Below are positions 1 through 64,000 of a stretch of DNA of 64,000 nt, in pieces. The notes below the pieces were generated by a model. It was not told where the DNA came from. It searched no databases and saw only the letters and a program-made list of their open reading frames with translations. The stretch is from Parahoeflea alexandrii (GTDB lineage Bacteria; Pseudomonadota; Alphaproteobacteria; Rhizobiales; Rhizobiaceae), in assembly GCF_024105735.1 (NCBI RefSeq), contig NZ_JAAAML010000006.1, forward strand, positions 1 to 64,000, given 5' to 3'. Made by a program: the position numbers and the translations under genes. Position 1 is the stretch's first letter, and every line of letters starts with the position of its first letter.

Positions 1-50
1 CAATATAGGATCACTGCGCTGGCGCAAAGACGTAGTCTTTGCTGGCGAAG

Positions 51-176
51 TAGCTCGTCGTCCTTCGGACCATAACCTGAAATCCTCTCGGCGGTTGCTG
101 CGCAATCGCCTGCCAGATCAGCGGGTCGCAGGTTCAAATCCTGCCCCCGAAACCAAATCAATCCTTCACAATGGAA
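51..176 (+). repeat. tRNA 3'-end-like remnant in a dispersed repeat (copy A)
   Basis: Positions 128-144 form a perfect T-arm: GCAGG, loop TTCAAAT, CCTGC. It is followed by a seven-base acceptor-like strand CCCCGAA and ACCA at 152-155. No matching 5' acceptor strand or intact D and anticodon arms are visible upstream, so this is a tRNA 3' fragment or a tRNA-derived repeat, not a working tRNA. The block TCCTTCGGACCATAA (61-75), CGCAAT and CAGCGGGTC recurs near 10975-11040, so it belongs to a repeated unit. The rest of 1-263 shows no gene. Confidence 0.45.
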
Positions 177-263
177 ATCTATGACTGGCGCAAAGCTCCG
201 ATTCACCGCCGAAACGACTTCTCGCGTAAAGCGCCAAAACACGAAATCAGATCTGCCTTAACC

Positions 264-1508
264 CGAGCCCCTGAACTTCCTCCTCATTTTGGTAGAGTCC
301 ATCACAGATCAGGAGACGGACGAATGAAGCGTTAACGGTTCACGGAAGAACAGATAATCGAGATACTGAAGGAGCAGGAGGCGGGCGCGAAGACAGCCGA
401 TGTCTGCCGCAAGCACGGCATCTCGGACGCAACCCTCTACAAATAAGGCGAAGTTATGGCGGCATGGAGGTGTCCGATGCCCGCAAGCTGAATGCGCATG
501 AGGACGGGAATGCCAAGCGCAAGAAGCTTCTCGCTGTGACCATGTTGGACAATGCGATCCTGAAGGATGGAGCCTAAAAGAAATGGTGACGCCCCTCTCA
601 GCGGCGCTCCGCTTGTCTGCCGGCAATGGATGTGAAGCTGGATGCGGTGGCTCATGTCTGTGCGCAGCATGGGGTGAGCCAGCGTCGGGCGTGCGAGGTG
701 TTGTCGGTTGATCGGTCGAGCATGCGATATCATAGCGTTCGGTCTGACGATGCATCCATTCGTGAGGCGATGAAGAAGGTGGCTGCTGAGCGCCGCCGCT
801 TCGGCTATCGCCGCATCCACGTCTTGAGCGATCGGCAGGGGATCGTCATGAACCTGAAGAAGCTCAGGCATTTCTATTGGAATGAGAAGCTGACCTTGCG
901 CAAACGCGGCGCCCGCAAGCGGGCCTTGGGAACGAGGTGTCCCCTAGCTCTGCCCTCGCGCCGCAATGAGCGCTGGAGCCTGGACTTCGTCAGCGATGCC
1001 TTCACGGACGGCCGAGGCTTCCGTGTTCTGGTCGTCGTCGACGACTTTACCCGCGAATGCCTGTGCCTTGTCACCGATACATCCCTGTCGAGCGCTTGGG
1101 TTGCCCACGAGCTGGACAGTCTGATCGCCAGGCGGGTAAGCCCAAGACGATCGTCTCCCACAATGGCGCGGAGATGACCAGCATGGCCATCCTCAAATGG
1201 CGCCAAGAGACCAAGGTCGAATAGCACTACATCGCCCCCGGTAAGCCGATGCAGAACGGCTTCGTCGAAAGCTTCAACGACAGCTTTCGCGATGAGTGCC
1301 TCAACGAGCCCTGTTCTCGTCGCTCGCCCAAGCCCGCGCCGCCATTACCGCATTGAAGGAGGATTACAACCGAAATAGACCGCACTCATCGCTGGGCAAT
1401 ATTACGCCCAGCGAGTTCGCAGGGAGAATGGCTATGGAAAAACAGGCCGCATAAGGTCAGATTGAAAACCGAAGACTCTCCCGAAAACTGGTTGGAAGTT
1501 GGGTCTCA
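264..1508 (+). mobile_element. decayed IS3-family insertion sequence
   Basis: Imperfect terminal inverted repeats lie at about 264-298 and 1475-1508. Both share AACTTCC, a TTTT block and AGAGT in the same order, and the right end finishes in TCA, as is usual for IS3-family ends. Between them are the remains of an orfA/orfB transposase. No clear target-site duplication is visible. The element is immobile by itself because the transposase is broken at several points. It sits just upstream of hydantoinase module 1 and may mark how the left edge of the island was rearranged. Confidence 0.7.
324..1454 (+). pseudogene. IS3-family transposase orfA/orfB pseudogene
   Basis: From ATG 324 the reading matches an IS3 orfA N-terminus (RFTEEQIIEILKEQEAG, then a helix-turn-helix), but it is stopped at codon 4 (TAA 333-335) and again at TAA 444-446. 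OrfB resumes at 626 with the usual regions: REAMKKVAAERRRFGYRRIH, then the rve/DDE core with WSLDFVSDAF. The frame is lost near 1130. In the restored frame the second catalytic aspartate of the usual SDNG motif is His (CAC at 1159-1161) and a tryptophan codon has become TAG (1222-1224). The ESFN glutamate region follows at about 1262-1300, then another frameshift, and HSSLGNITPSEFA ends at 1454. It is a dead remnant of an IS407-like transposase. Confidence 0.8.
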
Positions 1509-1641
1509 GGTCACAAAAAAACAGCGAACAAGTTGGATCGGAACCGCGGCAGACACCTATAGCGATCTGGTTAACCCTGGGGGCCGCGTCCAGCCCGCTG
1601 TAGGTGCCCTTCCCCTGGGCAGGGAACTAAGTCTCGCCAGC

Positions 1642-1663
1642 CCGGCTTGGTATGCCGGTTTTT
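1642..1663 (+). terminator. rho-independent terminator-like hairpin
   Basis: CCGGC (1642-1646) pairs with GCCGG (1654-1658) around a seven-base loop, followed by TTTTT. It lies in the 277-base gap between the IS remnant and the next gene. No other feature is evident in that gap, and no convincing promoter could be picked out by eye. Confidence 0.5.
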
Positions 1664-1785
1664 CATGACACGCCGTAAAGCCAAAATATTGGTAAATGAA
1701 ATTACCGGTCTCAGAGTGTTTGTGATTATCTCCTTGAACTTCCAGAAAAGATGCACCAGTCTCTCTCCACCAAGTCAATAAACTG

Positions 1786-2670
1786 ATGGGAACGAGCTAC
1801 GGAGGCATGGGGATCGAGCGCACCGAATCCGGTCACCAGTTCTTACCAATCGGAGAGGCTGCACAGCTTCTCGGGTTGAGCCGGATCCGCTTACGCGAAG
1901 CAATCACGAAAGGATTGCTGTCCGCCCGCCGAGACAACGAAGGCCACCTTCGGGTGGACCTGAGCACTTTGCCGAAAGATTTCGACGCCCGGCTGACAAG
2001 AGAAAAGGCTCAACCCGGCGAGCTGCTTGAAACCCTTTTTGACGAAATCGAAGAGCTACAATTTCATGTGGCTGGCCGCGATGCTGATATCGAGCGGCTG
2101 ACCTCGCTTCTTGAACGCCAGGACGCGACGCTCGAGCGATCGCTGGAGCTCAACGAACGCGGCGCGGTAGCCACGTCTCCAAACCACATCGCAAAAGACG
2201 GCAGCGCCAGCGCTCTGGCTGATGTCTCGGAGCGCGCATTTGTGTTGCTCGACGATGTTGCCGACCGTCTCGAAACCGCAATGGCTCAAAACGACAAGTT
2301 CCGCCATCTGGTAGAGCGGGCACTCGACCTGTCGGAACGTGCCGCATCGGGTTCCGGTGACAAGATCGAAGAGCTGTCCGGAGCTGTGGAGCGAGCGCTG
2401 AACCTGTTGGACCGCTCGTTGCAGGAAGGTGAAACCAAAAGCGAGGCAGCCACACGATTGACCGAGTTGCTGGACCGCGCGCTGACCACAAGCCAGCAGC
2501 TGGAACAGCAGGTCCAGAACAAGGTTGAAGTGATCAGTCGTCAGGAAGAGACGGTGGGAAAACTGCTTGGCATTTCCGAGCGGGCGGTCGGTCTTGCCGG
2601 CAGTGCACAGCAGCGCCCATGGCGATGGCTGAACTGGTTTACAGGAAGACGGATGAATTCAGGCAATTGA
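1786..2670 (+). CDS. helix-turn-helix DNA-binding protein with long coiled coil
   Basis: The protein has 294 residues. Residues about 18-60 look like an excisionase/MerR-type winged helix: PIGEAAQLLGLSRIRLREAI, then a GHLRVDL wing. Residues about 70-275 are predicted coiled coil rich in Glu, Leu and Arg, with a recurring degenerate unit (LERSLELNERG, VERALDLSERA, VERALNLLDRS, LTELLDRAL, LGISERAVG). A short Trp-rich tail (WRWLNWF) ends the protein. It lies 43 bases upstream of hyuA1 on the same strand and is probably cotranscribed. The family is not recognised; a DNA-binding regulator or a scaffold is inferred. The start is uncertain: ATG 1786 has no good ribosome site, and ATG 1807 has GGAGG only one base away. 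Confidence 0.7.
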   Translation: MGTSYGGMGIERTESGHQFLPIGEAAQLLGLSRIRLREAITKGLLSARRDNEGHLRVDLSTLPKDFDARLTREKAQPGELLETLFDEIEELQFHVAGRDADIERLTSLLERQDATLERSLELNERGAVATSPNHIAKDGSASALADVSERAFVLLDDVADRLETAMAQNDKFRHLVERALDLSERAASGSGDKIEELSGAVERALNLLDRSLQEGETKSEAATRLTELLDRALTTSQQLEQQVQNKVEVISRQEETVGKLLGISERAVGLAGSAQQRPWRWLNWFTGRRMNSGN

Positions 2671-2713
2671 TCGGACCAGACGGGCGATCGACATTGACGG
2701 GGTACAGAGCAGC

Positions 2714-4909
2714 ATGAACAGCACCGACGATTTGATCAAACGTTATGAAGACCGACTTGCCGCATTCGAGGCGCGCTTGCGCCGCATGGAAGCAGGCACC
2801 GGCCCTGTGCCGCAACTGCGCTCCCAAGCCCGTGCAGGCGGCGGACTGCGCCTGGGTGTCGATGTCGGCGGCACCTTCACGGACCTGCTGTTGCTTGATG
2901 AAAAGAATGGCCGCACCTTTACCGCCAAGGTGCCCTCGACGCCGTCCGACAGTTCGATCGGTGTTCTCAACGGCATTGAGAAGATCTGCCGCGAGGCTGG
3001 GATCGAGCCCAGAGAGATCACCGAAGTGATGCACGGCACGACCGTTGCAACGAACACGGTGCTTACGAGTTCTGGCGCTCTGGTCGGACTGGTGACGACC
3101 AAGGGCTACCGGGACGTGCTTCAGATCGCGCGGTCTTACGTTCCGGGCGGCCTGGGTGGTTGGGTGATCTGGAACAAGTCCGCGCCTCTGGCGCCGCTGG
3201 AATATACAATCGAGGCCGAAGAACGCATGGATGCCAACGGAACGGCAATCGTTCCGCTGGATGAGAAGGCGATCCGCAAAAGCCTGAAGTCGCTGCTCAA
3301 CAGCGGCATTGAGGCGCTTACGATTGCTCTCTTCAACTCCTATGCCAATGACGCCCATGAACTGCGGATTGCAGAGATCGCGCGGGAGATCGCGCCTGAT
3401 ATTCCGGTTTCGACATCGGCATCGATCATGCCGGAAATGTACGAGTACGAGCGGACCGAAACCACGGTCGTCAATTCCTATGTCCGGCCGGTGGTGTCGA
3501 AGTATGTCTCCAACCTGCAAAAGGAACTGCAGCAGCGCATGGGAGACGTCATGTTGCAGATCCTGCGCTCGGATGGCGGACTATCATCGGCACAGCTGGC
3601 GATGGACCAGCCGGTGAACCTTCTAATGTCGGGTCCCGCTGGCGGCGTTTCTGGCGCGCTCTGGATTGCCAAGCAGGCAGACGTCAAGAACCTGCTCACA
3701 TTCGACATGGGTGGGACGTCGACCGATGTGGCGCTGATCGAGAATTCGATCGCCCGGACAAGGCGCGAGACCCGTGTCGCCGATGTCACGGTCCGGGCGC
3801 CGTCGATCGACGTGCGAACTGTCGGCGCCGGCGGCGGCTCCATTGCCTATGTCCCGGAGCTGACAAAGGCACTGCGTGTCGGGCCGCAGTCGGCGGGAGC
3901 GGTTCCCGGCCCCTCGGCTTACAACAAGGGCGGCGAACAGCCCACCGTGACGGACGCCAACGTGGTGCTCGGATATCTTCCCTCCGACGCCAAGCTGGGC
4001 GGCGACATGGAGATCAGCCGCGACCTCGCGGTCAAGTCGGTGAGCGGGATCGCCGATGCATTGTCGATATCCGTCGAGGAAGCCGCCGAAGGCATCATCA
4101 AGATCGTCAACGAGAACATGTGCGGCGCGCTCCGCCTGGTCTCAGTCGAACAAGGCTATGATCCGCGCGAATTTGCGCTGATGGGCTTTGGCGGAGCCGG
4201 CCCGCTGCATGTCAATGCGCTGGCCAAGCTGATCAATTCATGGCCGGCGATCATTCCGCCCGGTCCCGGCGTTCTCTGCGCCTATGGCGACGCGACCACG
4301 CGGTTGCGCAACGAGGCAAGCCAGACCTTTGTAACCAGGATCTCCGACACCTCGGACCGGAAAATCGGCGACATGCTCGAGGCTTTGCAGAAAAGTGCGG
4401 CGGAAGCCCTGAGCGAGGAGGGCGTTGCACCCGAGGAGCAGGACGCCTTCTACCAGATCGACATCCGCTATCGCGGGCAGGGCATGAAGCTGACGATAAA
4501 CATATCGCCGGAAGACTTCGCGCGTGATGGGCTCGCCGGCGTTGCAGAGCGCTTCGACAAGGAGCACGAACAGCTCTTCACCTTCGCGCTTGACGCCGAC
4601 CACGAACTGGTCGGCCTGCGAACCGTGGTTCAGGGTGCTGAAAAGAGCTTCATTGCACCTGGCCGAGGCAAGGCAGGCACAGATGCATCGGGCGCCCGTG
4701 TCCAATCCACCAAGCTTTACACCGATGGCAAATGGCGCGACGCGCATATCTACGATCGCGGCAAGCTCAATCCCGGAAACCGGATCGACGGACCTGCGGT
4801 GCTGACGGAAATGGATTCAACGTCGCTGATCCTGCACGATCATGTCGGCATCGTCGACCCGGTCGGCAATGTGCTGATCTGGCCCGCAAATCACAAAAAC
4901 GCTCGCTGA
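2714..4909 (+). CDS. hyuA: hydantoinase/oxoprolinase subunit A (HyuA family), module 1, with N-terminal coiled coil
   Basis: This 731-residue protein matches the full HyuA family, which together with HyuB hydrolyses or carboxylates cyclic amides and ketones at the cost of ATP. Visible motifs are the actin-fold phosphate loop GVDVGGTFTD (about residue 50), HGTTVATNTVL, FDMGGTSTDVALI and GFGGAGPLHVNALAKL. Before the first motif is an extra 40-45 residue extension with a heptad segment (YEDRLAAFEARLRRME, residues 11-26) that HyuA2 lacks. A closely similar segment begins the permease at 9608. hyuB1 starts 12 bases downstream. The substrate cannot be read from sequence; N-methylhydantoin, oxoproline, lactam or imide are all possible. 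Confidence 0.9.
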   Translation: MNSTDDLIKRYEDRLAAFEARLRRMEAGTGPVPQLRSQARAGGGLRLGVDVGGTFTDLLLLDEKNGRTFTAKVPSTPSDSSIGVLNGIEKICREAGIEPREITEVMHGTTVATNTVLTSSGALVGLVTTKGYRDVLQIARSYVPGGLGGWVIWNKSAPLAPLEYTIEAEERMDANGTAIVPLDEKAIRKSLKSLLNSGIEALTIALFNSYANDAHELRIAEIAREIAPDIPVSTSASIMPEMYEYERTETTVVNSYVRPVVSKYVSNLQKELQQRMGDVMLQILRSDGGLSSAQLAMDQPVNLLMSGPAGGVSGALWIAKQADVKNLLTFDMGGTSTDVALIENSIARTRRETRVADVTVRAPSIDVRTVGAGGGSIAYVPELTKALRVGPQSAGAVPGPSAYNKGGEQPTVTDANVVLGYLPSDAKLGGDMEISRDLAVKSVSGIADALSISVEEAAEGIIKIVNENMCGALRLVSVEQGYDPREFALMGFGGAGPLHVNALAKLINSWPAIIPPGPGVLCAYGDATTRLRNEASQTFVTRISDTSDRKIGDMLEALQKSAAEALSEEGVAPEEQDAFYQIDIRYRGQGMKLTINISPEDFARDGLAGVAERFDKEHEQLFTFALDADHELVGLRTVVQGAEKSFIAPGRGKAGTDASGARVQSTKLYTDGKWRDAHIYDRGKLNPGNRIDGPAVLTEMDSTSLILHDHVGIVDPVGNVLIWPANHKNAR

Positions 4910-4921
4910 GGAAAGTCCACC

Positions 4922-6808
4922 ATGGCCGCCACAATTGTCGAGACAAACACCAAGCCGTTCAACCGGGTTCAGGTCGATCCGATCACCCTGGACATCGTCG
5001 AAAACGCCTTGAGAAATGCGCGAACCGAAATGGACGCCGTGCTGTTTAGAACCGCGATGTCACCCGGCATCCGCGAGCAGCACGACGCCTTTCCGATGAT
5101 CGCCAACCAGGAAGGCAAGATGGTGGTCGGCCAGTTCGGCTCCTTCCTCTACGGCTTCATCAACGGCTATGACGGCACAATCGAGGATGGCGACATCTTC
5201 ATCACAAACGACCCTTATTCCTGCAACGGCGCCGTCAGTCATCTCAATGACTGGCTGTTGATGATGCCAATCTTTCATGAAGGCAAGCTGGTCAGCTGGG
5301 CCGCTATGTTCGGTCACATGACGGATGTCGGCGGCAAGGTTCCCGGTTCGCTGCCGACCGACGCCAAGATGATCTTCGAGGAGGGCATCATCATCCCTCC
5401 GACCAAGATCTACCGGAAGGGACAGCTCGCTGACGAGATCCTCAACATTCTTCTGCACAACACCCGCATGCCGGAATGGAACAAGTCCGACTTTTTCGCC
5501 ATCATTGCCGCGTTGCGGCTGGCGGAGCGACGGGTTCGCGAGAACATCGACCGCTTCGGCGCCGACTATTACATTTCCGCCATGTGGGACATGCTCGACC
5601 GCAACAGGGCGGCGATGAGCGCGATTATCCAGATGATCATTCCCGAAGCCGTCGATGGAAAGAAGGCCTCTTTCGAGGACTGGATAGATGATGATGGCAT
5701 GGGCAACGGTCCCTACAAGATTGCCTGCTCGCTGCACCGCGAGGGCGAGATCGCCTATTTCGATTTCTCCGAAAGCGATCCGCAGAGTTTTTCGTCGATC
5801 AATTTCCTGCTGAACGAAGAAATGTTCAAGATGTTCTTCGGGGCATTCACCATCAATCTGTTCGATCCGCAGATCCTGTTCAATGACGGCTTTTACGACC
5901 TGATCGAGGTTCACATCCCGGAAGGTTGCATTCTCAAACCGAAGAAGCCTGCGGCGCTCTCCTGCCGGACCCACATGCTGGGCCGGATCTTCGACCTGAT
6001 GGGCGGATTGCTGGGGCAGGGAGCGCCAGATGCGCTCAACGCTGCCGGCTTCTCCGACAGCCCGCACTTCATGTATTCCGGCTTCAACACCCAGGGCGAA
6101 TGGTACCAGCTTTTCCAGATCGGCTTCGGTGGCGTGCCGGGCCGTCCGGCCGGCGACGGCCCTGACGGGCATTCCATGTGGCCCGCCTTCACCAATGTTC
6201 CCAACGAATTTCTTGAGGCCTATTTTCCTTTGCGCATCCGTGAATACGCAACCATCCCCGACAGTGGCGGAGCCGGCTTGCATCGCGGCGGCAACGGGAT
6301 CGTGATTGCCTACGAAATGATGGAGAAGGGCGAAATTTCAATCCACGACGATCGCTGGCTGACCTATCCGTGGGGTGTAAATGGTGGCGAGCCGGGAATG
6401 CGCTCGACCAAGCGGCTGGTCCGCAAGACCGGCGAGGAGGAGAACATTCCGTCGAAATGCGATCGTGTCGCGGTCGAACCAGGTGACATGCTTTACTTCA
6501 ACACATGGGGGGGCGGCGGCTGGGGCGACCCGCTGGCGCGTGATGCCGAGCTGGTGGCGATGGACGTCAAACGCGGGCTTGTGACGCCGGAAGGCGCCAG
6601 GCGCTACGGCGTCGTGATCGAAGACGGCGAGGTCGATACGCGGGCCACCAGAAAGCTGCGGGAGAAAATGGCAGCCGACCAGGTCAAGCCGCTGTTCAAT
6701 CGCGGTTTCGAGTCGATCGAGGAGTTGAAGGGGCGGTGCAAGAAGGAGACCGGTTTCGAGCCTCCTGTGGCGCCGGTGTTTCGTCGCTTTGCCCAGGCAG
6801 CGGAATAG
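4922..6808 (+). CDS. hyuB: hydantoinase/oxoprolinase subunit B (HyuB family), module 1
   Basis: This 628-residue protein is full length for HyuB, the partner of HyuA in ATP-dependent N-methylhydantoinase, 5-oxoprolinase, acetone or acetophenone carboxylase and caprolactamase-type enzymes. Family hallmarks are DPITLDIVENALRNAR near the start, SPGIREQHDAFPM, NDPYSCNGAVSHLNDW, GHMTDVGGKVPGS and a Gly-rich C-terminal segment (WGGGGWGDPL). The start ATG 4922 has GAGGAAAG in position. It follows hyuA1 by 12 bases, so the two form one unit. The C-terminal tail (KPLFNRGFESIEELKG) is slightly longer than in HyuB2. Confidence 0.92.
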   Translation: MAATIVETNTKPFNRVQVDPITLDIVENALRNARTEMDAVLFRTAMSPGIREQHDAFPMIANQEGKMVVGQFGSFLYGFINGYDGTIEDGDIFITNDPYSCNGAVSHLNDWLLMMPIFHEGKLVSWAAMFGHMTDVGGKVPGSLPTDAKMIFEEGIIIPPTKIYRKGQLADEILNILLHNTRMPEWNKSDFFAIIAALRLAERRVRENIDRFGADYYISAMWDMLDRNRAAMSAIIQMIIPEAVDGKKASFEDWIDDDGMGNGPYKIACSLHREGEIAYFDFSESDPQSFSSINFLLNEEMFKMFFGAFTINLFDPQILFNDGFYDLIEVHIPEGCILKPKKPAALSCRTHMLGRIFDLMGGLLGQGAPDALNAAGFSDSPHFMYSGFNTQGEWYQLFQIGFGGVPGRPAGDGPDGHSMWPAFTNVPNEFLEAYFPLRIREYATIPDSGGAGLHRGGNGIVIAYEMMEKGEISIHDDRWLTYPWGVNGGEPGMRSTKRLVRKTGEEENIPSKCDRVAVEPGDMLYFNTWGGGGWGDPLARDAELVAMDVKRGLVTPEGARRYGVVIEDGEVDTRATRKLREKMAADQVKPLFNRGFESIEELKGRCKKETGFEPPVAPVFRRFAQAAE

Positions 6809-6831
6809 GAAGGACAGGTGGCCGGTCTAGA

Positions 6832-6853
6832 CCCGAACAATGGGCGGTTCGGG
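6832..6853 (+). other. intercistronic stem-loop between hyuB1 and the binding-protein gene
   Basis: CCCGAAC (6832-6838) pairs with GTTCGGG (6847-6853) around an eight-base loop. No T-run follows, so it is unlikely to be a strong terminator. It stands 83 bases before the binding-protein start. Such hairpins often mark processing sites that let the binding protein be made in excess of its neighbours; that role is inferred. Confidence 0.35.
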
Positions 6854-6935
6854 CACCACGTCTGGCAAGTCTCTACCGAAGATGCAGTCACATAAAGGCA
6901 TACAAGACGTCATTTTTAACAAGGAGAACTGACCA

Positions 6936-8024
6936 ATGAAGAACCTGATACTTCCGACCTTGGGCGGATTGCTCATGCTCGCGGTTCCCGCGAAGGCTGA
7001 CATGGCCGCTGCCGAGGCCCTGATCGCAAAACACAGCCAGCTGCCCACGTTCGAAGCGCCCGGGCCTGCCTTCGACGCCAAGGCGTGCATGAAGGACAAG
7101 AAGATGTTTGTCATACCCTTGACCAACGCCAATCCCTTCAACGCCGCGATCAGCCAGGGCTTTGTCGATGCAGCGGCCATGGTGGGTTTCGAATTGCGCG
7201 ACTGGGAAACCCAGATGGATCCGGCCGGCTGGATTCAGGGCATCAACACGGCAACGGCAGAAGGCTTTGACCTGATCGACCTGCAGGGCGGTCTGCCGCC
7301 CGAGTTTCTGGTTCCTCAGATCACCGAGGCCCGTACCGCCGGTGTGAAAGTCACAGCGACCCACAACTGGGATGCGACGACCCAGACGGTGCCCGACTTC
7401 ATGGATGGTGCCGCCAACACCGACTATGTGACAGTCGGCGAAATCATTGCCGCATGGGCCATGGTGAAAACCGGCGGCAAGGTGAATGCCATCGTGCTCG
7501 GTCCAGACGAGATCACGCCGACAGCCCCGTTGCGCGATGCGATCATCGGTTATCTGAAAGACAACTGCCCTGACTGCAAGACGCAGTACATCAACGTTCC
7601 TGTAAACGACTGGGCAACCAAGACCCAGCCGGCCGTGCAGAATGCGCTGCTCGCTGATCCGACCATCAACTATGTGCTGCCGGTCTACGATTCGATGTCG
7701 CAGTTCATCGTCCCTGCCATCCAGATCGCGGGTTCGTCGGCAAAGATTGTCTCCTACAACGGCACACCCTTCGTGCTCGACATGATGCGCGACGGCGATA
7801 TTGTAGAGATGAATGTCGGCGAGAGCCTTGGCTGGGTCGGCATGGCCGGAACAGACGCGAATATGCGTCTTCTGTGCGGCCTTGATCCGGTCACCAAGCT
7901 GAACACGCCTGCCTATATCTTCTCGGACGAGAATGTGGCCACAGCCGGCAACCCTGCCACATTCAATGATGGATACGGCGATGTCCACAGGGCCGGGTTC
8001 GCCAAGCTCTGGGGCGTTGAGTGA
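6936..8024 (+). CDS. CUT2-type ABC transporter periplasmic substrate-binding protein, module 1
   Basis: The protein has 362 residues, starting with a signal peptide (positive N-end, hydrophobic stretch, cleavage near AKA-DM) and a good ribosome site AAGGAG. The body has the two-lobed periplasmic-binding fold of the ribose/type-I class. Features shared with the module 2 binding protein are PFDAKAC-like AFDAKAC, NCPDC, VYDSMSQFIVPA and NVGESLGW. Three conserved Cys-containing sites suggest a disulfide. It probably delivers the HyuAB substrate to the transporter encoded next. The stop overlaps the GTG start of the ATPase gene. Despite sugar-type homology, the gene context argues for a non-sugar ligand; this is inference. 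Confidence 0.85.
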   Translation: MKNLILPTLGGLLMLAVPAKADMAAAEALIAKHSQLPTFEAPGPAFDAKACMKDKKMFVIPLTNANPFNAAISQGFVDAAAMVGFELRDWETQMDPAGWIQGINTATAEGFDLIDLQGGLPPEFLVPQITEARTAGVKVTATHNWDATTQTVPDFMDGAANTDYVTVGEIIAAWAMVKTGGKVNAIVLGPDEITPTAPLRDAIIGYLKDNCPDCKTQYINVPVNDWATKTQPAVQNALLADPTINYVLPVYDSMSQFIVPAIQIAGSSAKIVSYNGTPFVLDMMRDGDIVEMNVGESLGWVGMAGTDANMRLLCGLDPVTKLNTPAYIFSDENVATAGNPATFNDGYGDVHRAGFAKLWGVE

Positions 8025-9592
8025 GATCAGAAACTGCAGGGCGCGTCGGGGAAACCGACGCGCTCGACATCCGGCATCTTTCCAAGTATTTCGGCGGTGC
8101 GGTTGCGCTTGACGACGTGTCGCTGACTGTCCGGCGCGGGGAGGTGCATGGACTGCTCGGCTCCAACGGGTCGGGCAAATCCACGCTCATCAAGGTCCTT
8201 GCCGGGTTTCATACGCCCGAACCGGGGGCCAAGATCAGCCTCTACGGAAAGAGCGTGCCGCTTCCCATTCCCGGCGCAAAGGTCAGGGAGCTGGGACTGG
8301 CCTTCGTGCATCAGCATCTGGGCCTCATTCCGTCGCTCAGCGTCACGGAAAATCTTCAAATCGGTTCGCTTTCCACCGGCCAGGACTGGGCGATCAATTG
8401 GGGTGCCGCCCATCGCGAGGCGGCCGCCATCTTTGCCCGTTTCGGCCTCGCTCTCGATCCCAAGGCGCCTGTCGGCACGCTATCTGCTGTTCAGCAGGCG
8501 CTGCTTGCGATCGTGCGCGCCTATGAGGATATTCGCAAAGCGACCGAGAACCATGTCGACCGGCCGGGTGTCCTCGTGCTCGACGAACCGACACCGTTTC
8601 TGCCAAGGGCGGGGGTCGAACAGCTTTTCGGGCTGGTGCGGCAATGCACGGAGTTGGGGGCGAGCGTCATTTTCGTCAGTCATGACGTGGACGAGGTGCG
8701 CGAGATTACCGATCGTGCAACAGTGCTGCGCGACGGTCACCTGATCGACACGGTGGTCACCGCAGATACCAGTCACGAGGCCTTCGTCGAGCGTATCATC
8801 GGCAGGACCATGGACGTTTATGCCGGCAGCAACAAACAGCCGCGGACCTCAACGCCTTCGGTGGCCGTGAGCAACCTTTCCGTCGCTGGCGTCGGCCCCC
8901 TGGGATTCGATCTTGCGGAAGGCGAAATCCTGGGTTTGACCGGCTTGATCGGATCTGGTTTCGACAATGTTCCGGCCCTCCTCTACGGCGCCCGAAAGGG
9001 AACCACCGGCCAGATGACAATCGACAACCAGAGCTTTGACCTTGCTGCGTTCAATCCCATCAAGGCGCTGGAGGCTGGAATTGCCTATCTGCCTGCCGAT
9101 CGCCTGGGCGAGGCCGGAATAGGCTCGCTTTCTGTTGGCGACAATGTGTCCATGCCGGTCTATGGCCAGTTGCGCAGCGCTCTGGGACTGACGGACCGGC
9201 AAATCGGCCGTCATGCGCGAAAACTCGGCCAGGGGGCGGGCGTGAAGCCCAACGTTCCCTCAATGTCGCTTGCCGCACTCTCCGGCGGAAACGCGCAGAA
9301 AGCCCTGATGGCCAAATGGTTGCAGATCGGGCCACGGCTTCTGTTGCTCGATGAGCCGACCCAGGGTGTCGATGTCGGTGCGCGGCAGCAGATCTGGGAT
9401 GCCCTCGACAGGACTGCACAGAGCGGGGCGGCGATCCTGGTCTCGTCTACCGACTACGAGCAATTGGCGCAGCTCTGCCATCGTGTGCTTATTTTCGCGC
9501 GTGGGCAGATCGTGGCCGAACTGTCAGGCGCTGACCTGACCAAGGACCTGATTGCCGAACATTGCTACCGTTCGATGCCTCAGCTTGCATAA
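8021..9592 (+). CDS. CUT2-type ABC transporter ATPase with two nucleotide-binding domains, module 1
   Basis: This 523-residue protein follows the RbsA/MglA plan of two fused ATPase domains. Domain 1 has Walker A GSNGSGKST (47-55) and Walker B VLVLDEPT, but its signature reads LSAVQQ rather than LSGGQ, and about ten extra residues lie between signature and Walker B. Domain 2 has the usual degenerate Walker A (GLIGSGFD), a good signature LSGGNAQKA and Walker B LLLLDEPTQGVD. The start is GTG 8021, overlapping the previous stop as GTGA. It powers uptake through the permease at 9608. The module 2 ATPase shares the odd signature and insert. Confidence 0.88.
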   Translation: MRSETAGRVGETDALDIRHLSKYFGGAVALDDVSLTVRRGEVHGLLGSNGSGKSTLIKVLAGFHTPEPGAKISLYGKSVPLPIPGAKVRELGLAFVHQHLGLIPSLSVTENLQIGSLSTGQDWAINWGAAHREAAAIFARFGLALDPKAPVGTLSAVQQALLAIVRAYEDIRKATENHVDRPGVLVLDEPTPFLPRAGVEQLFGLVRQCTELGASVIFVSHDVDEVREITDRATVLRDGHLIDTVVTADTSHEAFVERIIGRTMDVYAGSNKQPRTSTPSVAVSNLSVAGVGPLGFDLAEGEILGLTGLIGSGFDNVPALLYGARKGTTGQMTIDNQSFDLAAFNPIKALEAGIAYLPADRLGEAGIGSLSVGDNVSMPVYGQLRSALGLTDRQIGRHARKLGQGAGVKPNVPSMSLAALSGGNAQKALMAKWLQIGPRLLLLDEPTQGVDVGARQQIWDALDRTAQSGAAILVSSTDYEQLAQLCHRVLIFARGQIVAELSGADLTKDLIAEHCYRSMPQLA

Positions 9593-9607
9593 GGGATTTC
9601 AACTTTC

Positions 9608-10681
9608 ATGAGCACAGGCCAGACATCCGATCCAATTGCGGCCTACGAGAAGCGCATAGCGGCGCTCGAAGCGAAACTGAACACTCTCGAAGAGAGCGTG
9701 ATTTCGCGGACTGTGCGTGAATCCGAGACATTCGACTGGAAAACATGGGCGGAGCGGTTCGGACTGCTCATCGCATGGGGTGTGATGATCCTCATTCTCG
9801 GTGCCTTCAAGCCGGACCAGATGTTTGCCTGGAACTCCTATGCGAGCATGTTCGGCTCCAATGCCATGGTCGTGGTGTTGACCCTGGCGCTGATGATCCC
9901 GTTGACGACCGGCGATTTCGACCTTTCGGTCGCCAGCGTCATGGGGCTGAGCTCGATGCTGCTGGCGGTGCTCAACGTCAAGATGGGCATGCCGATCGGC
10001 GGCGCCATTGTCTTTGTTCTCGCGGCGGGCGCGATTGTCGGATTGATCAACTCCTTCTTCATTCTCTATTTCGGAGTGCACTCGTTGATCGTGACACTGG
10101 GCACGGGCTATTTCATCAATGGCGTGATCCTGTGGGTGTCGAACTCCAACACCATCGCCGGTGTATCGATGGATCTGGTCAAGGCAGTCATCCTCACTCG
10201 CCTGTTCGGGATTCCGATCGGGTTTTACTACGCCTTGGCACTGTCGGTTCTGGTCTGGTACGTGTTCCAGCACACGAGCCTTGGCCGACGTCTGCTGTTC
10301 GTCGGGCGGGGGCGCGAGGTGGCGCGCCTGTCGGGCGTCAACGTCAACCGTGTGCGCACCGGAGCACTGGTGGCGTCGGGTGTCATCGCGGCGTTTGCGG
10401 GCGTTCTCTATACCGGTATGCGCGGGGCGTCTGACCCGTCATCGGCGCTGGCCTTCCTGCTCCCGGCCTTCGCTGCCGCGTTCCTCGGGTCAACCGCCAT
10501 CTATCCCGGCCGGTTCAATGCACCCGGCGCTTTCGTCGCTGTTTTCTTCCTCTCGACCGGCATCATGGGATTGAATTTCCTTGGCGTCGACAGTTTCGTG
10601 CAGAACCTGTTCTACGGTGGAGGCCTGGTGATCGCGGTCTCGATCTCACAACTGATCCGTGGCAGAAAACCGATGGATTAG
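9608..10681 (+). CDS. CUT2-type ABC transporter permease with N-terminal coiled coil, module 1
   Basis: This 357-residue inner-membrane protein of the RbsC family (BPD_transp_2) has about eight to ten hydrophobic segments from residue 55 on, the family motif VGRGREVARLSGVNV and a C-terminal TTxxPGRFN-like segment (TAIYPGRFNAPG). Ahead of the membrane part is an extra soluble segment with in-register heptads (YEKRIAALEAKLNTLE, residues 13-28). It resembles residues 11-26 of HyuA1, and the module 2 permease has no such segment. The gene starts 15 bases after the ATPase stop. Docking of HyuA1 onto the transporter through these helices is a testable inference. Confidence 0.88.
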   Translation: MSTGQTSDPIAAYEKRIAALEAKLNTLEESVISRTVRESETFDWKTWAERFGLLIAWGVMILILGAFKPDQMFAWNSYASMFGSNAMVVVLTLALMIPLTTGDFDLSVASVMGLSSMLLAVLNVKMGMPIGGAIVFVLAAGAIVGLINSFFILYFGVHSLIVTLGTGYFINGVILWVSNSNTIAGVSMDLVKAVILTRLFGIPIGFYYALALSVLVWYVFQHTSLGRRLLFVGRGREVARLSGVNVNRVRTGALVASGVIAAFAGVLYTGMRGASDPSSALAFLLPAFAAAFLGSTAIYPGRFNAPGAFVAVFFLSTGIMGLNFLGVDSFVQNLFYGGGLVIAVSISQLIRGRKPMD

Positions 10682-10871
10682 CAGGATCAGGGCGCTACAG
10701 CGAAGCTCCGCCTTTGAAGCGCCAAGAGGTTAGGCATTGACCCCGGATTGTCGCCTTGAAATTCCTGGGGGCCGACGTCATGATGCCCTCGCTTGCGCTG
10801 GAGGTGTGGCGTCACCAGACGAAAAAAGTTCTCTACGATATCATCAGCCACTTCGACATTGTCCCTGCTTT

Positions 10872-11045
10872 TGGCAAGTCCCTGTGCAATCAGGCCCCCG
10901 CAACCAAATCTTCCATTCGAATAAAACCTATCGATTCGGCAAAGCTCCGCTTCCCCGCCGAAACACCTCGGCGTCCTTCGGACCATAAACCCAAATCCGC
11001 TCCGCGTGTGATACGCAATGAAATGGTGGACCAGCGGGTCCCGGT
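10872..11045 (+). repeat. dispersed repeat, copy B, in a gene-poor stretch (10682-11091)
   Basis: CCCCCGCAACCAAATC (10896-10911) resembles the tRNA-like 3' end at 145-160. After GGCAAAGCTCCGCTT and CCGCCGAAAC (also seen in degenerate form at 188-215), the run TCCTTCGGACCATAA (10974-10988), then AAATCC, CGCAAT and CAGCGGGTC repeat the order seen at 61-127. The T-arm is damaged here. No gene is evident in this stretch of about 410 bases. The two copies bracket hydantoinase module 1. Confidence 0.45.
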
Positions 11046-11091
11046 TATTTTCTTACATCAATAGCAATGTGATCCTTCGGTTCAGCGCCGC

Positions 11092-11502
11092 CTAATCGGG
11101 CGGGTCTGCAGGTTGAACCGACGTTATGGTATTGGCCTCCATTGCCTTGCGCAGAATTGCCATGTTGCGAAGATTGGCCTTGAAACCGACATCGAAAACA
11201 TCGCCCAAGAGAGGGATTGCCCCGACAACGTAGTCGACCCCCACATTTGCAGCCATTCTGGCAAGAGGCAATTTGCCGACGCCCATCACATGGCCGCGCC
11301 AGATCATCCAGATGGACGGTGCAGCTACAAGTGTATCCCCGATACCCGGAACCAGTCCGACAATTGAATCGAGCCCGAACCGGATCGATGTTCCGGGAAG
11401 ACGGAAACTGCTGTCCAGGATTCCGGCCAGATGGTCCAACCGGGCCCGTTCCCGTTCAATTGCAATCTTGTCTTCTGTTAGGCCTGGTGAAGCAATGGTC
11501 AT
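11092..11502 (-). CDS. DUF4112 family protein
   Basis: The protein has 136 residues from ATG 11502; a TTG nine bases upstream is less likely. It matches the small DUF4112 family: LDHLAGILDSSFRLPGT, FGLDSIVGLVPGIGDT, a hydrophobic segment with WMIWRG, then VDYVVGAIPLLGDVFDVGFKAN. Two hydrophobic stretches suggest membrane association. The biochemical role of the family is unknown. It stands alone on the minus strand between a repeat-rich gap and the DUF3237 gene, and nothing links it to the catabolic operons. Confidence 0.75.
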   Translation of the reverse strand: MTIASPGLTEDKIAIERERARLDHLAGILDSSFRLPGTSIRFGLDSIVGLVPGIGDTLVAAPSIWMIWRGHVMGVGKLPLARMAANVGVDYVVGAIPLLGDVFDVGFKANLRNMAILRKAMEANTITSVQPADPPD

Positions 11503-11701
11503 GCATATCAAGTGCCGGGCATGATTTTGGTTCCCGGTTTATTGAACCGGCGAGCGGACGAATTGGCGTTTCATGCCGTGGGACGGCTCAACCAAGGCTT
11601 GGAACGTGATTGCCGAAGTCACCGGGATGCTAATCACGATGAGAGTGTGATGCCTTTCAGGATGAGGAGACGTTCCGTTCCTAGACAGCCAGCCTTGCAG
11701 A

Positions 11702-12169
11702 CTAACGGATGGCGAACAGCGCAACCGTCACGGCACCAGCCTGGCGACTGCCGCTTCCGACAAACAGGGTTCTGTTGACCCAGTCATAACGGCTATCGCC
11801 GGTTTCCAACCGCGCCTGGGTTCTCATGTAGTAGGCATCGGAACTCACCTGCTCGCCGCGCGCCATGGCCTGCATCACTTCCGCCGGACCATGGCGAAAA
11901 CCGAAGTTGCGGATGTCGATCGTGGCGCCATCATGGGTCTGCACGGCATAGCGGGTATCGAGTTCTGCAAGTCCATCTGAAAACACCGTTTGCCAGTCTG
12001 CACCGAGATCAAGAATCCGGCCGTTCAGCAATGGTCCCTCGACAGTGCCGCCGATGATGGGCACCAGGCGCCGCAGGCCGCCGCGCCCCTGGCCCATCTC
12101 CCGGATCGGACCGAGGTCCACCTGCAAGGTGCAGACAGGGTCAAGAACGGGAATGGGTGGATAGCTCAT
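11702..12169 (-). CDS. DUF3237 domain-containing protein
   Basis: The protein has 155 residues from ATG 12169. The sequence follows DUF3237 (UPF0311), a compact beta-barrel family of unknown function: PVCTLQVDLGPIREMGQGRGG, VPIIGGTVEGPLLNGRILDLGADW, GLAELDTRYAVQTHDGATIDIRNFGFR and DYDWVNRTLFVG-like DSRYDWVNRTLFVG near the end. An upstream in-frame ATG at 12199 is possible but the family homology begins after 12169. In other bacteria such genes often sit among aromatic or amide catabolic genes; here the nearest are the operon from 12969. Function is not assigned. Confidence 0.75.
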   Translation of the reverse strand: MSYPPIPVLDPVCTLQVDLGPIREMGQGRGGLRRLVPIIGGTVEGPLLNGRILDLGADWQTVFSDGLAELDTRYAVQTHDGATIDIRNFGFRHGPAEVMQAMARGEQVSSDAYYMRTQARLETGDSRYDWVNRTLFVGSGSRQAGAVTVALFAIR

Positions 12170-12418
12170 GAGATCAGGTTTTCCGGTTTCTGCAGGCATC
12201 TTCTGCTGGCGGCAATCACTCAAATGGCGGTGATGGTGATGCCGAACAGGTTCGGAGCATAGCCGAGCTTGGTTACGGTTGGAAAGCCGGTCGCCGATCA
12301 TGGACGCCGCAAGGCTTACCATGACCAGTGCAAGGCCCTTGTTCAAAGGTGGCGTGTGCTGCGCTATCGCGATTGTCAGGAGTATTTCTGCCCGGGTGGT
12401 GATTGCGCCCAGTTACAG

Positions 12419-12444
12419 AAAAAACCCGCCGCGGGCGGGTTTTT
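12419..12444. terminator. bidirectional rho-independent terminator
   Basis: A-run 12419-12424, stem CCCGCC (12425-12430) with GGCGGG (12434-12439), then TTTTT. It would end the minus-strand transcript of the gene at 12487-12840 and could also act on the plus strand. The surrounding gap 12170-12486 holds nothing else that can be supported. Confidence 0.8.
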
Positions 12445-12486
12445 GTGTTTCGAGGCGGGGCAAAAGTAGTCAGGGCCGGTTTGGAG

Positions 12487-12840
12487 TCAGGTGTCGTTGA
12501 GAAGACCCCGCGGACCAGCCACCTTGTCGTCGTCCTCGAGGAAGACATGATAGAGCTTGTCGTCGCGAAAGGCGCTGGCAAAATCGGTTGTGGTTCCATC
12601 ACCGGGCTTTGCACCGATATCGAGAAAGTCGACTTCAGCTTCCGCAGCAACGATACGGGCGTCGGCGGGCGAGAGCGCTCTGACCCGGACCACGCCATGG
12701 TTGGGTGCGTTGTCCCAGCGTGGATCGTCCGGTCTTGTGTTCGGTTCCAGACGGTAGATGTGCAGCGGGCCGTCAGGCTGCCGGGCGGCAACGGGATCGC
12801 CAAGCGTGCCAACCCTTGGCTGTTCGGGGTGATCGGTCAT
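12487..12840 (-). CDS. hypothetical protein, 117 residues
   Basis: The start at ATG 12840 is supported by AAGGAGG nine bases upstream. The protein is hydrophilic, with no signal peptide or membrane segment. Recognisable blocks are GPLHIYRLEPNTRPDDPRWD, a central VRVRALSPADARIVAAEAE and an acidic end (HVFLEDDDKVAGP). It is probably a small soluble alpha/beta protein, but the family is not recognised. It is followed by a strong terminator and stands 128 bases downstream of the SDR gene in the same direction, so it may be the last gene of that operon or separate. Confidence 0.6.
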   Translation of the reverse strand: MTDHPEQPRVGTLGDPVAARQPDGPLHIYRLEPNTRPDDPRWDNAPNHGVVRVRALSPADARIVAAEAEVDFLDIGAKPGDGTTTDFASAFRDDKLYHVFLEDDDKVAGPRGLLNDT

Positions 12841-12968
12841 TGGACGCATCCTCCTTTCGGGTGTCTTCAATCAGGAGAAAACGTCTCAAACGCTGTTTGG
12901 TTGCTATCCTCTCCGGTAGCGCAGTCGAGCGTCTTGAAGACTTTGCCGGAAAGTCAGCTTCTGCCGGA

Positions 12969-13715
12969 TCAGGGCATGTAGCCGCCGCCGTTGACCCAGA
13001 GAACCTGGCCGGTCATGAAGCTGCTTGCGGGGGACAGCAGGAACTCGACCGGACCAACCACATCCTCGGGCAGCGCCAGGCGTTGCATCGGGGTTGCCGC
13101 CCGGTAGGCTTCGAGGTTGACAATGGCTTCGTGGTCTTCCTGTGAGCGGCCGGTGCCGCCACGCAGGAAGGCGGTGTCAACCAGCCCCGGAGCAACCGCG
13201 TTGAAGCGAACGCGGGGTGCGTTCTCGAGCGCGAAAACCTTGGTCATGGCGATGACGCCGGCCTTGGAGACCGAGTAGGCGCCGTAGCCCGGCCTGACAT
13301 TTGAGGCCAGACCGGAGGAGATCATCACCACCGAACTTCCGTGCGCCATCAAGGGCAGTGCTGCCTTGGCCGCGAGAAAGGCGCCGCGCAGATTGCCGCC
13401 GGTGATTTCGTCGAAATAGCCGGCCGTCGTGTCACCGATGGGCTTCAGGGCGCTGTTGTAGCCTGCCAGGTTGACGAAACCATCGATGCTGTCCCATTGC
13501 TCCCCCAGCTCCGCGAAGGCAGCCGTCACCGATTGCTCATCGCAGACATCGATGGCAATACCAGTGGCCGCAATGGCATGACGATCAAGCGAGGCCGCAA
13601 GATCGAGCACGATGACTTCGTTGCCTTTTGCCTGAAGCGACGCCACCAGAACACGGCCAATGCCGCCTGCGCCGCCGAGGACTGCCACGCGGCCGGGTTT
13701 TTGCTGATCAGGCAT
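12969..13715 (-). CDS. SDR-family oxidoreductase
   Basis: This 248-residue short-chain dehydrogenase has the NAD(P)-binding glycine motif VLGGAGGIGRVL near the start, VNLAGYN in place of NNAG, and the catalytic set S (MISSGLAS), Y and K (YGAYSVSKAG). The substrate loop is followed by VAPGLVDTAF. The start ATG 13715 overlaps the end of the cysteine hydrolase gene by eight bases, indicating translational coupling. It is likely an alcohol or hydroxy-acid dehydrogenase in the pathway of its operon (lyase, hydrolase, racemase-fold enzyme). The exact substrate is unknown. Confidence 0.85.
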   Translation of the reverse strand: MPDQQKPGRVAVLGGAGGIGRVLVASLQAKGNEVIVLDLAASLDRHAIAATGIAIDVCDEQSVTAAFAELGEQWDSIDGFVNLAGYNSALKPIGDTTAGYFDEITGGNLRGAFLAAKAALPLMAHGSSVVMISSGLASNVRPGYGAYSVSKAGVIAMTKVFALENAPRVRFNAVAPGLVDTAFLRGGTGRSQEDHEAIVNLEAYRAATPMQRLALPEDVVGPVEFLLSPASSFMTGQVLWVNGGGYMP

Positions 13716-14352
13716 CGGATTTCCCTGCATCGAGAGAGCGGAAGAAGGCGATGATTTCGGCTTCGGAGACGACGTCGGCATATTTGGCGTTCATGTCGAA
13801 AAGGTTGGCTTCGTGCGGTGCCGGGTGGCGGTCGCCACAGGCATCGGCGACAACGCTGGTGATGAAGCCATGCGACATGGAATCGACGCAGGACGCGCGG
13901 ACGCAGCCGCTGGTCGTCAGGCCCGTCAGCACCACATTGTCGATGCCCATCGCCGTCAGTGTCGAGGCGAGGGATGTTCCAAAAAACGCGGATGGATATT
14001 GTTTGGAAACAATGATCTCATCCTCACGCGGCACAAGACCATCGGCGAACTCGGCGGTTCTCTCACCCTTGACGAAGCAGGCAAGCGGTTTGGCCTTCTC
14101 GAAAAAACGACCGCCGTTGAGCCCCCCCTTCTGATAGGTAACCTCGGTGAGTATCACCGGAATCCCCACCTGGTGAGCTATCTCGCGGATCCGCAATGCC
14201 GAGGCAAGAGCGTCGTCGACACCGGCGTAGAGCACACAGTCGGGATCGAAGTAGCCCTGGGCGAAATCGACCATGACAAGTGCCGGCGACTTCCCGAAGC
14301 CAGCCTTGTTGTCATAGGCGATCTTGTAGTTGTCATCGAGATTTTCGGTCAT
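13708..14352 (-). CDS. isochorismatase-family cysteine hydrolase
   Basis: This 214-residue protein of the isochorismatase-like superfamily carries the amidase catalytic triad: Asp29 in MVDFAQGYF, Lys117 in VSKQYPSAFFGT and Cys150 in TGLTTSGCVRASCVDS. The triad and length resemble N-carbamoylsarcosine amidase and maleamate amidohydrolase, enzymes that cut an amide or carbamoyl group from small acids. In this context it may hydrolyse the half-amide released when a cyclic imide or hydantoin is opened. It lies between the lyase gene (11 bases) and the SDR gene (overlap). The specific substrate is inference. Confidence 0.85.
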   Translation of the reverse strand: MTENLDDNYKIAYDNKAGFGKSPALVMVDFAQGYFDPDCVLYAGVDDALASALRIREIAHQVGIPVILTEVTYQKGGLNGGRFFEKAKPLACFVKGERTAEFADGLVPREDEIIVSKQYPSAFFGTSLASTLTAMGIDNVVLTGLTTSGCVRASCVDSMSHGFITSVVADACGDRHPAPHEANLFDMNAKYADVVSEAEIIAFFRSLDAGKSDA

Positions 14353-14363
14353 GAGTGCCTCTC

Positions 14364-15224
14364 TCAGATTTCGGCGTAGCGCTTCTCGAAGTCCCAGACG
14401 TCCTCGAAGCCCAGAAGCTTGTTGAATTCGGCGAAGGAATAGAGGTCGATGTCGGGTGAGGTGATGCCGTTGGCGGCGAGATCCTTGTAGGCCTTGTCGA
14501 GTGCCGCGCCGACGCTGAGGAAGCCCAGGGCCGGGTGGATGGCAATGGCGTAGCCAAGTTCCTTCAGCCGGTCGGCGGACAGGAGCGGCGTGCGGCCGCC
14601 ATTGACCATGTTCGCAAAGAGCGGCGCATCAATGCGCTCGGACACTGTCTGCATCTCGGCTTCCGATTCGGGGGACTCGATGAAAACAACGTCAGCGCCG
14701 GCTTTGCGGTAGGCCTCTCCGCGCCGAATGGCTTCATCAAGGCCCAGTCCGGTGCGCGAATCCGTACGCGCGATGATCAGGAAGTCGCGGCTTGAACGGC
14801 TGTCGCTGGCGACGCGGATCTTGCGCACCATATCCTCGATCGGGATGACGCGGCGATTTGGCGTGTGGCCGCACTTCTTCGGAAACTCTTGGTCTTCGAT
14901 CTGTATCGCGGTGACGCCGGCGGCTTCATAGCCGCGAATGGTATGCTGGACATTGAGCAGGCCGCCATAGCCTGTATCCGCGTCGGCTATGACGGGAGTG
15001 TTGGTCATCTTGACGATCTGGCCGATGCGCTCGATCATGTCCCGGTAGGTGGCGATCCCGGCATCGGGAAGGCCCAGATATGAGGCGACGGTGCCGTAGC
15101 CGGTCACATAGAGGGCCTTGAAGCCCGCGCGGTCTGCAATCAGCGCAGAGATCAGATCGAAGACGCCGGGGGCGAGGATGAAGTCCTTGGCCTCGATAGC
15201 CTGACGGAGGCGGGGGTCTGCCAT
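14364..15224 (-). CDS. isocitrate lyase/PEP mutase-family C-C lyase (paralogue 1)
   Basis: This 286-residue TIM-barrel protein has metal-site motif DADTGYGG (81-88), EDQEFPKKCGH with the catalytic-type Cys118, and IIARTDS. The KKCGH loop is typical of lyases such as 2-methylisocitrate lyase and 2,3-dimethylmalate lyase rather than of PEP mutase. Such enzymes split substituted malates to pyruvate or glyoxylate plus an acid. The second copy at 34995-35876 has the same residue numbering through Cys118 and the same C-terminal signature (EFN-L-GF-VWDFE). It sits between the racemase-fold and cysteine hydrolase genes. Confidence 0.85.
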   Translation of the reverse strand: MADPRLRQAIEAKDFILAPGVFDLISALIADRAGFKALYVTGYGTVASYLGLPDAGIATYRDMIERIGQIVKMTNTPVIADADTGYGGLLNVQHTIRGYEAAGVTAIQIEDQEFPKKCGHTPNRRVIPIEDMVRKIRVASDSRSSRDFLIIARTDSRTGLGLDEAIRRGEAYRKAGADVVFIESPESEAEMQTVSERIDAPLFANMVNGGRTPLLSADRLKELGYAIAIHPALGFLSVGAALDKAYKDLAANGITSPDIDLYSFAEFNKLLGFEDVWDFEKRYAEI

Positions 15225-15266
15225 GAGTTTTCCTTCCTTGTGAAGTGGTCTTTTGTTTTGATGTGA

Positions 15267-16013
15267 TCAGAATTCGGCAAGCAGTTTGCCAAATTCCGTG
15301 AAACGATCGTCAACTCCGGCAGCCCTGAGCATGGCCCAGAAGGTCGCCTGGTTTGAGGTGACAACAGGGACCCCGAACTCGCGTTCGAGCTGCGCTATCA
15401 GCGGCAGGGTGGGGAAGTCGGTGCAGGTGATCAGGATTGCATCGCTGCCCGGCACGAAGGCTGCGCGAACATGGTCCGCCACCTTCTCAAGCGGGGTTTC
15501 GGCAATTCGGACATATTCTGACGGTCCGCCGGCGCCGATGCCGAGGCCGATGAGCCTTTGGACCGTAAAGCCGTTTTCCTCCAGGAACGCGGTTTCATGC
15601 TCGTTGAGCCTGTCGTGATAAGGCGTGGCGACCGAAAGCCGAACCGCGCCCAAGACCTTCAAGGCATGGATGATGGCCGCGGATGTCGTAACTGCGGTGA
15701 CGCCCATGTTGTCTGTCAGTGTTTCAGGCAGTGACTCCACCGGATTGATCATCGATCCAGCGGTACAGGCATAAGCGACGGCATCAACCCGGGCGGGTTT
15801 GAGCATGCCGAAGACGCTTTCGAGATCGCGCATCAGACCTGCCTTGCCTTCCGCACTCGTGGTGTCGGGATGAAGCGGCATGCGATGGGTGTGGAAGGTC
15901 ACGCCTGGCGGCATCATTTGCGACCACTCAGCCTCGTTGACCGTGTTGGTCGGCGGTGTGATCAGGCCGAGCTTTGCCCTGGAACTGTAGGCCGACTTGT
16001 GCCGTTCAAGCAT
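15267..16013 (-). CDS. maleate isomerase/arylmalonate decarboxylase-family protein
   Basis: This 248-residue protein belongs to the Asp/Glu racemase superfamily. It has LGLITPPTNTVNEAEW at the N-end, and both active-site cysteines are in place: Cys83 in AYACTAGSMIN and Cys197 in LITCTDFPTLP. Two cysteines fit maleate isomerase, which turns maleate to fumarate, better than arylmalonate decarboxylase, which needs one. The start ATG 16013 has AAGAGG upstream. It is the first gene of the minus-strand operon that continues with the lyase, amidase and SDR. The promoter gap upstream holds a probable GntR operator. Confidence 0.82.
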   Translation of the reverse strand: MLERHKSAYSSRAKLGLITPPTNTVNEAEWSQMMPPGVTFHTHRMPLHPDTTSAEGKAGLMRDLESVFGMLKPARVDAVAYACTAGSMINPVESLPETLTDNMGVTAVTTSAAIIHALKVLGAVRLSVATPYHDRLNEHETAFLEENGFTVQRLIGLGIGAGGPSEYVRIAETPLEKVADHVRAAFVPGSDAILITCTDFPTLPLIAQLEREFGVPVVTSNQATFWAMLRAAGVDDRFTEFGKLLAEF

Positions 16014-16057
16014 GGATGGATCCTCTTGTGTGTACCAATAGCACTTCAATCGGCTTA

Positions 16058-16071
16058 ATTGTCCATACAAT
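16058..16071. promoter_or_regulatory. candidate GntR operator in divergent promoter
   Basis: ATTGTCCATACAAT is an inverted repeat (ATTGT, four-base spacer, ACAAT) in the 181-base gap between the divergently transcribed racemase-fold gene and the HutC-type GntR gene. The half-sites fit the GT-N-TA-N-AC style of HutC-subfamily sites only loosely. Binding by the adjacent GntR is inferred. Confidence 0.45.
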
Positions 16072-16194
16072 ATGACGTAATCGCGCTTCTGTCCCCACCT
16101 TCATGCTTTTGGAGCGGTGTCCCGCCGGCCCTAATTGTTGTAACTGGTCAGTCGAGCGACTGCTTTGCATGACAGAGAAACCGGGACGACCCTT

Positions 16195-16959
16195 ATGGCG
16201 GCAAGAGAGGACAGTCTGTTGAACGAGGGCCTGCCGCGCTATGCGCAGATCCAGAAGAGCCTTGAGCAGCGGCTGATTGACGGGATTTACCCGATCGGCA
16301 GCCTTATGCCGTCGGAGCAGGAGCTGTCCCAGGAGTTCAACAGCAGCCGCACAACGATCCGCGAGGCGTTGCGCTACCTGCGGGAACGCGGCTATGTCGA
16401 GCGGCGGCAGGGTGTGGGCACCAGGGTGATATCCGACACCACCCGTTCGACATTCTTCCAGTCGTTCAGCTCGCTCGACGAACTGTTCCAGGTGGCGATC
16501 GAGACCTATTACGTGGTGTTGGGTGTCGAGACGGTCGTGCTCGAACAGGAGCTTGCCGAGATGGTTGGCGGGCTCGCCGGCGAGGAATGGATCCTGATCA
16601 ACGGCGTGCGCTGGACCGAGGCGGGCGGCAAGCCGATCTGCTATGTGCAAAGCTACGTTCCCAAGCGCTTCGAACATGTGGTCGAACAGTTTCCGGGGCA
16701 TCAGGGCCCGTTTTTCGAACTTCTTGAGCGCCATGCCGAAGGTTCGATCCAGGAGGTTGTTCAGGAAATCCGGGCGCTTCCGATGCCTCAGGATTTCAGC
16801 CGCCAGCTGGGTCTGAAGCCAGGTTCCTGGTCGATGCAGCTGCTGCGGCGCTATGTCAGCGAGGGCGGTGTGCTGATAGCCTCGTTCAACTGGCATCCGG
16901 CGGACCAGATGACCTATGTCATGCGCATCCATCGCAGCCGGGAGCAACCGGCGGACTGA
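16195..16959 (+). CDS. GntR-family transcriptional regulator, HutC/UTRA type
   Basis: This 254-residue protein has a GntR winged helix at about residues 15-80 (SLMPSEQELSQEF, then SSRTTIREALRYLRERGYVER) and a UTRA ligand-binding domain behind it (LINGVRWTEAGGKPICYVQSYVP). The start ATG 16195 is the first ATG; a TTG 30 bases upstream in frame is possible. It is the only plus-strand gene inside a long minus-strand catabolic run and is divergent from the operon 16013 to 12969, which it probably controls in response to a pathway intermediate. Confidence 0.85.
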   Translation: MAAREDSLLNEGLPRYAQIQKSLEQRLIDGIYPIGSLMPSEQELSQEFNSSRTTIREALRYLRERGYVERRQGVGTRVISDTTRSTFFQSFSSLDELFQVAIETYYVVLGVETVVLEQELAEMVGGLAGEEWILINGVRWTEAGGKPICYVQSYVPKRFEHVVEQFPGHQGPFFELLERHAEGSIQEVVQEIRALPMPQDFSRQLGLKPGSWSMQLLRRYVSEGGVLIASFNWHPADQMTYVMRIHRSREQPAD

Positions 16960-16979
16960 AGTGCCGAGAGCCATCGCCA

Positions 16980-17855
16980 TCACTGAACGAAGCCAGGAAC
17001 ATAGCCAGCGTTCATTGCCTCGATGCGCATGGCGGAGAAATGGCGAAGATGCGCCGGGATGAGCAGATCGCCGGTTCCGGCCACCCGGTCGAACAGATCT
17101 TGCCTGGTGGTGATTGCCGTTGCCGGATCACTGCAGAAGCGGCTGACCCAATCGGGATGGAAAACCTGGACCGGGCTGTGAACAGCGTCGGCGCAGAAGA
17201 AGGCCTTTCGCGATCCATGGCACATGCACAGTCCAAGTTGGCCGGGCGTGTGGCCGGGCAGCGCCATGAGGGACAGTCCGGTGGCGATTTCGAAGCCGTC
17301 ATTGACTAATTCAGCCAGGCCCGCCTCGATGACCGGCATGACGCTGTCGCTGAAGCATCCGTGATTGTGAACGCCGGGTGAGGCCTCTTCCTCGGCTTGC
17401 CAATGGGCGAACTCGGTACGGCCGATCAGGTAGCGGGCATTGGGGAAAGTCGGCACCCAGCGGCCATCGACCAGCTTGGTGTTCCAGCCGACATGGTCGG
17501 TGTGCAGATGTGTGCACATCACGATATCGATGTCTTCGGGACGAAGCCCGGCCCTTGCCAGACGCTCGAGATAGCGGGTCGAGGCCCGCTGATGCCAGTC
17601 AGGCCGCCGCGGTCTTGGTTTGTGTTCGCCGATGCAGGTGTCGATCAGAATTGTCCGGCCGCCGATGCGGAGCAGATGGCTGTGCACTCCGAGCAGGATC
17701 TGCCCGTTATCGAAGTCAACATGATGAGGCGCAAGCGCCTGGCGGTGCGGCTCAAGGCTTTCGACCGCGCGATCAGGAAACAGAAGGTCGATCGGCAACG
17801 CGAACGGGTCAAGGTCCGAGATGGTTTCGATGGTGGCAGTGCCGAAGTTCATCAT
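16980..17855 (-). CDS. MBL-fold metallo-hydrolase
   Basis: This 291-residue metallo-beta-lactamase-fold protein has the zinc motif THLHTDHVGW (His116, His118, Asp120, His121), a third-ligand region ALPGHTPGQ, bridging Asp in FFCADAVHSP and final His in PAHLRH. It resembles the AHL-lactonase/RNase-unrelated hydrolase branch, which opens lactones, esters or thioesters. It is the last gene of the minus-strand operon beginning at 23890, 12 bases after the SDR gene. A role in hydrolysing a cyclic intermediate is plausible but not shown. Confidence 0.85.
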   Translation of the reverse strand: MMNFGTATIETISDLDPFALPIDLLFPDRAVESLEPHRQALAPHHVDFDNGQILLGVHSHLLRIGGRTILIDTCIGEHKPRPRRPDWHQRASTRYLERLARAGLRPEDIDIVMCTHLHTDHVGWNTKLVDGRWVPTFPNARYLIGRTEFAHWQAEEEASPGVHNHGCFSDSVMPVIEAGLAELVNDGFEIATGLSLMALPGHTPGQLGLCMCHGSRKAFFCADAVHSPVQVFHPDWVSRFCSDPATAITTRQDLFDRVAGTGDLLIPAHLRHFSAMRIEAMNAGYVPGFVQ

Positions 17856-17867
17856 GGCAGGGGCCGT

Positions 17868-18713
17868 TCACATGATCGCGGGCTTGGGCACGGACGGCAC
17901 GCGGCTGGCACCGGCTGCCTCGCTCGGTGCCAGGCTTTCGTCCCACAGACGTGCGATGTAGCGTCCGCCGGTCATGCCGTTGGACTGGTCGTCCACCAGC
18001 CACAGGATTGCGCGGCGCATGATGTCTGCCGGCAGAAGATTGCCGTCGGCACCTTTCTTGTCGGGGCTGGGTGGAAGCAGATCGGTGTCTGCGGCCCCGC
18101 CGGGAAGGTAGACGTTGACATCGACGCCGGTGCCGGCGAGATCCTGCGCCCAGACGCGGGACATGGCCTCAACCGCAGCCTTGCTCGGCCCGTAGGGCGA
18201 GTAGCCCTGACGGACCATGGTCTGGTCGCTGGTGGAGATGTTGATCACCTTGCCGAAGCCGCGTGAAACCATGCCCGGTACCAGGACGCGGGCCATGTTG
18301 AAGACGCCGTTGACATTGGTGTCGATGATCTCCTTCCAGGCCTCAGGTTCGGTTTCCCAGAAGCGGGTGGGCTTTGTGTTGAAAGTTTCGCTGACACGCC
18401 GCATTCCAAGGCCAGCATTGTTGATGAGCACATCGATGGGGCCAATGGCGTCGAGTGCAGCAGTGGCTGCAGCCTCGCATTGGGCGTAGTCGGCCACATC
18501 GGCTGCAATGGCGACGGCCCGTCCAGCGCCCAGACGGTTGGCTTCTGCCACCGTGTCGTCAAGTGCTCCCCCGGGGCGTGAACCGACCACCGCGACCGCG
18601 GCGCCCACGCCGGCCAGAGCCAGAACCATTTCCCGCCCCAGGCCGCGGGAGCCGCCGGTGACCATGACAGTTCGTCCGGTAATCGAGGGATAGGCCGCGG
18701 ACAAGGCACTCAT
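17868..18713 (-). CDS. SDR-family oxidoreductase
   Basis: This 281-residue short-chain dehydrogenase has the cofactor motif VTGGSRGLGREM, NNAGLGM, catalytic Ser in ISTSDQ, and Tyr/Lys in YSPYGPSKAAV. After the Rossmann core comes a C-terminal extension with WLVDDQSNGMTGGRYIARLWDE. Its ATG overlaps the aldehyde dehydrogenase stop as ATGA, so the two are coupled and may catalyse consecutive oxidations, alcohol to aldehyde to acid. Substrate unknown. Confidence 0.85.
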   Translation of the reverse strand: MSALSAAYPSITGRTVMVTGGSRGLGREMVLALAGVGAAVAVVGSRPGGALDDTVAEANRLGAGRAVAIAADVADYAQCEAAATAALDAIGPIDVLINNAGLGMRRVSETFNTKPTRFWETEPEAWKEIIDTNVNGVFNMARVLVPGMVSRGFGKVINISTSDQTMVRQGYSPYGPSKAAVEAMSRVWAQDLAGTGVDVNVYLPGGAADTDLLPPSPDKKGADGNLLPADIMRRAILWLVDDQSNGMTGGRYIARLWDESLAPSEAAGASRVPSVPKPAIM

Positions 18714-20218
18714 TCTCCTGCCATGCCCATGCGCGGCATCTTGCGCGGCTCGCGGGCGATGATGGTGGTTTTCATCTCGGTGAACATTGCCTGTGAGCCC
18801 TTGGCGCCCTCGCGTCCAAGGCCGGATTGCTTGTAGCCGCCAAAACCGGTTCGCAGATCGCGCACGATCGGCGTGTTGACGAGAACCGTTCCGGTCCGCA
18901 AAGCCGATGCGACGCGCATCGAGCGGTTGAGGTCTTCGGTCCAGACATAGCCGACGAGACCGAATTCGCTGTCATTGGCCCTGGCGACCACCTCGTCTTC
19001 CTCGTCAAATATCTGCAAAGCGGCGAAGGGGCCGAAGATCTCTTCCTGGCAGATGGCCAGTTCGTTGGTGGGAGCCAGCATCGCGGTCGGTTCGAAAAAG
19101 TAACCGGTGTTGAGGCTGGCGCAGCGGTGACCGCCCGCAAGCAAAGTTGCGCCTTCGCCGAGGCCGCTTCCCGCATAGCGTTCCATCCGCTCGCGCTGGG
19201 CCTGGTTGATCATCGGGCCGATCTCGGTTCCATCGGCCGCCGGATCATCGATCTTCAGCGCCTTGATGCGGCGCGTGAAGCTGTCGATGAACCGATCCGA
19301 GATCTTGCGGTCAATGAAGATGCGGCTGCCGGCGAGACACATCTGGCCATTGTTCATGAATGAGCTGAGCAGGGCGGCATCTACCGCCTTGTCAAAATCG
19401 GCATCCGCGAAAACAATATTGGCCGACTTGCCGCCGAGTTCCATGGCGGAGCCCTTGATGCCCTTGGCCAGCGATCCGAGGATTGCGGCACCGGTGACGG
19501 TGCCGCCGGTGAAGGAGACCATGTCGATTCCGGGATGGGAGACCAGCGAGGTGCCGGTCACGTGACCGCGGCCGTTGACGAGGTTCATGACCCCTTCGGG
19601 CAGCACGCCTTCAATGATCTCGAACAGCCGGGTAACGGTCAGCGGCGTCAATTCGGAGGGCTTGACCACGCATGTGTTGCCGAAGGCCAGAGCCCCGGCG
19701 ATCTTCATGGCCGTCAGCCCCAGTGGCATGTTCCAGGGACCTATCAGTGCGCAGACCCCGATTGGCTCGTAAGTAACCAGGCTCATCAGTCCCGGCTCCT
19801 GTGTGAACACCTCGCCGCCGGACTGGTTGATGTACTCGCCAAAGAAGCGGAAATTATAGGCCGCGCGCGGGATATGCATGTTGCGCGTCTGGGAAAGCGG
19901 TATGCCCGTGTTGATGGTCTCGAGCATGGCGAGTTCGTCGGCATTGGCGAGGATTGCGTCATGGATCCTGGTAAGGGCTGCCTGACGTTCAGCGACGGTG
20001 GCTGCTCCCCATGGTCCCTTGTCAAAGGCGTGTCTTGCGGCCTCGACAGCCGCGTCGACTTCATCTGCGGAGGATTCGAGCAGGGTTGCGACCCTGATTT
20101 CCGTTGTCGGATCGATGACGGCTATCTCTTCCGCGCCGGCGGGGCTGGTAAACCCGCCCGACACATAACCACTCAAGCGTTTGGGTTGTTGGTTCAGTTC
20201 TTCGCGAAGGCTCGACAT
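18710..20218 (-). CDS. NAD(P)-dependent aldehyde dehydrogenase
   Basis: This 502-residue protein is full length for the aldehyde dehydrogenase superfamily. It has the substrate/cofactor segment GPWNMPLGLTAMKIA, the base Glu260 in MELGGKSANIVF and the catalytic Cys294 in NNGQMCLAGSRIF, plus EEIFGPFAALQIF. It would oxidise a semialdehyde to the acid. It sits between the FCD-type GntR gene (19 bases) and the SDR gene (4-base overlap) in a seven-gene minus-strand operon. Confidence 0.9.
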   Translation of the reverse strand: MSSLREELNQQPKRLSGYVSGGFTSPAGAEEIAVIDPTTEIRVATLLESSADEVDAAVEAARHAFDKGPWGAATVAERQAALTRIHDAILANADELAMLETINTGIPLSQTRNMHIPRAAYNFRFFGEYINQSGGEVFTQEPGLMSLVTYEPIGVCALIGPWNMPLGLTAMKIAGALAFGNTCVVKPSELTPLTVTRLFEIIEGVLPEGVMNLVNGRGHVTGTSLVSHPGIDMVSFTGGTVTGAAILGSLAKGIKGSAMELGGKSANIVFADADFDKAVDAALLSSFMNNGQMCLAGSRIFIDRKISDRFIDSFTRRIKALKIDDPAADGTEIGPMINQAQRERMERYAGSGLGEGATLLAGGHRCASLNTGYFFEPTAMLAPTNELAICQEEIFGPFAALQIFDEEDEVVARANDSEFGLVGYVWTEDLNRSMRVASALRTGTVLVNTPIVRDLRTGFGGYKQSGLGREGAKGSQAMFTEMKTTIIAREPRKMPRMGMAGE

Positions 20219-20237
20219 TGGGTGATCCTCGAAACGG

Positions 20238-20963
20238 TCATTTCGGCGCGCGAGACGCGTCGCGCAGCCTGGGTTTGGTGGAGAGGATATGGCCGGACAG
20301 GGTTGCTGCCGCCCATTCGCTGTTGCGGGCGGTCAGGGCCGCAAGGATATCCCGGTGCTGCCAGTTGGACCGCACGACATCGACACGCTGGTCCATGACG
20401 AACTGCTTGACCAGGATGAGCGGCAATGCGGCGGCCGGAGCGGTCAGCCGTTTGAGCTGTGCCGAGCGGGCGGCATCAACGATGACGGAATGGAACTCGG
20501 TGTTAAGCGCCAGAAAGCGCTCGACCACGCCGCTGCCGCCCGGATCCGTCTCGAGTTCCGCCATCGCGTCAATGAGATGTTGCAACCGGCCGAGTTCCGC
20601 GGCGGTGATCTTCTGCGCCGCGATGGAGGCCGCGTAGCTCTCGTGCTGGGCACGAATGTCGAAGATGATCGACACTTCCTCGGGCGAGAAGTCGGTGACA
20701 AAGCGATGGCGGTTGTTGACGGTCGCGAGACCTTCACTGACCAGGCGGCGCAAGGCTTCGCGCACCGGAGTCCTGCTGGTGCCGGTCATTGACGCCAGCA
20801 TCTCCTCGGGAAGGTGGTCACCCGGCTTCAGCTTGCCACTGAGTATCGCGTGGCGGATACCCTTGTAGGCTTTTTCTGCGGGACGTTGGGTGTCCAGATC
20901 GTCAGTCAGCAGTGTGACCTGCTCCATGCTGTTCGGGATGTCCTCACCGGCAAAGTCCGTCAT
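20238..20963 (-). CDS. GntR-family transcriptional regulator, FadR/FCD type
   Basis: This 241-residue protein has an N-terminal winged helix (KAYKGIRHAILSGKLKPGDHL, TGTSRTPVREALRRL) and an all-helical FCD ligand domain. The FCD domain shows its metal-binding pattern (ALNTEFHSVIVDAA, then QHRDILAALTARN). It is encoded within the operon it probably controls, three bases from the deacetylase-fold gene. Two TTGT-type palindromes in the divergent promoter at 23944 and 24254 are its likely targets. The effector is probably a small carboxylic acid; this is inference. Confidence 0.87.
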   Translation of the reverse strand: MTDFAGEDIPNSMEQVTLLTDDLDTQRPAEKAYKGIRHAILSGKLKPGDHLPEEMLASMTGTSRTPVREALRRLVSEGLATVNNRHRFVTDFSPEEVSIIFDIRAQHESYAASIAAQKITAAELGRLQHLIDAMAELETDPGGSGVVERFLALNTEFHSVIVDAARSAQLKRLTAPAAALPLILVKQFVMDQRVDVVRSNWQHRDILAALTARNSEWAAATLSGHILSTKPRLRDASRAPK

Positions 20964-20965
20964 CG

Positions 20966-21874
20966 TCAGTCAACCTCGATATGGCTCGCATGGTTCTGCA
21001 TGTACCAGGCGGCAATTTCCTCACGCGTGGCAAACCATACATCGTCAAATTGCTTGGCGTAGCGGATAAAATCGCGCAATGCGCGAATCCGGTAAGGCTG
21101 GCCGATAACGTGGGGGTGCAGGCCGACATTCATGAACTTGCCGGTGGTTTCGCTTTCCGCATAGAGCCAGTCGAACTGCTCCTTGAACATCTGCAGCCCG
21201 CCTTCGGCCCCGAGACCCTGCCTGAGGAAGCTGAAGTCGTTGACCTCCGAGGTGTAGGAGACCGAGACCATGGGCTTGCCGCTGCGCGTCTTGACCATGT
21301 AGGGCTGGTCATCGTTGAGCAGGTCGCAGATGAAGAAAAGGCCTTCTTCCGCCAGGATGTCGATGGTGTTGAGGGTGGAGCGCAGCGAGCTGGACAGCCA
21401 TCCCTTGGCCTTGTAGCCGCAGAACTCCTCATAGACCTTCAGCGTGGCGCGTATGACTTCACGCTCGGCGTCTTCGTCGAACATGTTGTCGGTGAGGAGT
21501 TCGCTCTGGACGTAGTTGTGCGCGACGATTTCCCAGTTCCGGTCCAGAGCCGCCTGCACAACCTGCGGCCGCTCGAGCGCCATCTTGGCATTGATGGTGC
21601 AACTCGAAGGCACGCCCTCGGCGTCGAAGATGTCGAACATGCGCCAGACGCCGACGCGCTGCCCGTATTCGCGCCAGGTGTAGTTGGCATTGTCGTAGAC
21701 ATTGCCCGGCAGGTCGCCACCGACGATGCTGGGTCCACCCGGGTAATAGGGCTTCGGCGTGTCACGCACCGGATCCCAGTACTCGAAATTGGTGGTCAGA
21801 ATGATGGCCAGCCGTTTGCCGTTCGGCCACTTCAGAGGCTTGCGTTCGCTGATCGGCACAAAATCGTAGTGCAT
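20966..21874 (-). CDS. polysaccharide deacetylase-fold hydrolase, PuuE/cyclic imidase-like
   Basis: The start ATG 21874 has GGGGGGA upstream and gives 302 residues. The N-terminal block MHYDFVPISERKPLKWPNGKRLA and the motif WREYGQRVGVWRMFDIFD resemble the PuuE allantoinase and cyclic imide hydrolase branch rather than NodB chitin deacetylases; the NodB TFDD motif is replaced by TTNFEYWD. Known members open hydantoin-like or imide rings without canonical zinc sites. That activity fits the neighbouring amidase-like, racemase-like and HyuAB genes. True polysaccharide substrates are unlikely given the lack of a signal peptide. Confidence 0.72.
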   Translation of the reverse strand: MHYDFVPISERKPLKWPNGKRLAIILTTNFEYWDPVRDTPKPYYPGGPSIVGGDLPGNVYDNANYTWREYGQRVGVWRMFDIFDAEGVPSSCTINAKMALERPQVVQAALDRNWEIVAHNYVQSELLTDNMFDEDAEREVIRATLKVYEEFCGYKAKGWLSSSLRSTLNTIDILAEEGLFFICDLLNDDQPYMVKTRSGKPMVSVSYTSEVNDFSFLRQGLGAEGGLQMFKEQFDWLYAESETTGKFMNVGLHPHVIGQPYRIRALRDFIRYAKQFDDVWFATREEIAAWYMQNHASHIEVD

Positions 21875-21893
21875 GAAATCCCCCCTGCAGGTT

Positions 21894-22640
21894 TCAGTGA
21901 TGCGACAGGAGCGAGCCCCAGCCATGGACCTTGTCGTCAATGCCGTTCTGGCGCAGTGCGTACCAGTAGGTCGCTGTGTTGATGGCAATGACCGGCTTGT
22001 CGAGCCAAAACTCGGCAATCCCGGCTACCCGAGCCATGGCCAGATTGGTTCCGACCTGGACGATTGCCTCGACGCTGTCGTCGTTGACCTCGTTGATGCT
22101 GTCGCGCAGTTCCTTCTCGCTGACATGTGCGATCTGCATCGGGCTCGGGCATTTGAGCCCCTTGAGATGCACCACCTCGTAGCCGCAGTCAGTGAAGAAC
22201 TTGATCACCTGCTTGTCGCCCACCGGCATATAGGGCGTGACCACGCCGATGCGCTTGATGTCGCCGTACTTCGCCAGCGCCGCCTGGCAGGCGTCGGAAC
22301 CCATGGTCACCTTGACGCCGGCGCGGTCCTCGACACGTTTCTGCAACTGGGCGGAGCCGTCAAGCCCGTCCCAGAAGGTCTCGGCCGACATGCCCATGAC
22401 CAGATGTTCGGGACTGCAGGTCATCACCGAATCGATGGAGTCCATGATCGCGGCCCGAATGTTGTCGATGAGCGCCAGGAAATCGTCGTCACTCTTGACC
22501 GGATCATCCGGAATGGTGATGCGCGAAAAATGATTGGTCACGCCGACCGGTCGCATGGAGTCGAATTCCGGCTGCACGGAGGTGTTTGTGGACGGTGCGA
22601 TGACGCCAAATTTGCGCCGGTAACCGAGACTGTCGACCAT
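21894..22640 (-). CDS. Asp/Glu racemase-superfamily protein lacking both catalytic cysteines
   Basis: This 248-residue relative of maleate isomerase and arylmalonate decarboxylase has FGVIAPSTNTSVQPEF at the N-end. When aligned with the paralogue at 15267-16013, the first cysteine position is Met84 (LVMGMSAETFW) and the second is Gly197 (IVQVGTNLAM). Both are cysteines in the paralogue, at 83 and 197. Its chemistry must differ from cysteine-based racemases; it may be a decarboxylase, hydrolase or binding protein. The start ATG 22640 is preceded by AAAGGA. It lies between the FAD monooxygenase and imidase-like genes. Confidence 0.75.
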   Translation of the reverse strand: MVDSLGYRRKFGVIAPSTNTSVQPEFDSMRPVGVTNHFSRITIPDDPVKSDDDFLALIDNIRAAIMDSIDSVMTCSPEHLVMGMSAETFWDGLDGSAQLQKRVEDRAGVKVTMGSDACQAALAKYGDIKRIGVVTPYMPVGDKQVIKFFTDCGYEVVHLKGLKCPSPMQIAHVSEKELRDSINEVNDDSVEAIVQVGTNLAMARVAGIAEFWLDKPVIAINTATYWYALRQNGIDDKVHGWGSLLSHH

Positions 22641-22684
22641 TCTTGAATGTCCTTTCCAAAACAAGAGAGTGTTTGCGGCGCGCC

Positions 22685-23890
22685 TCAGGCGACCTCCTCC
22701 AGATCGCGGAGCGACTGGATCATCGAGGAGCGCATCAGGTAATCCTTGTGGGCGACGGGGTCATCGACGATGCGGCGCAGTTCGTCGTGGTAGGCAGCCC
22801 TTGCGGCCGGATCGTTTTCCGCCATCATCTTGCGGTTGCGCAGCGACTGTTCCTGCACTGTCTCGATCGCCACCTTGCGGCGTTGGCGGTTGTAACGGGC
22901 GGTAATCTCGATCGGCTCTCTTCCATTCCAGACATCTACAAGCTTGTCACAGAGATTGACGGCATCATGAATGCCGCCATTCATGCCCATGCCGCCGAGC
23001 GGGTTGTTCAGATGTGCGGAATCACCCGCCAGGAAGACTCGTCCTGCAACATAGTCGGAGGCAACGCGCTGGTGCACGCGGTAGGCGGTGGAGTGGACGA
23101 GGTCGTAAGGTCCGGATTTGGGGCAAAGCGCCTGCAGCCGGCGTTCCATGGCTTCGGGCGCCTTGATCTGCTCTTCGGTCTGGTTCGGATCGGTCGGCAG
23201 CAAGACGCGCCAGAGCGAAGGCGTGCGCAGCAGCACGGCCCATTCGCTGGGGTCTGTCAGATAGGCGATGGGCGCCAGATCCGGGATGGCTTCAACAAAG
23301 TCGAACGTGGTCGACATTGACAGGAAAATTTCCGGGATGGTCAGACCGTCAAAGGAGATCCCCAGCGTCTTGCGGATGGCGCTGTGGGCCCCATCGCAGG
23401 CAATCAGAAAGGAGCCTGACAAATCCTGCCGGCTTGCATCGGCATGCTCGACGGTCAGCGTGACACTGTCGTCATCCTGCCGAACACCTTTCGCGCTCGC
23501 GCCGTAGATCAGCTCTATCTGGCTGTCAGCCTCGATCAGGTCACGCAGTTCCTCTGACAGCTTCCACTGTTCGCATTGCAGGCGATAGGGGTGATTGGTC
23601 TCTCCTGCGAGCAGCCCAAGGTCGAATGTGGCGATCACCCCTTCAGCCCGGTCCCGAAACTGCCATGTCGGGCAGACCAGACCCCTCTCGACCAGTTTGC
23701 GGCTGACGTCGAAGCGGTCGAGCATGTCGAGCGTGGGCGGATGGAAGGTGGAGGCGCGAAGATCGCGAGGCAGCTCCCGACTTGTCTCTACAACTGTAAC
23801 CGGAATTCCGGCTTGAGACAGACAACATGCCGAGACAAGGCCCACCGGGCCCGCTCCAACGATCAATACACGGTCTTTTTCCGCCTTCAT
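22685..23890 (-). CDS. FAD-dependent aromatic-type monooxygenase
   Basis: This 401-residue class A flavoprotein monooxygenase has the dinucleotide motif LIVGAGPVGLVSACCL, a DG-type motif ACDGAHSAIRK and the FAD ribityl motif GDSAHLNNPLGGMGMNGGIHDA. The start ATG 23890 has GGAG upstream. Related enzymes hydroxylate aromatic acids or N-heterocycles with NAD(P)H and oxygen. It is the first gene of the seven-gene minus-strand operon and divergent from the liv-type transporter, so its substrate or precursor may be what that transporter imports. Confidence 0.87.
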   Translation of the reverse strand: MKAEKDRVLIVGAGPVGLVSACCLSQAGIPVTVVETSRELPRDLRASTFHPPTLDMLDRFDVSRKLVERGLVCPTWQFRDRAEGVIATFDLGLLAGETNHPYRLQCEQWKLSEELRDLIEADSQIELIYGASAKGVRQDDDSVTLTVEHADASRQDLSGSFLIACDGAHSAIRKTLGISFDGLTIPEIFLSMSTTFDFVEAIPDLAPIAYLTDPSEWAVLLRTPSLWRVLLPTDPNQTEEQIKAPEAMERRLQALCPKSGPYDLVHSTAYRVHQRVASDYVAGRVFLAGDSAHLNNPLGGMGMNGGIHDAVNLCDKLVDVWNGREPIEITARYNRQRRKVAIETVQEQSLRNRKMMAENDPAARAAYHDELRRIVDDPVAHKDYLMRSSMIQSLRDLEEVA

Positions 23891-23943
23891 TGTCAGTTTT
23901 TCTCCGTCAATGTTCCGCTTGACAAGGCTCAAGTGCTAAATCA

Positions 23944-23953
23944 TTGTGTACAA
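23944..23953. promoter_or_regulatory. candidate FCD-GntR operator, monooxygenase side
   Basis: TTGTGTACAA differs from the perfect palindrome at 24254-24265 by one central base. It lies 54 bases before the monooxygenase start inside the 391-base divergent gap (23891-24281). The rest of that gap is AT-richer than its surroundings and shows no gene. Confidence 0.45.
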
Positions 23954-24253
23954 CATGTCACGACATTTAAAGCAGAAAAAGCGAAATGCCATGATTATCC
24001 GCCGCGAGGTATTTCTGTTCCGCATGGTGCAGTGCGGGATTCGATGATTGCGAGCGGATGCGCAGGGATTGCGCAAAATCGATAATAAGCAAGCGCCAAA
24101 GGCGCAAAAAAAGAGGGAACTGGCGTGTTTAAGCTTTTTGAATTGGGGTGTGATCCCGCTTTTCTCATCATCTGAATCCGGTGGGCTCAAGGCGACAGGC
24201 CGTCATTCGATGGGCTGTTGGTTTGGTTCGGGAGACCGAGTGCCTTGATCCCG

Positions 24254-24265
24254 TTTGTATACAAA
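24254..24265. promoter_or_regulatory. candidate FCD-GntR operator, transporter side
   Basis: TTTGTATACAAA is a perfect 12-base palindrome just upstream of the livH-type start at 24282. Its spacing and symmetry fit FadR/FCD-type GntR sites, and the only FCD regulator nearby is encoded at 20238-20963. Confidence 0.55.
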
Positions 24266-24281
24266 AACGAGAGAAAAGCTC

Positions 24282-25199
24282 ATGTTGTTATTGCAGCAAT
24301 TGCTGAACGGGGTCATGCTCGGAAGCGTCTATGTCACGGTGGCCGTGGCCTTCACGTTGACCATCGGCGTGCTGAATTTTCTGAATTTCACCATCCCCAC
24401 CCTGTTCATGTTGGCTGGAATGATCGGATGGGCGCTTGCCTATTGGGGTCTTCCCTTCGAAATGTCGGGTCCGTTGCCCTGGCCTATGGCGCTGGCTGTC
24501 GGGATCGTGGTGTCAATCGTGGCGTCGCTGATCGTCGAGCGGTTTACCTTCCGGTACCTGAAGACCCGGTATGGTGATTCAACCGAGCATGCCATTCCGC
24601 TGGTTTCGTCACTGGGCTTCCTGCTGGTGCTCGAGAACCTCGTCCGGATCGGCTACGGCACCGACGCGCAACGCTTCCCCGGGCCCGGCGCTGACTTGAC
24701 CATGAACATAGGCGGCATTTTCGTTCGGATCCCGCAAGTGGTCAGCCTGTTTCTCGTGATCCTGATCGTGATCGGGTTGACTTGGCTTCTCAAGCACAGC
24801 CGGATCGGGCGTGGCTTGCGCGCCATCGCGGAAAACCCGGATGCGGCCAATATTCTCGGAGTCGATACCAAGCGTGTGGTCCCCATCGTCTTCATGCTCA
24901 CCGGGCTGCTGTGCGGGCTCGCCGGTGCGCTTTTTGCGGTTAATTACGGCGAGGTTTCACCGCAGATGGGCGAAGATATCGGCACCAAGGCCATTGCCGG
25001 CATGGTTGTCGGCGGCCTCGGCTCGATCTGGGGCGCGGTTCTCGGCGGTCTCATCGTCGGATTGATCGAGATGCTGACAATTCACTTCTTTGGCGCCGAC
25101 ACGGTTCAGGTTGCTGTCTGGGGGCTGCTGCTGCTGACGCTGTTCGTGCGCCCGCAAGGCCTGTTTGGCCATAATTCCATCGGAAAGGGGAAGCTCTGA
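24282..25199 (+). CDS. livH: branched-chain amino acid-type ABC transporter permease (LivH family)
   Basis: This 305-residue inner-membrane protein has about eight hydrophobic segments and the family features of LivH: QQLLNGVMLGSVYVTVAVAFTLTIGV at the N-end, the loop RAIAENPDAANILGVDT and a Gly-rich GGLGSIWGAVLGGLIVG. The start chosen is ATG 24282 with GAGAGAAAAG ahead; an in-frame TTG at 24255 falls inside the operator palindrome. It is the first gene of a five-gene transporter operon. The ligand may be an amide or aromatic acid; such systems are used broadly outside amino acids. Confidence 0.88.
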   Translation: MLLLQQLLNGVMLGSVYVTVAVAFTLTIGVLNFLNFTIPTLFMLAGMIGWALAYWGLPFEMSGPLPWPMALAVGIVVSIVASLIVERFTFRYLKTRYGDSTEHAIPLVSSLGFLLVLENLVRIGYGTDAQRFPGPGADLTMNIGGIFVRIPQVVSLFLVILIVIGLTWLLKHSRIGRGLRAIAENPDAANILGVDTKRVVPIVFMLTGLLCGLAGALFAVNYGEVSPQMGEDIGTKAIAGMVVGGLGSIWGAVLGGLIVGLIEMLTIHFFGADTVQVAVWGLLLLTLFVRPQGLFGHNSIGKGKL

Positions 25200-25201
25200 A
25201 G

Positions 25202-26122
25202 ATGAGCGGTTACTGGGCAGGCATACTTACGATCCTGGCGATCAACATCATCTTCGCCTACGGCATCTTTCTTCCGGTCGCGACAGGCCAACTCAACCTG
25301 GGCGGTGCGGGCTTTCAAGCAATCGGCGCCTATGGTGCGGCCTTTCTGTCGGCCTCCTTCGGGCTGCCGGTGCCGGTGACAATCGGCGTCGGAATGGCGA
25401 TTGCCGGAATAACAGGCTTCGTGATCGCATTTCCGCTGTTGAGAACCCGCGGGGTCTACCTGGTTCTGGCAACATTTGCCTTTGCAGAGGTCGTCGGCGG
25501 GCTCATTCTCAATTCCGATACATTCGGCGGGGCAATGGGACTGTCGGTTCCGGCATTCATTGACTGGCATGTCCCGGTGACCGCGGCTGTCGTGGTCACG
25601 CTGTTCGTCTTCTACCTGATGTCGACCCGTTTTGGCCTGACCATGCGCGCGGCGCATGATGACGAGGTTGTCACCGACCTGATGGGCGTGAATGTCCGCA
25701 GTATTCAGGTTGCCGCCTTTGCCATCGGCGGCGCATTGGCCGGACTTGCCGGTGGGCTGTACGCGCATTCGTTCAATTTCGTCGAGATCCAGAGCTTCAA
25801 CGCGCTGGTCTCGATTTATGTGCTGCTTTACGTGCTGCTTGGCGGGACCCAGACCGCATGGGGCCCGTTGGCGGGCGCCACGTTCTTCACCATGCTGCCC
25901 GAAGCGCTCCGGACGGTCCTGCCGGCGCTTAAAAGTGGGATCTATTCGCTGGCCGGGGTTGAGGGCGCGGTACCGGCGCCGGACGATTCCTGGCGGTTTG
26001 TCATTCTCGGAGCGTTGACGATTGCCATGATGGTTTTCCGTCCGGAAGGGCTGATTACCCGCACCATGATCGAACGTTTCGGTTTCCACCGGTCCAGGGC
26101 AGGCAAGGGGGCGCCGGCATGA
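25202..26122 (+). CDS. livM: branched-chain amino acid-type ABC transporter permease (LivM family)
   Basis: This 306-residue membrane protein with multiple hydrophobic segments has the LivM-type loop RAAHDDEVVTDLMGVNVRSIQ, then LAGLAGGLYAHSF and GTQTAWGPLAGATFF. It follows livH with two bases between stop and start. It pairs with LivH to form the membrane channel. Its stop overlaps the livG start as ATGA. Confidence 0.88.
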   Translation: MSGYWAGILTILAINIIFAYGIFLPVATGQLNLGGAGFQAIGAYGAAFLSASFGLPVPVTIGVGMAIAGITGFVIAFPLLRTRGVYLVLATFAFAEVVGGLILNSDTFGGAMGLSVPAFIDWHVPVTAAVVVTLFVFYLMSTRFGLTMRAAHDDEVVTDLMGVNVRSIQVAAFAIGGALAGLAGGLYAHSFNFVEIQSFNALVSIYVLLYVLLGGTQTAWGPLAGATFFTMLPEALRTVLPALKSGIYSLAGVEGAVPAPDDSWRFVILGALTIAMMVFRPEGLITRTMIERFGFHRSRAGKGAPA

Positions 26123-26892
26123 CCGCCTTGATGTCACTCACCAATGTGTCGAAAAATTTCGGTGGATTGGCTGTTATCACCGATGTCAGCTTCGATGTGC
26201 CGGCGGGAGCAAGGATGGCGCTGATCGGTCCGAACGGGGCCGGGAAAACGACAATCTTCAATCTGATATCCGGCGTTTACCAGCCATCGGCCGGTGAAAT
26301 ACGGCTGGAGGGCCAGGAGATCTCGGCCATACCCTCGCGCGAGCGTATCGGATTGGGGATCGCTCGCTCGTTTCAGAACATCCGGCTGATGCCGCACCTG
26401 TCGGTCCTCGAAAATGTGATGCTCGGCCAGCAGGCGCGCGCCGGTAACCTCGGCAACATGCTGTCGCCCCTGAGACGATCAAGATGGCGCCGGGAAGCCG
26501 AGGAGCTGCTCGAACAGATGGGGCTCGACACCTATCCCGGCGAAGTGGTGGCGACTTTGCCCTACGGCATCCGCAAGAAGATCGAGGTGGTGCGCGCCCT
26601 CGTGGCCAAGCCGAAGCTTCTCATGCTCGATGAGCCGGCGGCCGGGCTGAACAACACCGAGACCGCCAATCTCAAGGATTTCCTCATGCAGATTGCGGCA
26701 ACCGGGGTCACGCTGCTTGTTGTCGAGCATGACATGAGCCTTGTCCGCAGTCTCTGCGACCATGCGGTGGTGCTCAATTTCGGAGAGAAGATCTACGACG
26801 GCCCCACTGCCGAGGTTCAGAAGGATCCGGATGTGCTTGAAGCCTATCTCGGGACCCGGCACGCAGGCAAGGAGACGACCGATGTTGCTTGA
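26119..26892 (+). CDS. livG: branched-chain amino acid-type ABC transporter ATPase (LivG family)
   Basis: This 257-residue single-domain ATPase has Walker A GPNGAGKTT, Q-loop IARSFQNIRLMPHLSVLENVM and Walker B KLLMLDEPAAGLNNTE. The signature is replaced by LPYGIRKKIEVVRAL, as is common in LivG. His switch VEHDMSLVRSLCD follows. It provides energy together with LivF, whose start lies inside its 3' end. Confidence 0.9.
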   Translation: MTALMSLTNVSKNFGGLAVITDVSFDVPAGARMALIGPNGAGKTTIFNLISGVYQPSAGEIRLEGQEISAIPSRERIGLGIARSFQNIRLMPHLSVLENVMLGQQARAGNLGNMLSPLRRSRWRREAEELLEQMGLDTYPGEVVATLPYGIRKKIEVVRALVAKPKLLMLDEPAAGLNNTETANLKDFLMQIAATGVTLLVVEHDMSLVRSLCDHAVVLNFGEKIYDGPTAEVQKDPDVLEAYLGTRHAGKETTDVA

Positions 26893-27628
26893 CGTGAAGG
26901 GACTGGATGTCCGCTACGGCCGTACACATGCGGTCAAGGGTGTCGATCTGAATGTTGCCGAGGGCGAAATCGTCACCGTTCTGGGCGCCAATGGCGCCGG
27001 CAAGACTTCACTGTTGCGGGCATTGCAGGGCGCTGTTCGTCCGGCATCCGGTACCATCAGTCTTGATGGAAAGGAGCTGTCGGCCGCCAGTCCAGCCGCG
27101 CGGGTCGCTTCGGGCATGATGCTGGTGCCCGAAGGCCGCCAGATCTTCGTCTCCATGACCGTGCACGAAAACCTGCAGATGGGCGTCTATCTGCGCTCGG
27201 ACGGAGACGTCGCCCGCGATCTCGAGGCTGTCTACGACCGGTTTCCCAATCTCGCGGAACGCAGGGACATGAAAGCCAGCGTGTTGTCGGGCGGTGAGCA
27301 GCAGATGCTTGCCATCGGTCGGGCGCTGGTCGGCAGGCCACGCCTGATCATGCTCGATGAACCATCGCTCGGGTTGTCGCCGCTGTTCGTGTCACGACTG
27401 TTCGACCTGATCGTCGAGCTCAACAAGAGCGGTATCAGCATTCTGCTGGTCGAGCAGAACACGACGATGGCACTCGACGTTGCCACCCGGGGGTATGTCC
27501 TCGAACTGGGCAGGGTGGTCATCGAGGACAGTGCTGCGGCGCTGTCGACCAACACCGCTCTCACCGAGGCCTATCTCGGCGGCGGAAACGAGACTTCGGC
27601 GCTCACTACCACGGGAGCACAGGCGTGA
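26882..27628 (+). CDS. livF: branched-chain amino acid-type ABC transporter ATPase (LivF family)
   Basis: The start ATG 26882 is preceded by AAGGAG and overlaps the livG end by 11 bases, giving 248 residues. Walker A is GANGAGKTS, signature LSGGEQQMLAIGRAL, Walker B LIMLDEPSLGLSP and switch VEQNTTMALDVATRGYVLELG, all typical of LivF. The binding-protein gene follows after 52 bases. Confidence 0.9.
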   Translation: MLLDVKGLDVRYGRTHAVKGVDLNVAEGEIVTVLGANGAGKTSLLRALQGAVRPASGTISLDGKELSAASPAARVASGMMLVPEGRQIFVSMTVHENLQMGVYLRSDGDVARDLEAVYDRFPNLAERRDMKASVLSGGEQQMLAIGRALVGRPRLIMLDEPSLGLSPLFVSRLFDLIVELNKSGISILLVEQNTTMALDVATRGYVLELGRVVIEDSAAALSTNTALTEAYLGGGNETSALTTTGAQA

Positions 27629-27680
27629 CGCCGGACGGTACTGAAACAGTAATGGAACTTTTAACAAAGGGAGACTTTTC

Positions 27681-28856
27681 ATGAACGTCAAATCAATCCT
27701 GGCAGCGGGGGCGCTGGCGCTTCTCGCGAGCACTGCCTGGGCGGCCGATACCATCAAGATCGGCAACATCGTTGTCACGGCCGGCTTTCTCAAGAGCGTC
27801 GGCGAGCCGACGCTTACGGCGGTCGACATCGCCGTGGACGAAATCAATGCTGCCGGCGGTATCAATGGCAAGCCGATCGAGCTTATCCGTTTCGATACCG
27901 GCTCTGATCCGAAACAGGCCTCCGTCGGTGCGCGCAAGCTGGCACAAGACGACGAGGTGCTGGCGATCGTCGGGCCGTTCTCGTCAGGCGAATCCGCGGT
28001 GGCTCTGAATGACGCCGAGCGCTTGAAAGTGCTGATGATGCCGACCTCCGCGTCTGCCCCCGGCCTCACCGATGGCCGAAAGTATGGCTGGCGCCTGACC
28101 GAGGACGAGTTCAAGCAGTTCGGACGACTTCTCAAATCGCTTAAGGCCAACGGCATCAAGTCGGATACTGCGGAGATCGTCTACATCTCGGAAGAAGTCG
28201 TTTCCAACGCTGCCGGAACCAAGCTGTATCCGGCGCTGCTGAAGGAAAACGGCATCACGCACGGTGATCCGATCCCGGTTCAGTACAAGAGCTTCGACAT
28301 GTCGGCCCAGGCGGCGCAGATCCTGGCTTCCAATCCGGATCTGGTCGCCATTGCCGCTCTGCCGGAATCGGCCTCCAAGGTCATCGGTGAATTGCGCCGG
28401 CAAGGCTATGAGGGCCGCATCATCGGTTCGCAGATCTTTGCCGACCCCAACGTGGTCGAACTGTTCGGCCCCGAGGGAGAAGGAACCATGGTTGTCGCCG
28501 GGTTCTGGAGAGGCTTCAGCCCGGCTTCGGAGGCCTTCAACGAGAAGTTCGTCGCCGAAACCGCAAAGCGCGGTATCAAGAAGGCAGGCGCACACCATTC
28601 CGACGCCCAAGCCTATGATACGCTCTTCCTGCTCAAGCAGGTCATGGAAAAAGTTGGCACGACAGGTGATCCTGCAAAGCTCGAAGAAGAGCGTGAAGCG
28701 ATCGTAGCCGGAATGGAAGGCGTCCGGTTCTCCGGAATCCTTGGCAATGACATCTGTTTCAACGGCCACGACGCGGAGCTTCCGGGCTACATCATCGAGA
28801 TCAAGAACGGTGAATGGACCAAGTTCGATTCCGCACCTGCCGACAAGTGTGAGTGA
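27681..28856 (+). CDS. branched-chain amino acid-type ABC transporter substrate-binding protein (LivK family)
   Basis: This 391-residue periplasmic type I binding protein has a signal peptide (ILAAGALALLASTAWAAD, cleavage after AWA). It also has the family opening IKIGNIVVTAGFLKSVG, INGKPIELIRFDTGSDP, a ligand-cleft segment GPFSSGESAVALND and a C-terminal Cys pair that could form a disulfide. GGGAGAC upstream is the ribosome site. Unlike many liv operons the binding protein is last. The ligand is unknown; family members bind amides, urea and aromatic acids as well as amino acids. Confidence 0.87.
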   Translation: MNVKSILAAGALALLASTAWAADTIKIGNIVVTAGFLKSVGEPTLTAVDIAVDEINAAGGINGKPIELIRFDTGSDPKQASVGARKLAQDDEVLAIVGPFSSGESAVALNDAERLKVLMMPTSASAPGLTDGRKYGWRLTEDEFKQFGRLLKSLKANGIKSDTAEIVYISEEVVSNAAGTKLYPALLKENGITHGDPIPVQYKSFDMSAQAAQILASNPDLVAIAALPESASKVIGELRRQGYEGRIIGSQIFADPNVVELFGPEGEGTMVVAGFWRGFSPASEAFNEKFVAETAKRGIKKAGAHHSDAQAYDTLFLLKQVMEKVGTTGDPAKLEEEREAIVAGMEGVRFSGILGNDICFNGHDAELPGYIIEIKNGEWTKFDSAPADKCE

Positions 28857-28864
28857 ATCAATCA

Positions 28865-28891
28865 GCCTGCGCATTTTTATAGTGCGCAGGC
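28865..28891 (+). terminator. stem-loop at the end of the liv-type operon
   Basis: GCCTGCGCA (28865-28873) pairs perfectly with TGCGCAGGC (28883-28891) around a nine-base T-rich loop. Only a short CTTTC tail follows, so termination may be partial or rho-assisted. It separates the ABC operon from the TRAP genes. Confidence 0.55.
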
Positions 28892-28948
28892 CTTTCGTGC
28901 GGACAGCAAGAGAGGCAGTCTGCCTGGACCAGACAAGGGAAACTTGAA

Positions 28949-29893
28949 ATGTTGAAACGTTTGATGATGGCGGTCGCTTTGACCGGGATGCTTTGTGGCG
29001 TGGCCGCTGCGCAGACGGTCGGCCTGGCAACGACGAAGGGCGGCGCTACCAACCAGATTGCCAATGCTCTGGCAAAAACCATTTCGGAAAATTCCGATCT
29101 CATGGTCAGGCCGCAAATCATGGCAAATACCGCGCAATACCTGCCTCTGGTGGATACCGGCCGTGTTGAGTTCGGCATTGCCAACTTTCCCCAGACCTCC
29201 AATGCCATTTCGGGCACCGGCATGTCCGAAGGACAGCCTCATCCCAACCTGCGGATGGTGGGGACGCTCATTCCCTTCAATGCAGGGCTGATGGTCACCA
29301 ACGAATCCGGAATGGCAACCATGGCGGACATGAAGGGCAAGCGGCTTCCACGATTCCCCGAAGGTTCTCTCGGCGATATCATCATGAAGGCCGCACTGGA
29401 AACAGCCGGGCTGACTTATGACGATGTCACCAGCGTACCGATCGCCAATTTCCCGGCCATGTTCCAGGGGATCAAGGACGGTACCACGGATGTCAGTATC
29501 GCGACCGCGGGTTCGCAGTCAGCGCTGGATATCGATGCCTCGACGGGCGGTGCCCGGTTTCTCGATTTCAAGGATGGCGATGAGAAGATTCTCGAGAAGA
29601 GCCTGCCTGGCGTCTCGCTGAAGAAGGGAACGGACCTGCCGGAGTCTGCGGGTATCACCGACGATACCGTGATCATGTCCTATGACTACACGCTCTTTGC
29701 CAATGTCGATGTGGCCGACGAGACCGTCGCCAAGGTGGCCAAGGCACTCTACGAGGGCAAGGAAGGTCTCATGGCGTCCGGCCCGATCTGGAGCGAATTC
29801 GATCCCGCACGGCTTGCGAACAACATCTCGCTCGAGTTTCACCCGGGAGCCATCGAGTTCTACAAGAGCGTCGGTATCTGGAACGGCAACTAG
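28949..29893 (+). CDS. TAXI-family TRAP transporter solute-binding protein
   Basis: This 314-residue protein has a clear signal peptide (ending near AAA-QT) and a TAXI-type binding domain. The domain has TTKGGATNQIANALAKTISE at the N-end, the GVEFGIAN-type segment RVEFGIANFPQ, and EGSLGDIIMKAALETAGL. It delivers an organic acid to the fused membrane subunit encoded 130 bases downstream. Ligands of TAXI proteins include glutamate, 2-oxoglutarate and other dicarboxylates; a dicarboxylate produced or used by the neighbouring pathways is a reasonable guess. Confidence 0.87.
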   Translation: MLKRLMMAVALTGMLCGVAAAQTVGLATTKGGATNQIANALAKTISENSDLMVRPQIMANTAQYLPLVDTGRVEFGIANFPQTSNAISGTGMSEGQPHPNLRMVGTLIPFNAGLMVTNESGMATMADMKGKRLPRFPEGSLGDIIMKAALETAGLTYDDVTSVPIANFPAMFQGIKDGTTDVSIATAGSQSALDIDASTGGARFLDFKDGDEKILEKSLPGVSLKKGTDLPESAGITDDTVIMSYDYTLFANVDVADETVAKVAKALYEGKEGLMASGPIWSEFDPARLANNISLEFHPGAIEFYKSVGIWNGN

Positions 29894-29904
29894 AACCAGG
29901 CATG

Positions 29905-29936
29905 CAGCAGCGGGGTGTCCACCAGTCCCGCTGCTG
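29905..29936 (+). other. intercistronic stem-loop between TAXI binding protein and TRAP membrane gene
   Basis: CAGCAGCGGG (29905-29914) pairs with CCCGCTGCTG (29927-29936), ten perfect pairs and a 12-base loop, without a T-run. It probably protects or limits the transcript so that more binding protein than membrane protein is made. Confidence 0.5.
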
Positions 29937-30023
29937 CTGCTGAGGCCCGCGCCTGCCGTCTGTACTGAAAGACAGTGAGGACGGAGGCGAGGCGCAAGGG
30001 GTGCCGGGTAATTGGAGACTGGA

Positions 30024-31934
30024 ATGGCAGACGTGCAGACCAAGGCGATGAGGGCTGTCTCTGCGGCCTTTTCATTGTTCGTGCCGGTGGTGGCCGTGTT
30101 GTGGGTCATGGCAGTGCCACAGCGGCTTGGCCTGTTGATCTATCCCGAGCAAGTGGTGGTGCTGATGCTCGGTGCGGCGCTGGTCGTGGTGTTTTGCCGC
30201 TCGAGCGCTTCGGATTCCGCGGCTTGGCGGCTTCTCAATACCGTGCTTGCCTGCATTGCCGCGATGTTGAGCGTTTATGTCTATATCCGCTTTCCGGTGC
30301 TTTCTGAGGCTACCCATCGCTTCCCCACCGAGACGCTGCTGATCGGTATTGGCGTCACGCTGCTGACACTGGAAGCCTTGCGTCGTGTGGTCGGCTGGAC
30401 GCTCGTCTTCATCTTTGCGATCCTTTTCCTCTATGCCGTTTTCGGCGACTGGGTGCCGGGCGCACTGCAGGGGCGGCCGATGGCTGCAGCGGACGTTTTG
30501 CGGTTCATCGGTGCGGACTCCTCCGCGGTCTGGGGGCAGGCTCTGCAGATTGCAGCCTTTGTCGTGGTGATCTTCGTTCTGTTCGGTGGTCTCCTGATGG
30601 CCAGCGGCGGCGGCGATTTCTTTACCCAGCTTGCCATGCGTGTCGCAGGCAACGGACCGGGAAACTCTGCCAAGGTGGCGGTGACCGCATCTGCGCTGTT
30701 CGGCACGGTTTCCGGCAGCGCCGTCTCGAACGTCATGTCGACGGGCATCATGACCATTCCCCTGATGAAGCGTGCCGGATTCCGTGGCGCCCAGGCAGGC
30801 GGTATCGAGGCGGTTTCGTCCACCGGAGGTCAGCTGATGCCGCCGGTGATGGGAGCGGCAGCCTTCCTGATGGCCGAAATCCTGCAGGTCCCCTACAAGA
30901 CCGTTGCGCTGGCCGCCCTGCTGCCGGCAGTACTCTATTACATCTCGCTGTATTGTCAGATCGATTTCATCTCGCGCAGGGATAACATCGCTTCGCTCAA
31001 GGATATTCAGCGCAACACCTTTGCGACGGTGGTCAAGGATGGCTGGTTGGCCATCGTCGCCTTTACCGTGCTGCTGAGCTGCATCTTCTACTGGAACATG
31101 CGGGCCGAAGTGGCGGCAGTCTGGGCGATCGCGGCCCTGGTGGCTGGCGGGCTTGTTCTCGGTCTCACCCGTCGAAGCACGCAGGGCATGACGCCACGCC
31201 AGGTCCTCACGGCGGTGATCGATACAGGTCGAAACACCTGCGATGTGCTGCTGATCACCGCTGTTGCCGGGATGATCATCGGCTTGCTTTCGACCACGGG
31301 CTTCGGTTTTGCGCTGTCGCTCTACCTGCTTGATTTCGGTGGCCGCAGCATGTTTGGGCTCTTGCTGCTGACCGCCGCGATCAGCATTGTTCTCGGGCTG
31401 GGGCTACCCACCACCGGGGTTTACCTTTTGCTCGCCTCCCTAGCCGCACCGTCCCTGGTGGAACTCGGTATCGAGCCCATCGCCGCGCACATGTTCGTGC
31501 TTTACTACGGCATTTTGTCGATGATCACGCCGCCGATCGCGCTGGCGAGTTTTGCTGCAGCAAGCCTGTCCGGGGCTACCAAGAGTGCCACCGAGCTTGA
31601 AGCCTTCCGGTTTGGCTGGATCGCCTATTTCCTGCCGTTCCTGTTCATCTACAAGCCGGGACTGCTGCTTGTCGGGTCCTGGTTCCATATCAGCTACGTG
31701 TTCGCCAGTTCGCTGATGGCGCTGGTGCTGGTGACCGGCGGGCTGGTCGGGCATGCGCTGCGTCCGCTGAACCCTCTCGTGCGGCTGCTCTGGGCCGTGG
31801 TGGGACTGCTGGTGATCATGCCCCTGGCCGAGTTTGGCGGACACACGCTGGAATATGCAGTCAGCGCATTGGGGGCGGTGTTGCTGGTGCTGTCGCTGGT
31901 CCTGAGCCCGAAGCCTGATCCGGTGAAAGCCTAG
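30024..31934 (+). CDS. TRAP transporter fused permease subunit (4TM/12TM)
   Basis: This 636-residue membrane protein fuses the DctQ-like small subunit (first about 160 residues, four hydrophobic segments) to the DctM-like large subunit. DctM motifs include GNGPGNSAKVAVTASALFGTVSGSAVSNVMSTG and VLGLGLPTTGVYLLL. TAXI-type TRAP systems usually have this fusion. The start ATG 30024 has GGAG seven bases upstream; an in-frame TTG at 30012 is less likely. Transport is driven by the sodium or proton gradient. Confidence 0.9.
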   Translation: MADVQTKAMRAVSAAFSLFVPVVAVLWVMAVPQRLGLLIYPEQVVVLMLGAALVVVFCRSSASDSAAWRLLNTVLACIAAMLSVYVYIRFPVLSEATHRFPTETLLIGIGVTLLTLEALRRVVGWTLVFIFAILFLYAVFGDWVPGALQGRPMAAADVLRFIGADSSAVWGQALQIAAFVVVIFVLFGGLLMASGGGDFFTQLAMRVAGNGPGNSAKVAVTASALFGTVSGSAVSNVMSTGIMTIPLMKRAGFRGAQAGGIEAVSSTGGQLMPPVMGAAAFLMAEILQVPYKTVALAALLPAVLYYISLYCQIDFISRRDNIASLKDIQRNTFATVVKDGWLAIVAFTVLLSCIFYWNMRAEVAAVWAIAALVAGGLVLGLTRRSTQGMTPRQVLTAVIDTGRNTCDVLLITAVAGMIIGLLSTTGFGFALSLYLLDFGGRSMFGLLLLTAAISIVLGLGLPTTGVYLLLASLAAPSLVELGIEPIAAHMFVLYYGILSMITPPIALASFAAASLSGATKSATELEAFRFGWIAYFLPFLFIYKPGLLLVGSWFHISYVFASSLMALVLVTGGLVGHALRPLNPLVRLLWAVVGLLVIMPLAEFGGHTLEYAVSALGAVLLVLSLVLSPKPDPVKA

Positions 31935-31953
31935 TCGTCCGACACAGTCTGAC

Positions 31954-32715
31954 CTATTCGGCGGTCCAGCCACCATCGACGAGAATGGAAGAGCCGGTCA
32001 TGAGGCCGGAGGCATCGCTTGCAAGCAGGATCAATGCACCGGCCAGATCTTCGACCTTCCCCAGCCGCCTGAGCTTGATCTTGGAGAGCACCGATGACCT
32101 GAAATTCTCGTCTTCCAGAAAAGGAGCCGTCATTGGTGTCTCGATGAAGGTCGGTGCGATTGCGTTGACCCGGATGCCAAGTGGAGCCAGCTCAACGGCC
32201 ATCGATCTGGTCATGCCCTCAAGCGCAAACTTGGTGGTGCAGTAGATGGTCCGGTTTGCTGCGCCGACGTGCCCCATCTGGGAAGAGATGTTGATGATCG
32301 AGCCTCGACGCTCCAAGGCGATGAGACGGCGGACAACGGCCTGTGCGACGAAAAACGCGGCCTTGACGTTGAGATCGTTGACGCGGTCGAACCTCTCTGG
32401 TTCCACCTCGACAAAGGGCCCGGGGCTGTTGGTGCCTGCGTTGTTGACGAGAATGTCAAAAGCGGGCGCGTCACCGACTGCCCGCCGTACTGCCTCCACG
32501 TCCATGACGTCGAGAACGAGGGGCTCGGCCTGCCCACCGTCCTCGATGATGGTCTGGGCAGCGTTCTCGATTTCGCCTCTGCTGCGCGCCACAAGCGTGA
32601 CATGCGCACCATAGGCAGCCAGCGCGCGGGCGGCGAGAAGGCCTATGCCGCGTCCGGCCCCTGTGACCAGCGCCCGTTTTCCGTCAAGTCTGAACAGTCC
32701 GGCCAGAGTATCCAC
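31954..32715 (-). CDS. SDR-family oxidoreductase
   Basis: This 253-residue protein has a complete short-chain dehydrogenase core: VTGAGRGIGLLAARAL, LVLDVMD, NNAGTNSPG, catalytic Ser in NISSQMG, and Tyr/Lys in YCTTKFALE, then APTFIETPM. It resembles gluconate 5-dehydrogenase-like SDRs acting on hydroxy acids. It is the last gene of the minus-strand operon starting at 38004, three bases after the HisD-family gene, and converges with the TRAP gene. Confidence 0.87.
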   Translation of the reverse strand: MDTLAGLFRLDGKRALVTGAGRGIGLLAARALAAYGAHVTLVARSRGEIENAAQTIIEDGGQAEPLVLDVMDVEAVRRAVGDAPAFDILVNNAGTNSPGPFVEVEPERFDRVNDLNVKAAFFVAQAVVRRLIALERRGSIINISSQMGHVGAANRTIYCTTKFALEGMTRSMAVELAPLGIRVNAIAPTFIETPMTAPFLEDENFRSSVLSKIKLRRLGKVEDLAGALILLASDASGLMTGSSILVDGGWTAE

Positions 32716-32718
32716 GGT

Positions 32719-34023
32719 TCACTCCGCGGCAGTTGCATAGGGAACGTTCTTGCCGCCGTAGCGGCGGACGCGGATATTGGCCTGCTCTGCATGGCCGGCA
32801 AACCCTTCGAGCATGCAAAGCCGTGAGCAGTATTCGCCGATCATCGCCGATGCCTCATCGGTCAGAACGCGCTGATAGGTAACCGTCTTGAGGAATTTCC
32901 CGACCCAGAGGCCGCCAGTGTAGCGCGCCGTCTTCTTGGTCGGAAGCGTGTGATTGGTGCCGATGACCTTGTCGCCGAAAGCCACGTTGGTTCTGGCGCC
33001 AAGGAAGAGCGCGCCATAATTGGTCATGTTGTCGAGGAAGTAATCCGGATCCCTGGTCATCACCTGGACATGTTCGGAGGCGATCTCGTCGGCGATCCTG
33101 ACCATTTCCGCATCGTCCTCGCAGACGATGACGGCGCCGTATTCGTCCCATGCCCGACGGGCGATATCCGCCGTCGGAAGAATGCCGAGCAGCCGTTCGA
33201 CTTCCGCCATCGTGTCCCGGGCCAGCTTTTCCGAAGTGGTCAGAAGCATTGCCGGCGAGTTCGGACCATGCTCGGCCTGGCCAAGAAGATCGGTAGCACA
33301 GATCTCACCGTCCACCGTCTCGTCGGCTATCACCAGAGTTTCCGTCGGTCCTGCAAAGAGATCGATGCCGACACGTCCGTAGAGTTGGCGCTTGGCCTCC
33401 GCCACGAAGGCGTTGCCAGGGCCGACCAGCATATCCACCGGCGCAACCTGTTCGGTTCCCAGCGCCATGGCGCCAACGGCCTGAATGCCACCGAGGCAAT
33501 GGATTTCGTCGGCTCCGGCAAGGTGCTGGGCGGCCACGATCGCCGGTGCAGGCTTGCCGTTGAAGGGTGGTGCGCAGGTGACGATCCGGGGTACGCCGGC
33601 GACCTTGGCCGTGACAACAGACATATGGGCGGATGCCAGCAGCGGGTACTTGCCGCCCGGTACGTAGCAGCCGACCGAATTCATCGGAATGTTCTTGTGG
33701 CCGAGCACAACACCGGGGAGGGTTTCGACCTCGATGTCGCGAAGGGCGGCACGCTGATGTTCGGCAAAATTGCGCACCTGTTCCTGGGCAAACTTGATGT
33801 CATCGATGTTGCGCTGCGAAAGTTGGCCCAGGCACTCCTGGATCTCGCTGTCGCTCAACCGGTAGTCATCGCGATCGAGGCCATCGAACTTGACCGACAT
33901 CTCTCGCACGGCTGCCTGGCCGCGGCTGGCGATGTCCGCAAGCGCGCTTTCCACCGTTGCCCTGACCCTGTTGTCCTCATCGGCGATTGCTTCGGCCTGC
34001 TTGCCTTGCTTGAGGTATCTCAT
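32719..34023 (-). CDS. HisD-family (histidinol dehydrogenase-like) NAD-dependent dehydrogenase
   Basis: The start ATG 34023 has GGAG nine bases upstream and gives 434 residues. The HisD catalytic and zinc-binding set is intact: Gln249 and His252 (LGQAEHG), Glu317 and His318 (SEHVQ), Asp351 ([14 protein letters not shown]) and His411 (GFAGHAEQ). HisD enzymes oxidise an alcohol through the aldehyde to the acid using two NAD. The operon has no histidine genes. HisD relatives also act catabolically, for example sulfopropanediol dehydrogenase HpsN, so a four-electron oxidation of a small alcohol is more likely than histidine synthesis. Confidence 0.82.
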
Positions 34024-34053
34024 CGTCAAATCTCCATTCAAAAACGGGTGGGT

Positions 34054-34998
34054 TCAGGCCAACGGATCGGCTGTATCCTGCTTCATCCGTCGAAGCGCGA
34101 GAATGCGGCTGTCACGCCAGGCCTGACGCTCGGCGATCATTTCAGCGGGGATACGGCTCTCCAGCCGTGAGTGGGCTTCGGCAATCTGTTGCTGCGTCCA
34201 GTCGTAGTCCGTGCGGGCTGAATTGCCGAGATGTTTCATCATCGGGCCGAGCCGGTCGACAAAGCCCTGCAAGCCATCCGGTGCATTGAGGTGAGCGACT
34301 TCGAAGGGCCCCAGGGAGGCCCATCGCAGGGCCAGGCCATCGGTGAGAACCGCATCGATGTCTTCCGGCGTGCAGAAGCCCTCGCCGACCAGGTGAAGGG
34401 CTTCCGCCACCAGAGTGAACTGCAGGCGGTTGAGGATGAAGCCGTCGATCTCCTTGTTGAGCACGATCGGCCGCATCCCGGCCTCGGTCATCAGCAGCCG
34501 GGTACGTTCGATCGTCTCGCGGCTGGTGCTGCCGGTGCCGCAGAGTTCAACCAGCGGGATCAGCGACGGCGGATTGACCGGGTGAACCACCAGCGCCCGT
34601 TCCGGGTTGGCGATATGGCCCAGAAACTCGGAGCCGGGAATGGCGGAGGTGGAGGAGGCGAGGATGGCGTCGGCTGGGGCATGAGTGGCCACCTCGGTGA
34701 AGACCTGCCGCTTGGTGTCGGCATCTTCGCGCACGCTCTCCTGCACATAGACCGCATCCTTGACAGCTTCCGCAATCGAACCGACTGGAGTGATCCGATC
34801 GAGCACTGTCTCGACCGCTTCATCGAGCATGCCGTTGTCGGCAAAGAGCGTCAGTGTTTGCCTCGCGGCGGACAAGGCGCGACCTGCAGCCTCGCCCTCC
34901 AGTACATCGTAAAGCCTGACCTCGTGGCCTGCACGGGCGAAGACGACGGCCCATGCCCGCCCGACTGTTCCGGCGCCAATGCAAGCTGCGGTTTTCAT
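34054..34998 (-). CDS. 3-hydroxyacyl-CoA dehydrogenase-family oxidoreductase
   Basis: This 314-residue protein has the Rossmann motif ACIGAGTVGRAWAVVFARAGHEV at the N-end, the catalytic His segment VHPVNPPSLIPLVELCG, and a helical dimer domain (IDGFILNRLQFTLVAEAL). Length and the His-Pro-Val-Asn-Pro-Pro motif fit the lambda-crystallin/L-gulonate 3-dehydrogenase branch, which oxidises free hydroxy acids rather than CoA thioesters. Its start overlaps the lyase stop by four bases. Confidence 0.83.
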   Translation of the reverse strand: MKTAACIGAGTVGRAWAVVFARAGHEVRLYDVLEGEAAGRALSAARQTLTLFADNGMLDEAVETVLDRITPVGSIAEAVKDAVYVQESVREDADTKRQVFTEVATHAPADAILASSTSAIPGSEFLGHIANPERALVVHPVNPPSLIPLVELCGTGSTSRETIERTRLLMTEAGMRPIVLNKEIDGFILNRLQFTLVAEALHLVGEGFCTPEDIDAVLTDGLALRWASLGPFEVAHLNAPDGLQGFVDRLGPMMKHLGNSARTDYDWTQQQIAEAHSRLESRIPAEMIAERQAWRDSRILALRRMKQDTADPLA

Positions 34999-35876
34999 CG
35001 TGGCTCGTCCTTTGGCTCGCGCGCCCAGCGCCGTTCAAAATCCCAGACCTCATCGAAGCCTATCAACGAGTTGAACTCGGTAAAATCAAACAGCGGCACA
35101 TCCGGTGAAAGCGAGGTGCCCTCATGCTTCAAGAGATTGAGGACGGCTTCGGCCGCAGCTGCCGCGGCAAGGCCGGTGGCGGCCGGGAAAATCGCCATGC
35201 TGTAGCCGATGTCCTGCATCTCCGCCCGCGAGCGTATCGGCGTTTTGCCACCGTCGGCCATGTTGGCCATCATCGGCCTGGATACGCTACGGCAGGCCTC
35301 TCGCATTTCCTCCTCGCTTTCCAGCGCTTCCAGAAAAACGACATCGGCTCCCGCCTCGCCATAGGCAAGGCCACGTTTTAGGGCTCCCTCGAAGCCTTCA
35401 ATCTGCCGGGCGTCAGTGCGTGCAATGATCAGCGTTTCGGGATTGCGACGGGCTTCGGTTGCGACCTTGATCTTCTCGATCATGTCAATTGCCGGCACGA
35501 CGCGCTTGAATGGCGTGTGACCGCATTTTTTCGGAAATTCCTGATCTTCGATCTGGACTGCCACAACCCCGGCTTCCTCGTAGCCACGTACGGTATGATG
35601 CACGTTCAACAAGCCGCCATAACCGGTGTCGGCATCGGCAATGACGCCGGCGTTCGATACGCGGCAAAGCGTGGCCACGCGGTCCAGCATCTGGGTGTAG
35701 CTGGCAATCCCGGCGTCCGGCAGGCCTAGCGCGGATGCTCCCATCCAGTAGCCGGAAGCATAGACGAAATCGAAACCGATCTTGTTGCTGACGACTGCGG
35801 TGATCATGTCATGAATGCCGGGCGCCAGCACGAACTGTCCGTTTTCAAGGGCAGTCTTCAGGCTCGGTTTGTTCAT
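34995..35876 (-). CDS. isocitrate lyase/PEP mutase-family C-C lyase (paralogue 2)
   Basis: This 293-residue TIM-barrel lyase has DADTGYGG at 81-88 and the KKCGH loop with Cys118, at the same positions as the copy at 14364-15224. The substrate loop differs (SGYWMGAS versus TGYGTVAS), suggesting related but distinct substrates. In its operon it follows LeuC- and LeuD-like genes. That order resembles the pair dimethylmaleate hydratase plus dimethylmalate lyase known from nicotinate fermentation. A small inverted repeat CTTCAC-ACT-GTGAAG (35912-35926) lies in the leader. Confidence 0.85.
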   Translation of the reverse strand: MNKPSLKTALENGQFVLAPGIHDMITAVVSNKIGFDFVYASGYWMGASALGLPDAGIASYTQMLDRVATLCRVSNAGVIADADTGYGGLLNVHHTVRGYEEAGVVAVQIEDQEFPKKCGHTPFKRVVPAIDMIEKIKVATEARRNPETLIIARTDARQIEGFEGALKRGLAYGEAGADVVFLEALESEEEMREACRSVSRPMMANMADGGKTPIRSRAEMQDIGYSMAIFPAATGLAAAAAAEAVLNLLKHEGTSLSPDVPLFDFTEFNSLIGFDEVWDFERRWAREPKDEPR

Positions 35877-35941
35877 TGTCGTGTCCTGTTTTGTGAGAGG
35901 CGAACCCGGGACTTCACACTGTGAAGAGTGGAATGGGTCGC

Positions 35942-36592
35942 TCAGCTTGAGCGTGTGTCGGCAAACAGGCGCTCGAGCCGCCCGTCATCGAGAAACAGCC
36001 ATGGCTGGCTCGAGCGATGGCGCGCCTCGAAGGTTGCAATGTCGTCCGCGTCATCGGCAAGGATGCTGCCTATTTCATCGAGGCCGAGCATAAGTGTGTG
36101 ACGCCGGTAGGGATCAATTTCGAAACCGATCGTTTCACCGTCCGGCAACTCAACGGTTTGGGCTTCGAGATCGACCGTCAAAGGATTTCCGCCTTCGGCC
36201 GCCCGCATGATCCGTTCATGGGTTTCGCCCTGAATGACAAGCGGCAGGGCGCCGTTCTTGAAGCAGTTGGACTGGAAGATCTCGCCGAAGCTCGGCGCGA
36301 TAACGCAGCGGATGCCAAAATCCGTCAGTGCCCAGACCGCCTGTTCACGGCTGGATCCCGATCCGAAATTGGCGCCCGCGACCAGGATTTCGGCTTTGTC
36401 GAAAGGCGGGCTGTTGAGCACGAAATCTGTCTTGATGCCATCCGGACCCTGCCGGCGCTCGTGGAACAGATGCTTGCCGAGGCCGGCCTTGTCGAGCAGC
36501 AGCAGGAAGCGGGCGGGAAAAATGACATCGGTATCGACATGGGCCTCGCGCAGCGCAGCGGCCACGCTGGTGATCTTGGTGAATTTCTGCAT
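35942..36592 (-). CDS. leuD: LeuD-like hydro-lyase small subunit
   Basis: This 216-residue swivel-domain protein has HVDTDVIFPARFL and GANFGSGSSREQAVWALTDFGIRCVIAPSFG, the LeuD substrate-loop signature. With the large subunit at 36592-38004 it would form an aconitase-type (de)hydratase. Its ATG overlaps the large-subunit stop as ATGA. The usual product would be isopropylmalate isomerase, but no leuB or leuA is nearby and the operon is catabolic, so an alkylmaleate or citraconate hydratase role is a serious alternative. Confidence 0.8.
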   Translation of the reverse strand: MQKFTKITSVAAALREAHVDTDVIFPARFLLLLDKAGLGKHLFHERRQGPDGIKTDFVLNSPPFDKAEILVAGANFGSGSSREQAVWALTDFGIRCVIAPSFGEIFQSNCFKNGALPLVIQGETHERIMRAAEGGNPLTVDLEAQTVELPDGETIGFEIDPYRRHTLMLGLDEIGSILADDADDIATFEARHRSSQPWLFLDDGRLERLFADTRSS

Positions 36593-38004
36593 CAGTTGCT
36601 CGATCCCAATTTGCGCACATCAATGAGGTGGCCGGCAATCGCCGCCGCGGCTGCCATTGCCGGGCTCATCAGGTGGGTGCGTCCGCCCTGGCCCTGGCGG
36701 CCCTCGAAATTGCGGTTGGAAGTGGATGCGCAGCGTTCCCCGGGCTTGAGGCGATCATCATTGACCGCAACACACATCGAGCAGCCTGAGCCGCGCCATT
36801 CGAAACCGGCGTCGGTAAAGACCCGATCGAGGCCTTCGGCTTCGGCCTGCAGACGCACGCCGGCTGATCCGGGAACAGCAATCGCCGTGACCGTCGGGGC
36901 AATCCTCCGGCCTTTTATCACTTCCGCTGCGGACCGCATGTCCTCCAGCCGGCCATTGGTGCAGGAGCCGATGAAGACGTGGTCGATGGCGATATCTTCG
37001 AGCGGCATGCCCGGTTTGAGATCCATATAGGCGAGGCTGCGCTCGATCTTGGCGCGCTTTGCCGAATCGGTTTCGGTGGCCGGATCGGGGACCCGGTCGG
37101 AGACGGGGCTGGTCTCGCCGGGATTGGTCCCCCAGGATACGTGGGGCGCAAGGCCGGATACATCGAGTTCCACCTCGGCATCGAACACCGCGTCCGGGTC
37201 GCTCCCAAGATCTCGCCAGTGGGCGACCGCCGCGTCCCAGGCTTCGCCTTCAGGTGAAAGCGGACGTCCCTCCAGGTAGGCGAAGGTCGTCTCGTCGGGC
37301 GCAACCATGCCGACGCGGCTGCCAGCCTCGATCGACATGTTGCACAAGGTCATGCGGGCTTCCATGGACAGCGTCGCCATGGCTGGTCCCGTATACTCGA
37401 TGGCGTAGCCGACGCCGCCGTTGGTGCCGATCCTGGCGATCAGCGCCAGGATGATGTCCTTGACAGAGACGCCGGGTTGCAGAGCGCCATTGAGCGTGAC
37501 GCGCATGGTCTTCTGCTTGCGCTGTCTGAGGGTCTGTGTCGCGAATACGCATTCACATTCACTCGCGCCGATGCCGAAGGAGATGGTGCCGAAAGCGCCG
37601 TGAGTGGAGGTGTGGCTGTCACCGCAGACAAGCGTGGCGCCGGGCAGCGTGAAGCCGAGTTCCGGGCCGATGACATGGACAATGCCGTGCCGGTCATCGG
37701 TCATGGATATGTAGTCGATACCGAATTGCTCGCAGTTCTCGATCAGCCTTCCGACCAGGCGGGATGCCAGGCCTTCGGCCAGCGGCATGTTCCTGTTCCG
37801 CGTTGGAACGGCGTGGTCCGCCACCGCAATATGGGCCGCGGGACGCACCAATTGGCGGTTTTGTGCGGTTAATCCGGAGAAAGCCTGAGGGCTGGAGATC
37901 TCCTGCACCAGATGGCGATCGATGTAGAGCAGCGACGTTCCGTCGTCGTAATCCTTGACGACGTGGCTCTGCCAGACTTTCTCGTAGAGGGTTTTCACTG
38001 TCAT
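36592..38004 (-). CDS. leuC: LeuC-like hydro-lyase large subunit, 4Fe-4S
   Basis: This 470-residue protein is full length for LeuC. The three iron-sulfur cysteines are present: Cys348 (IGSCTNGR), Cys408 and Cys411 (GCSMCVAVN). Other family motifs are [24 protein letters not shown] and [11 protein letters not shown]. It is the first gene of the minus-strand operon and is divergent from hyuA2 across 194 bases. The reaction is hydration/dehydration of a substituted maleate/malate; whether the substrate is isopropylmalate or a pathway-specific dicarboxylate cannot be read from sequence. Confidence 0.83.
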
Positions 38005-38127
38005 TGGCGTTTTTCAAGTCCCGAGGCATTGTGGCGATGATGCGGACGACCCGGATCGGTGAGAAAAAATGTCTGCGTCCACCGCATTTTCCTGTTGCGA
38101 ATGAACGGAAAGGCAATCTATGTTGAA

Positions 38128-38142
38128 ATGAATACGCATGCA
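38128..38142. promoter_or_regulatory. candidate LacI operator at divergent leuC/hyuA2 promoter
   Basis: ATGAATACGCATGCA is an imperfect palindrome around a central CG (TGAATAC facing GCATGCA), typical of LacI-family sites. The same 15 bases occur inverted at 43405-43419, upstream of the module 2 binding-protein gene. The site could control both the leuCD operon and hyuAB2. Confidence 0.65.
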
Positions 38143-38198
38143 ATAACCTTTTGGAGTGTGTGCGACACGGGGATCACAAAGCGCATAGAGGAATTGAT

Positions 38199-40256
38199 AT
38201 GAGACTAGGCGTCGACGTTGGTGGCACGTTCACCGATCTTCTGCTGCATGATGAAAAGACGCAGCGGACCTTTGAGGCCAAAACGCCTTCAACTCCCGAA
38301 GACCAGTCCATCGGCGTCGCCGCAGGCGTCAAGTTGATCTGTGAGAAGGCCGGGATTTCGCCGTCCGACATCGAGTTGATCCTGCATGGCACGACAGTCG
38401 CGACCAATGCTGTGCTTGAAGGCAAGGGTGCGCGGGTTGGCCTGCTCGTGACCGAAGGATTCGAGTACACGCTGCACCTGGCCAAAGCCTGGACGCCCGG
38501 TCCGCTGTTCGGCTGGATCAACATGGAGAAGCCTGATCCGCTGGCGTCACTTGCCGATACGCGCGGCATTCCCGAACGGATGAATGCGCGCGGCGAAGTC
38601 GTCCGCGAACTCGATATCGACAAGGCAACCGCGTTGATCGACGATCTCTGCAGCTCCGGGATAGAGGCGCTGACGATTTCCCTGATGCATTCCTACGCCA
38701 ATGCCGAGCATGAGAGAGCGCTGGGAGCCATCGTGGCGGAACGCTTCCCGGATATTCCGGTGTCGCTCTCCTCCGACATCCTGCCCGAATTCCGCGAATA
38801 TGACCGGGCCATCACCACGGTGATGAACGACTATGTGCGGCCGATCATGAAGCGTTACCTGTCGCGGATCGAAGACCGGCTCAAGCAGGAAGGCGTCAGC
38901 GCGCGGCTGCATATCGTGCGTTCGGACGGCGGATTGATGAGTGCGGCTGCGGCGTCGGAACGGCCGGTGCACACAGTGCTTTCAGGGCCGGCCGGTGGCG
39001 TGACCAGCACGGTGATGCTGTCGCGGCGCTCAGGCATTTCCAAGCTTCTGGCCTTCGACATGGGCGGCACATCAACCGATGTGTCGGTGATTATCGACGG
39101 CGAAGCGACGATCTCGCGTTCCACCGAAGTCGGCATGTTCCCGGCCAAGGTGCCGACACTGGATGTGCGCAGCGTCGGCGCGGGCGGTGGCTCCATTGCC
39201 GACGTATCGGAACTCACCGGTTCGCTGCGTGTCGGTCCGCGCAGTGCCGGAGCCAACCCTGGGCCGGTGTCTTATGGGCGCGGCGGGACGGAACCAGCCG
39301 TCAGTGACGCCAACGTGGTTCTCGGCTATCTCCCGCCGGTGCTTCTGGGTGGCGACATGTCGCTCGATGTCGAAGGTGCCCGCAAGGCAGTCGCCGGCAT
39401 CGGTGAGACGCTCGGTCTGTCGCCGGAAGATGCAGCCAAGGGCATCATCGACATCGCCAATGAAGTCATGCTCGGTGCGTTGCGGGTGATCACCGTGCAG
39501 CGCGGGCTCGATCCGCGCGAGTTCGGCATTGTTGCCTTTGGAGGTGCGGGTCCTCTGCATGCCAACGCCATCGCGGAGCTGCTCGGATGCTATCCGGTAA
39601 TGGTGCCGCCCAATCCGGGCGTGCTTTCGGCGCTCGGCTTTCTCGAAGCGGATTTCAAGAACGAGTTCGTCCAGACCTATATCCGCTCCACGGTTGGACT
39701 TGACCCGGCCGAAGTATGGACTCGCTTCGAGGAGCTTGAAGGCAAGGCCAAGACCTGGCTCAAGGAGCAGGAGGTCTCGGCGGACGATGCCTCGATCCTC
39801 TACACGCTGGATCTGCGCTACGAGCAGCAGGGTTTCGAAGTCTCGGTGGATGTGAGTGCCCATCATGTGCGCCAGAAAGGCGGAATGGAGCCGATCCTGG
39901 CTGACTACCACGCATTGCATGAACGCCTTTACGGCGTGCGCTTCACGGTTCCGGTGGAACTGGTCGCCTTGCGGGTGGTGGCCCGCGGCGCAACGCCTCC
40001 GGTGAATGAAAAGGCGCCGGGTGGCGAAGGCGGAGAGATTTCCGCCGCGGTGATGGAAACCCGACCGGCCTATTTCGACGGCGCCTGGCATGACACGCCC
40101 CATTATGACCGCAACAAGCTCGGTGTTGGTTCCCGTGTCGAGGGGCCGGCCATCATTCGGCAATACGACACCACCACTGTGCTTCTGCCCGCCCACTACG
40201 CTGAAATCGACGAGCACGGCAACGTGCTCATCTGGCCAATTTCGAAGGGAAAGTGA
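38199..40256 (+). CDS. hyuA: hydantoinase/oxoprolinase subunit A (HyuA family), module 2
   Basis: The start ATG 38199, with AGAGGAA upstream, gives 685 residues that begin almost directly with the phosphate-binding motif RLGVDVGGTFTDLLLHDE. Other hallmarks are LHGTTVATNAVLEGKGA, FDMGGTSTDVSVI and AFGGAGPLHANAIAELLG. Compared with HyuA1 it lacks the 40-residue coiled-coil extension. It is the first gene of module 2, divergent from the leuC operon, with a LacI-type site in the promoter. Substrate unknown; cyclic amide, imide or oxoproline-like compounds are most likely. Confidence 0.9.
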   Translation: MRLGVDVGGTFTDLLLHDEKTQRTFEAKTPSTPEDQSIGVAAGVKLICEKAGISPSDIELILHGTTVATNAVLEGKGARVGLLVTEGFEYTLHLAKAWTPGPLFGWINMEKPDPLASLADTRGIPERMNARGEVVRELDIDKATALIDDLCSSGIEALTISLMHSYANAEHERALGAIVAERFPDIPVSLSSDILPEFREYDRAITTVMNDYVRPIMKRYLSRIEDRLKQEGVSARLHIVRSDGGLMSAAAASERPVHTVLSGPAGGVTSTVMLSRRSGISKLLAFDMGGTSTDVSVIIDGEATISRSTEVGMFPAKVPTLDVRSVGAGGGSIADVSELTGSLRVGPRSAGANPGPVSYGRGGTEPAVSDANVVLGYLPPVLLGGDMSLDVEGARKAVAGIGETLGLSPEDAAKGIIDIANEVMLGALRVITVQRGLDPREFGIVAFGGAGPLHANAIAELLGCYPVMVPPNPGVLSALGFLEADFKNEFVQTYIRSTVGLDPAEVWTRFEELEGKAKTWLKEQEVSADDASILYTLDLRYEQQGFEVSVDVSAHHVRQKGGMEPILADYHALHERLYGVRFTVPVELVALRVVARGATPPVNEKAPGGEGGEISAAVMETRPAYFDGAWHDTPHYDRNKLGVGSRVEGPAIIRQYDTTTVLLPAHYAEIDEHGNVLIWPISKGK

Positions 40257-40261
40257 TCAAG

Positions 40262-42037
40262 ATGGCAACCAAGGTCGATCCAATCACCCTCGATATCATC
40301 GAGAATGCACTCAAGAACGCCCGTTTCGAGATGGACGGCGTCGTCGTCCGGATCTCGCTGTCGCCGGTGATCCGCGAACAGCATGACGAGTTTCCGATGA
40401 TCTGCAACGAACGCGGCCAGATGGTCGTCGGGCAGTTCGGATCCTACATTCCGTCGGTGGTCGAGAAGTTCGGCGGCAACGTCAATGAAGGCGATATCTT
40501 CGTCTGGAATGACCCCTACGCTTCCAAGGGCTCGATCTCGCACAACAATGACTGGTGCGTGATGCTGCCGATCTTCCACGAGAAGGTTCTGGTCGGCTTC
40601 TCCTCGATCTTCGGCCACATGGTCGATGTCGGCGGGTCGGTGCCGGGCTCAATGCCGGCCGACGCCCGCACGATCTGGGAGGAGGGGCTTCGGGTTCCCC
40701 CGGTCAAGATCTACGACAAGGGTGTGCTCAATCAGGGCGTGCTCGACATCATGCTCAACAATTCGCGGACGCCCGACATGAACCGGGCCGACCTGATGGC
40801 GCTGATTGCCGGCTGCAAGACAGCGGCGACCCGCGTGCGCGAACTCTGCGACCGCTTCGGCCGCGAGACCTACATGACCGCGTGCGACATGCTGCTCGAC
40901 CGGACCCGCGAAGCCATGCGCCAGGTGATCCGGAAATACATCCCGGAAGAGCCTGTAAGCTTCACTGACTATGTCGATGATGACGGCCTGGGCAATGGCC
41001 CGTTCAAGATGACACTGACCATCTCGCGGCGCGGCGACATAGCTGTCTTTGACTGGACCGGGACCGATGACCAGGCGGAGGGTCCGATCAACTTCCATAT
41101 CCACGAGGGCCTCTGCAAGCTGTTCTTCGGGGTCTACATGATCATGTCATTCGACCCTTCGGTGCTGTTCAACGAGGGCTTCTACGACCTGTTCGAGATC
41201 GTGCTGCCGGAGGGAAGCCTGCTCAATCCGAGGTTCCCTGCGGCGCTGTCGAACCGGCTCAATACGCATACGCGGTTCTTCGATTGCCAGGCCGGCGCGC
41301 TCGGCAAGTTCGTGCCGCAGCTGTCGATGGCAGCAGGTTACGGTACCAGCCCGCATTTCATCTTCTCGGGTACGGACAAGGACGACAAGTATTTCCAGCT
41401 TATGGAGCTGTTGTTCGGCGGCGTGCCGGGACGCCCTAAGGGCGACGGATTCGACGGCCATGCCTGGTGGCCGCTGTTTTCGGCAACGCCGATCGAATAC
41501 ATCGAAAACTACTACCCGGTTCTGGTCGAGCGCTATATGCCGATCCAGGATTCCGGCGGACCCGGACTGCATCGCGGCGGCGCCGGGATCGAGAAGGTCT
41601 ACCGCATGCTCGCCGCCGGCAAGGTCTCGATTCATGACGACCGCGAAGTGGTTCCGCCCTGGGGCATCAATGGCGGCCTGCATGGCGGTACATCGAGCAA
41701 ATGGGTGATCAAGGCGGGGGAAGAGACCCCGGAGCGGATTCCGTCCAAGATCGACAATCTCAAGGTCGAACCCGGTGACCGCGTCGTCTTCAAGACAGCA
41801 GGATCGGGCGGCTGGGGTGATCCGCTCGACCGCGATGCCGCGACCGTCGCGCGCGACGTGCGCTATGGGCTGGTCTCGCGGGATCAGGCGGAGAATGCCT
41901 ATGGCGTGGTGCTGACTGCGCAGAACCTGCCTGACGAAGCCGCCTCCGCGACGTTGCGTAAAAAAGCGAAGGAGAAGCGTGGAGAACCACCTGCGTTCGA
42001 CTTCGGCTACTCCCCGCCTGACCGGCAGGCTTCCTGA
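40262..42037 (+). CDS. hyuB: hydantoinase/oxoprolinase subunit B (HyuB family), module 2
   Basis: This 591-residue HyuB protein has KVDPITLDIIENALKNAR, SPVIREQHDEFPM, NDPYASKGSISHNNDW, GHMVDVGGSVPGS and GSGGWGDPLDRDA, collinear with HyuB1. ATG 40262 is chosen; an in-frame GTG at 40253 would overlap the hyuA2 stop as GTGA and cannot be excluded. The gene is followed by a strong terminator and then the convergent lacI gene, so hyuAB2 is a two-gene transcript. Confidence 0.91.
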   Translation: MATKVDPITLDIIENALKNARFEMDGVVVRISLSPVIREQHDEFPMICNERGQMVVGQFGSYIPSVVEKFGGNVNEGDIFVWNDPYASKGSISHNNDWCVMLPIFHEKVLVGFSSIFGHMVDVGGSVPGSMPADARTIWEEGLRVPPVKIYDKGVLNQGVLDIMLNNSRTPDMNRADLMALIAGCKTAATRVRELCDRFGRETYMTACDMLLDRTREAMRQVIRKYIPEEPVSFTDYVDDDGLGNGPFKMTLTISRRGDIAVFDWTGTDDQAEGPINFHIHEGLCKLFFGVYMIMSFDPSVLFNEGFYDLFEIVLPEGSLLNPRFPAALSNRLNTHTRFFDCQAGALGKFVPQLSMAAGYGTSPHFIFSGTDKDDKYFQLMELLFGGVPGRPKGDGFDGHAWWPLFSATPIEYIENYYPVLVERYMPIQDSGGPGLHRGGAGIEKVYRMLAAGKVSIHDDREVVPPWGINGGLHGGTSSKWVIKAGEETPERIPSKIDNLKVEPGDRVVFKTAGSGGWGDPLDRDAATVARDVRYGLVSRDQAENAYGVVLTAQNLPDEAASATLRKKAKEKRGEPPAFDFGYSPPDRQAS

Positions 42038-42040
42038 CAG

Positions 42041-42066
42041 GAAAAGGGGCCTTCGAGCCCCTTTTC
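42041..42066. terminator. bidirectional terminator between hyuB2 and lacI
   Basis: GAAAAGGGGC (42041-42050) pairs with GCCCCTTTTC (42057-42066) around the loop CTTCGA. The A/T ends of the stem make it work on both strands, closing the convergent hyuB2 and lacI transcripts. Confidence 0.85.
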
Positions 42067-42111
42067 CCAAGCGCTTCCCGGATGTAACCGGCAGGATTGG
42101 TCAGGGTCGAT

Positions 42112-43200
42112 TCATTTGGAGGAGCCAGTGTCGGCCCTGGCGGCTTCCTCCTTGCCCGTCTCCCAGCGGTGACCGGCCGGAACCGGAATGGTGTTGCGCC
42201 AGATCAGCCGTCCGCTGATCGGCTGGTCGATGCCGGGTTCGATGCCGGATGAGGGGTCGTCAAGGTTAAGAATTGACAGGGTGGCGTCGATCATCTGGTT
42301 GATTGGCTGGCGTACCGTGGTCAACTGATACGGAGCGCGACGTCCTTCGGGAATGTCGTCGAAGCCTGCCACCATCAAGTCTTCAGGAATGCGCAGACCA
42401 AGGCGGTAACGCAGCGCGTCTATGGCGCCCATGGCCATGATGTCATTGATGGCGAAGAGTGCCTCGGGCCGGGAACGGTCCTTGTCACGAAAGATACCGA
42501 GCGCAGCGTTGAATGCGCCTTCATAGGACGATTGTCCCCCGACCTCGGTTATGTCGCTGCGCCTCACACCTTCTTCCTGCAAGCGTTCGACAAATCCTCT
42601 TACACGGTCCTGGCTGGTGCTTCCCTTGGGGTCGCCGGTGATCATGGCGAAGTTTTTGGCCCCGGCAGCAAGGAAAGCCTCGGCAATCAAACGACCGCCG
42701 GCGGCGTTGTCACAGCGCACGCCCGAGGCGTCGCTGCCCGGAATGTAGCGGTTGAACAGCACGATCGGGATGCCCCGGTCATGGCACATGCTTGTCATGC
42801 GGGTCGAGAGCTGTGCCGCGGTCAGGATCACGCCATCAACCTGATATTTCAGCACGTGAAGGATGGCTTCGTCGCTTTCCGCACCCGGGTCTACCGTGAA
42901 GATCAGAACCTGCCGGCCTTGTTCCTGCAGTTTCTGGCTGAAAGCGTGTAAAACGTGGGAATAGAAGGGGTTGGCCATGTTGCCGATGATCAGCGCAACA
43001 ATGTTTGTGCGTTTGGTCGTAAGGCTGCTGGCAATCGAATTGGGGACGTAGTTTAGCTTTCGGGCGGCCTCGTAAACCTTCTGTCTGGTTTCCTCGGCAA
43101 TGCTCGAGCCGGGCGTGAAAGCACGGGAGACAGCCGACTGTGAAACGCCCGCCAATGCGGCAACATCGAATGAGGTGGAACGGTTGCTGTGACGTGCCAT
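42112..43200 (-). CDS. LacI-family transcriptional regulator of module 2
   Basis: This 362-residue regulator has an N-terminal LacI helix-turn-helix (DVAALAGVSQSAVSRAFTPGSSI), the hinge helix NYVPNSIASSLTTKRTN and a periplasmic-binding-like sensor domain (GFDDIPEGRRAPYQLTTVRQP). It lies between hyuAB2 and the ABC genes and is divergent from the latter. Three matching sites, upstream of leuC/hyuA2, upstream of itself and upstream of the binding-protein gene, are its likely targets, implying one regulon for the whole second module. Confidence 0.88.
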   Translation of the reverse strand: MARHSNRSTSFDVAALAGVSQSAVSRAFTPGSSIAEETRQKVYEAARKLNYVPNSIASSLTTKRTNIVALIIGNMANPFYSHVLHAFSQKLQEQGRQVLIFTVDPGAESDEAILHVLKYQVDGVILTAAQLSTRMTSMCHDRGIPIVLFNRYIPGSDASGVRCDNAAGGRLIAEAFLAAGAKNFAMITGDPKGSTSQDRVRGFVERLQEEGVRRSDITEVGGQSSYEGAFNAALGIFRDKDRSRPEALFAINDIMAMGAIDALRYRLGLRIPEDLMVAGFDDIPEGRRAPYQLTTVRQPINQMIDATLSILNLDDPSSGIEPGIDQPISGRLIWRNTIPVPAGHRWETGKEEAARADTGSSK

Positions 43201-43231
43201 GACCGACTTCTTTCCATTTCGCCCGCTTCGA

Positions 43232-43243
43232 TTGCGTATTCAA
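43232..43243. promoter_or_regulatory. candidate LacI operator at the lacI promoter
   Basis: TTGCGTATTCAA shares the ten bases TGCGTATTCA with the stronger site at 43405-43419, but its other half-site has diverged. It lies 32 bases ahead of the lacI start on the minus strand, a place suited to autoregulation. The rest of the 277-base divergent gap shows no gene. Confidence 0.45.
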
Positions 43244-43404
43244 CTGAAGCCCCAGTCAGACCGATAGCCTCCGGCGGGGAGGGATTCAACCAATTTGGTG
43301 ACGCTGTGCATTCGTTCTCCTGTCTTCGACGGATTTGAGATCCTGCCCGTTTTCAAGATTTCGCAGTGCGGGCGATTGACTCGGTAGGGCACTTGAGAGA
43401 ACAA

Positions 43405-43419
43405 TGCATGCGTATTCAT
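43405..43419. promoter_or_regulatory. candidate LacI operator ahead of the module 2 ABC operon
   Basis: TGCATGCGTATTCAT is the exact reverse complement of the 15 bases at 38128-38142. It lies 59 bases before the binding-protein start. Confidence 0.65.
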
Positions 43420-43477
43420 CACGTGCAATTCCTGCTGAGGGGCCGGAGCTGCACACGACAGGACAGGGAGTTCAAGA

Positions 43478-44596
43478 ATGACAAAGCGCGTCCTACTCGC
43501 ATCACTGACAGCCATAGCCGCCACCGTCTGCATGACAGGGGCCTCTTTCGCAGACGAGGCTTCCGAAGGCCTGGCCCGTGCAACAGCAAACATCGAGAAG
43601 TACAAGGCCAAGCCGGAATTCGTCGCTCCGGGCGAGCCGTTTGATGCCAAGGCCTGTGCGGCCGGGAAGAAGATGCTGTCGATCCCCAACAGCAGCGGCA
43701 ATCCGTTCCTCAAGGGCATCATCGACCGGATGAAGGTCGCGGGTGCGCTGGTTGGCCTCGAAGTGCGTGAATGGGAAAACCAGGGTCAGCCGAGCCAGTG
43801 GGTTCAGGGTGTCGAGCTCGCCACCCGGGAGAAGTACGACATCATTGACCTGATTTCGGGCATTGATCCCGGCACCATCGAGCCGCAACTCAGGGCCGCG
43901 AAGGAAGCGGGCGTGAAAGTGATGACCTCGCACTTCTACGATCCGAGCTTCGAGCAGAATCCGGTGGTTTCGAGCTCTTTGACTATCGGCTTCGGTGAAG
44001 TCGGCACCATCCTGGCGGACTGGGCCGCTGTCGCGACCGAAGGCAAGGCGAACATCGCCATCGTTGTTTCCAACGAGGTTCCGCCAACCATTCCTCTGGT
44101 TGCGAACTTCAAGAAGCAACTCGCGGCCAATTGCCCGGACTGCAAGATCATCCAGGAAATCAACGTCGGCGTGACCGAGTGGGGCACGAAGATCCAGACT
44201 GCCGTGCAGTCCGCGGTTCAGGCCAATCCGGAAATCAACGTCGTGATCCCGATCTACGATTCGATGTCGCAGTTCGTCATTCCGGCCCTGCGGCTTGCCG
44301 GCAAGACGGGCGAAGTGAAGGTGGGTACCTTCAATGGCACTCCGTTCGTGCTTGACTACATTGCTCAGGGACTTGCCGACATGAATATCGGTGAAAGCCT
44401 GGACTGGATTGCCTATGCAACCGTCGATGGCCATCTGCGCGATGCTTGCGGACTCGAGAGCCCGAAAGCGCTCAATGTGCCGTTCTACATCTTTGACAAG
44501 ACCAATGTCGCAGAGGCCGGTACCCCGGCCCAGTTCGATACCGGCTATGGTGATGCCTACAAGGCAGGTTTCCACAAGCTCTGGGGCATCGAATAA
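43478..44596 (+). CDS. CUT2-type ABC transporter periplasmic substrate-binding protein, module 2
   Basis: This 372-residue protein has a signal peptide (cleavage near SFA-DE) and a ribose-class binding fold. It is collinear with the module 1 protein: PFDAKACAAGKK, NCPDCKI, YDSMSQFVIPALRLAG, NIGESLDW and a C-terminal YGDAYKAGFHKLWGIE. The Cys positions are conserved between the two. Ligand presumably the HyuAB2 substrate. The stop TAA shares one base with the ATPase start. Confidence 0.86.
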   Translation: MTKRVLLASLTAIAATVCMTGASFADEASEGLARATANIEKYKAKPEFVAPGEPFDAKACAAGKKMLSIPNSSGNPFLKGIIDRMKVAGALVGLEVREWENQGQPSQWVQGVELATREKYDIIDLISGIDPGTIEPQLRAAKEAGVKVMTSHFYDPSFEQNPVVSSSLTIGFGEVGTILADWAAVATEGKANIAIVVSNEVPPTIPLVANFKKQLAANCPDCKIIQEINVGVTEWGTKIQTAVQSAVQANPEINVVIPIYDSMSQFVIPALRLAGKTGEVKVGTFNGTPFVLDYIAQGLADMNIGESLDWIAYATVDGHLRDACGLESPKALNVPFYIFDKTNVAEAGTPAQFDTGYGDAYKAGFHKLWGIE

Positions 44597-46224
44597 TGGT
44601 TCTGTCGCCGGATCACACTGTACCCGATCCGGCAACCAGGCCGGGAGCGCGCAACCCGCTCCCGGTTCTGTCTGTTGCCAATCTCTCCAAGTCTTTCGGT
44701 GGCGCGAAAGCGTTGCACAATGTCTCCTTCGACGTCATGCCCGGCGAAGTTCACGGATTGCTTGGCAAGAATGGGTCTGGCAAATCGACGCTGGTGAAGA
44801 TCCTTGCCGGTTTCCACGCGCCGGATGACGGCGGAACGCTTACATTCAACGGCGAGCGGGTTTCCCTGCCACTCAAGGCCGGGGAGGGCCGCCGTCTCGG
44901 CATGGCCTTTGTCCACCAGAACCTGGGGCTGGTGCCTTCGCTGACCGTGCTCGAAAACCTCAGGCTGGTCGAGCTTACCAGGAACGGCAAGGCATTCATC
45001 AATTGGCGGGCAGAAACAGCCGCGGCCCAACAGGCATTGAAACGCTTCGGACTCAATATCGATCCGGAGGAGCGGGTTGACAGGCTGACCCCTGTGCAAC
45101 GGGCGCTGCTGGCCATCGTGCGGGCATTCGAGGAGATCGAGGCGGCTCGTGCAATCACCGGTAGGCCGGGTCTGGTCCTGCTTGACGAGCCCACCCCGTT
45201 CCTGCCGGCGAGCGGTGTTGCCCAGCTGTTCGAGCTGGTGCGTTCGATCACGCGTCTGGGGTCGAGCGTGATTTTCATTTCGCACGATATCGACGAAGTC
45301 ATGGAAATCACCGACCGGATCACGGTGCTGCGCGACGGAGAACAGTCAGGCGAACTGGCGCGGGCTGACGCGACACACGAGAAGATCGTCGAGATGATTG
45401 TCGGTCAGAGTATCTCGCGCGGGCAGGGCAGAAAGTCCGGCACCAACAGCTTCCCGGTCTATGCGCGATTTGAAGGTCTTTCCGACAAGATGCTGCAGCC
45501 GTCAGATCTGCATGTCGGAAAGGGTGAAATTCTCGGACTGACCGGGTTGATAGGGTCGGGCTACGAGGAAGTGCCCTATCTTGCATTCGGCGCGCGCAGC
45601 GGCGCGTCAGGACGGATCACTATCGAGGACGGCCCCACCTTTGACCAGTCGACACTGACACCGGCGGCGGCAATCGAGCGCGGTTTTGCGCTGTTGCCGG
45701 GAGACCGGCATGGTGAAAGCGGGGTCGACAGTCTTTCCATCGTCGACAACATGTTCCTGCCCGACATCGGTCGGTTCTTCAGAGGCGGCTTGATGCGTAA
45801 CGGCGCCATGGTGCGCGAGGCGCGGGAACTCGGCAAGGCTTACGAGGTTCGCCCCAACGACCCGGCACTGAAGCTTTCGGCGCTGTCGGGCGGCAATGCG
45901 CAAAAGGTGCTGATTGCACGCTGGATGAACCGGTCACCGCTCCTGCTTCTGCTTGATGAGCCGACGCAAGGCGTGGATGTCGGAACCCGCCAGCAGATCT
46001 TTGCAGCGCTGCGCAAAGCCGCAACGGAAGGCATGTCGATCATCTGCGCCAGTTCCGAGGCGGAACAGCTGGCTGAAATCTGCGACCGCGTTCTGGTCTT
46101 CGCAAGAGGCCGGATCTGCGATGAAATCACCGGTGAAAGGCTGACCAAGGAAGGCATATCCGAAGCCTGCTACGTCTCAGCCGGTCCCGCTTCCCAATCG
46201 AATCCCACGCCGCGAGTTGCTTGA
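44596..46224 (+). CDS. CUT2-type ABC transporter ATPase with two nucleotide-binding domains, module 2
   Basis: This 542-residue RbsA-like double ATPase has domain 1 Walker A GKNGSGKST (57-65) and Walker B LVLLDEPTPFLPASG. As in module 1, its signature is degenerate (LTPVQRALLAIVRAFE) and followed by about ten extra residues. Domain 2 has GLIGSGYEE, signature LSGGNAQKVLIARW and LLLLDEPTQGVDVG. The shared oddities mark the two transporters as one subfamily. Its stop overlaps the permease start. Confidence 0.88.
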   Translation: MVLSPDHTVPDPATRPGARNPLPVLSVANLSKSFGGAKALHNVSFDVMPGEVHGLLGKNGSGKSTLVKILAGFHAPDDGGTLTFNGERVSLPLKAGEGRRLGMAFVHQNLGLVPSLTVLENLRLVELTRNGKAFINWRAETAAAQQALKRFGLNIDPEERVDRLTPVQRALLAIVRAFEEIEAARAITGRPGLVLLDEPTPFLPASGVAQLFELVRSITRLGSSVIFISHDIDEVMEITDRITVLRDGEQSGELARADATHEKIVEMIVGQSISRGQGRKSGTNSFPVYARFEGLSDKMLQPSDLHVGKGEILGLTGLIGSGYEEVPYLAFGARSGASGRITIEDGPTFDQSTLTPAAAIERGFALLPGDRHGESGVDSLSIVDNMFLPDIGRFFRGGLMRNGAMVREARELGKAYEVRPNDPALKLSALSGGNAQKVLIARWMNRSPLLLLLDEPTQGVDVGTRQQIFAALRKAATEGMSIICASSEAEQLAEICDRVLVFARGRICDEITGERLTKEGISEACYVSAGPASQSNPTPRVA

Positions 46225-47222
46225 TGACCGACATAGTGAAAACCGCCGACATGACCAAGACCCCGACCAATTATGCCCGGCAGTTCGAACGGGTTGCGCT
46301 GCTTCTGGTGTGGGCGTTGACCATCGCGCTGTTTACCTTTCTCATCCCCAACAACTTTCTCAACTGGGGCAATTTCTCGATCATGTTCGCCTCATACGCG
46401 CCCGCAGCATTGCTGGCGCTGGCGATCATCATTCCGCTGACTGCGGGCGACTATGATCTGTCGGTTGGAGCGACCCTGACCCTTTCGGCTTCCACCATCG
46501 GCGTGCTCAATGTGTGGCAGCAAATGCCGATCGGCTGGGTTCTGGTCATCGTCCTGCTGATGGGCTTGGGTATCGGGTTGTTCCACTCGCTGTTCATCAT
46601 CTATTTCCGGGTGCCGTCGCTTGTGGTGACGCTTGGCTCGACATCGCTGATGAGCGGTGTCGTCCAGTTGATCACCAATTCCTCCACCATCGGCGGGATC
46701 GACAACAGCCTGATCATGGCCGCCGTCGGTTACAGGCTGTTCGGCATCCCCTATGCCTTCTACTACGCTTTGGCGGCAGCATTGGTGATGTGGTACATCT
46801 TCGACTTCATGCCACTTGGACGAAAATTGCTTTTTGTCGGGCGGGGCAGGGAGGTGGCGAGACTCAACGGGATCTCGGTCAACAAGGTTCGTGTCGGCGC
46901 TTTGTGCATGTCGGCCGTCCTGGCGTCCGCCGCAGGCATTCTCTATGCAGGCGTGCTAGGGTCGGCAGATCCCTATTCGGGTCTCAACTATCTCCTGCCT
47001 GCCTTTGCAGCGGCGTTTCTCGGTGCGACCACGATCCAGCCCGGGCGCTTCAACCCTTGGGGAACGATCGTTGCGGTCTATTTTCTCGCAACCGGCATCA
47101 CGGGGCTTTCCATGCTCGGGATTCCGCTGTGGGTGACCAACGTTTTCAACGGTGGAGCGTTGATCCTCGCCGTGACGATTTCGCAGATCACACGTGGTCG
47201 CGAAGCGTCCGACATAGGCTGA
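46224..47222 (+). CDS. CUT2-type ABC transporter permease, module 2
   Basis: This 332-residue RbsC-family membrane protein has the conserved loop VGRGREVARLNGISVNKVRVG and TTIQPGRFNPWG near the C-end. ATG 46224 overlaps the ATPase stop; a TTG three bases earlier is in frame. The N-terminus is short before the first membrane segment (ALLLVWALTIALF) and has no coiled coil, unlike the module 1 permease. Confidence 0.88.
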   Translation: MTDIVKTADMTKTPTNYARQFERVALLLVWALTIALFTFLIPNNFLNWGNFSIMFASYAPAALLALAIIIPLTAGDYDLSVGATLTLSASTIGVLNVWQQMPIGWVLVIVLLMGLGIGLFHSLFIIYFRVPSLVVTLGSTSLMSGVVQLITNSSTIGGIDNSLIMAAVGYRLFGIPYAFYYALAAALVMWYIFDFMPLGRKLLFVGRGREVARLNGISVNKVRVGALCMSAVLASAAGILYAGVLGSADPYSGLNYLLPAFAAAFLGATTIQPGRFNPWGTIVAVYFLATGITGLSMLGIPLWVTNVFNGGALILAVTISQITRGREASDIG

Positions 47223-47302
47223 CCGGGAGGGAAGGTGGACAATTGTCCCCTTCCTCGCGTACCCACTCGTCAGTCGCCTTGTTTGCCGGAGGAAATTTGC
47301 CG

Positions 47303-48460
47303 ATGTCACCGTTTGTCTTCAATACCACCAAGAGCATCCAGTTCGGGGCCGGCGCGTTGGCCCGGATCGGAGAACTGGCGCAGGCCAGCATGGGGTCACG
47401 CATCTTTCTCGTCACCGATGCCGGGATGATGGCGACCGGTATTGTCGACCAGGCGATAGGGCACATCAAGTCCGCAGGCGTGGAGGTGACGCTGTTTTCA
47501 GACGTGCAGGCCGACCCGCCGGAGGCCGTGATCCTGGCTGCGGCGGACACAGCCCGTTCCGCCGGCGTCGAGGGTGTGATCGGTCTTGGCGGCGGATCAT
47601 CGCTGGATGTCGCCAAGCTGGTGGCGCTCCTGGCCGTCGGCAAGGAGGAACTGAAAGCGGTCTACGGTGTGGGCAACGCGAAGGGGCCGCGGCTTCCGCT
47701 CATTCTTGTGCCGACGACGTCGGGAACCGGTTCCGAGGTCACCCCGATATCGATCGTGACCACTGGAAGCTCGGAGAAAATGGGGGTCGTCTCGCCGGTG
47801 CTGCTGCCCGACATCGCGCTGCTTGATCCGGAGTTGACCTATGGGCTGCCCGCGCATGTGACCGCCGCAACGGGGATCGATGCGATGGTGCATGCGATCG
47901 AGGCCTATGCATCGGCCAGCGCCAACAACAATCCGCTGTCGCGGACGCTTGCCACCCAGGCGCTTGCGCTGATGGGGCCGTCGCTGCTCAAGGCGGTGCG
48001 CAACGGAACCGACGCTGAAGCGCGCGCCGACATGCTGCTCGGTTCGATGCTGGCGGGGCAGGCTTTCGCCAATTCGCCGGTGGCGGCCGTGCATGCGCTG
48101 GCCTATCCGCTGGGCGGGCATTTCCACATTCCGCATGGTCTCTCCAACGCGCTGGTGCTGCCGCATGTGTTGCGGTTCAATGCGGTCACGGCCCACCAGG
48201 CTTATGTCGACCTGGCGCCGCACCTGTTTCCAGATCTGGTCTCGCTGCAGGGTCAGGAGCGGGTGGCGGCCTTCTGTGACAGGCTCGTGGATCTCTCGTC
48301 CGATTGCGGTCTGCCACAGACCTTGCGCGACATGAAGATCACCGAGGACTGGCTGCCCAAGCTTGCAAGTGACGCGATGAACCAGACACGTTTGCTGGTG
48401 AACAACCCGCGCCCGGTGAGCGAAGCCGATGCCCTCGCGATCTACCGGGCTGCATTCTAG
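47303..48460 (+). CDS. type III iron-dependent alcohol dehydrogenase/maleylacetate reductase-like
   Basis: The start ATG 47303 has GGAGGAA upstream and gives 385 residues. Metal ligands are Asp193, His197, His264 and His278 (GIDAMVHAIEAY, HALAYPLGGHFHIPHG), and the NAD motif GGGSSLDVAK is present. Family members oxidise or reduce short alcohols, lactaldehyde or maleylacetate. It follows the module 2 permease by 80 bases and may be cotranscribed, which would link it to the pathway. A longer upstream reading in the same frame overlaps the permease and is not real. Confidence 0.87.
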   Translation: MSPFVFNTTKSIQFGAGALARIGELAQASMGSRIFLVTDAGMMATGIVDQAIGHIKSAGVEVTLFSDVQADPPEAVILAAADTARSAGVEGVIGLGGGSSLDVAKLVALLAVGKEELKAVYGVGNAKGPRLPLILVPTTSGTGSEVTPISIVTTGSSEKMGVVSPVLLPDIALLDPELTYGLPAHVTAATGIDAMVHAIEAYASASANNNPLSRTLATQALALMGPSLLKAVRNGTDAEARADMLLGSMLAGQAFANSPVAAVHALAYPLGGHFHIPHGLSNALVLPHVLRFNAVTAHQAYVDLAPHLFPDLVSLQGQERVAAFCDRLVDLSSDCGLPQTLRDMKITEDWLPKLASDAMNQTRLLVNNPRPVSEADALAIYRAAF

Positions 48461-48553
48461 CGGTCGTCAATCTACGGCGCCCATCCAACTGCTCACAGTG
48501 CGGGAAAGCTGATGGCTTTTCAGGCAATGACTGGTTCCGGGCGCGAGGTGAAG

Positions 48554-48967
48554 TCAGAAGATCCCATTGGCGCGCTGGAGTTCCCGCACATAGACAATGA
48601 TCTTCTCGATTTCCGTGTCGGTCACGTCTTCGAGCGCCGGCATGTTACCGAATGACCAGTGGTGCGCACGCACGCCGTTCCTCGCCGCCAGATGGAAGGA
48701 TGCGTCGCCGTGATGGTTGGGTTCGTAGATCTTGTGGACCAGAGGCGGGGCGATGCCGTCCTGCCCGGCCGCGTCCTTGCCGTGACAGGTGGCGCACGAC
48801 CGGTTGAAATAGGCTTCTCCGGCCTGCGCCGGTTCGGACAATTCAGGCACGATCACACTGGCCATGGCTGCACCGGTCGGAGGCTGATCCTGTGTGCCGA
48901 AGCTGCGGTAGACTAACACCGCGGCCGCCAGCAGGACGGCGCCAAACAGAATGTAGCGCCCTTTCAT
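48554..48967 (-). CDS. membrane-anchored c-type cytochrome in copper operon
   Basis: This 137-residue protein has an N-terminal membrane anchor (residues about 6-20), a single haem motif CATCH (Cys58, Cys61, His62) and a probable axial Met109 in FGNMPALEDV, so it faces the periplasm. It starts by ATGA overlap with cueR and is therefore in the CueR-controlled transcript. Cytochrome c next to cueR occurs in some proteobacteria; its role may be in copper oxidation state or respiration under copper stress. That role is inferred. Confidence 0.85.
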   Translation of the reverse strand: MKGRYILFGAVLLAAAVLVYRSFGTQDQPPTGAAMASVIVPELSEPAQAGEAYFNRSCATCHGKDAAGQDGIAPPLVHKIYEPNHHGDASFHLAARNGVRAHHWSFGNMPALEDVTDTEIEKIIVYVRELQRANGIF

Positions 48968-49359
48968 GCCTGTGTTCCTCCTGCAATTTCGTTGATGATC
49001 GGACAATCGGGCCGGTCGTCGCCATGACAGTTATCTGCCAGCGTCTTGAGAGTGCCGCGCAGCGATTTGAGCTCCAGAAGCTTGCGGTCGATCTCGCGAA
49101 TCTTGTCCATTGCCAACGCCTTCACATCCGAACTGGCGCGCTCCTTGTCTTCGTAGAGCGACAGAAGGGAACGGCATTCATCGATGGTGAAGCCAAGGCT
49201 GCGCGAGCGCTGGATGAACGCCAGGCGGTGGACATCCTTGTCGTCATAATCGCGATAGCCATTGGCGGCACGGGCAGGCCTGATGAGGCCGATATCCTCG
49301 TAGTAACGGATTGTCTTGGCGGGCAGGCCGGTCATGTCTGCCGCTTCACCGATGTTCAT
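48964..49359 (-). CDS. cueR: CueR-type copper-responsive MerR regulator
   Basis: This 131-residue protein has the MerR winged helix (MNIGEAADMTGLPAKTIRYYEDIGLI) and a dimer helix. Metal-loop cysteines are Cys111 and Cys119, seven residues apart. A serine at the position equivalent to Ser77 (ERASSDVK) marks monovalent-ion sensors. It is preceded by a CueR-type promoter at 49402-49432 and the same promoter type drives the copper ATPase, so it regulates both. Confidence 0.9.
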   Translation of the reverse strand: MNIGEAADMTGLPAKTIRYYEDIGLIRPARAANGYRDYDDKDVHRLAFIQRSRSLGFTIDECRSLLSLYEDKERASSDVKALAMDKIREIDRKLLELKSLRGTLKTLADNCHGDDRPDCPIINEIAGGTQA

Positions 49360-49401
49360 TCATTGACCTCCCTTGTCTCGTCTTCGTTCAAACCTGACAG
49401 A

Positions 49402-49432
49402 CAGCTAATGCTTCCACCTGCTGGAAGGTCAA
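49402..49432 (-). promoter_or_regulatory. CueR-type promoter of cueR-cytochrome c
   Basis: On the minus strand, TTGACC (49427-49432) and a TAGCTG -10 (49402-49407) are 19 bases apart. In the spacer CTTCCAGCAGGTGGAAG forms the dyad expected for MerR-family activation. The site overlaps the 3' end of the copper ATPase gene. Confidence 0.85.
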
Positions 49433-51831
49433 GTATCGAGACTAACCGATCGGAGCCGCAGCGCATTCGAAATCACCGAGACAGATGAAAGGCTCATGGC
49501 CGCCGCCGCAATCATCGGCGACAACAAGGTGCCGGTGAGCGGGTAGAGCAGCCCGGCGGCAACCGGCACACCAAGGCTGTTGTAGGCGAAGGCGAAGAAA
49601 AGGTTCTGCTTGATGTTGCGGAGTGTCGCTTCGGAGAGCTTGCGGGCACGCAGGATGCCGCCGAGGTCGCCTTTGAGGAGGGTGATGCCGGCGCTTTCGA
49701 CGGCCACATCAGCTCCGGTTCCCATGGCGATTCCAACTTCGGCGGCAGCGAGTGCGGGCGCATCGTTGATGCCGTCTCCCGCCATGGCGACCTTGTGACC
49801 GGCCTTGTGCAGTTCATCCACCAGCGCCTTCTTGTCCTCGGGCAGCACGCCTGCGCGAACCTCGTCGATACCGAGTTGATCAGCCACGGCACGGGCCGTG
49901 GTCTCGTTGTCGCCGGTTGCCATGATGATCTTGAGACCGGCCTCATGCAGCGCCTTGATGGCTTCACGGGTTGTTGGCTTGATCGGATCGGCAACCGCTA
50001 TCAGACCAGCCAGTTTTCCATCGATGGCGACATACATTGCTGTCTTGCCCTCGGAGCGCAGTGAATCGGCGCGCGCGTCTGCTTCCCTGCAGTCGACACC
50101 TGAGGATTGCATCATCGCGGCATTGCCGAGCGCGAGTCTGATATCGCCGGAACGGCCCGACACGCCCTTGCCTGTCACCGCTTCGAACTCCGCAACGGGG
50201 GCGGCCTCGATGTCGCGTGCGGCGATACCTTCAACGATGGCTTCAGCCAGGGGGTGCTCCGATCCGGATTCAAGACCGCGGACAAGTGCCAGCATTTCGG
50301 TCTCGGCGGTTTCTCCGATGGTGACCACATCTGTCAGGCTGGGCTTGCCTTCGGTCAGGGTGCCAGTCTTGTCGACGACGAGCACGTCCACTCCAGCCAT
50401 GCGTTCCAGCGCCTCGGCGTCCTTGATCAGGACCCCGGCCTGCGCGCCGCGCCCGGTGGCGGTCATGATCGACATCGGCGTGGCCAATCCAAGTGCGCAG
50501 GGGCAGGCGATGATCAAGACCGACACAGCCGACACGATGGCGAACACGAAGGCGGGTTGCGGTCCGACCGCCATCCAGATTGCGAAGGCGAGCACGGCAG
50601 TGATGACCACCGCGGGCACGAAATAGGAAGCCACGCGGTCCGCCAGTCCCTGGATGGGCGCGCGGGAGCGTTGGGCGGACGACACCATGGCCACGATGCG
50701 CGCCAGCATGGTTTCGTCGCCAACTTTCTCGGCTTCGATGATCAGCGATCCGTTCCTGTTCAGGGTACCTCCCGTCACTCGGTCGCCTTCGGCTTTCTCG
50801 ACGGCAAGCGGTTCGCCCGTGAGCATGCTTTCATCAACGGATGTGTGGCCTTCAAGGACGACGGCATCGACTGGTATGGCTTCGCCCGGACGTACCCTGA
50901 GCCGGTCGCCGCCGACGATGTTTTCGAGCGGTGCGTCATACTCGTCACCGTCCGGCGTGATGCGGCGGGCTGTCTTGGGTGCAAGATCCAGCAGCGTTCT
51001 GATGGCGTCGCCGGTGCGTTCGCGCGCCCTGAGTTCCAGCACCTGTCCGACAAAGACCAGCGCGATGATCACCACGGCTGCCTCGAAATAGACCGGCATA
51101 TGGCCGCCTGGCATCTGCAATCCTGACGGAAACAGTCCGGGCAGGAAGGTCGCGACCGTGGAGTAGATGTAAGCGGCACCGACACCGATCATGATCAGTG
51201 TCCACATGTTCAGGTTCCAGGTCCTGATCGACGTCCAGCCGCGGTGGAAGAAGGGGTGCGCGGCCCAGAGGACAACAGGGGTTGCCATGGCAAACTCGAG
51301 ATAGAGCGAGATTGTTTCCCCGATCCACTCGCGAATGGGAAGGCCCAGCATGGGCCCCATTGTCAGGATCAGCAGCGGGATGGCCGCGCCCGCACTGACC
51401 CAAAGCCTGCGGGTGAAATCGACCAGTTCCTGATTGGGGCCTTCGGCGATACCATCCATGGGTTCAAGGGCCATGCCGCAGATCGGGCAGGTGCCCGGAC
51501 CTTCCTGCACGACCTCCGGGTCCATCGGACAGGTGTACATCGCAGACTTGGGAGCCGAAGCCTTCTTTCGGGCCTTGTTGCCGGAAAGGTAGAAATAGGG
51601 ATCACGCTCGAACTTGTCGTGACAGCCGGTGGAGCAGAAATGAAACGTGTTTCCCTTGTACTCAAGCTGCGGTTTGCCCTTGTCGAGCGCGACATCCATT
51701 CCGCAAACCGGATCCTTCACCTTGCCGTCTACCGGCTCTGTCGCAGCCTCGAACAGTGCTGCCGAGTCGACCGCCGGCGACCCGCCGTGTTCTTCCGGAT
51801 GCGCATGATTGCAGCTGTGATGATGGTCCAT
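49429..51831 (-). CDS. copA: copper-exporting P1B-type ATPase with YHS and heavy-metal-binding domains
   Basis: This 800-residue protein has a His-rich N-end, a YHS domain (about 38-84, DPVCGMDV and FCSTGC) and a CPMDPEV/CPICGM heavy-metal domain (98-125) instead of the common HMA domain. Catalytic features are TGE 338-340, CPC 443-445, Asp487 in DKTGT, SEHPLA and [20 protein letters not shown] and [15 protein letters not shown] are Cu(I) signatures of the last membrane helices. It pumps Cu(I) from the cytoplasm. Its own CueR promoter lies at 51859-51889. Confidence 0.93.
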
Positions 51832-51858
51832 GATGTCAATCCTTCCTGACTTCATGGG

Positions 51859-51889
51859 ACTCTAGGGCTTCCAGCGACTGTAAGGTCAA
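51859..51889 (-). promoter_or_regulatory. CueR-type promoter of the copper ATPase
   Basis: On the minus strand TTGACC (51884-51889) and TAGAGT (51859-51864) are 19 bases apart with a CTTACAGTCGCTGGAAG dyad between. The layout matches the second site at 49402-49432. Confidence 0.85.
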
Positions 51890-51959
51890 GCGGTTCCCGT
51901 ATTTGTTTCGGAATTGCGCGTGAGGCTGCCGGCAAGCCTTCTTCGAGCGGCCTTGTCCG

Positions 51960-53474
51960 TCAGTCGCGGTTGGGTGCGGTAGAGCCGATGTAGGCTTGAA
52001 GGGTAGCATCGGTTCCGTTCCGCCAAAGCGAATTCAACCAGTCGGCAAAGGATTGCATGAAGCGCGGGTCGGATGCCGTATCTCCGTAGATTTCCCGCTG
52101 GGCCAGCCAGGATTGCGGATTGCCGCGTGCTTCCAGGGCTGCCTTTGCAAGCCTCTCCCATTGCGGATCGTTCGGCTCGATGGTGGAGCCGTCGTCCCGT
52201 GTTCCCGCGCACATGCGGGCCCACAAGGCCTCCACGAGGCTGAGGCCTTCAATGGGTCCGCCCGCCTCCAGAGCGTCGCGCAGAATGGGCAGCACAAAGC
52301 CGCTATGTCGCGATGAGCCGTCGAAGGCAACGCGCCGCGTGGTGTCATGGATTTCAGGATTGGAAAAGCGTCTTTCGATCAGCTCGACATAGCCGGCCGG
52401 ATCCATGCCCGGAACCGGCCGGACATAGGGTGCGATCTCCTGGCGCTGCACCTTTGTGAAGAAAGCCGACAGGACCGGATGCGCCATGCAATCCGCAATC
52501 GTTTCGACAGAGAGAAGTTCGCCCGCATTGGCGAGCACCTGATGCCCGGCATTGAGGATGCGTATCTTCATTGTCTCGAAATCGTGCACGTCGGCGGTGA
52601 AGATCGCGCCGACACGGTCCCAATCCGGCCGGCCGGCGCAGAATTCATCTTCCATCACCCACTGCCGGTAATTTTCATGAGTTACCGGAGCGGCGTCAGC
52701 GATGCCAAGTTGACGGGCAAGGCTGATTTCTTTCGGGCCCGTGGCGGGTACAATGCAATCAACCATGGAATTCGGGAATGAGCAGTGACTGTCGATCCAG
52801 TCGGCAAGGCCGGGGTCGGAAAGCCGTGCGAGACCCAGGACGGTTCGTCTGGTTATGGTGCCGTTGCCCTGAAGATTGTCGCAGCTCTGTACCGTGAATG
52901 GGCCGTGTCCATTGTCGCGCCTCAGTTTCAGCGCCGCGATGATCGCACCGAAAGCTGTGCGAGGTGCCGCGGGATGGTCTGCATCATGGCGAATGTCGGG
53001 ATGAGAGCTGTCGAAGGTGCCAGTTCCGGGATCGATGAAATAGCCCCCTTCCGTTATGGTAAGGGCAACTATGCGAATTCGCGGCTTCGCCATCGCGGCG
53101 ATCAACGGTCCGTTTCCGTCCTCGATCGGCAGATAGTCAATCATCGAACCAACCACCTCCGCCGAGGTGCCGCCGGGATCGAGTTCGATGAGCGTTGTCA
53201 GGCAGTCCTGGGCTAGAAGGCGCTCGCGCATGACGTCATCATAGGCGCGTACCCCTGCACCTATGATTGCCCAGTCCAGCGCATGCCCCTGCTGCATCAG
53301 ACGGTGGAGGTACCATGCCTGGTGGGCGCGATGGAAATTTCCCAGGCCCACATGCACGATGCCCGGCGACAATGCCGAACGATCGTAAAGCGGACGTTGA
53401 ACCGGGTCGGGCAGATTGGCCAGTGTCGCGTTGGCGAGCTTCAGGGGGCTTTGCCCCCTTCCATGCGTGTCCAT
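51960..53474 (-). CDS. mtlK: mannitol dehydrogenase-family polyol dehydrogenase
   Basis: This 504-residue long-chain dehydrogenase has the Rossmann segment IVHVGLGNFHRAHQAWYL, PNSMVDCIVPATG and the catalytic Lys region MKIRILNAGHQVLANAGELL. It converts mannitol or related polyols to ketoses. It starts by ATGA overlap with smoS and is the last gene of the sorbitol/mannitol operon, as in other rhizobia and Rhodobacter. Confidence 0.9.
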   Translation of the reverse strand: MDTHGRGQSPLKLANATLANLPDPVQRPLYDRSALSPGIVHVGLGNFHRAHQAWYLHRLMQQGHALDWAIIGAGVRAYDDVMRERLLAQDCLTTLIELDPGGTSAEVVGSMIDYLPIEDGNGPLIAAMAKPRIRIVALTITEGGYFIDPGTGTFDSSHPDIRHDADHPAAPRTAFGAIIAALKLRRDNGHGPFTVQSCDNLQGNGTITRRTVLGLARLSDPGLADWIDSHCSFPNSMVDCIVPATGPKEISLARQLGIADAAPVTHENYRQWVMEDEFCAGRPDWDRVGAIFTADVHDFETMKIRILNAGHQVLANAGELLSVETIADCMAHPVLSAFFTKVQRQEIAPYVRPVPGMDPAGYVELIERRFSNPEIHDTTRRVAFDGSSRHSGFVLPILRDALEAGGPIEGLSLVEALWARMCAGTRDDGSTIEPNDPQWERLAKAALEARGNPQSWLAQREIYGDTASDPRFMQSFADWLNSLWRNGTDATLQAYIGSTAPNRD

Positions 53475-54247
53475 CAGCTCAGCCATTGTCCGCCATCGAC
53501 ATTGTAGGTCTGGCCGACGATGTAATCTGCATCGGCGCTCGCGAGAAAAACGGCCATACCGCAAAGATCCTCGGCGGTGCCCATCCGTCCGTATGGAACA
53601 GCCTCGCCGACTTCCCTCTTCTTCTGGCCTGAGGCCTTGTTCTCATATTTTGCAAAGAAGGCATCGACACCGTCCCAATGCTCGCCATCAACGACGCCCG
53701 GCGATATCGCGTTGACGTTGATGCCATGGGCGATGAGGTTCAAAGCGGCTGACTGGGTCAGGCTGATGATCGCGGCCTTGCTTGCACAATAGACCGCGAC
53801 GAGCGGTTCGCCCCGGCGACCGGCTTGACTGGCCATGTTGATGATCTTGCCGCCGTTGCCGCGTTCAACCATGTGACGCGCAACCGCCTGAAGCGTGAAC
53901 AGCGTGCCGGAGACGTTGATGTCGAAGGTCCTCTGGTAATCGGCCCGATCGATCTCGACAATCGGCGCGGCGGTGAAAATCGCCGCATTGTTGACGAGTA
54001 TGTCGATGCCGCCGAAGGCTGCAACTGTATCGCCAACGCCGCGGTCGATGCTTTCTTGTTGAGACACGTCCATGTGAACCGCAATGGCGGCGTCACCCAG
54101 TTCTGCCGCCGCCGCCCGGGCATTGGCGAGGTCGATGTCGGCAATCGCCACGCGGGCACCCTGGCGAATATAGGCTTCCGCAAAAGCCCGTCCGATGCCG
54201 CGGGCGGCACCCGTGATCATGGCGGATTTATCAGCCAGCCGCATCAT
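53474..54247 (-). CDS. smoS: sorbitol dehydrogenase, SDR family
   Basis: This 257-residue SDR is close in sequence and length to SmoS/PolS sorbitol (glucitol) dehydrogenase: [38 protein letters not shown], Ser in [11 protein letters not shown] and YCASKAA with catalytic Tyr/Lys. The end [14 protein letters not shown] is typical. ATG 54247 or the adjacent ATG 54244 (overlapping the smoK stop) could be used. Oxidises sorbitol to fructose and galactitol to tagatose in known relatives. Confidence 0.9.
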
Positions 54248-55248
54248 TGGATCCGCAACCCGTCTGCTGCAAAGCGGTGGATCTTGTCAGCTATCGGTGT
54301 CAGGTAGACAATATCACCGTGACGGGCGCTGAATTCACCGTCGACACGAACCGTAATGGTCTCGCCGCCATTCTCTGGATGCACATGCAGGAATGTGTCG
54401 GAGCCAAGGTGTTCGGCCACGCCCACCTTGCCTTTCCACTCGCCTTCGGTGAGAGAGAGTCCGAGGTGTTCTGGACGGAAGCCGATCGCATGGGCCCCAT
54501 GTTTTGCCGCCACGGCCCCCTCGAGAAAATTCATCCTGGGTGAGCCGATGAACCCGGCGACGAAGCGGTTGCGGGGCTGGTTGTAGAGGTCAAGCGGGCT
54601 GCCCACCTGTTCGATGTTGCCAGCCCGCAGGACGACGATCTTGTCAGCCATTGTCATTGCCTCGACCTGATCATGGGTCACATAGATCATCGTGGTCTCG
54701 AGCCGCTTGTGCAGTTCGGAGATTTCGAGCCGCATTCCCACACGCAGCGCCGCGTCAAGGTTGGAGAGCGGTTCATCAAACAGGAACGCTGATGGTTCGC
54801 GCACGATGGCGCGGCCGATCGCAACCCGCTGGCGCTGGCCGCCCGACAATTGGCCGGGCCGCCGATCCAGATAATCGGTGAGATTGAGAACCTGTGCTGC
54901 GTTGGAAACGCGCCGATCAATCTCCGCCTGGTCAAGCTTGGCCATGCGCAGCGGAAAGGCGATGTTCTTGCGAACCGACATATGCGGATAGAGCGCATAG
55001 GACTGGAACACCATCGCCAGGCCCCGTTTCGCCGGCGGAACAGCAGAGACATCCGAGCCGTCAATTTCGATCTTGCCGGAGCTGAGATCCTCCAACCCGG
55101 CAATCAGCCGCAGCAGGGTTGATTTTCCGCAGCCAGAGGGTCCCACAAAGACCGTGAACTCTCCATCTTCGATGGTCAGATCCAGTGGTGGAATGACCTC
55201 AACCGAGCCGAAGCGCTTGGTCACCTTGTCGAGTACAATGCGTCCCAT
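54244..55248 (-). CDS. smoK: polyol ABC transporter ATPase
   Basis: This 334-residue MalK-type ATPase has Walker [10 protein letters not shown], signature [14 protein letters not shown], Walker [13 protein letters not shown] and switch VTHDQVEA, followed by a C-terminal TOBE-like regulatory domain. It energises SmoF/SmoG. It lies 12 bases after smoG. Confidence 0.92.
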
Positions 55249-55260
55249 TGAATTGGTTCC

Positions 55261-56091
55261 CTATTTCACGGCGCCGAAGGTCAGGCCCCGGACGAGTTGC
55301 TTCTGGCTGAACCAGCCCAGAATGAGAATCGGCGCGATCGCCATTGTCGATGCCGCGCTGAGCTTGGCGTAGAAGAGGCCTTCCGGGCTTGAGTAGCTGG
55401 CAATGAACGCGGTCAGCGGCGCCGCTTGCGCGGCGGTCAGATTGAGCGTCCAGAACGCCTCGTTCCAGGCCAGAATGAAGTTCAGCAGAATGGTGGAGGC
55501 AATACCCGGCACCGCCATGGGGGTCAGCACATAGATGATTTCCTCGCGCAGCGACGCGCCATCCATCCGGGCGGCTTCAAGGATTTCGCCGGGGATTTCC
55601 TTGAAGTAGGTGTAGAGCATCCAGACGATGATCGGAAGGTTGATCAGCATGATCACCACCACCAGCCCGATGCGCGTATCAAGCAGCCCCAGCTCGATGA
55701 AAATCAGGTAGATCGGGTAGAGAACGCCAACTGCCGGAAGCATCTTGGTCGAGAGCATCCAGAGCAGGATATCCTTGGTCCGCTTCGACGGCACGAATGC
55801 CATCGACCATGCCGCGGGGATCGCAATCATCACGCCAATGAGCGTTGATCCGCCTGCGATGATCACTGAGTTCCACAGGAAACGCATATAGTCCGAGCGC
55901 TCCTGAACGACGGCATAATTTTCGAGCGTCCAGTCAAAGAACAGAAACAGCGGCGGATCATTGATCGCCTGCGCCTCGGTCTTGAAACTGGTGAGGATCG
56001 TCCAGAGGATCGGGAAGAAGATCAGGAAGCCAATGCTCCAGGCGAGCACTGTGTTGATCGTCTTGCGGCGGGTGGTAACGGCTCGGGACAT
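55261..56091 (-). CDS. smoG: polyol ABC transporter permease
   Basis: This 276-residue CUT1 permease of the MalG type has six hydrophobic segments and the cytoplasmic EAA-like loop EAARMDGASLREEIIYVLTPMAVPGI, which contacts the ATPase. It follows smoF by 12 bases. Confidence 0.9.
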   Translation of the reverse strand: MSRAVTTRRKTINTVLAWSIGFLIFFPILWTILTSFKTEAQAINDPPLFLFFDWTLENYAVVQERSDYMRFLWNSVIIAGGSTLIGVMIAIPAAWSMAFVPSKRTKDILLWMLSTKMLPAVGVLYPIYLIFIELGLLDTRIGLVVVIMLINLPIIVWMLYTYFKEIPGEILEAARMDGASLREEIIYVLTPMAVPGIASTILLNFILAWNEAFWTLNLTAAQAAPLTAFIASYSSPEGLFYAKLSAASTMAIAPILILGWFSQKQLVRGLTFGAVK

Positions 56092-56103
56092 GGCGCTATC
56101 TCC

Positions 56104-56973
56104 TCACGCGTCCAGGTTCTTGCCGACAATGCGCATCAGGAAGATGGCAATGATGTTGGCGAGAATGATTGCGTAGACACCGCCCGCACTGCCGAGCCCG
56201 ACATTCTGGCTTTCCAGCACCCGTTGGAAAATCAGATAGGTCAGCGTGCGTGTCCCGAAGGCTCCGCCTGTGGTGACGAAGATTTCGGCAAAGACCGACA
56301 GCAGGAAGATGGTCTGGATCAGAATAACGATCGTTATGGCACGGCTCAGGTGCGGCAGAATGATGTAGAAGAAACGCGACAGCGGCGGCGCGCCATCCAT
56401 CTCCGATGCTTCCAACTGCTCGCTGTCGAGCGACTGGATCGCCGTCAGCAGGATCAGCGTGGCAAAGGGCAGCCATTGCCAGGATACGATCAGGATGATG
56501 GAGAACAGGGGCGCATCGCTGAGCCAGACCACGGGTTCCGCGCCAAACGCTCGCCAGAGGTGGGCAAACAGGCCATTGACAGGATCCATGAAGATGTTCT
56601 TCCAGACCAGCGCAGAAACGGTCGGCATGACAAAGAAAGGTGCGATCACAAGGATACGCACAACGCCCTGGCCCCACATCGGCTGGTCAAGAAGCAACGC
56701 CAGAAGCACACCGAGCACGATGGTGATCAACAGAGCGCCGCCAACGATTATCAGCGTGGTCTGGACACTTGGCCAGAAAGCGCTCGAGGTGACGAACCGC
56801 ACATAATTGTCGAAACCGACCCAGCCGGGCACGATATCGGGGCGGTTGGGCAGGAATCGGCGGAACGAAAACCAGAGGGTCATTACAAGCGGGACGAGCA
56901 TCCATCCAAGAAGGAGAATGACCGCCGGCGCCATCATGAACCGGGCTGCGGATCGGGAATGTTGGGTCGCCAT
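56104..56973 (-). CDS. smoF: polyol ABC transporter permease
   Basis: This 289-residue CUT1 permease of the MalF type has six membrane segments, an EAA-like loop (LEASEMDGAPPLSRFFYIILP) and long N-terminal periplasmic part. It partners SmoG. The gene is separated from smoE by 138 bases that contain a strong hairpin. Confidence 0.9.
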   Translation of the reverse strand: MATQHSRSAARFMMAPAVILLLGWMLVPLVMTLWFSFRRFLPNRPDIVPGWVGFDNYVRFVTSSAFWPSVQTTLIIVGGALLITIVLGVLLALLLDQPMWGQGVVRILVIAPFFVMPTVSALVWKNIFMDPVNGLFAHLWRAFGAEPVVWLSDAPLFSIILIVSWQWLPFATLILLTAIQSLDSEQLEASEMDGAPPLSRFFYIILPHLSRAITIVILIQTIFLLSVFAEIFVTTGGAFGTRTLTYLIFQRVLESQNVGLGSAGGVYAIILANIIAIFLMRIVGKNLDA

Positions 56974-57064
56974 GACACAAATCCTCTGAGGCCGGTCCCC
57001 TGATGCCAGGGGGATTGGCCTGTTTCATACCGACTTTAGCGGAACCGTGTACGAGTGTATGAGA

Positions 57065-57097
57065 ACCGGGAGGCGACGGCATGCGCCGCCTCCCGGT
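57065..57097 (-). other. strong intercistronic stem-loop between smoE and smoF
   Basis: ACCGGGAGGCG (57065-57075) and CGCCTCCCGGT (57087-57097) form 11 perfect pairs with a GC-rich loop that can pair further. No T-run follows on the minus strand. It probably stabilises the smoE message relative to the membrane genes. Confidence 0.6.
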
Positions 57098-57111
57098 CCC
57101 GGGAGGAAGAC

Positions 57112-58413
57112 TTAGCGGTAGCCCGCTGCTTCCATGGCGTCGTTGGTGATCGCTTGCGCCTTTTCAAGCGCCTCCTCGACAGTCTGCTGACCTGCATAGA
57201 CTGCCGAGAACTCCTGGCTGACTTCGGTCGCGATACCGGCAAACTCCGGAATGGCCGCGAACTGGATCCCGACATAGGGGCTCGGCTCGACGGTGGAGTT
57301 GTTCGGGTCCGCCGACAGGATGGACTCGAGGGTCATCTTGGCGAAGGGAACAGCCTGGTAGTTCGGATTCTCATACAGAGACGTCCGTGCGCCGGGCGGT
57401 ACATTGGCCCAGCCTTCCTTTTCGGCAACAAGCTCGATGTAATCCTTCGAGGTCGCCCATTCGATGAACTGCTTGGCGGCCGCTTCCTTGGCCGTACCTG
57501 CCGGGATCGCCAGTGCCCAGGCCCAGAGCCAGTTGGAACGCTTGCCCAGTCCGTTGTCAGGCGCAAGCGCGAAGCCAACGCTGTCGGCCACGGTGGAGTC
57601 ATTCGGGTTGGTCACGAAAGATGCCGCCACTGTGGCGTCAATCCACATGCCGCACTTGCCCTGCTGGAACAGCGACAAGTTCTCATTGAAGCCGTTGGTA
57701 GCAAAACCTGCCGGACCGGACTCGTTCATCATGCCGACGTAGAAGTTGAGCGTGTCGGCCCATGGCTGCGTGTCGAACTGTGCATTCCAGTCCATGTCGA
57801 ACCAGCGCGCGCCAAAAGAGTTCGACATCGCGGTGATGAAGGCGCCGCCTTCACCCCAGCCGGCCTTGCCGCGCAGGCAGATACCGTTGATGTCGTTGTC
57901 ACGGTCGGTCATCGCGGCCGCAGCCTCGCGGATGAACTCCCAGGTGGGTGCTTCCGGCATTTCCATTCCGGCCTTTTCCATCAGGTCGGTGCGGTACATG
58001 ATCATCGAGCTTTCGCCATAAAACGGCGCCGCATAGAGCGTGCCGTCATGGCTCAGGCCGCCGGCCATTGCCGGCAGGATATCGTCGACATCGTAATCTT
58101 CGGAAAGATCATCGAGCGGAATCAGCCAGCCATTGGCGCCCCAGATCGGGGTCTCGTACATGCCGATTGTCAGGATGTCGAACTGGCCGCCCTTGGTGGT
58201 GATGTCGGTTGTGACGCGCTGGCGAAGAACATTCTCCTCCAGTGTGACCCACTCGACGGTGTGGCCGGTCTTGGTTGTGAAATCGTCCGTCAGACCCTGC
58301 ATGCGGATCATGTCGCCGTTGTTCACGGTTGCGATGGTAATGGTTTCTGCCTGGGCTGCTGTTGAAACAAGCGCGAGTGCAGTCGCCGCAAGAAATGCGT
58401 TCCTCAAAGACAT
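57112..58413 (-). CDS. smoE: polyol ABC transporter substrate-binding protein
   Basis: This 433-residue CUT1 periplasmic protein has a signal peptide (cleavage after AQA), the family opening ITIATVNNGDMIRMQGL and YGESSMIMYRTDLMEKAG. It binds sorbitol/mannitol in known relatives. It is the first gene of the operon smoEFGK-smoS-mtlK, and its promoter gap holds a LacI-type palindrome. Confidence 0.9.
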   Translation of the reverse strand: MSLRNAFLAATALALVSTAAQAETITIATVNNGDMIRMQGLTDDFTTKTGHTVEWVTLEENVLRQRVTTDITTKGGQFDILTIGMYETPIWGANGWLIPLDDLSEDYDVDDILPAMAGGLSHDGTLYAAPFYGESSMIMYRTDLMEKAGMEMPEAPTWEFIREAAAAMTDRDNDINGICLRGKAGWGEGGAFITAMSNSFGARWFDMDWNAQFDTQPWADTLNFYVGMMNESGPAGFATNGFNENLSLFQQGKCGMWIDATVAASFVTNPNDSTVADSVGFALAPDNGLGKRSNWLWAWALAIPAGTAKEAAAKQFIEWATSKDYIELVAEKEGWANVPPGARTSLYENPNYQAVPFAKMTLESILSADPNNSTVEPSPYVGIQFAAIPEFAGIATEVSQEFSAVYAGQQTVEEALEKAQAITNDAMEAAGYR

Positions 58414-58479
58414 CCTAATCCTCCCTAAACTGGATGTTAGGAGGCAACGGTACCCTCAAACTTATCGCGCGGTCAATAT

Positions 58480-58501
58480 AAATTTTACGCGCGAAAAATT
58501 T
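58480..58501. promoter_or_regulatory. LacI-type operator of the smo operon
   Basis: The left half AAATTTTACGC and right half GCGAAAAATTT form a 22-base palindrome with a central CGCG and one mismatch per half. It lies 67 bases ahead of smoE and overlaps the stop codon of the LacI-family regulator gene, the likely binder. Confidence 0.65.
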
Positions 58502-59531
58502 AGGCGGAGGCGCGCAGGATGAGCCGGGCCGGAAACAGGGTCTCGGTCCGGCTTGGCAACCGCCCGCCGCTCTCGACGAGCTGGACGAGTGTTTCGACAG
58601 TGCGGCTGGTGACATTGTCGTAGTCATGAGCGGCGGTTGTCAGCGCGGGGCAGGTAAACCGCGAGAAGGGATGATCGTCATTCGAGGCAACACGCAACGC
58701 GCAATCCTGGTCCCGTCCGACGCGCATTCCCATCTCGTAGCAAGCCGAAAGGAACCCGATCGCAAGCCGGTCATTGCTGCACAAAACTGCGTTGGAGTTC
58801 AGCCGGCCCGAAGTCAGAACCTCCAGTGCACCGTTCCGCCCGATCTCCTCGAATGCCCAGCCCTGCCCCTCAACGCTGACGACATTTGGCTCGAAGCCCA
58901 GCCTGTCCATCATCTCGACATAGGCAATCCGGCGCTTGTTGGCATTTGGATTGGCCGGTGTCGCCATCTCGAAGAAGGCCGGTGGCGCACCGGTGCGGGT
59001 GAGATACTCCACCGTCTGCGAGACGAAGCTGAAATTGTCGGATCCGACAAAGGCAGACCCCATGCCTTCGATGTTGCTGTCAAACAGCACCGTGGGCACG
59101 TCCCTGCAGAATTTCTCTATCTCCAACCGATCCGATGCGCGGCCAAGCGGCGCAAGCAACACGCCCGCCGGCTTGAGCGAACGCAGGCTGTCGAGAATAT
59201 CGATCTCCAGATCCTTCTGCCCATGCGCACTGTAGAGCGTTGGCCGGTATCCGGCAGCAATGCAGCGCTGCTCGAGACGGCGCGCCATCTCGGCAAAGAA
59301 CGGATCGGCGAGATAGGGAACCACAATGCCGACATTCTTGGTCAGCTTGCGGTTCTGGTTCATTGCAAAGATGTTGGGCCGGTAATCGTAGCGCGCCAAT
59401 GCCTCCTCGATCCGTGCGCGCGTGGTGGGACGCACGCTGTCGGGGTCGTTGAAATACTTCGACACGGTGGGCCGCGAGATCCCGCTCAAGGCGGCGAACT
59501 CTTCCATGTTGCGGACTTTTGCATCGCTCAT
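58500..59531 (-). CDS. LacI-family regulator of the polyol operon
   Basis: The start ATG 59531 has AGGAGG six bases upstream and gives 343 residues. The LacI helix-turn-helix (NMEEFAALSGISRPTVSKYFND), hinge and ligand-binding domain (NDRLAIGFLSACYEMGMRVG) are complete. It lies directly upstream of smoE on the same strand. The 261-base gap to coxC (59532-59792) shows no gene. Confidence 0.88.
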   Translation of the reverse strand: MSDAKVRNMEEFAALSGISRPTVSKYFNDPDSVRPTTRARIEEALARYDYRPNIFAMNQNRKLTKNVGIVVPYLADPFFAEMARRLEQRCIAAGYRPTLYSAHGQKDLEIDILDSLRSLKPAGVLLAPLGRASDRLEIEKFCRDVPTVLFDSNIEGMGSAFVGSDNFSFVSQTVEYLTRTGAPPAFFEMATPANPNANKRRIAYVEMMDRLGFEPNVVSVEGQGWAFEEIGRNGALEVLTSGRLNSNAVLCSNDRLAIGFLSACYEMGMRVGRDQDCALRVASNDDHPFSRFTCPALTTAAHDYDNVTSRTVETLVQLVESGGRLPSRTETLFPARLILRASA

Positions 59532-59792
59532 CGCGAATCCTCCTGGTATGCACCGCATCCGTATGGATTCGCAGCGCCGTCGGTTGGTTTGGACGTTAGA
59601 CGAAATTCACAAGGCTTTACAAGAATTGCCGCGCGCCAAGAACGGTAAGTGGCGCAAACACTGTGATCCAGCCTTCGTCGGATGGACGTTTTGCCGGTAG
59701 TCGCGCCAATGGAATTCAATCAGGAAGTTGTGCTAGCCTGAAACCATGATCGAGTATCCGTCCAGCAATCAGATCAACGGGGTCAACCCTTG

Positions 59793-60968
59793 ATGTCATC
59801 GAGCCACAATCACTACCTGATTGCGCTTTCGGTCCTTGTCGCGATTCAGGCCAGTTATGTGGGGCTCAGCCTGGCGTTGCGCATCCCTGGGGCCTTCGCA
59901 CTCAACCGGCGCCTGCTGATTGCCGGTTCCGCCATCACTCTCGCAGTGGGGATCTGGAGCATGCATTTCATCGGCATGCTGTCGATGGGGATGGCGTCGG
60001 ATGTCGACTATCTGGTCCTACCGACGCTGGTTTCGTTCCTGCTTTGCGTGCTGGTCACCGGTATCGCCATTTACCTGGCCAGCCTGCGTTCCCTGAATCT
60101 GCTCGGCATAGCTGCGGTGGTGATGGGATTGGGTATCACGACCATGCACTATGTGGGCATGATCGCCCTGCATTCCAGCGCCAGGCTGAGCTATGACCCG
60201 GTCTATGTTGTCGGCAGTTTCGTCATCGCGGTCACAGCTTCGGGCCTGGCGATCTGGCTGGCGTTCATGGCCGAGCGGCGGCCACCTTTGTTTGTCTGTG
60301 CGATATTTCTTGGCTGTGCGGTCTCGGGCATGCACTACACCGCCATGGAAGGCACGAGCTTCGATTTCTCGTTTGCCGAACCGGTGACCGCAACTTCTTT
60401 CATGTCGAGCGACACCCTGGCCGTCATTGTCAGTTTCGTTGCCTTTGCAATCTCCGGGGTTTTCATGTTGACGCTTGTGCCCAAGGGGAGCTCGCGAGAG
60501 CATGGCGAGCAGCGGCGCAGGGGCGGCGAGGAGGTTGCCGACGATTTCCATGAGCTTGAGACCGAGGAGAGTGGTGATGAAACGGCCGTGGCTGGTATGC
60601 AGGCTTCAGCCAACCTTCTGCCGATCGAAAAGAATGGCGACCGGTTTCACATCGCCGCCGCAGAAGTCATTTCCGTGCATGCCAATGCCCATTACACCTA
60701 CGTCTTCAACGGGCGTGACGACCTTTTCTGTTCGCTGTCGATAACCGAAGTCTCCCGGCGGCTTCCCAAGCCGCCTTTCTACCGAACCCACAGAAGCCAC
60801 ATCGTCAACCTCGCTCACGCCGGACGGATGAAGAAGTCCGGCGATGCCGCCGTGGTGGAGCTTGAATCGCAAGTGCGCCGCACCGTGCCGATCAGCCGGG
60901 CCAGGGTGGGCGAGCTGCGGCAGCAACTGGCAGAGTTTCAGATGCATGAATGTTCCGACGCGACCTGA
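59793..60968 (+). CDS. coxC: MHYT-LytTR membrane regulator, CoxC
   Basis: This 391-residue protein has an N-terminal MHYT domain of about seven membrane helices with three copies of the motif (WSMHFIGM, TTMHYVGM, SGMHYTAM). Linked to it by an acidic segment is a C-terminal LytTR DNA-binding domain (ISVHANAHYTYVF, FYRTHRSHIVNL). This arrangement is known for CoxC and CoxH of Oligotropha. The MHYT motifs are proposed to bind copper and sense CO, O2 or NO. It precedes coxMSL in the same direction, as in known cox clusters. ATG 59793 is chosen over TTG 59790. Confidence 0.88.
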   Translation: MSSSHNHYLIALSVLVAIQASYVGLSLALRIPGAFALNRRLLIAGSAITLAVGIWSMHFIGMLSMGMASDVDYLVLPTLVSFLLCVLVTGIAIYLASLRSLNLLGIAAVVMGLGITTMHYVGMIALHSSARLSYDPVYVVGSFVIAVTASGLAIWLAFMAERRPPLFVCAIFLGCAVSGMHYTAMEGTSFDFSFAEPVTATSFMSSDTLAVIVSFVAFAISGVFMLTLVPKGSSREHGEQRRRGGEEVADDFHELETEESGDETAVAGMQASANLLPIEKNGDRFHIAAAEVISVHANAHYTYVFNGRDDLFCSLSITEVSRRLPKPPFYRTHRSHIVNLAHAGRMKKSGDAAVVELESQVRRTVPISRARVGELRQQLAEFQMHECSDAT

Positions 60969-60989
60969 AATTATGTCAGCCATATTGAC

Positions 60990-61019
60990 GCAGTTCGTGC
61001 AGGCAGCGCGTATTTCGTG
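60990..61019 (+). promoter_or_regulatory. candidate LytTR-binding direct repeat upstream of coxM
   Basis: GCAGTTCGTG (60990-60999) and GTATTTCGTG (61010-61019) are direct repeats exactly 20 bases apart, close to two helical turns, the usual spacing of LytTR sites. They lie about 150 bases before coxM. Binding by CoxC is inferred. Confidence 0.4.
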
Positions 61020-61166
61020 AAAATGCGCGGCTTCCGGGTGTCGGAGGCGGTTCCCCTTTGCGCCTTTAAGGTCTCTTCTAAGCGCTGGTGAGAGTGGCAA
61101 AGACATCAGTCTGCCTGATTGATCGAGAAGCCGTTCTTTCATTTGCATGCTTTGGGAGGAGCTAGA

Positions 61167-62033
61167 ATGATACCAGGCACATTCGATTATCATCGTCCAG
61201 CGACTGTTGAGGATGCAGTGGGGCTGCTTTCCCGACTGGGCGAGGAAGCCAATATTCTTGCAGGCGGGCACAGCCTGATACCGCTGATGAAGACCAGATT
61301 GGCCTCACCGGAGCACCTTGTGGATCTGTCGGGTATCGGCAATCTCAAGGGGATTTCGGTCGAGGGCGGCGATGTGATCATCGGCGCCATGACCACCCAG
61401 CATGAGCTGATCAATTCTGACGAGCTGGCGCGGCATCTGCCGATCATCGCCGAGACGTCGCGGCTGATCGCCGATCCGCAGATTCGCTACAAGGGCACGT
61501 TCGGCGGAAATGTCGCCAATGGCGATCCCGGCAACGACATGCCGGCGCTGATGATGTGCCTGGGGGCAAGCTACTCGGTGACCGGACCGGATGGCAGCCG
61601 AGAAATCGCGGCCCGCGATTTCTACCAGGGCGCCTATTTCACGTCGCTGGAGCATGGCGAGATCCTGACCGCGGTCCGTATCCCGATCCCGTCTCCGGAC
61701 CACGGCTACGCCTACGAGAAGCTCAAGCGCAAGGTTGGCGACTATGCCACCGCGGCCGCCGCCGTCGTCATCACGATGGAAGGCGGCAAGTGCACCAGCG
61801 CATCGATCGGCCTGACCAACGTATCGGAAACCCCGCTGTGGGCGTCCGAGGCCGCAAGCATGCTGGTCGGCACGAGCCTCGACAAGGCGTCGGTGGATGC
61901 AGCCGTGGCCGCCGCCGAAGCGATTACCGAGCCGGCGTCCGACATGCGCGGACCTGCCGAGTACCGAACGAAAATGGCGGGCGTCATGATGCGGCGTGCA
62001 CTTGAGCGGGCCCAGTCCCGCGCCAAGGGTTGA
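61167..62033 (+). CDS. coxM: form I CO dehydrogenase, medium FAD subunit
   Basis: The start ATG 61167, with GGGAGGAG upstream, gives 288 residues. The FAD motifs AGGHS (32-36) and TFGG (111-114, usual TIGG) are at the positions known for CoxM. The subunit passes electrons from the iron-sulfur subunit to FAD and the quinone pool. Gene order coxM-coxS-coxL is the canonical one. Confidence 0.92.
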
Positions 62034-62047
62034 GGGGGAGATTACCA

Positions 62048-62548
62048 ATGGCAAAATCACACATCGAACTGACCATCAATGGCAAGAAGGTCGAGGCTCT
62101 GGTCGAGCCGCGCACATTGCTGATCCACTTCCTGCGCGAACAGCAGAATCTCACCGGAGCCCATATCGGCTGTGACACCGGCCACTGCGGCGCCTGCACC
62201 GTCGAGATGGACGACATGTCGGTCAAGAGCTGCATGACCTTCGCGGTCCAGGCCAATGGCGCCAGCATCACCACCATCGAAGGCATGGCCAATCCTGACG
62301 GAACGCTGAGCGCTCTTCAGGAAGGCTTCCGCATGATGCACGGCCTCCAGTGCGGCTATTGCACGCCGGGCATGATCCTGCGGGCGCATCGCCTGCTCAA
62401 GGAGAACCCGGCTCCGACCGAAGACGAAATCCGCAACGGCATCGCCGGCAATCTTTGCCGCTGCACCGGCTACGTCAACATCGTCAAGGCGATCCAGTAT
62501 GCCGCAGCCAAGATCAACGGAACCCCGTTTCAGGAGGCCGCAGAATGA
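62048..62548 (+). CDS. coxS: form I CO dehydrogenase, small 2Fe-2S subunit
   Basis: This 166-residue protein has both cluster sites complete: plant-type Cys42, Cys47, Cys50, Cys62 and the second set Cys102, Cys105, Cys137, Cys139. GGGGGAG precedes the start. The stop overlaps the coxL start as ATGA. Confidence 0.93.
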
Positions 62549-64000
62549 ACGACCAGACCAAGATTGATCAGGACCGCGCCGAACGGACCGAAAAACTACA
62601 GGGCATGGGCTGCAAGCGCAAGCGGGTCGAGGACGTCCGTTTCACGCAAGGCAAGGGCAGCTATGTCGACGACCTGAAACTGCCGGGCATGCTGTTTGGC
62701 GACTTCGTCCGTTCGCCGCACGCCCACGCACGCATCAAGAGCATCGACACCAGCCGCGCCAAGGCTCTGCCGGGTGTCGTTGCGGTGCTGACCGCCGCTG
62801 ACCTCAAGCCGCTGGGCCTGCATTACATGCCGACTTTGGCCGGCGACGTCCAGGCGGTTCTGGCCGAGGAAAAGGTGCTGTTCCAGAACCAGGAAGTGGC
62901 CTTCGTCATTGCCGAGGACCGCTACATCGCCTCGGACGCCACCGAACTCGTCGACGTGGAATATGAAGCGCTGCCCTGCATCGTCGATCCGTTCAAGTCT
63001 ATGGACGCCGACGCGCCGATCCTGCGCGAGGACATTCAGGACAAGATGGAAGGCGCACACGGCCCGCGCAAACACCCCAACCACATTTTCGAATGGACCA
63101 TCGGCGACAAGGAGGCCACGGATGCGGTCTTCGCCAATGCCGATGTGACCATCAAGGAAATGCTGGTCGATCACCGAACCCATCCGTCACCACTCGAAAC
63201 CTGCCAGTCGGTGGCGTCCTTCGACAAGGTCAAGGGTGAACTGACACTCTGGGGAACCTTCCAGGCGCCGCATGTCATCCGCACCGTGGTGTCGCTGATT
63301 TCGGGCCTTCCCGAGCACAAGATCCATGTCATCGCACCCGATATCGGCGGCGGCTTCGGCAACAAGGTTGGCGCTTATGCCGGTTATGTCTGCTCGGTGG
63401 TCGGCTCCATAGTATTGGGCGTGCCGGTCAAGTGGGTCGAAGACCGGATGGAGAACCTCTCCACCACCTCGTTTGCCCGCGACTATCACATGACGACGGA
63501 ACTCGCCGCCACCAAGGACGGCAAGATCCAGGCCATGCGCGTACATGTGCTGGCCGACCATGGCGCTTTTGATGCCTGCGCCGATCCGTCGAAATGGCCG
63601 GCCGGCTTCATGAACATCTGCACCGGTTCCTATGACATCCCGACGGCGCATCTGGCGGTTGACGGGGTCTACACCAACAAGGCTTCGGGCGGTGTCGCCT
63701 ATCGCTGCTCGTTCCGTGTCACCGAAGCTGTGTTCGCCATCGAGCGGGCAGTCGAACTGCTGGCCGACAAGCTGGGCATGGATGCGGCTGAACTGCGTAT
63801 CAAGAACTTCATCAAGCCCGAGCAGTTTCCGTACAAGTCGGCGCTTGGCTGGGAATATGACAGCGGCGACTACCACACCGCCATGAAGAAGGCGATGGAC
63901 ACGATCGGCTATAAGGAGTTGCGCGAGGAGCAGGCGCAGAAGCGCGAGGCGTTCAAGCGCGGCGAAACCCGCGAGATCATGGGCATCGGCATCTCGTTCT
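62545..64000 (+). CDS. coxL: form I CO dehydrogenase, large molybdenum subunit (partial, runs off the window)
   Basis: About 485 of roughly 800 residues are visible. The form I active-site loop AYRCSFR lies at 63697-63717, with the Mo/Cu cluster cysteine at residue 388, the same number as in Oligotropha Cox[17 protein letters not shown] and the Mo-binding upstream motifs are present. The enzyme oxidises CO to CO2, feeding electrons to respiration. The C-terminal part and the accessory genes (coxDEFG) should lie beyond 64000. Confidence 0.93.

What the first reader, a model, noticed from the sequence alone, without database searches (positions are those of the whole stretch)
2714..9691. Matching coiled-coil tags on HyuA1 and its ABC permease
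HyuA1 residues 5-26 and permease residues 8-28 share D-x-I-x-x-Y-E-x-R-(L/I)-A-A-(F/L)-E-A-(R/K)-L-x-x-(M/L)-E with identical heptad phase (hydrophobic residues spaced 3-4-3-4-3). Neither is part of the normal HyuA or RbsC fold, and both are missing from the module 2 paralogues. Two unrelated folds from one operon carrying the same terminal helix suggests direct docking of a cytoplasmic hydrolase on its transporter, giving substrate channelling. I know of no described HyuA-transporter complex of this type.
Basis: partly seen in the sequence, partly recalled or inferred. Interest (0 to 1): 0.78.

Follow-up and report, generated by a model that had tools for sequence, protein, structure and literature searches.

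The report
Shared helix tags, hydrolase and importer
A cytoplasmic ring-opening enzyme and the membrane channel that probably imports its substrate start with the same short coiled-coil helix, and in the related bacteria examined the two helices come and go together, which suggests that the enzyme is tethered to the importer.

Summary
HyuA1 (residues 6-26) and the CUT2-type permease of its operon (8-28) share an N-terminal three-heptad helix. A profile made only from permease tags picks HyuA1 out of the whole genome (E 1.2e-4, next 0.17); the reverse holds (1.5e-5, next 0.24). Both proteins are tagged in 25 operons, neither in 13, only one in 0 of 38. Three gene orders occur. Two HyuAs nested in the tagged clade lack the tag: one lies beside a TRAP transporter, and the other genome has no related permease. 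The motif resembles designed parallel coiled coils, many of them trimers. Best explanation: a mixed parallel coiled coil tethers the ATP-dependent hydrolase to its importer. Binding is inferred, not shown. Identical tags could also homo-oligomerise, own partners match no better than shuffled ones (p 0.36), and independent events are few (three supported contrasts, all concordant). Tethering is likely; channelling is not shown. No description appeared in the paper listings searched.

The parts
2714..4909 (+). hyuA1: Hydantoinase/oxoprolinase A subunit, 731 aa, tagged
   Evidence: Pfam PF05378/PF01968/PF19278; N-methylhydantoinase 7hk5 E 4e-132 from residue 46
2729..2791 (+). HyuA1 coiled-coil tag, residues 6-26
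   Evidence: AlphaFold2 helix 4-26, modest confidence
2792..2845 (+). HyuA1 linker, residues 27-44, predicted disordered
   Evidence: pLDDT under 50 for residues 24-42; linker length 16-34 aa across 25 HyuAs
4922..6808 (+). hyuB1: Hydantoinase B subunit, untagged
   Evidence: Pfam PF02538
6936..8024 (+). periplasmic substrate-binding protein of the importer, untagged
   Evidence: Pfam PF13407
8021..9592 (+). double-domain ABC ATPase (RbsA type), untagged
   Evidence: Pfam PF00005, two stretches
9608..10681 (+). CUT2-type permease (RbsC type), 357 aa, tagged
   Evidence: Pfam PF02653; nearest solved folds are the type II importers PsaBC and BtuCD, weak match
9629..9691 (+). permease coiled-coil tag, residues 8-28
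   Evidence: AlphaFold2 helix 9-40, pLDDT above 90 for residues 11-30
9692..9736 (+). permease linker, residues 29-43, largely helical in the model
38199..40256 (+). hyuA2 (module 2), untagged internal control
   Evidence: 46% identical, starts MRLGVDVGGTF
46221..47222 (+). permease 2 (module 2), untagged internal control
   Evidence: 52% identical, no tag match

Best explanation
The two N-terminal helices are matched docking tags. Each is a three-heptad amphipathic helix joined to its protein by a linker, and both lie on the cytoplasmic side (for the permease this is inferred). Tags of HyuA and permease zip into one parallel mixed coiled coil, with g-Arg/Lys to e-Glu salt bridges, and so tether the ATP-dependent HyuAB hydrolase to the importer that delivers its substrate. 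Because a type II importer has two permease copies and the motif is of the trimer kind, the most natural bundle is two permease tags plus one HyuA tag. Shown: the tags, their heptad pattern, their exclusive similarity to each other, their co-occurrence and co-absence, and purifying selection on them. Inferred: that they bind each other, the stoichiometry, and the benefit (faster hand-over of a scarce substrate, or keeping the enzyme at the membrane).
For: Reciprocal genome-wide best non-self hits and exclusivity among 14,684 ORFs. Tag scores are bimodal: permeases 15.9-43.0 bits (30 rows) against at most 4.8 (72 rows); HyuAs 19.5-48.6 (25 rows) against at most 3.4 (67 rows); most tagged rows were in the training set, but L154 and L159 were not and score 15.9-22.0. 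Both or neither in 38 of 38 hyuAB-CUT2 operons (25 both, 13 neither). Three gene orders: hyuAB-SBP-ATPase-permease; hyuAB divergent from the importer genes (L090, L092-L095); SBP-ATPase-permease-hyuAB (L154, L159). Co-absence inside the tagged HyuA clade: G020 (locus L218; TRAP DctM/DctP genes next to hyuAB, convergently transcribed) and G1231 (L220; no related permease at E 1e-30 and no tag match better than 0.33 in the whole genome), tree. Heptads: a and d 97-100% hydrophobic except the permease's first a (53%); e acidic 77-100%; the two inner g positions Arg/Lys 96-100%. Strict R-hxxhE in at least one heptad of 30 of 30 permease and 22 of 25 HyuA tags. The profile's top PDB hits are designed coiled coils, many named trimers. 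Pooled dN/dS 0.16 (HyuA tag) and 0.33 (permease tag) in clade 1. Helices in AlphaFold2.
Against: Both tags have the same self-complementary charge pattern, so homo-association is as possible as hetero-association. Own-partner tags are no more alike than shuffled ones (25 operons, p 0.36; within clade 1 p 0.68, within clade 2 p 0.92), so there is no sign of pair-specific co-evolution. A single origin of the tag is not rejected (AU p 0.076 permease; 0.69 HyuA), so independent events are few: three supported contrasts on the HyuA tree, all concordant, sign test p 0.25, and one on the permease tree. Similar short coils occur on unrelated porin-like proteins in 5 of 289 genomes, so the motif itself can arise convergently. 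The HyuA helix has only modest model confidence (pLDDT about 42-60).
Confidence: 0.62

Rival explanations
1. Each tag serves its own protein: HyuA tags join HyuA to HyuA (linking HyuAB units into larger assemblies), permease tags stabilise the permease pair or cluster importers. Similarity is due to the limited alphabet of short parallel coiled coils.
For: The charge pattern is self-complementary in both tags, and such coils arise elsewhere, on porin-like proteins. No partner-specific matching.
Against: It does not explain why tags are present or absent together (0 of 38 discordant; absence in L218 and L220), nor why they resemble each other more than any other protein of the genome. In the related CapAB enzyme the two A subunits lie on opposite sides of a B-B core in a particle about 170 A long (PMC8453981 passages), so two HyuA tags of one such unit could hardly meet (inference).
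Confidence: 0.2
2. Both tags dock on a third protein (a scaffold or a further enzyme), not on each other.
For: Same-type tags on two proteins would fit a common receptor (reasoning, no call).
Against: No third protein with a matching tag in 14,684 ORFs of 203 stretches or in the own genome. A dissimilar receptor is not excluded.
Confidence: 0.08
3. The tags were inherited together from one ancestral operon and have no joint function (for example each only helps folding or stability).
For: One origin is not rejected by the trees.
Against: Purifying selection on the tags while linkers vary in length; the HyuA tag is missing in two lineages of the tagged clade that lack the tagged permease; the 49 permeases kept without hyuAB nearby and the HyuAs without a tagged permease lack tags.
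Confidence: 0.1

Closest known systems
Hydantoinase/oxoprolinase A subunits (N-methylhydantoinase 7hk5/9h03, caprolactamase CapA 6yra, acetone and acetophenone carboxylase subunits)
   Same: Same fold family; E 4e-132 to 7hk5, TM-score 0.82 and 0.83 (query-normalised) to 9h03 and 6yra
   Different: The six solved relatives are matched only from HyuA1 residue 45-48 on, so tag and linker are outside the matched fold; a term search of the caprolactamase paper's main text found no 'transporter' and no 'coiled'
CUT2/RbsC-type ABC permeases in a BtuC-like (type II) fold
   Same: Pfam PF02653; nearest solved folds PsaBC and BtuCD, TM-scores 0.4-0.5
   Different: The 72 other permease rows scored have no such N-terminal helix motif (at most 4.8 bits)
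Docking domains of polyketide synthases (PMC9113145, start of abstract in the search listing only)
   Same: Short terminal segments that order partner proteins
   Different: Those join subunits of megasynthases; here one partner is a membrane permease and the other an ATP-dependent hydrolase, and the two tags are alike rather than a complementary pair (the last contrast is recalled)
Parallel short coiled coils with the R-hxxhE trimer motif (PMC3653964 and PMC5940361, passages; Kammerer 2005 seen only as cited there)
   Same: g-Arg, a/d hydrophobic, e-Glu pattern; strict motif in 30/30 permease and 22/25 HyuA tags
   Different: The cases in the passages seen are homo-oligomers of one protein; [quoted passage not shown]

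Membership tests
Hydantoinase/oxoprolinase A subunit | Hydant_A_N, Hydantoinase_A and C-terminal domains | tested here: met
   Pfam E 6.9e-50, 5.1e-91, 8.1e-13
CUT2-type ABC importer | BPD_transp_2 permease, double ABC ATPase, Peripla_BP_4 binding protein in one operon | tested here: met
Parallel coiled coil with R-hxxhE motif | hydrophobic a/d, Arg or Lys at inner g, Glu at e over at least two heptads | tested here: met
   25 HyuA and 30 permease tags; strict motif counts (second heptad strict in 2 of 30 permeases, where g is mostly Lys)
Parallel coiled coil with R-hxxhE motif | measured three-stranded parallel assembly | not testable with these tools
   only similarity to designed coils, many named trimers
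Docking domain pair (terminal tags that bind each other) | co-occurrence of both tags in partner proteins | tested here: met
   38 of 38 operons concordant; 70 of 70 HyuAs concordant
Docking domain pair (terminal tags that bind each other) | partner-specific sequence matching | tested here: not met
   own pairs 40.8 against 40.35 shuffled, p 0.36
Docking domain pair (terminal tags that bind each other) | physical binding of the two tags | not testable with these tools
   no paired prediction or bench data
Transport metabolon / substrate channelling | enzyme bound to its transporter with faster or protected substrate transfer | not testable with these tools
   substrate unknown, no kinetics

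The most novel reading that the evidence does not exclude
A bacterial ABC importer and an ATP-dependent ring-opening hydrolase form a lasting transport-and-process complex through a shared, exchangeable coiled-coil tag (two permease copies plus one HyuA). The tag is a transferable docking code that is dropped when the importer is lost or exchanged, and HyuA carries a different tag in a sister lineage (the W-type helix with an 82-131 residue linker).
Probability: 0.25. Interest if true: 0.85.

Novelty: new variant of a known kind. Interest (0 to 1): 0.7.

Why it matters
Physical coupling of ABC importers to the enzymes that use their substrates is often supposed but hard to show. Here a 21-residue tag, removable from either protein, with natural tag-less relatives as controls, makes the idea directly testable. 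If it holds, matched terminal tags could be used to predict other enzyme-transporter complexes from sequence, and the tags could serve as parts for building transport metabolons.

Tried and rejected
Chance similarity: a single-sequence search alone would have left this open (E 0.28); profiles settle it. A DNA-level cause (repeat, duplication) was not tested as such; pooled dN/dS of 0.16 and 0.33 argues for selection on the protein (clade 1 only, pairs not independent, silent sites near saturation). A third tagged protein in the loci: none. Pair-specific co-evolution of tags: looked for, not found. A second tag type on HyuA (W-type: L149-L153, L155, L158) was searched for a look-alike partner: no ORF outside HyuA better than E 6.9. 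Solved-structure search with the permease by sequence: no hit. Paired structure prediction: the tool takes one protein, and joining two proteins would be a changed sequence, so it was not tried. Charge counting for the permease N-terminus is not informative: 5 Lys/Arg but 8 Asp/Glu.

Limits of the survey: one search drops 15 of 102 permeases whose context was cut by contig ends or too short (5 tagged: L041, L045, L052, L053, L091; 10 untagged). Of the 49 kept without hyuAB, 10 have less than 5 kb on one side, and the permease of L182 (genome G020) was counted as without hyuAB although an untagged hyuAB lies about 11 kb away (L218). The window's two modules were assigned to their own hyuA by hand. 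In one search three HyuAs with cut N-termini (L148, L156, L157) and rows under 45% identity were left out and nine later rows added. Matches G1203 and G1242 were not fetched; the permease of G152 was not fetched with context. HyuAs of 34-42% identity and permeases of 30-40% were examined only in part. The class search with the permease profile at E 1e-4 found no further tagged operon; weaker tags such as those of L154 and L159 may be missed at that cut-off.
Full report
OBSERVATION. The operon is hyuA1-hyuB1-binding protein-ATPase-permease. HyuA1 residues 6-26 and permease residues 8-28 agree in 11 of 21 positions in the same heptad phase. Neither segment belongs to the matched fold. A second, paralogous module at 38-47 kb lacks it on both proteins.

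CHANCE. With one sequence the match has E 0.28 in the own genome. Profiles built from one partner's tags only are far stronger: the permease profile finds HyuA1 at 1.2e-4 (next 0.17) and the HyuA profile finds the permease at 1.5e-5 (next 0.24). In 14,684 ORFs of 203 stretches no other kind of protein scores better than about E 0.4 with either profile. In 289 genomes of the class, 6 besides the own genome had a match at E 1e-4 or better: five are one porin-like type with the coil just after the apparent signal peptide, one is a stretch inside an unrelated 679-residue frame (kinds judged by eye, not by a database). So the motif can arise elsewhere, but rarely.

ANATOMY. In 25 HyuA and 30 permease tags, a and d positions are Ile/Leu/Met/Phe/Val/Tyr/Trp in 97-100% of sequences, except the permease's first a (53%). 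The three e positions are acidic in all HyuAs and in 93, 100 and 77% of permeases. The two inner g positions are Arg or Lys in 96-100%; the outer g positions are not charged in this way. The trimer motif R-hxxhE (PMC3653964 and PMC5940361, passages) is present in strict form in at least one heptad of 30 of 30 permease and 22 of 25 HyuA tags. The profile's best PDB hits are designed coiled coils, many named trimers. AlphaFold2 makes HyuA1 4-26 a helix of modest confidence followed by a disordered linker, and the permease 9-40 a helix with high confidence for residues 11-30. Linkers are 16-34 residues in HyuA and 14-23 in the permease (the L047 artefact left out). In clade 1, pooled dN/dS is 0.16 for the HyuA tag (18 sequences, 153 pairs) and 0.33 for the permease tag (17 sequences, 136 pairs), against 0.11 and 0.17 for 60-codon parts of the cores (153 and 36 pairs).

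SIDE OF THE MEMBRANE. Counting helices in the model back from the basic loop 222-246, which by analogy with BtuC is the loop that touches the ATPase (recalled), puts the permease N-terminus in the cytoplasm. Charge counting does not help: the N-terminal 43 residues hold 5 Lys/Arg and 8 Asp/Glu. HyuA has no signal peptide by eye. Both tags can therefore meet (inference).

CO-OCCURRENCE. Of 102 permeases, 87 had usable context; 25 of these are tagged and all 25 sit with a tagged HyuA, and none of the 62 untagged ones does. Among the 38 that sit with hyuAB, 25 operons have both tags and 13 have neither. Among 70 HyuAs of 45% identity or more, 25 are tagged and all have a tagged permease; 45 are untagged and none has. 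Tagged pairs occur with hyuAB in front, divergent (L090, L092-L095) and behind the permease (L154, L159). All 31 non-window HyuA matches of the class search were fetched, some cut by contig ends.

JOINT ABSENCE INSIDE THE TAGGED CLADE. Two HyuAs of 77-79% identity nest inside a supported clade of 20 (SH-aLRT 100) whose other 18 members are tagged. They have no tag, not even when the frame is read upstream of the start. In G020 (L218) a TRAP transporter (DctM, DctP) lies next to hyuAB, on the other strand and convergent; the genome's best permease relative is of the untagged module 2 kind, and its best tag match anywhere is E 0.026, outside any permease relative listed. In G1231 (L220) the whole genome has no permease relative at E 1e-30 and no tag match better than 0.33. 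That the TRAP system took over the importer's role is inference.

HOW MANY EVENTS. The tagged permeases form three well supported clades (22, 6 and 2 rows) among untagged ones, but one clade is not rejected (p 0.076), nor is one clade of tagged HyuAs (p 0.69, before L218 and L220 were added). Independent contrasts number three on supported branches of the HyuA tree, all concordant, too few for a significant sign test (p 0.25), and one on the permease tree. The pattern is without exception in the sequences examined but rests on few evolutionary events.

MECHANISM. The tags most likely form a mixed parallel bundle that holds HyuAB at its importer. The related caprolactamase CapAB is an (alpha-beta)2 particle about 170 A long with the CapA subunits on opposite sides of the CapB core (PMC8453981, passages), so HyuA tags within one unit are unlikely to pair, whereas the two permease copies of one importer bring two tags together. 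A 2:1 trimer follows naturally but is inference. Against pair-specific docking, own partners are no more alike than shuffled ones. Homo-oligomerisation is the main rival.

LITERATURE. Searches of the open library for HyuA with coiled coil and transporter (3 papers), ABC transporter with enzyme channelling and coiled coil (2 papers), HyuA and N-methylhydantoinase (20 of 180 listed), transport metabolon terms (12 of 835 listed), ABC importer with channelling (12 of 55 listed) and hydantoinase with sugar permease or N-terminal extension (1 paper) showed no such complex in the listings. Most listed papers were not opened, and subscription papers are mostly not held.

SUBSTRATE. Unknown. The window also encodes an isochorismatase-type hydrolase and an arylmalonate decarboxylase/hydantoin-racemase-like protein, which would suit cyclic ureides, as a guess.

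Noticed in passing
L149-L153, L155, L158 (N-terminus of HyuA): A sister group of HyuAs (65-69% identical) carries a different N-terminal amphipathic helix (W-F-D-S-x-L pattern) and then a Pro/Ala-rich linker of 82-131 residues, without a CUT2 importer in the stretch fetched; two conserved membrane proteins of unknown role occur in 6 of the 7 loci each. Possibly a second, different docking system.
   Followed up: partly
L211, L212, L213, L215, L216: Porin-like outer membrane proteins (by eye) carry a very similar short coil just behind the apparent signal peptide, an independent occurrence of the motif.
   Followed up: partly
L218:4316-13485: Near an untagged clade-1 hyuAB in genome G020 lie two sets of TRAP transporter genes (DctM and DctP twice).
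   Followed up: partly
window 1786-2670: The gene directly upstream of hyuA1 has weak HTH_17/MerR matches at its start and a long remainder that looks coiled by eye.
   Followed up: no
window 626-1177: A transposase-like reading frame (by eye) upstream of the operon.
   Followed up: no
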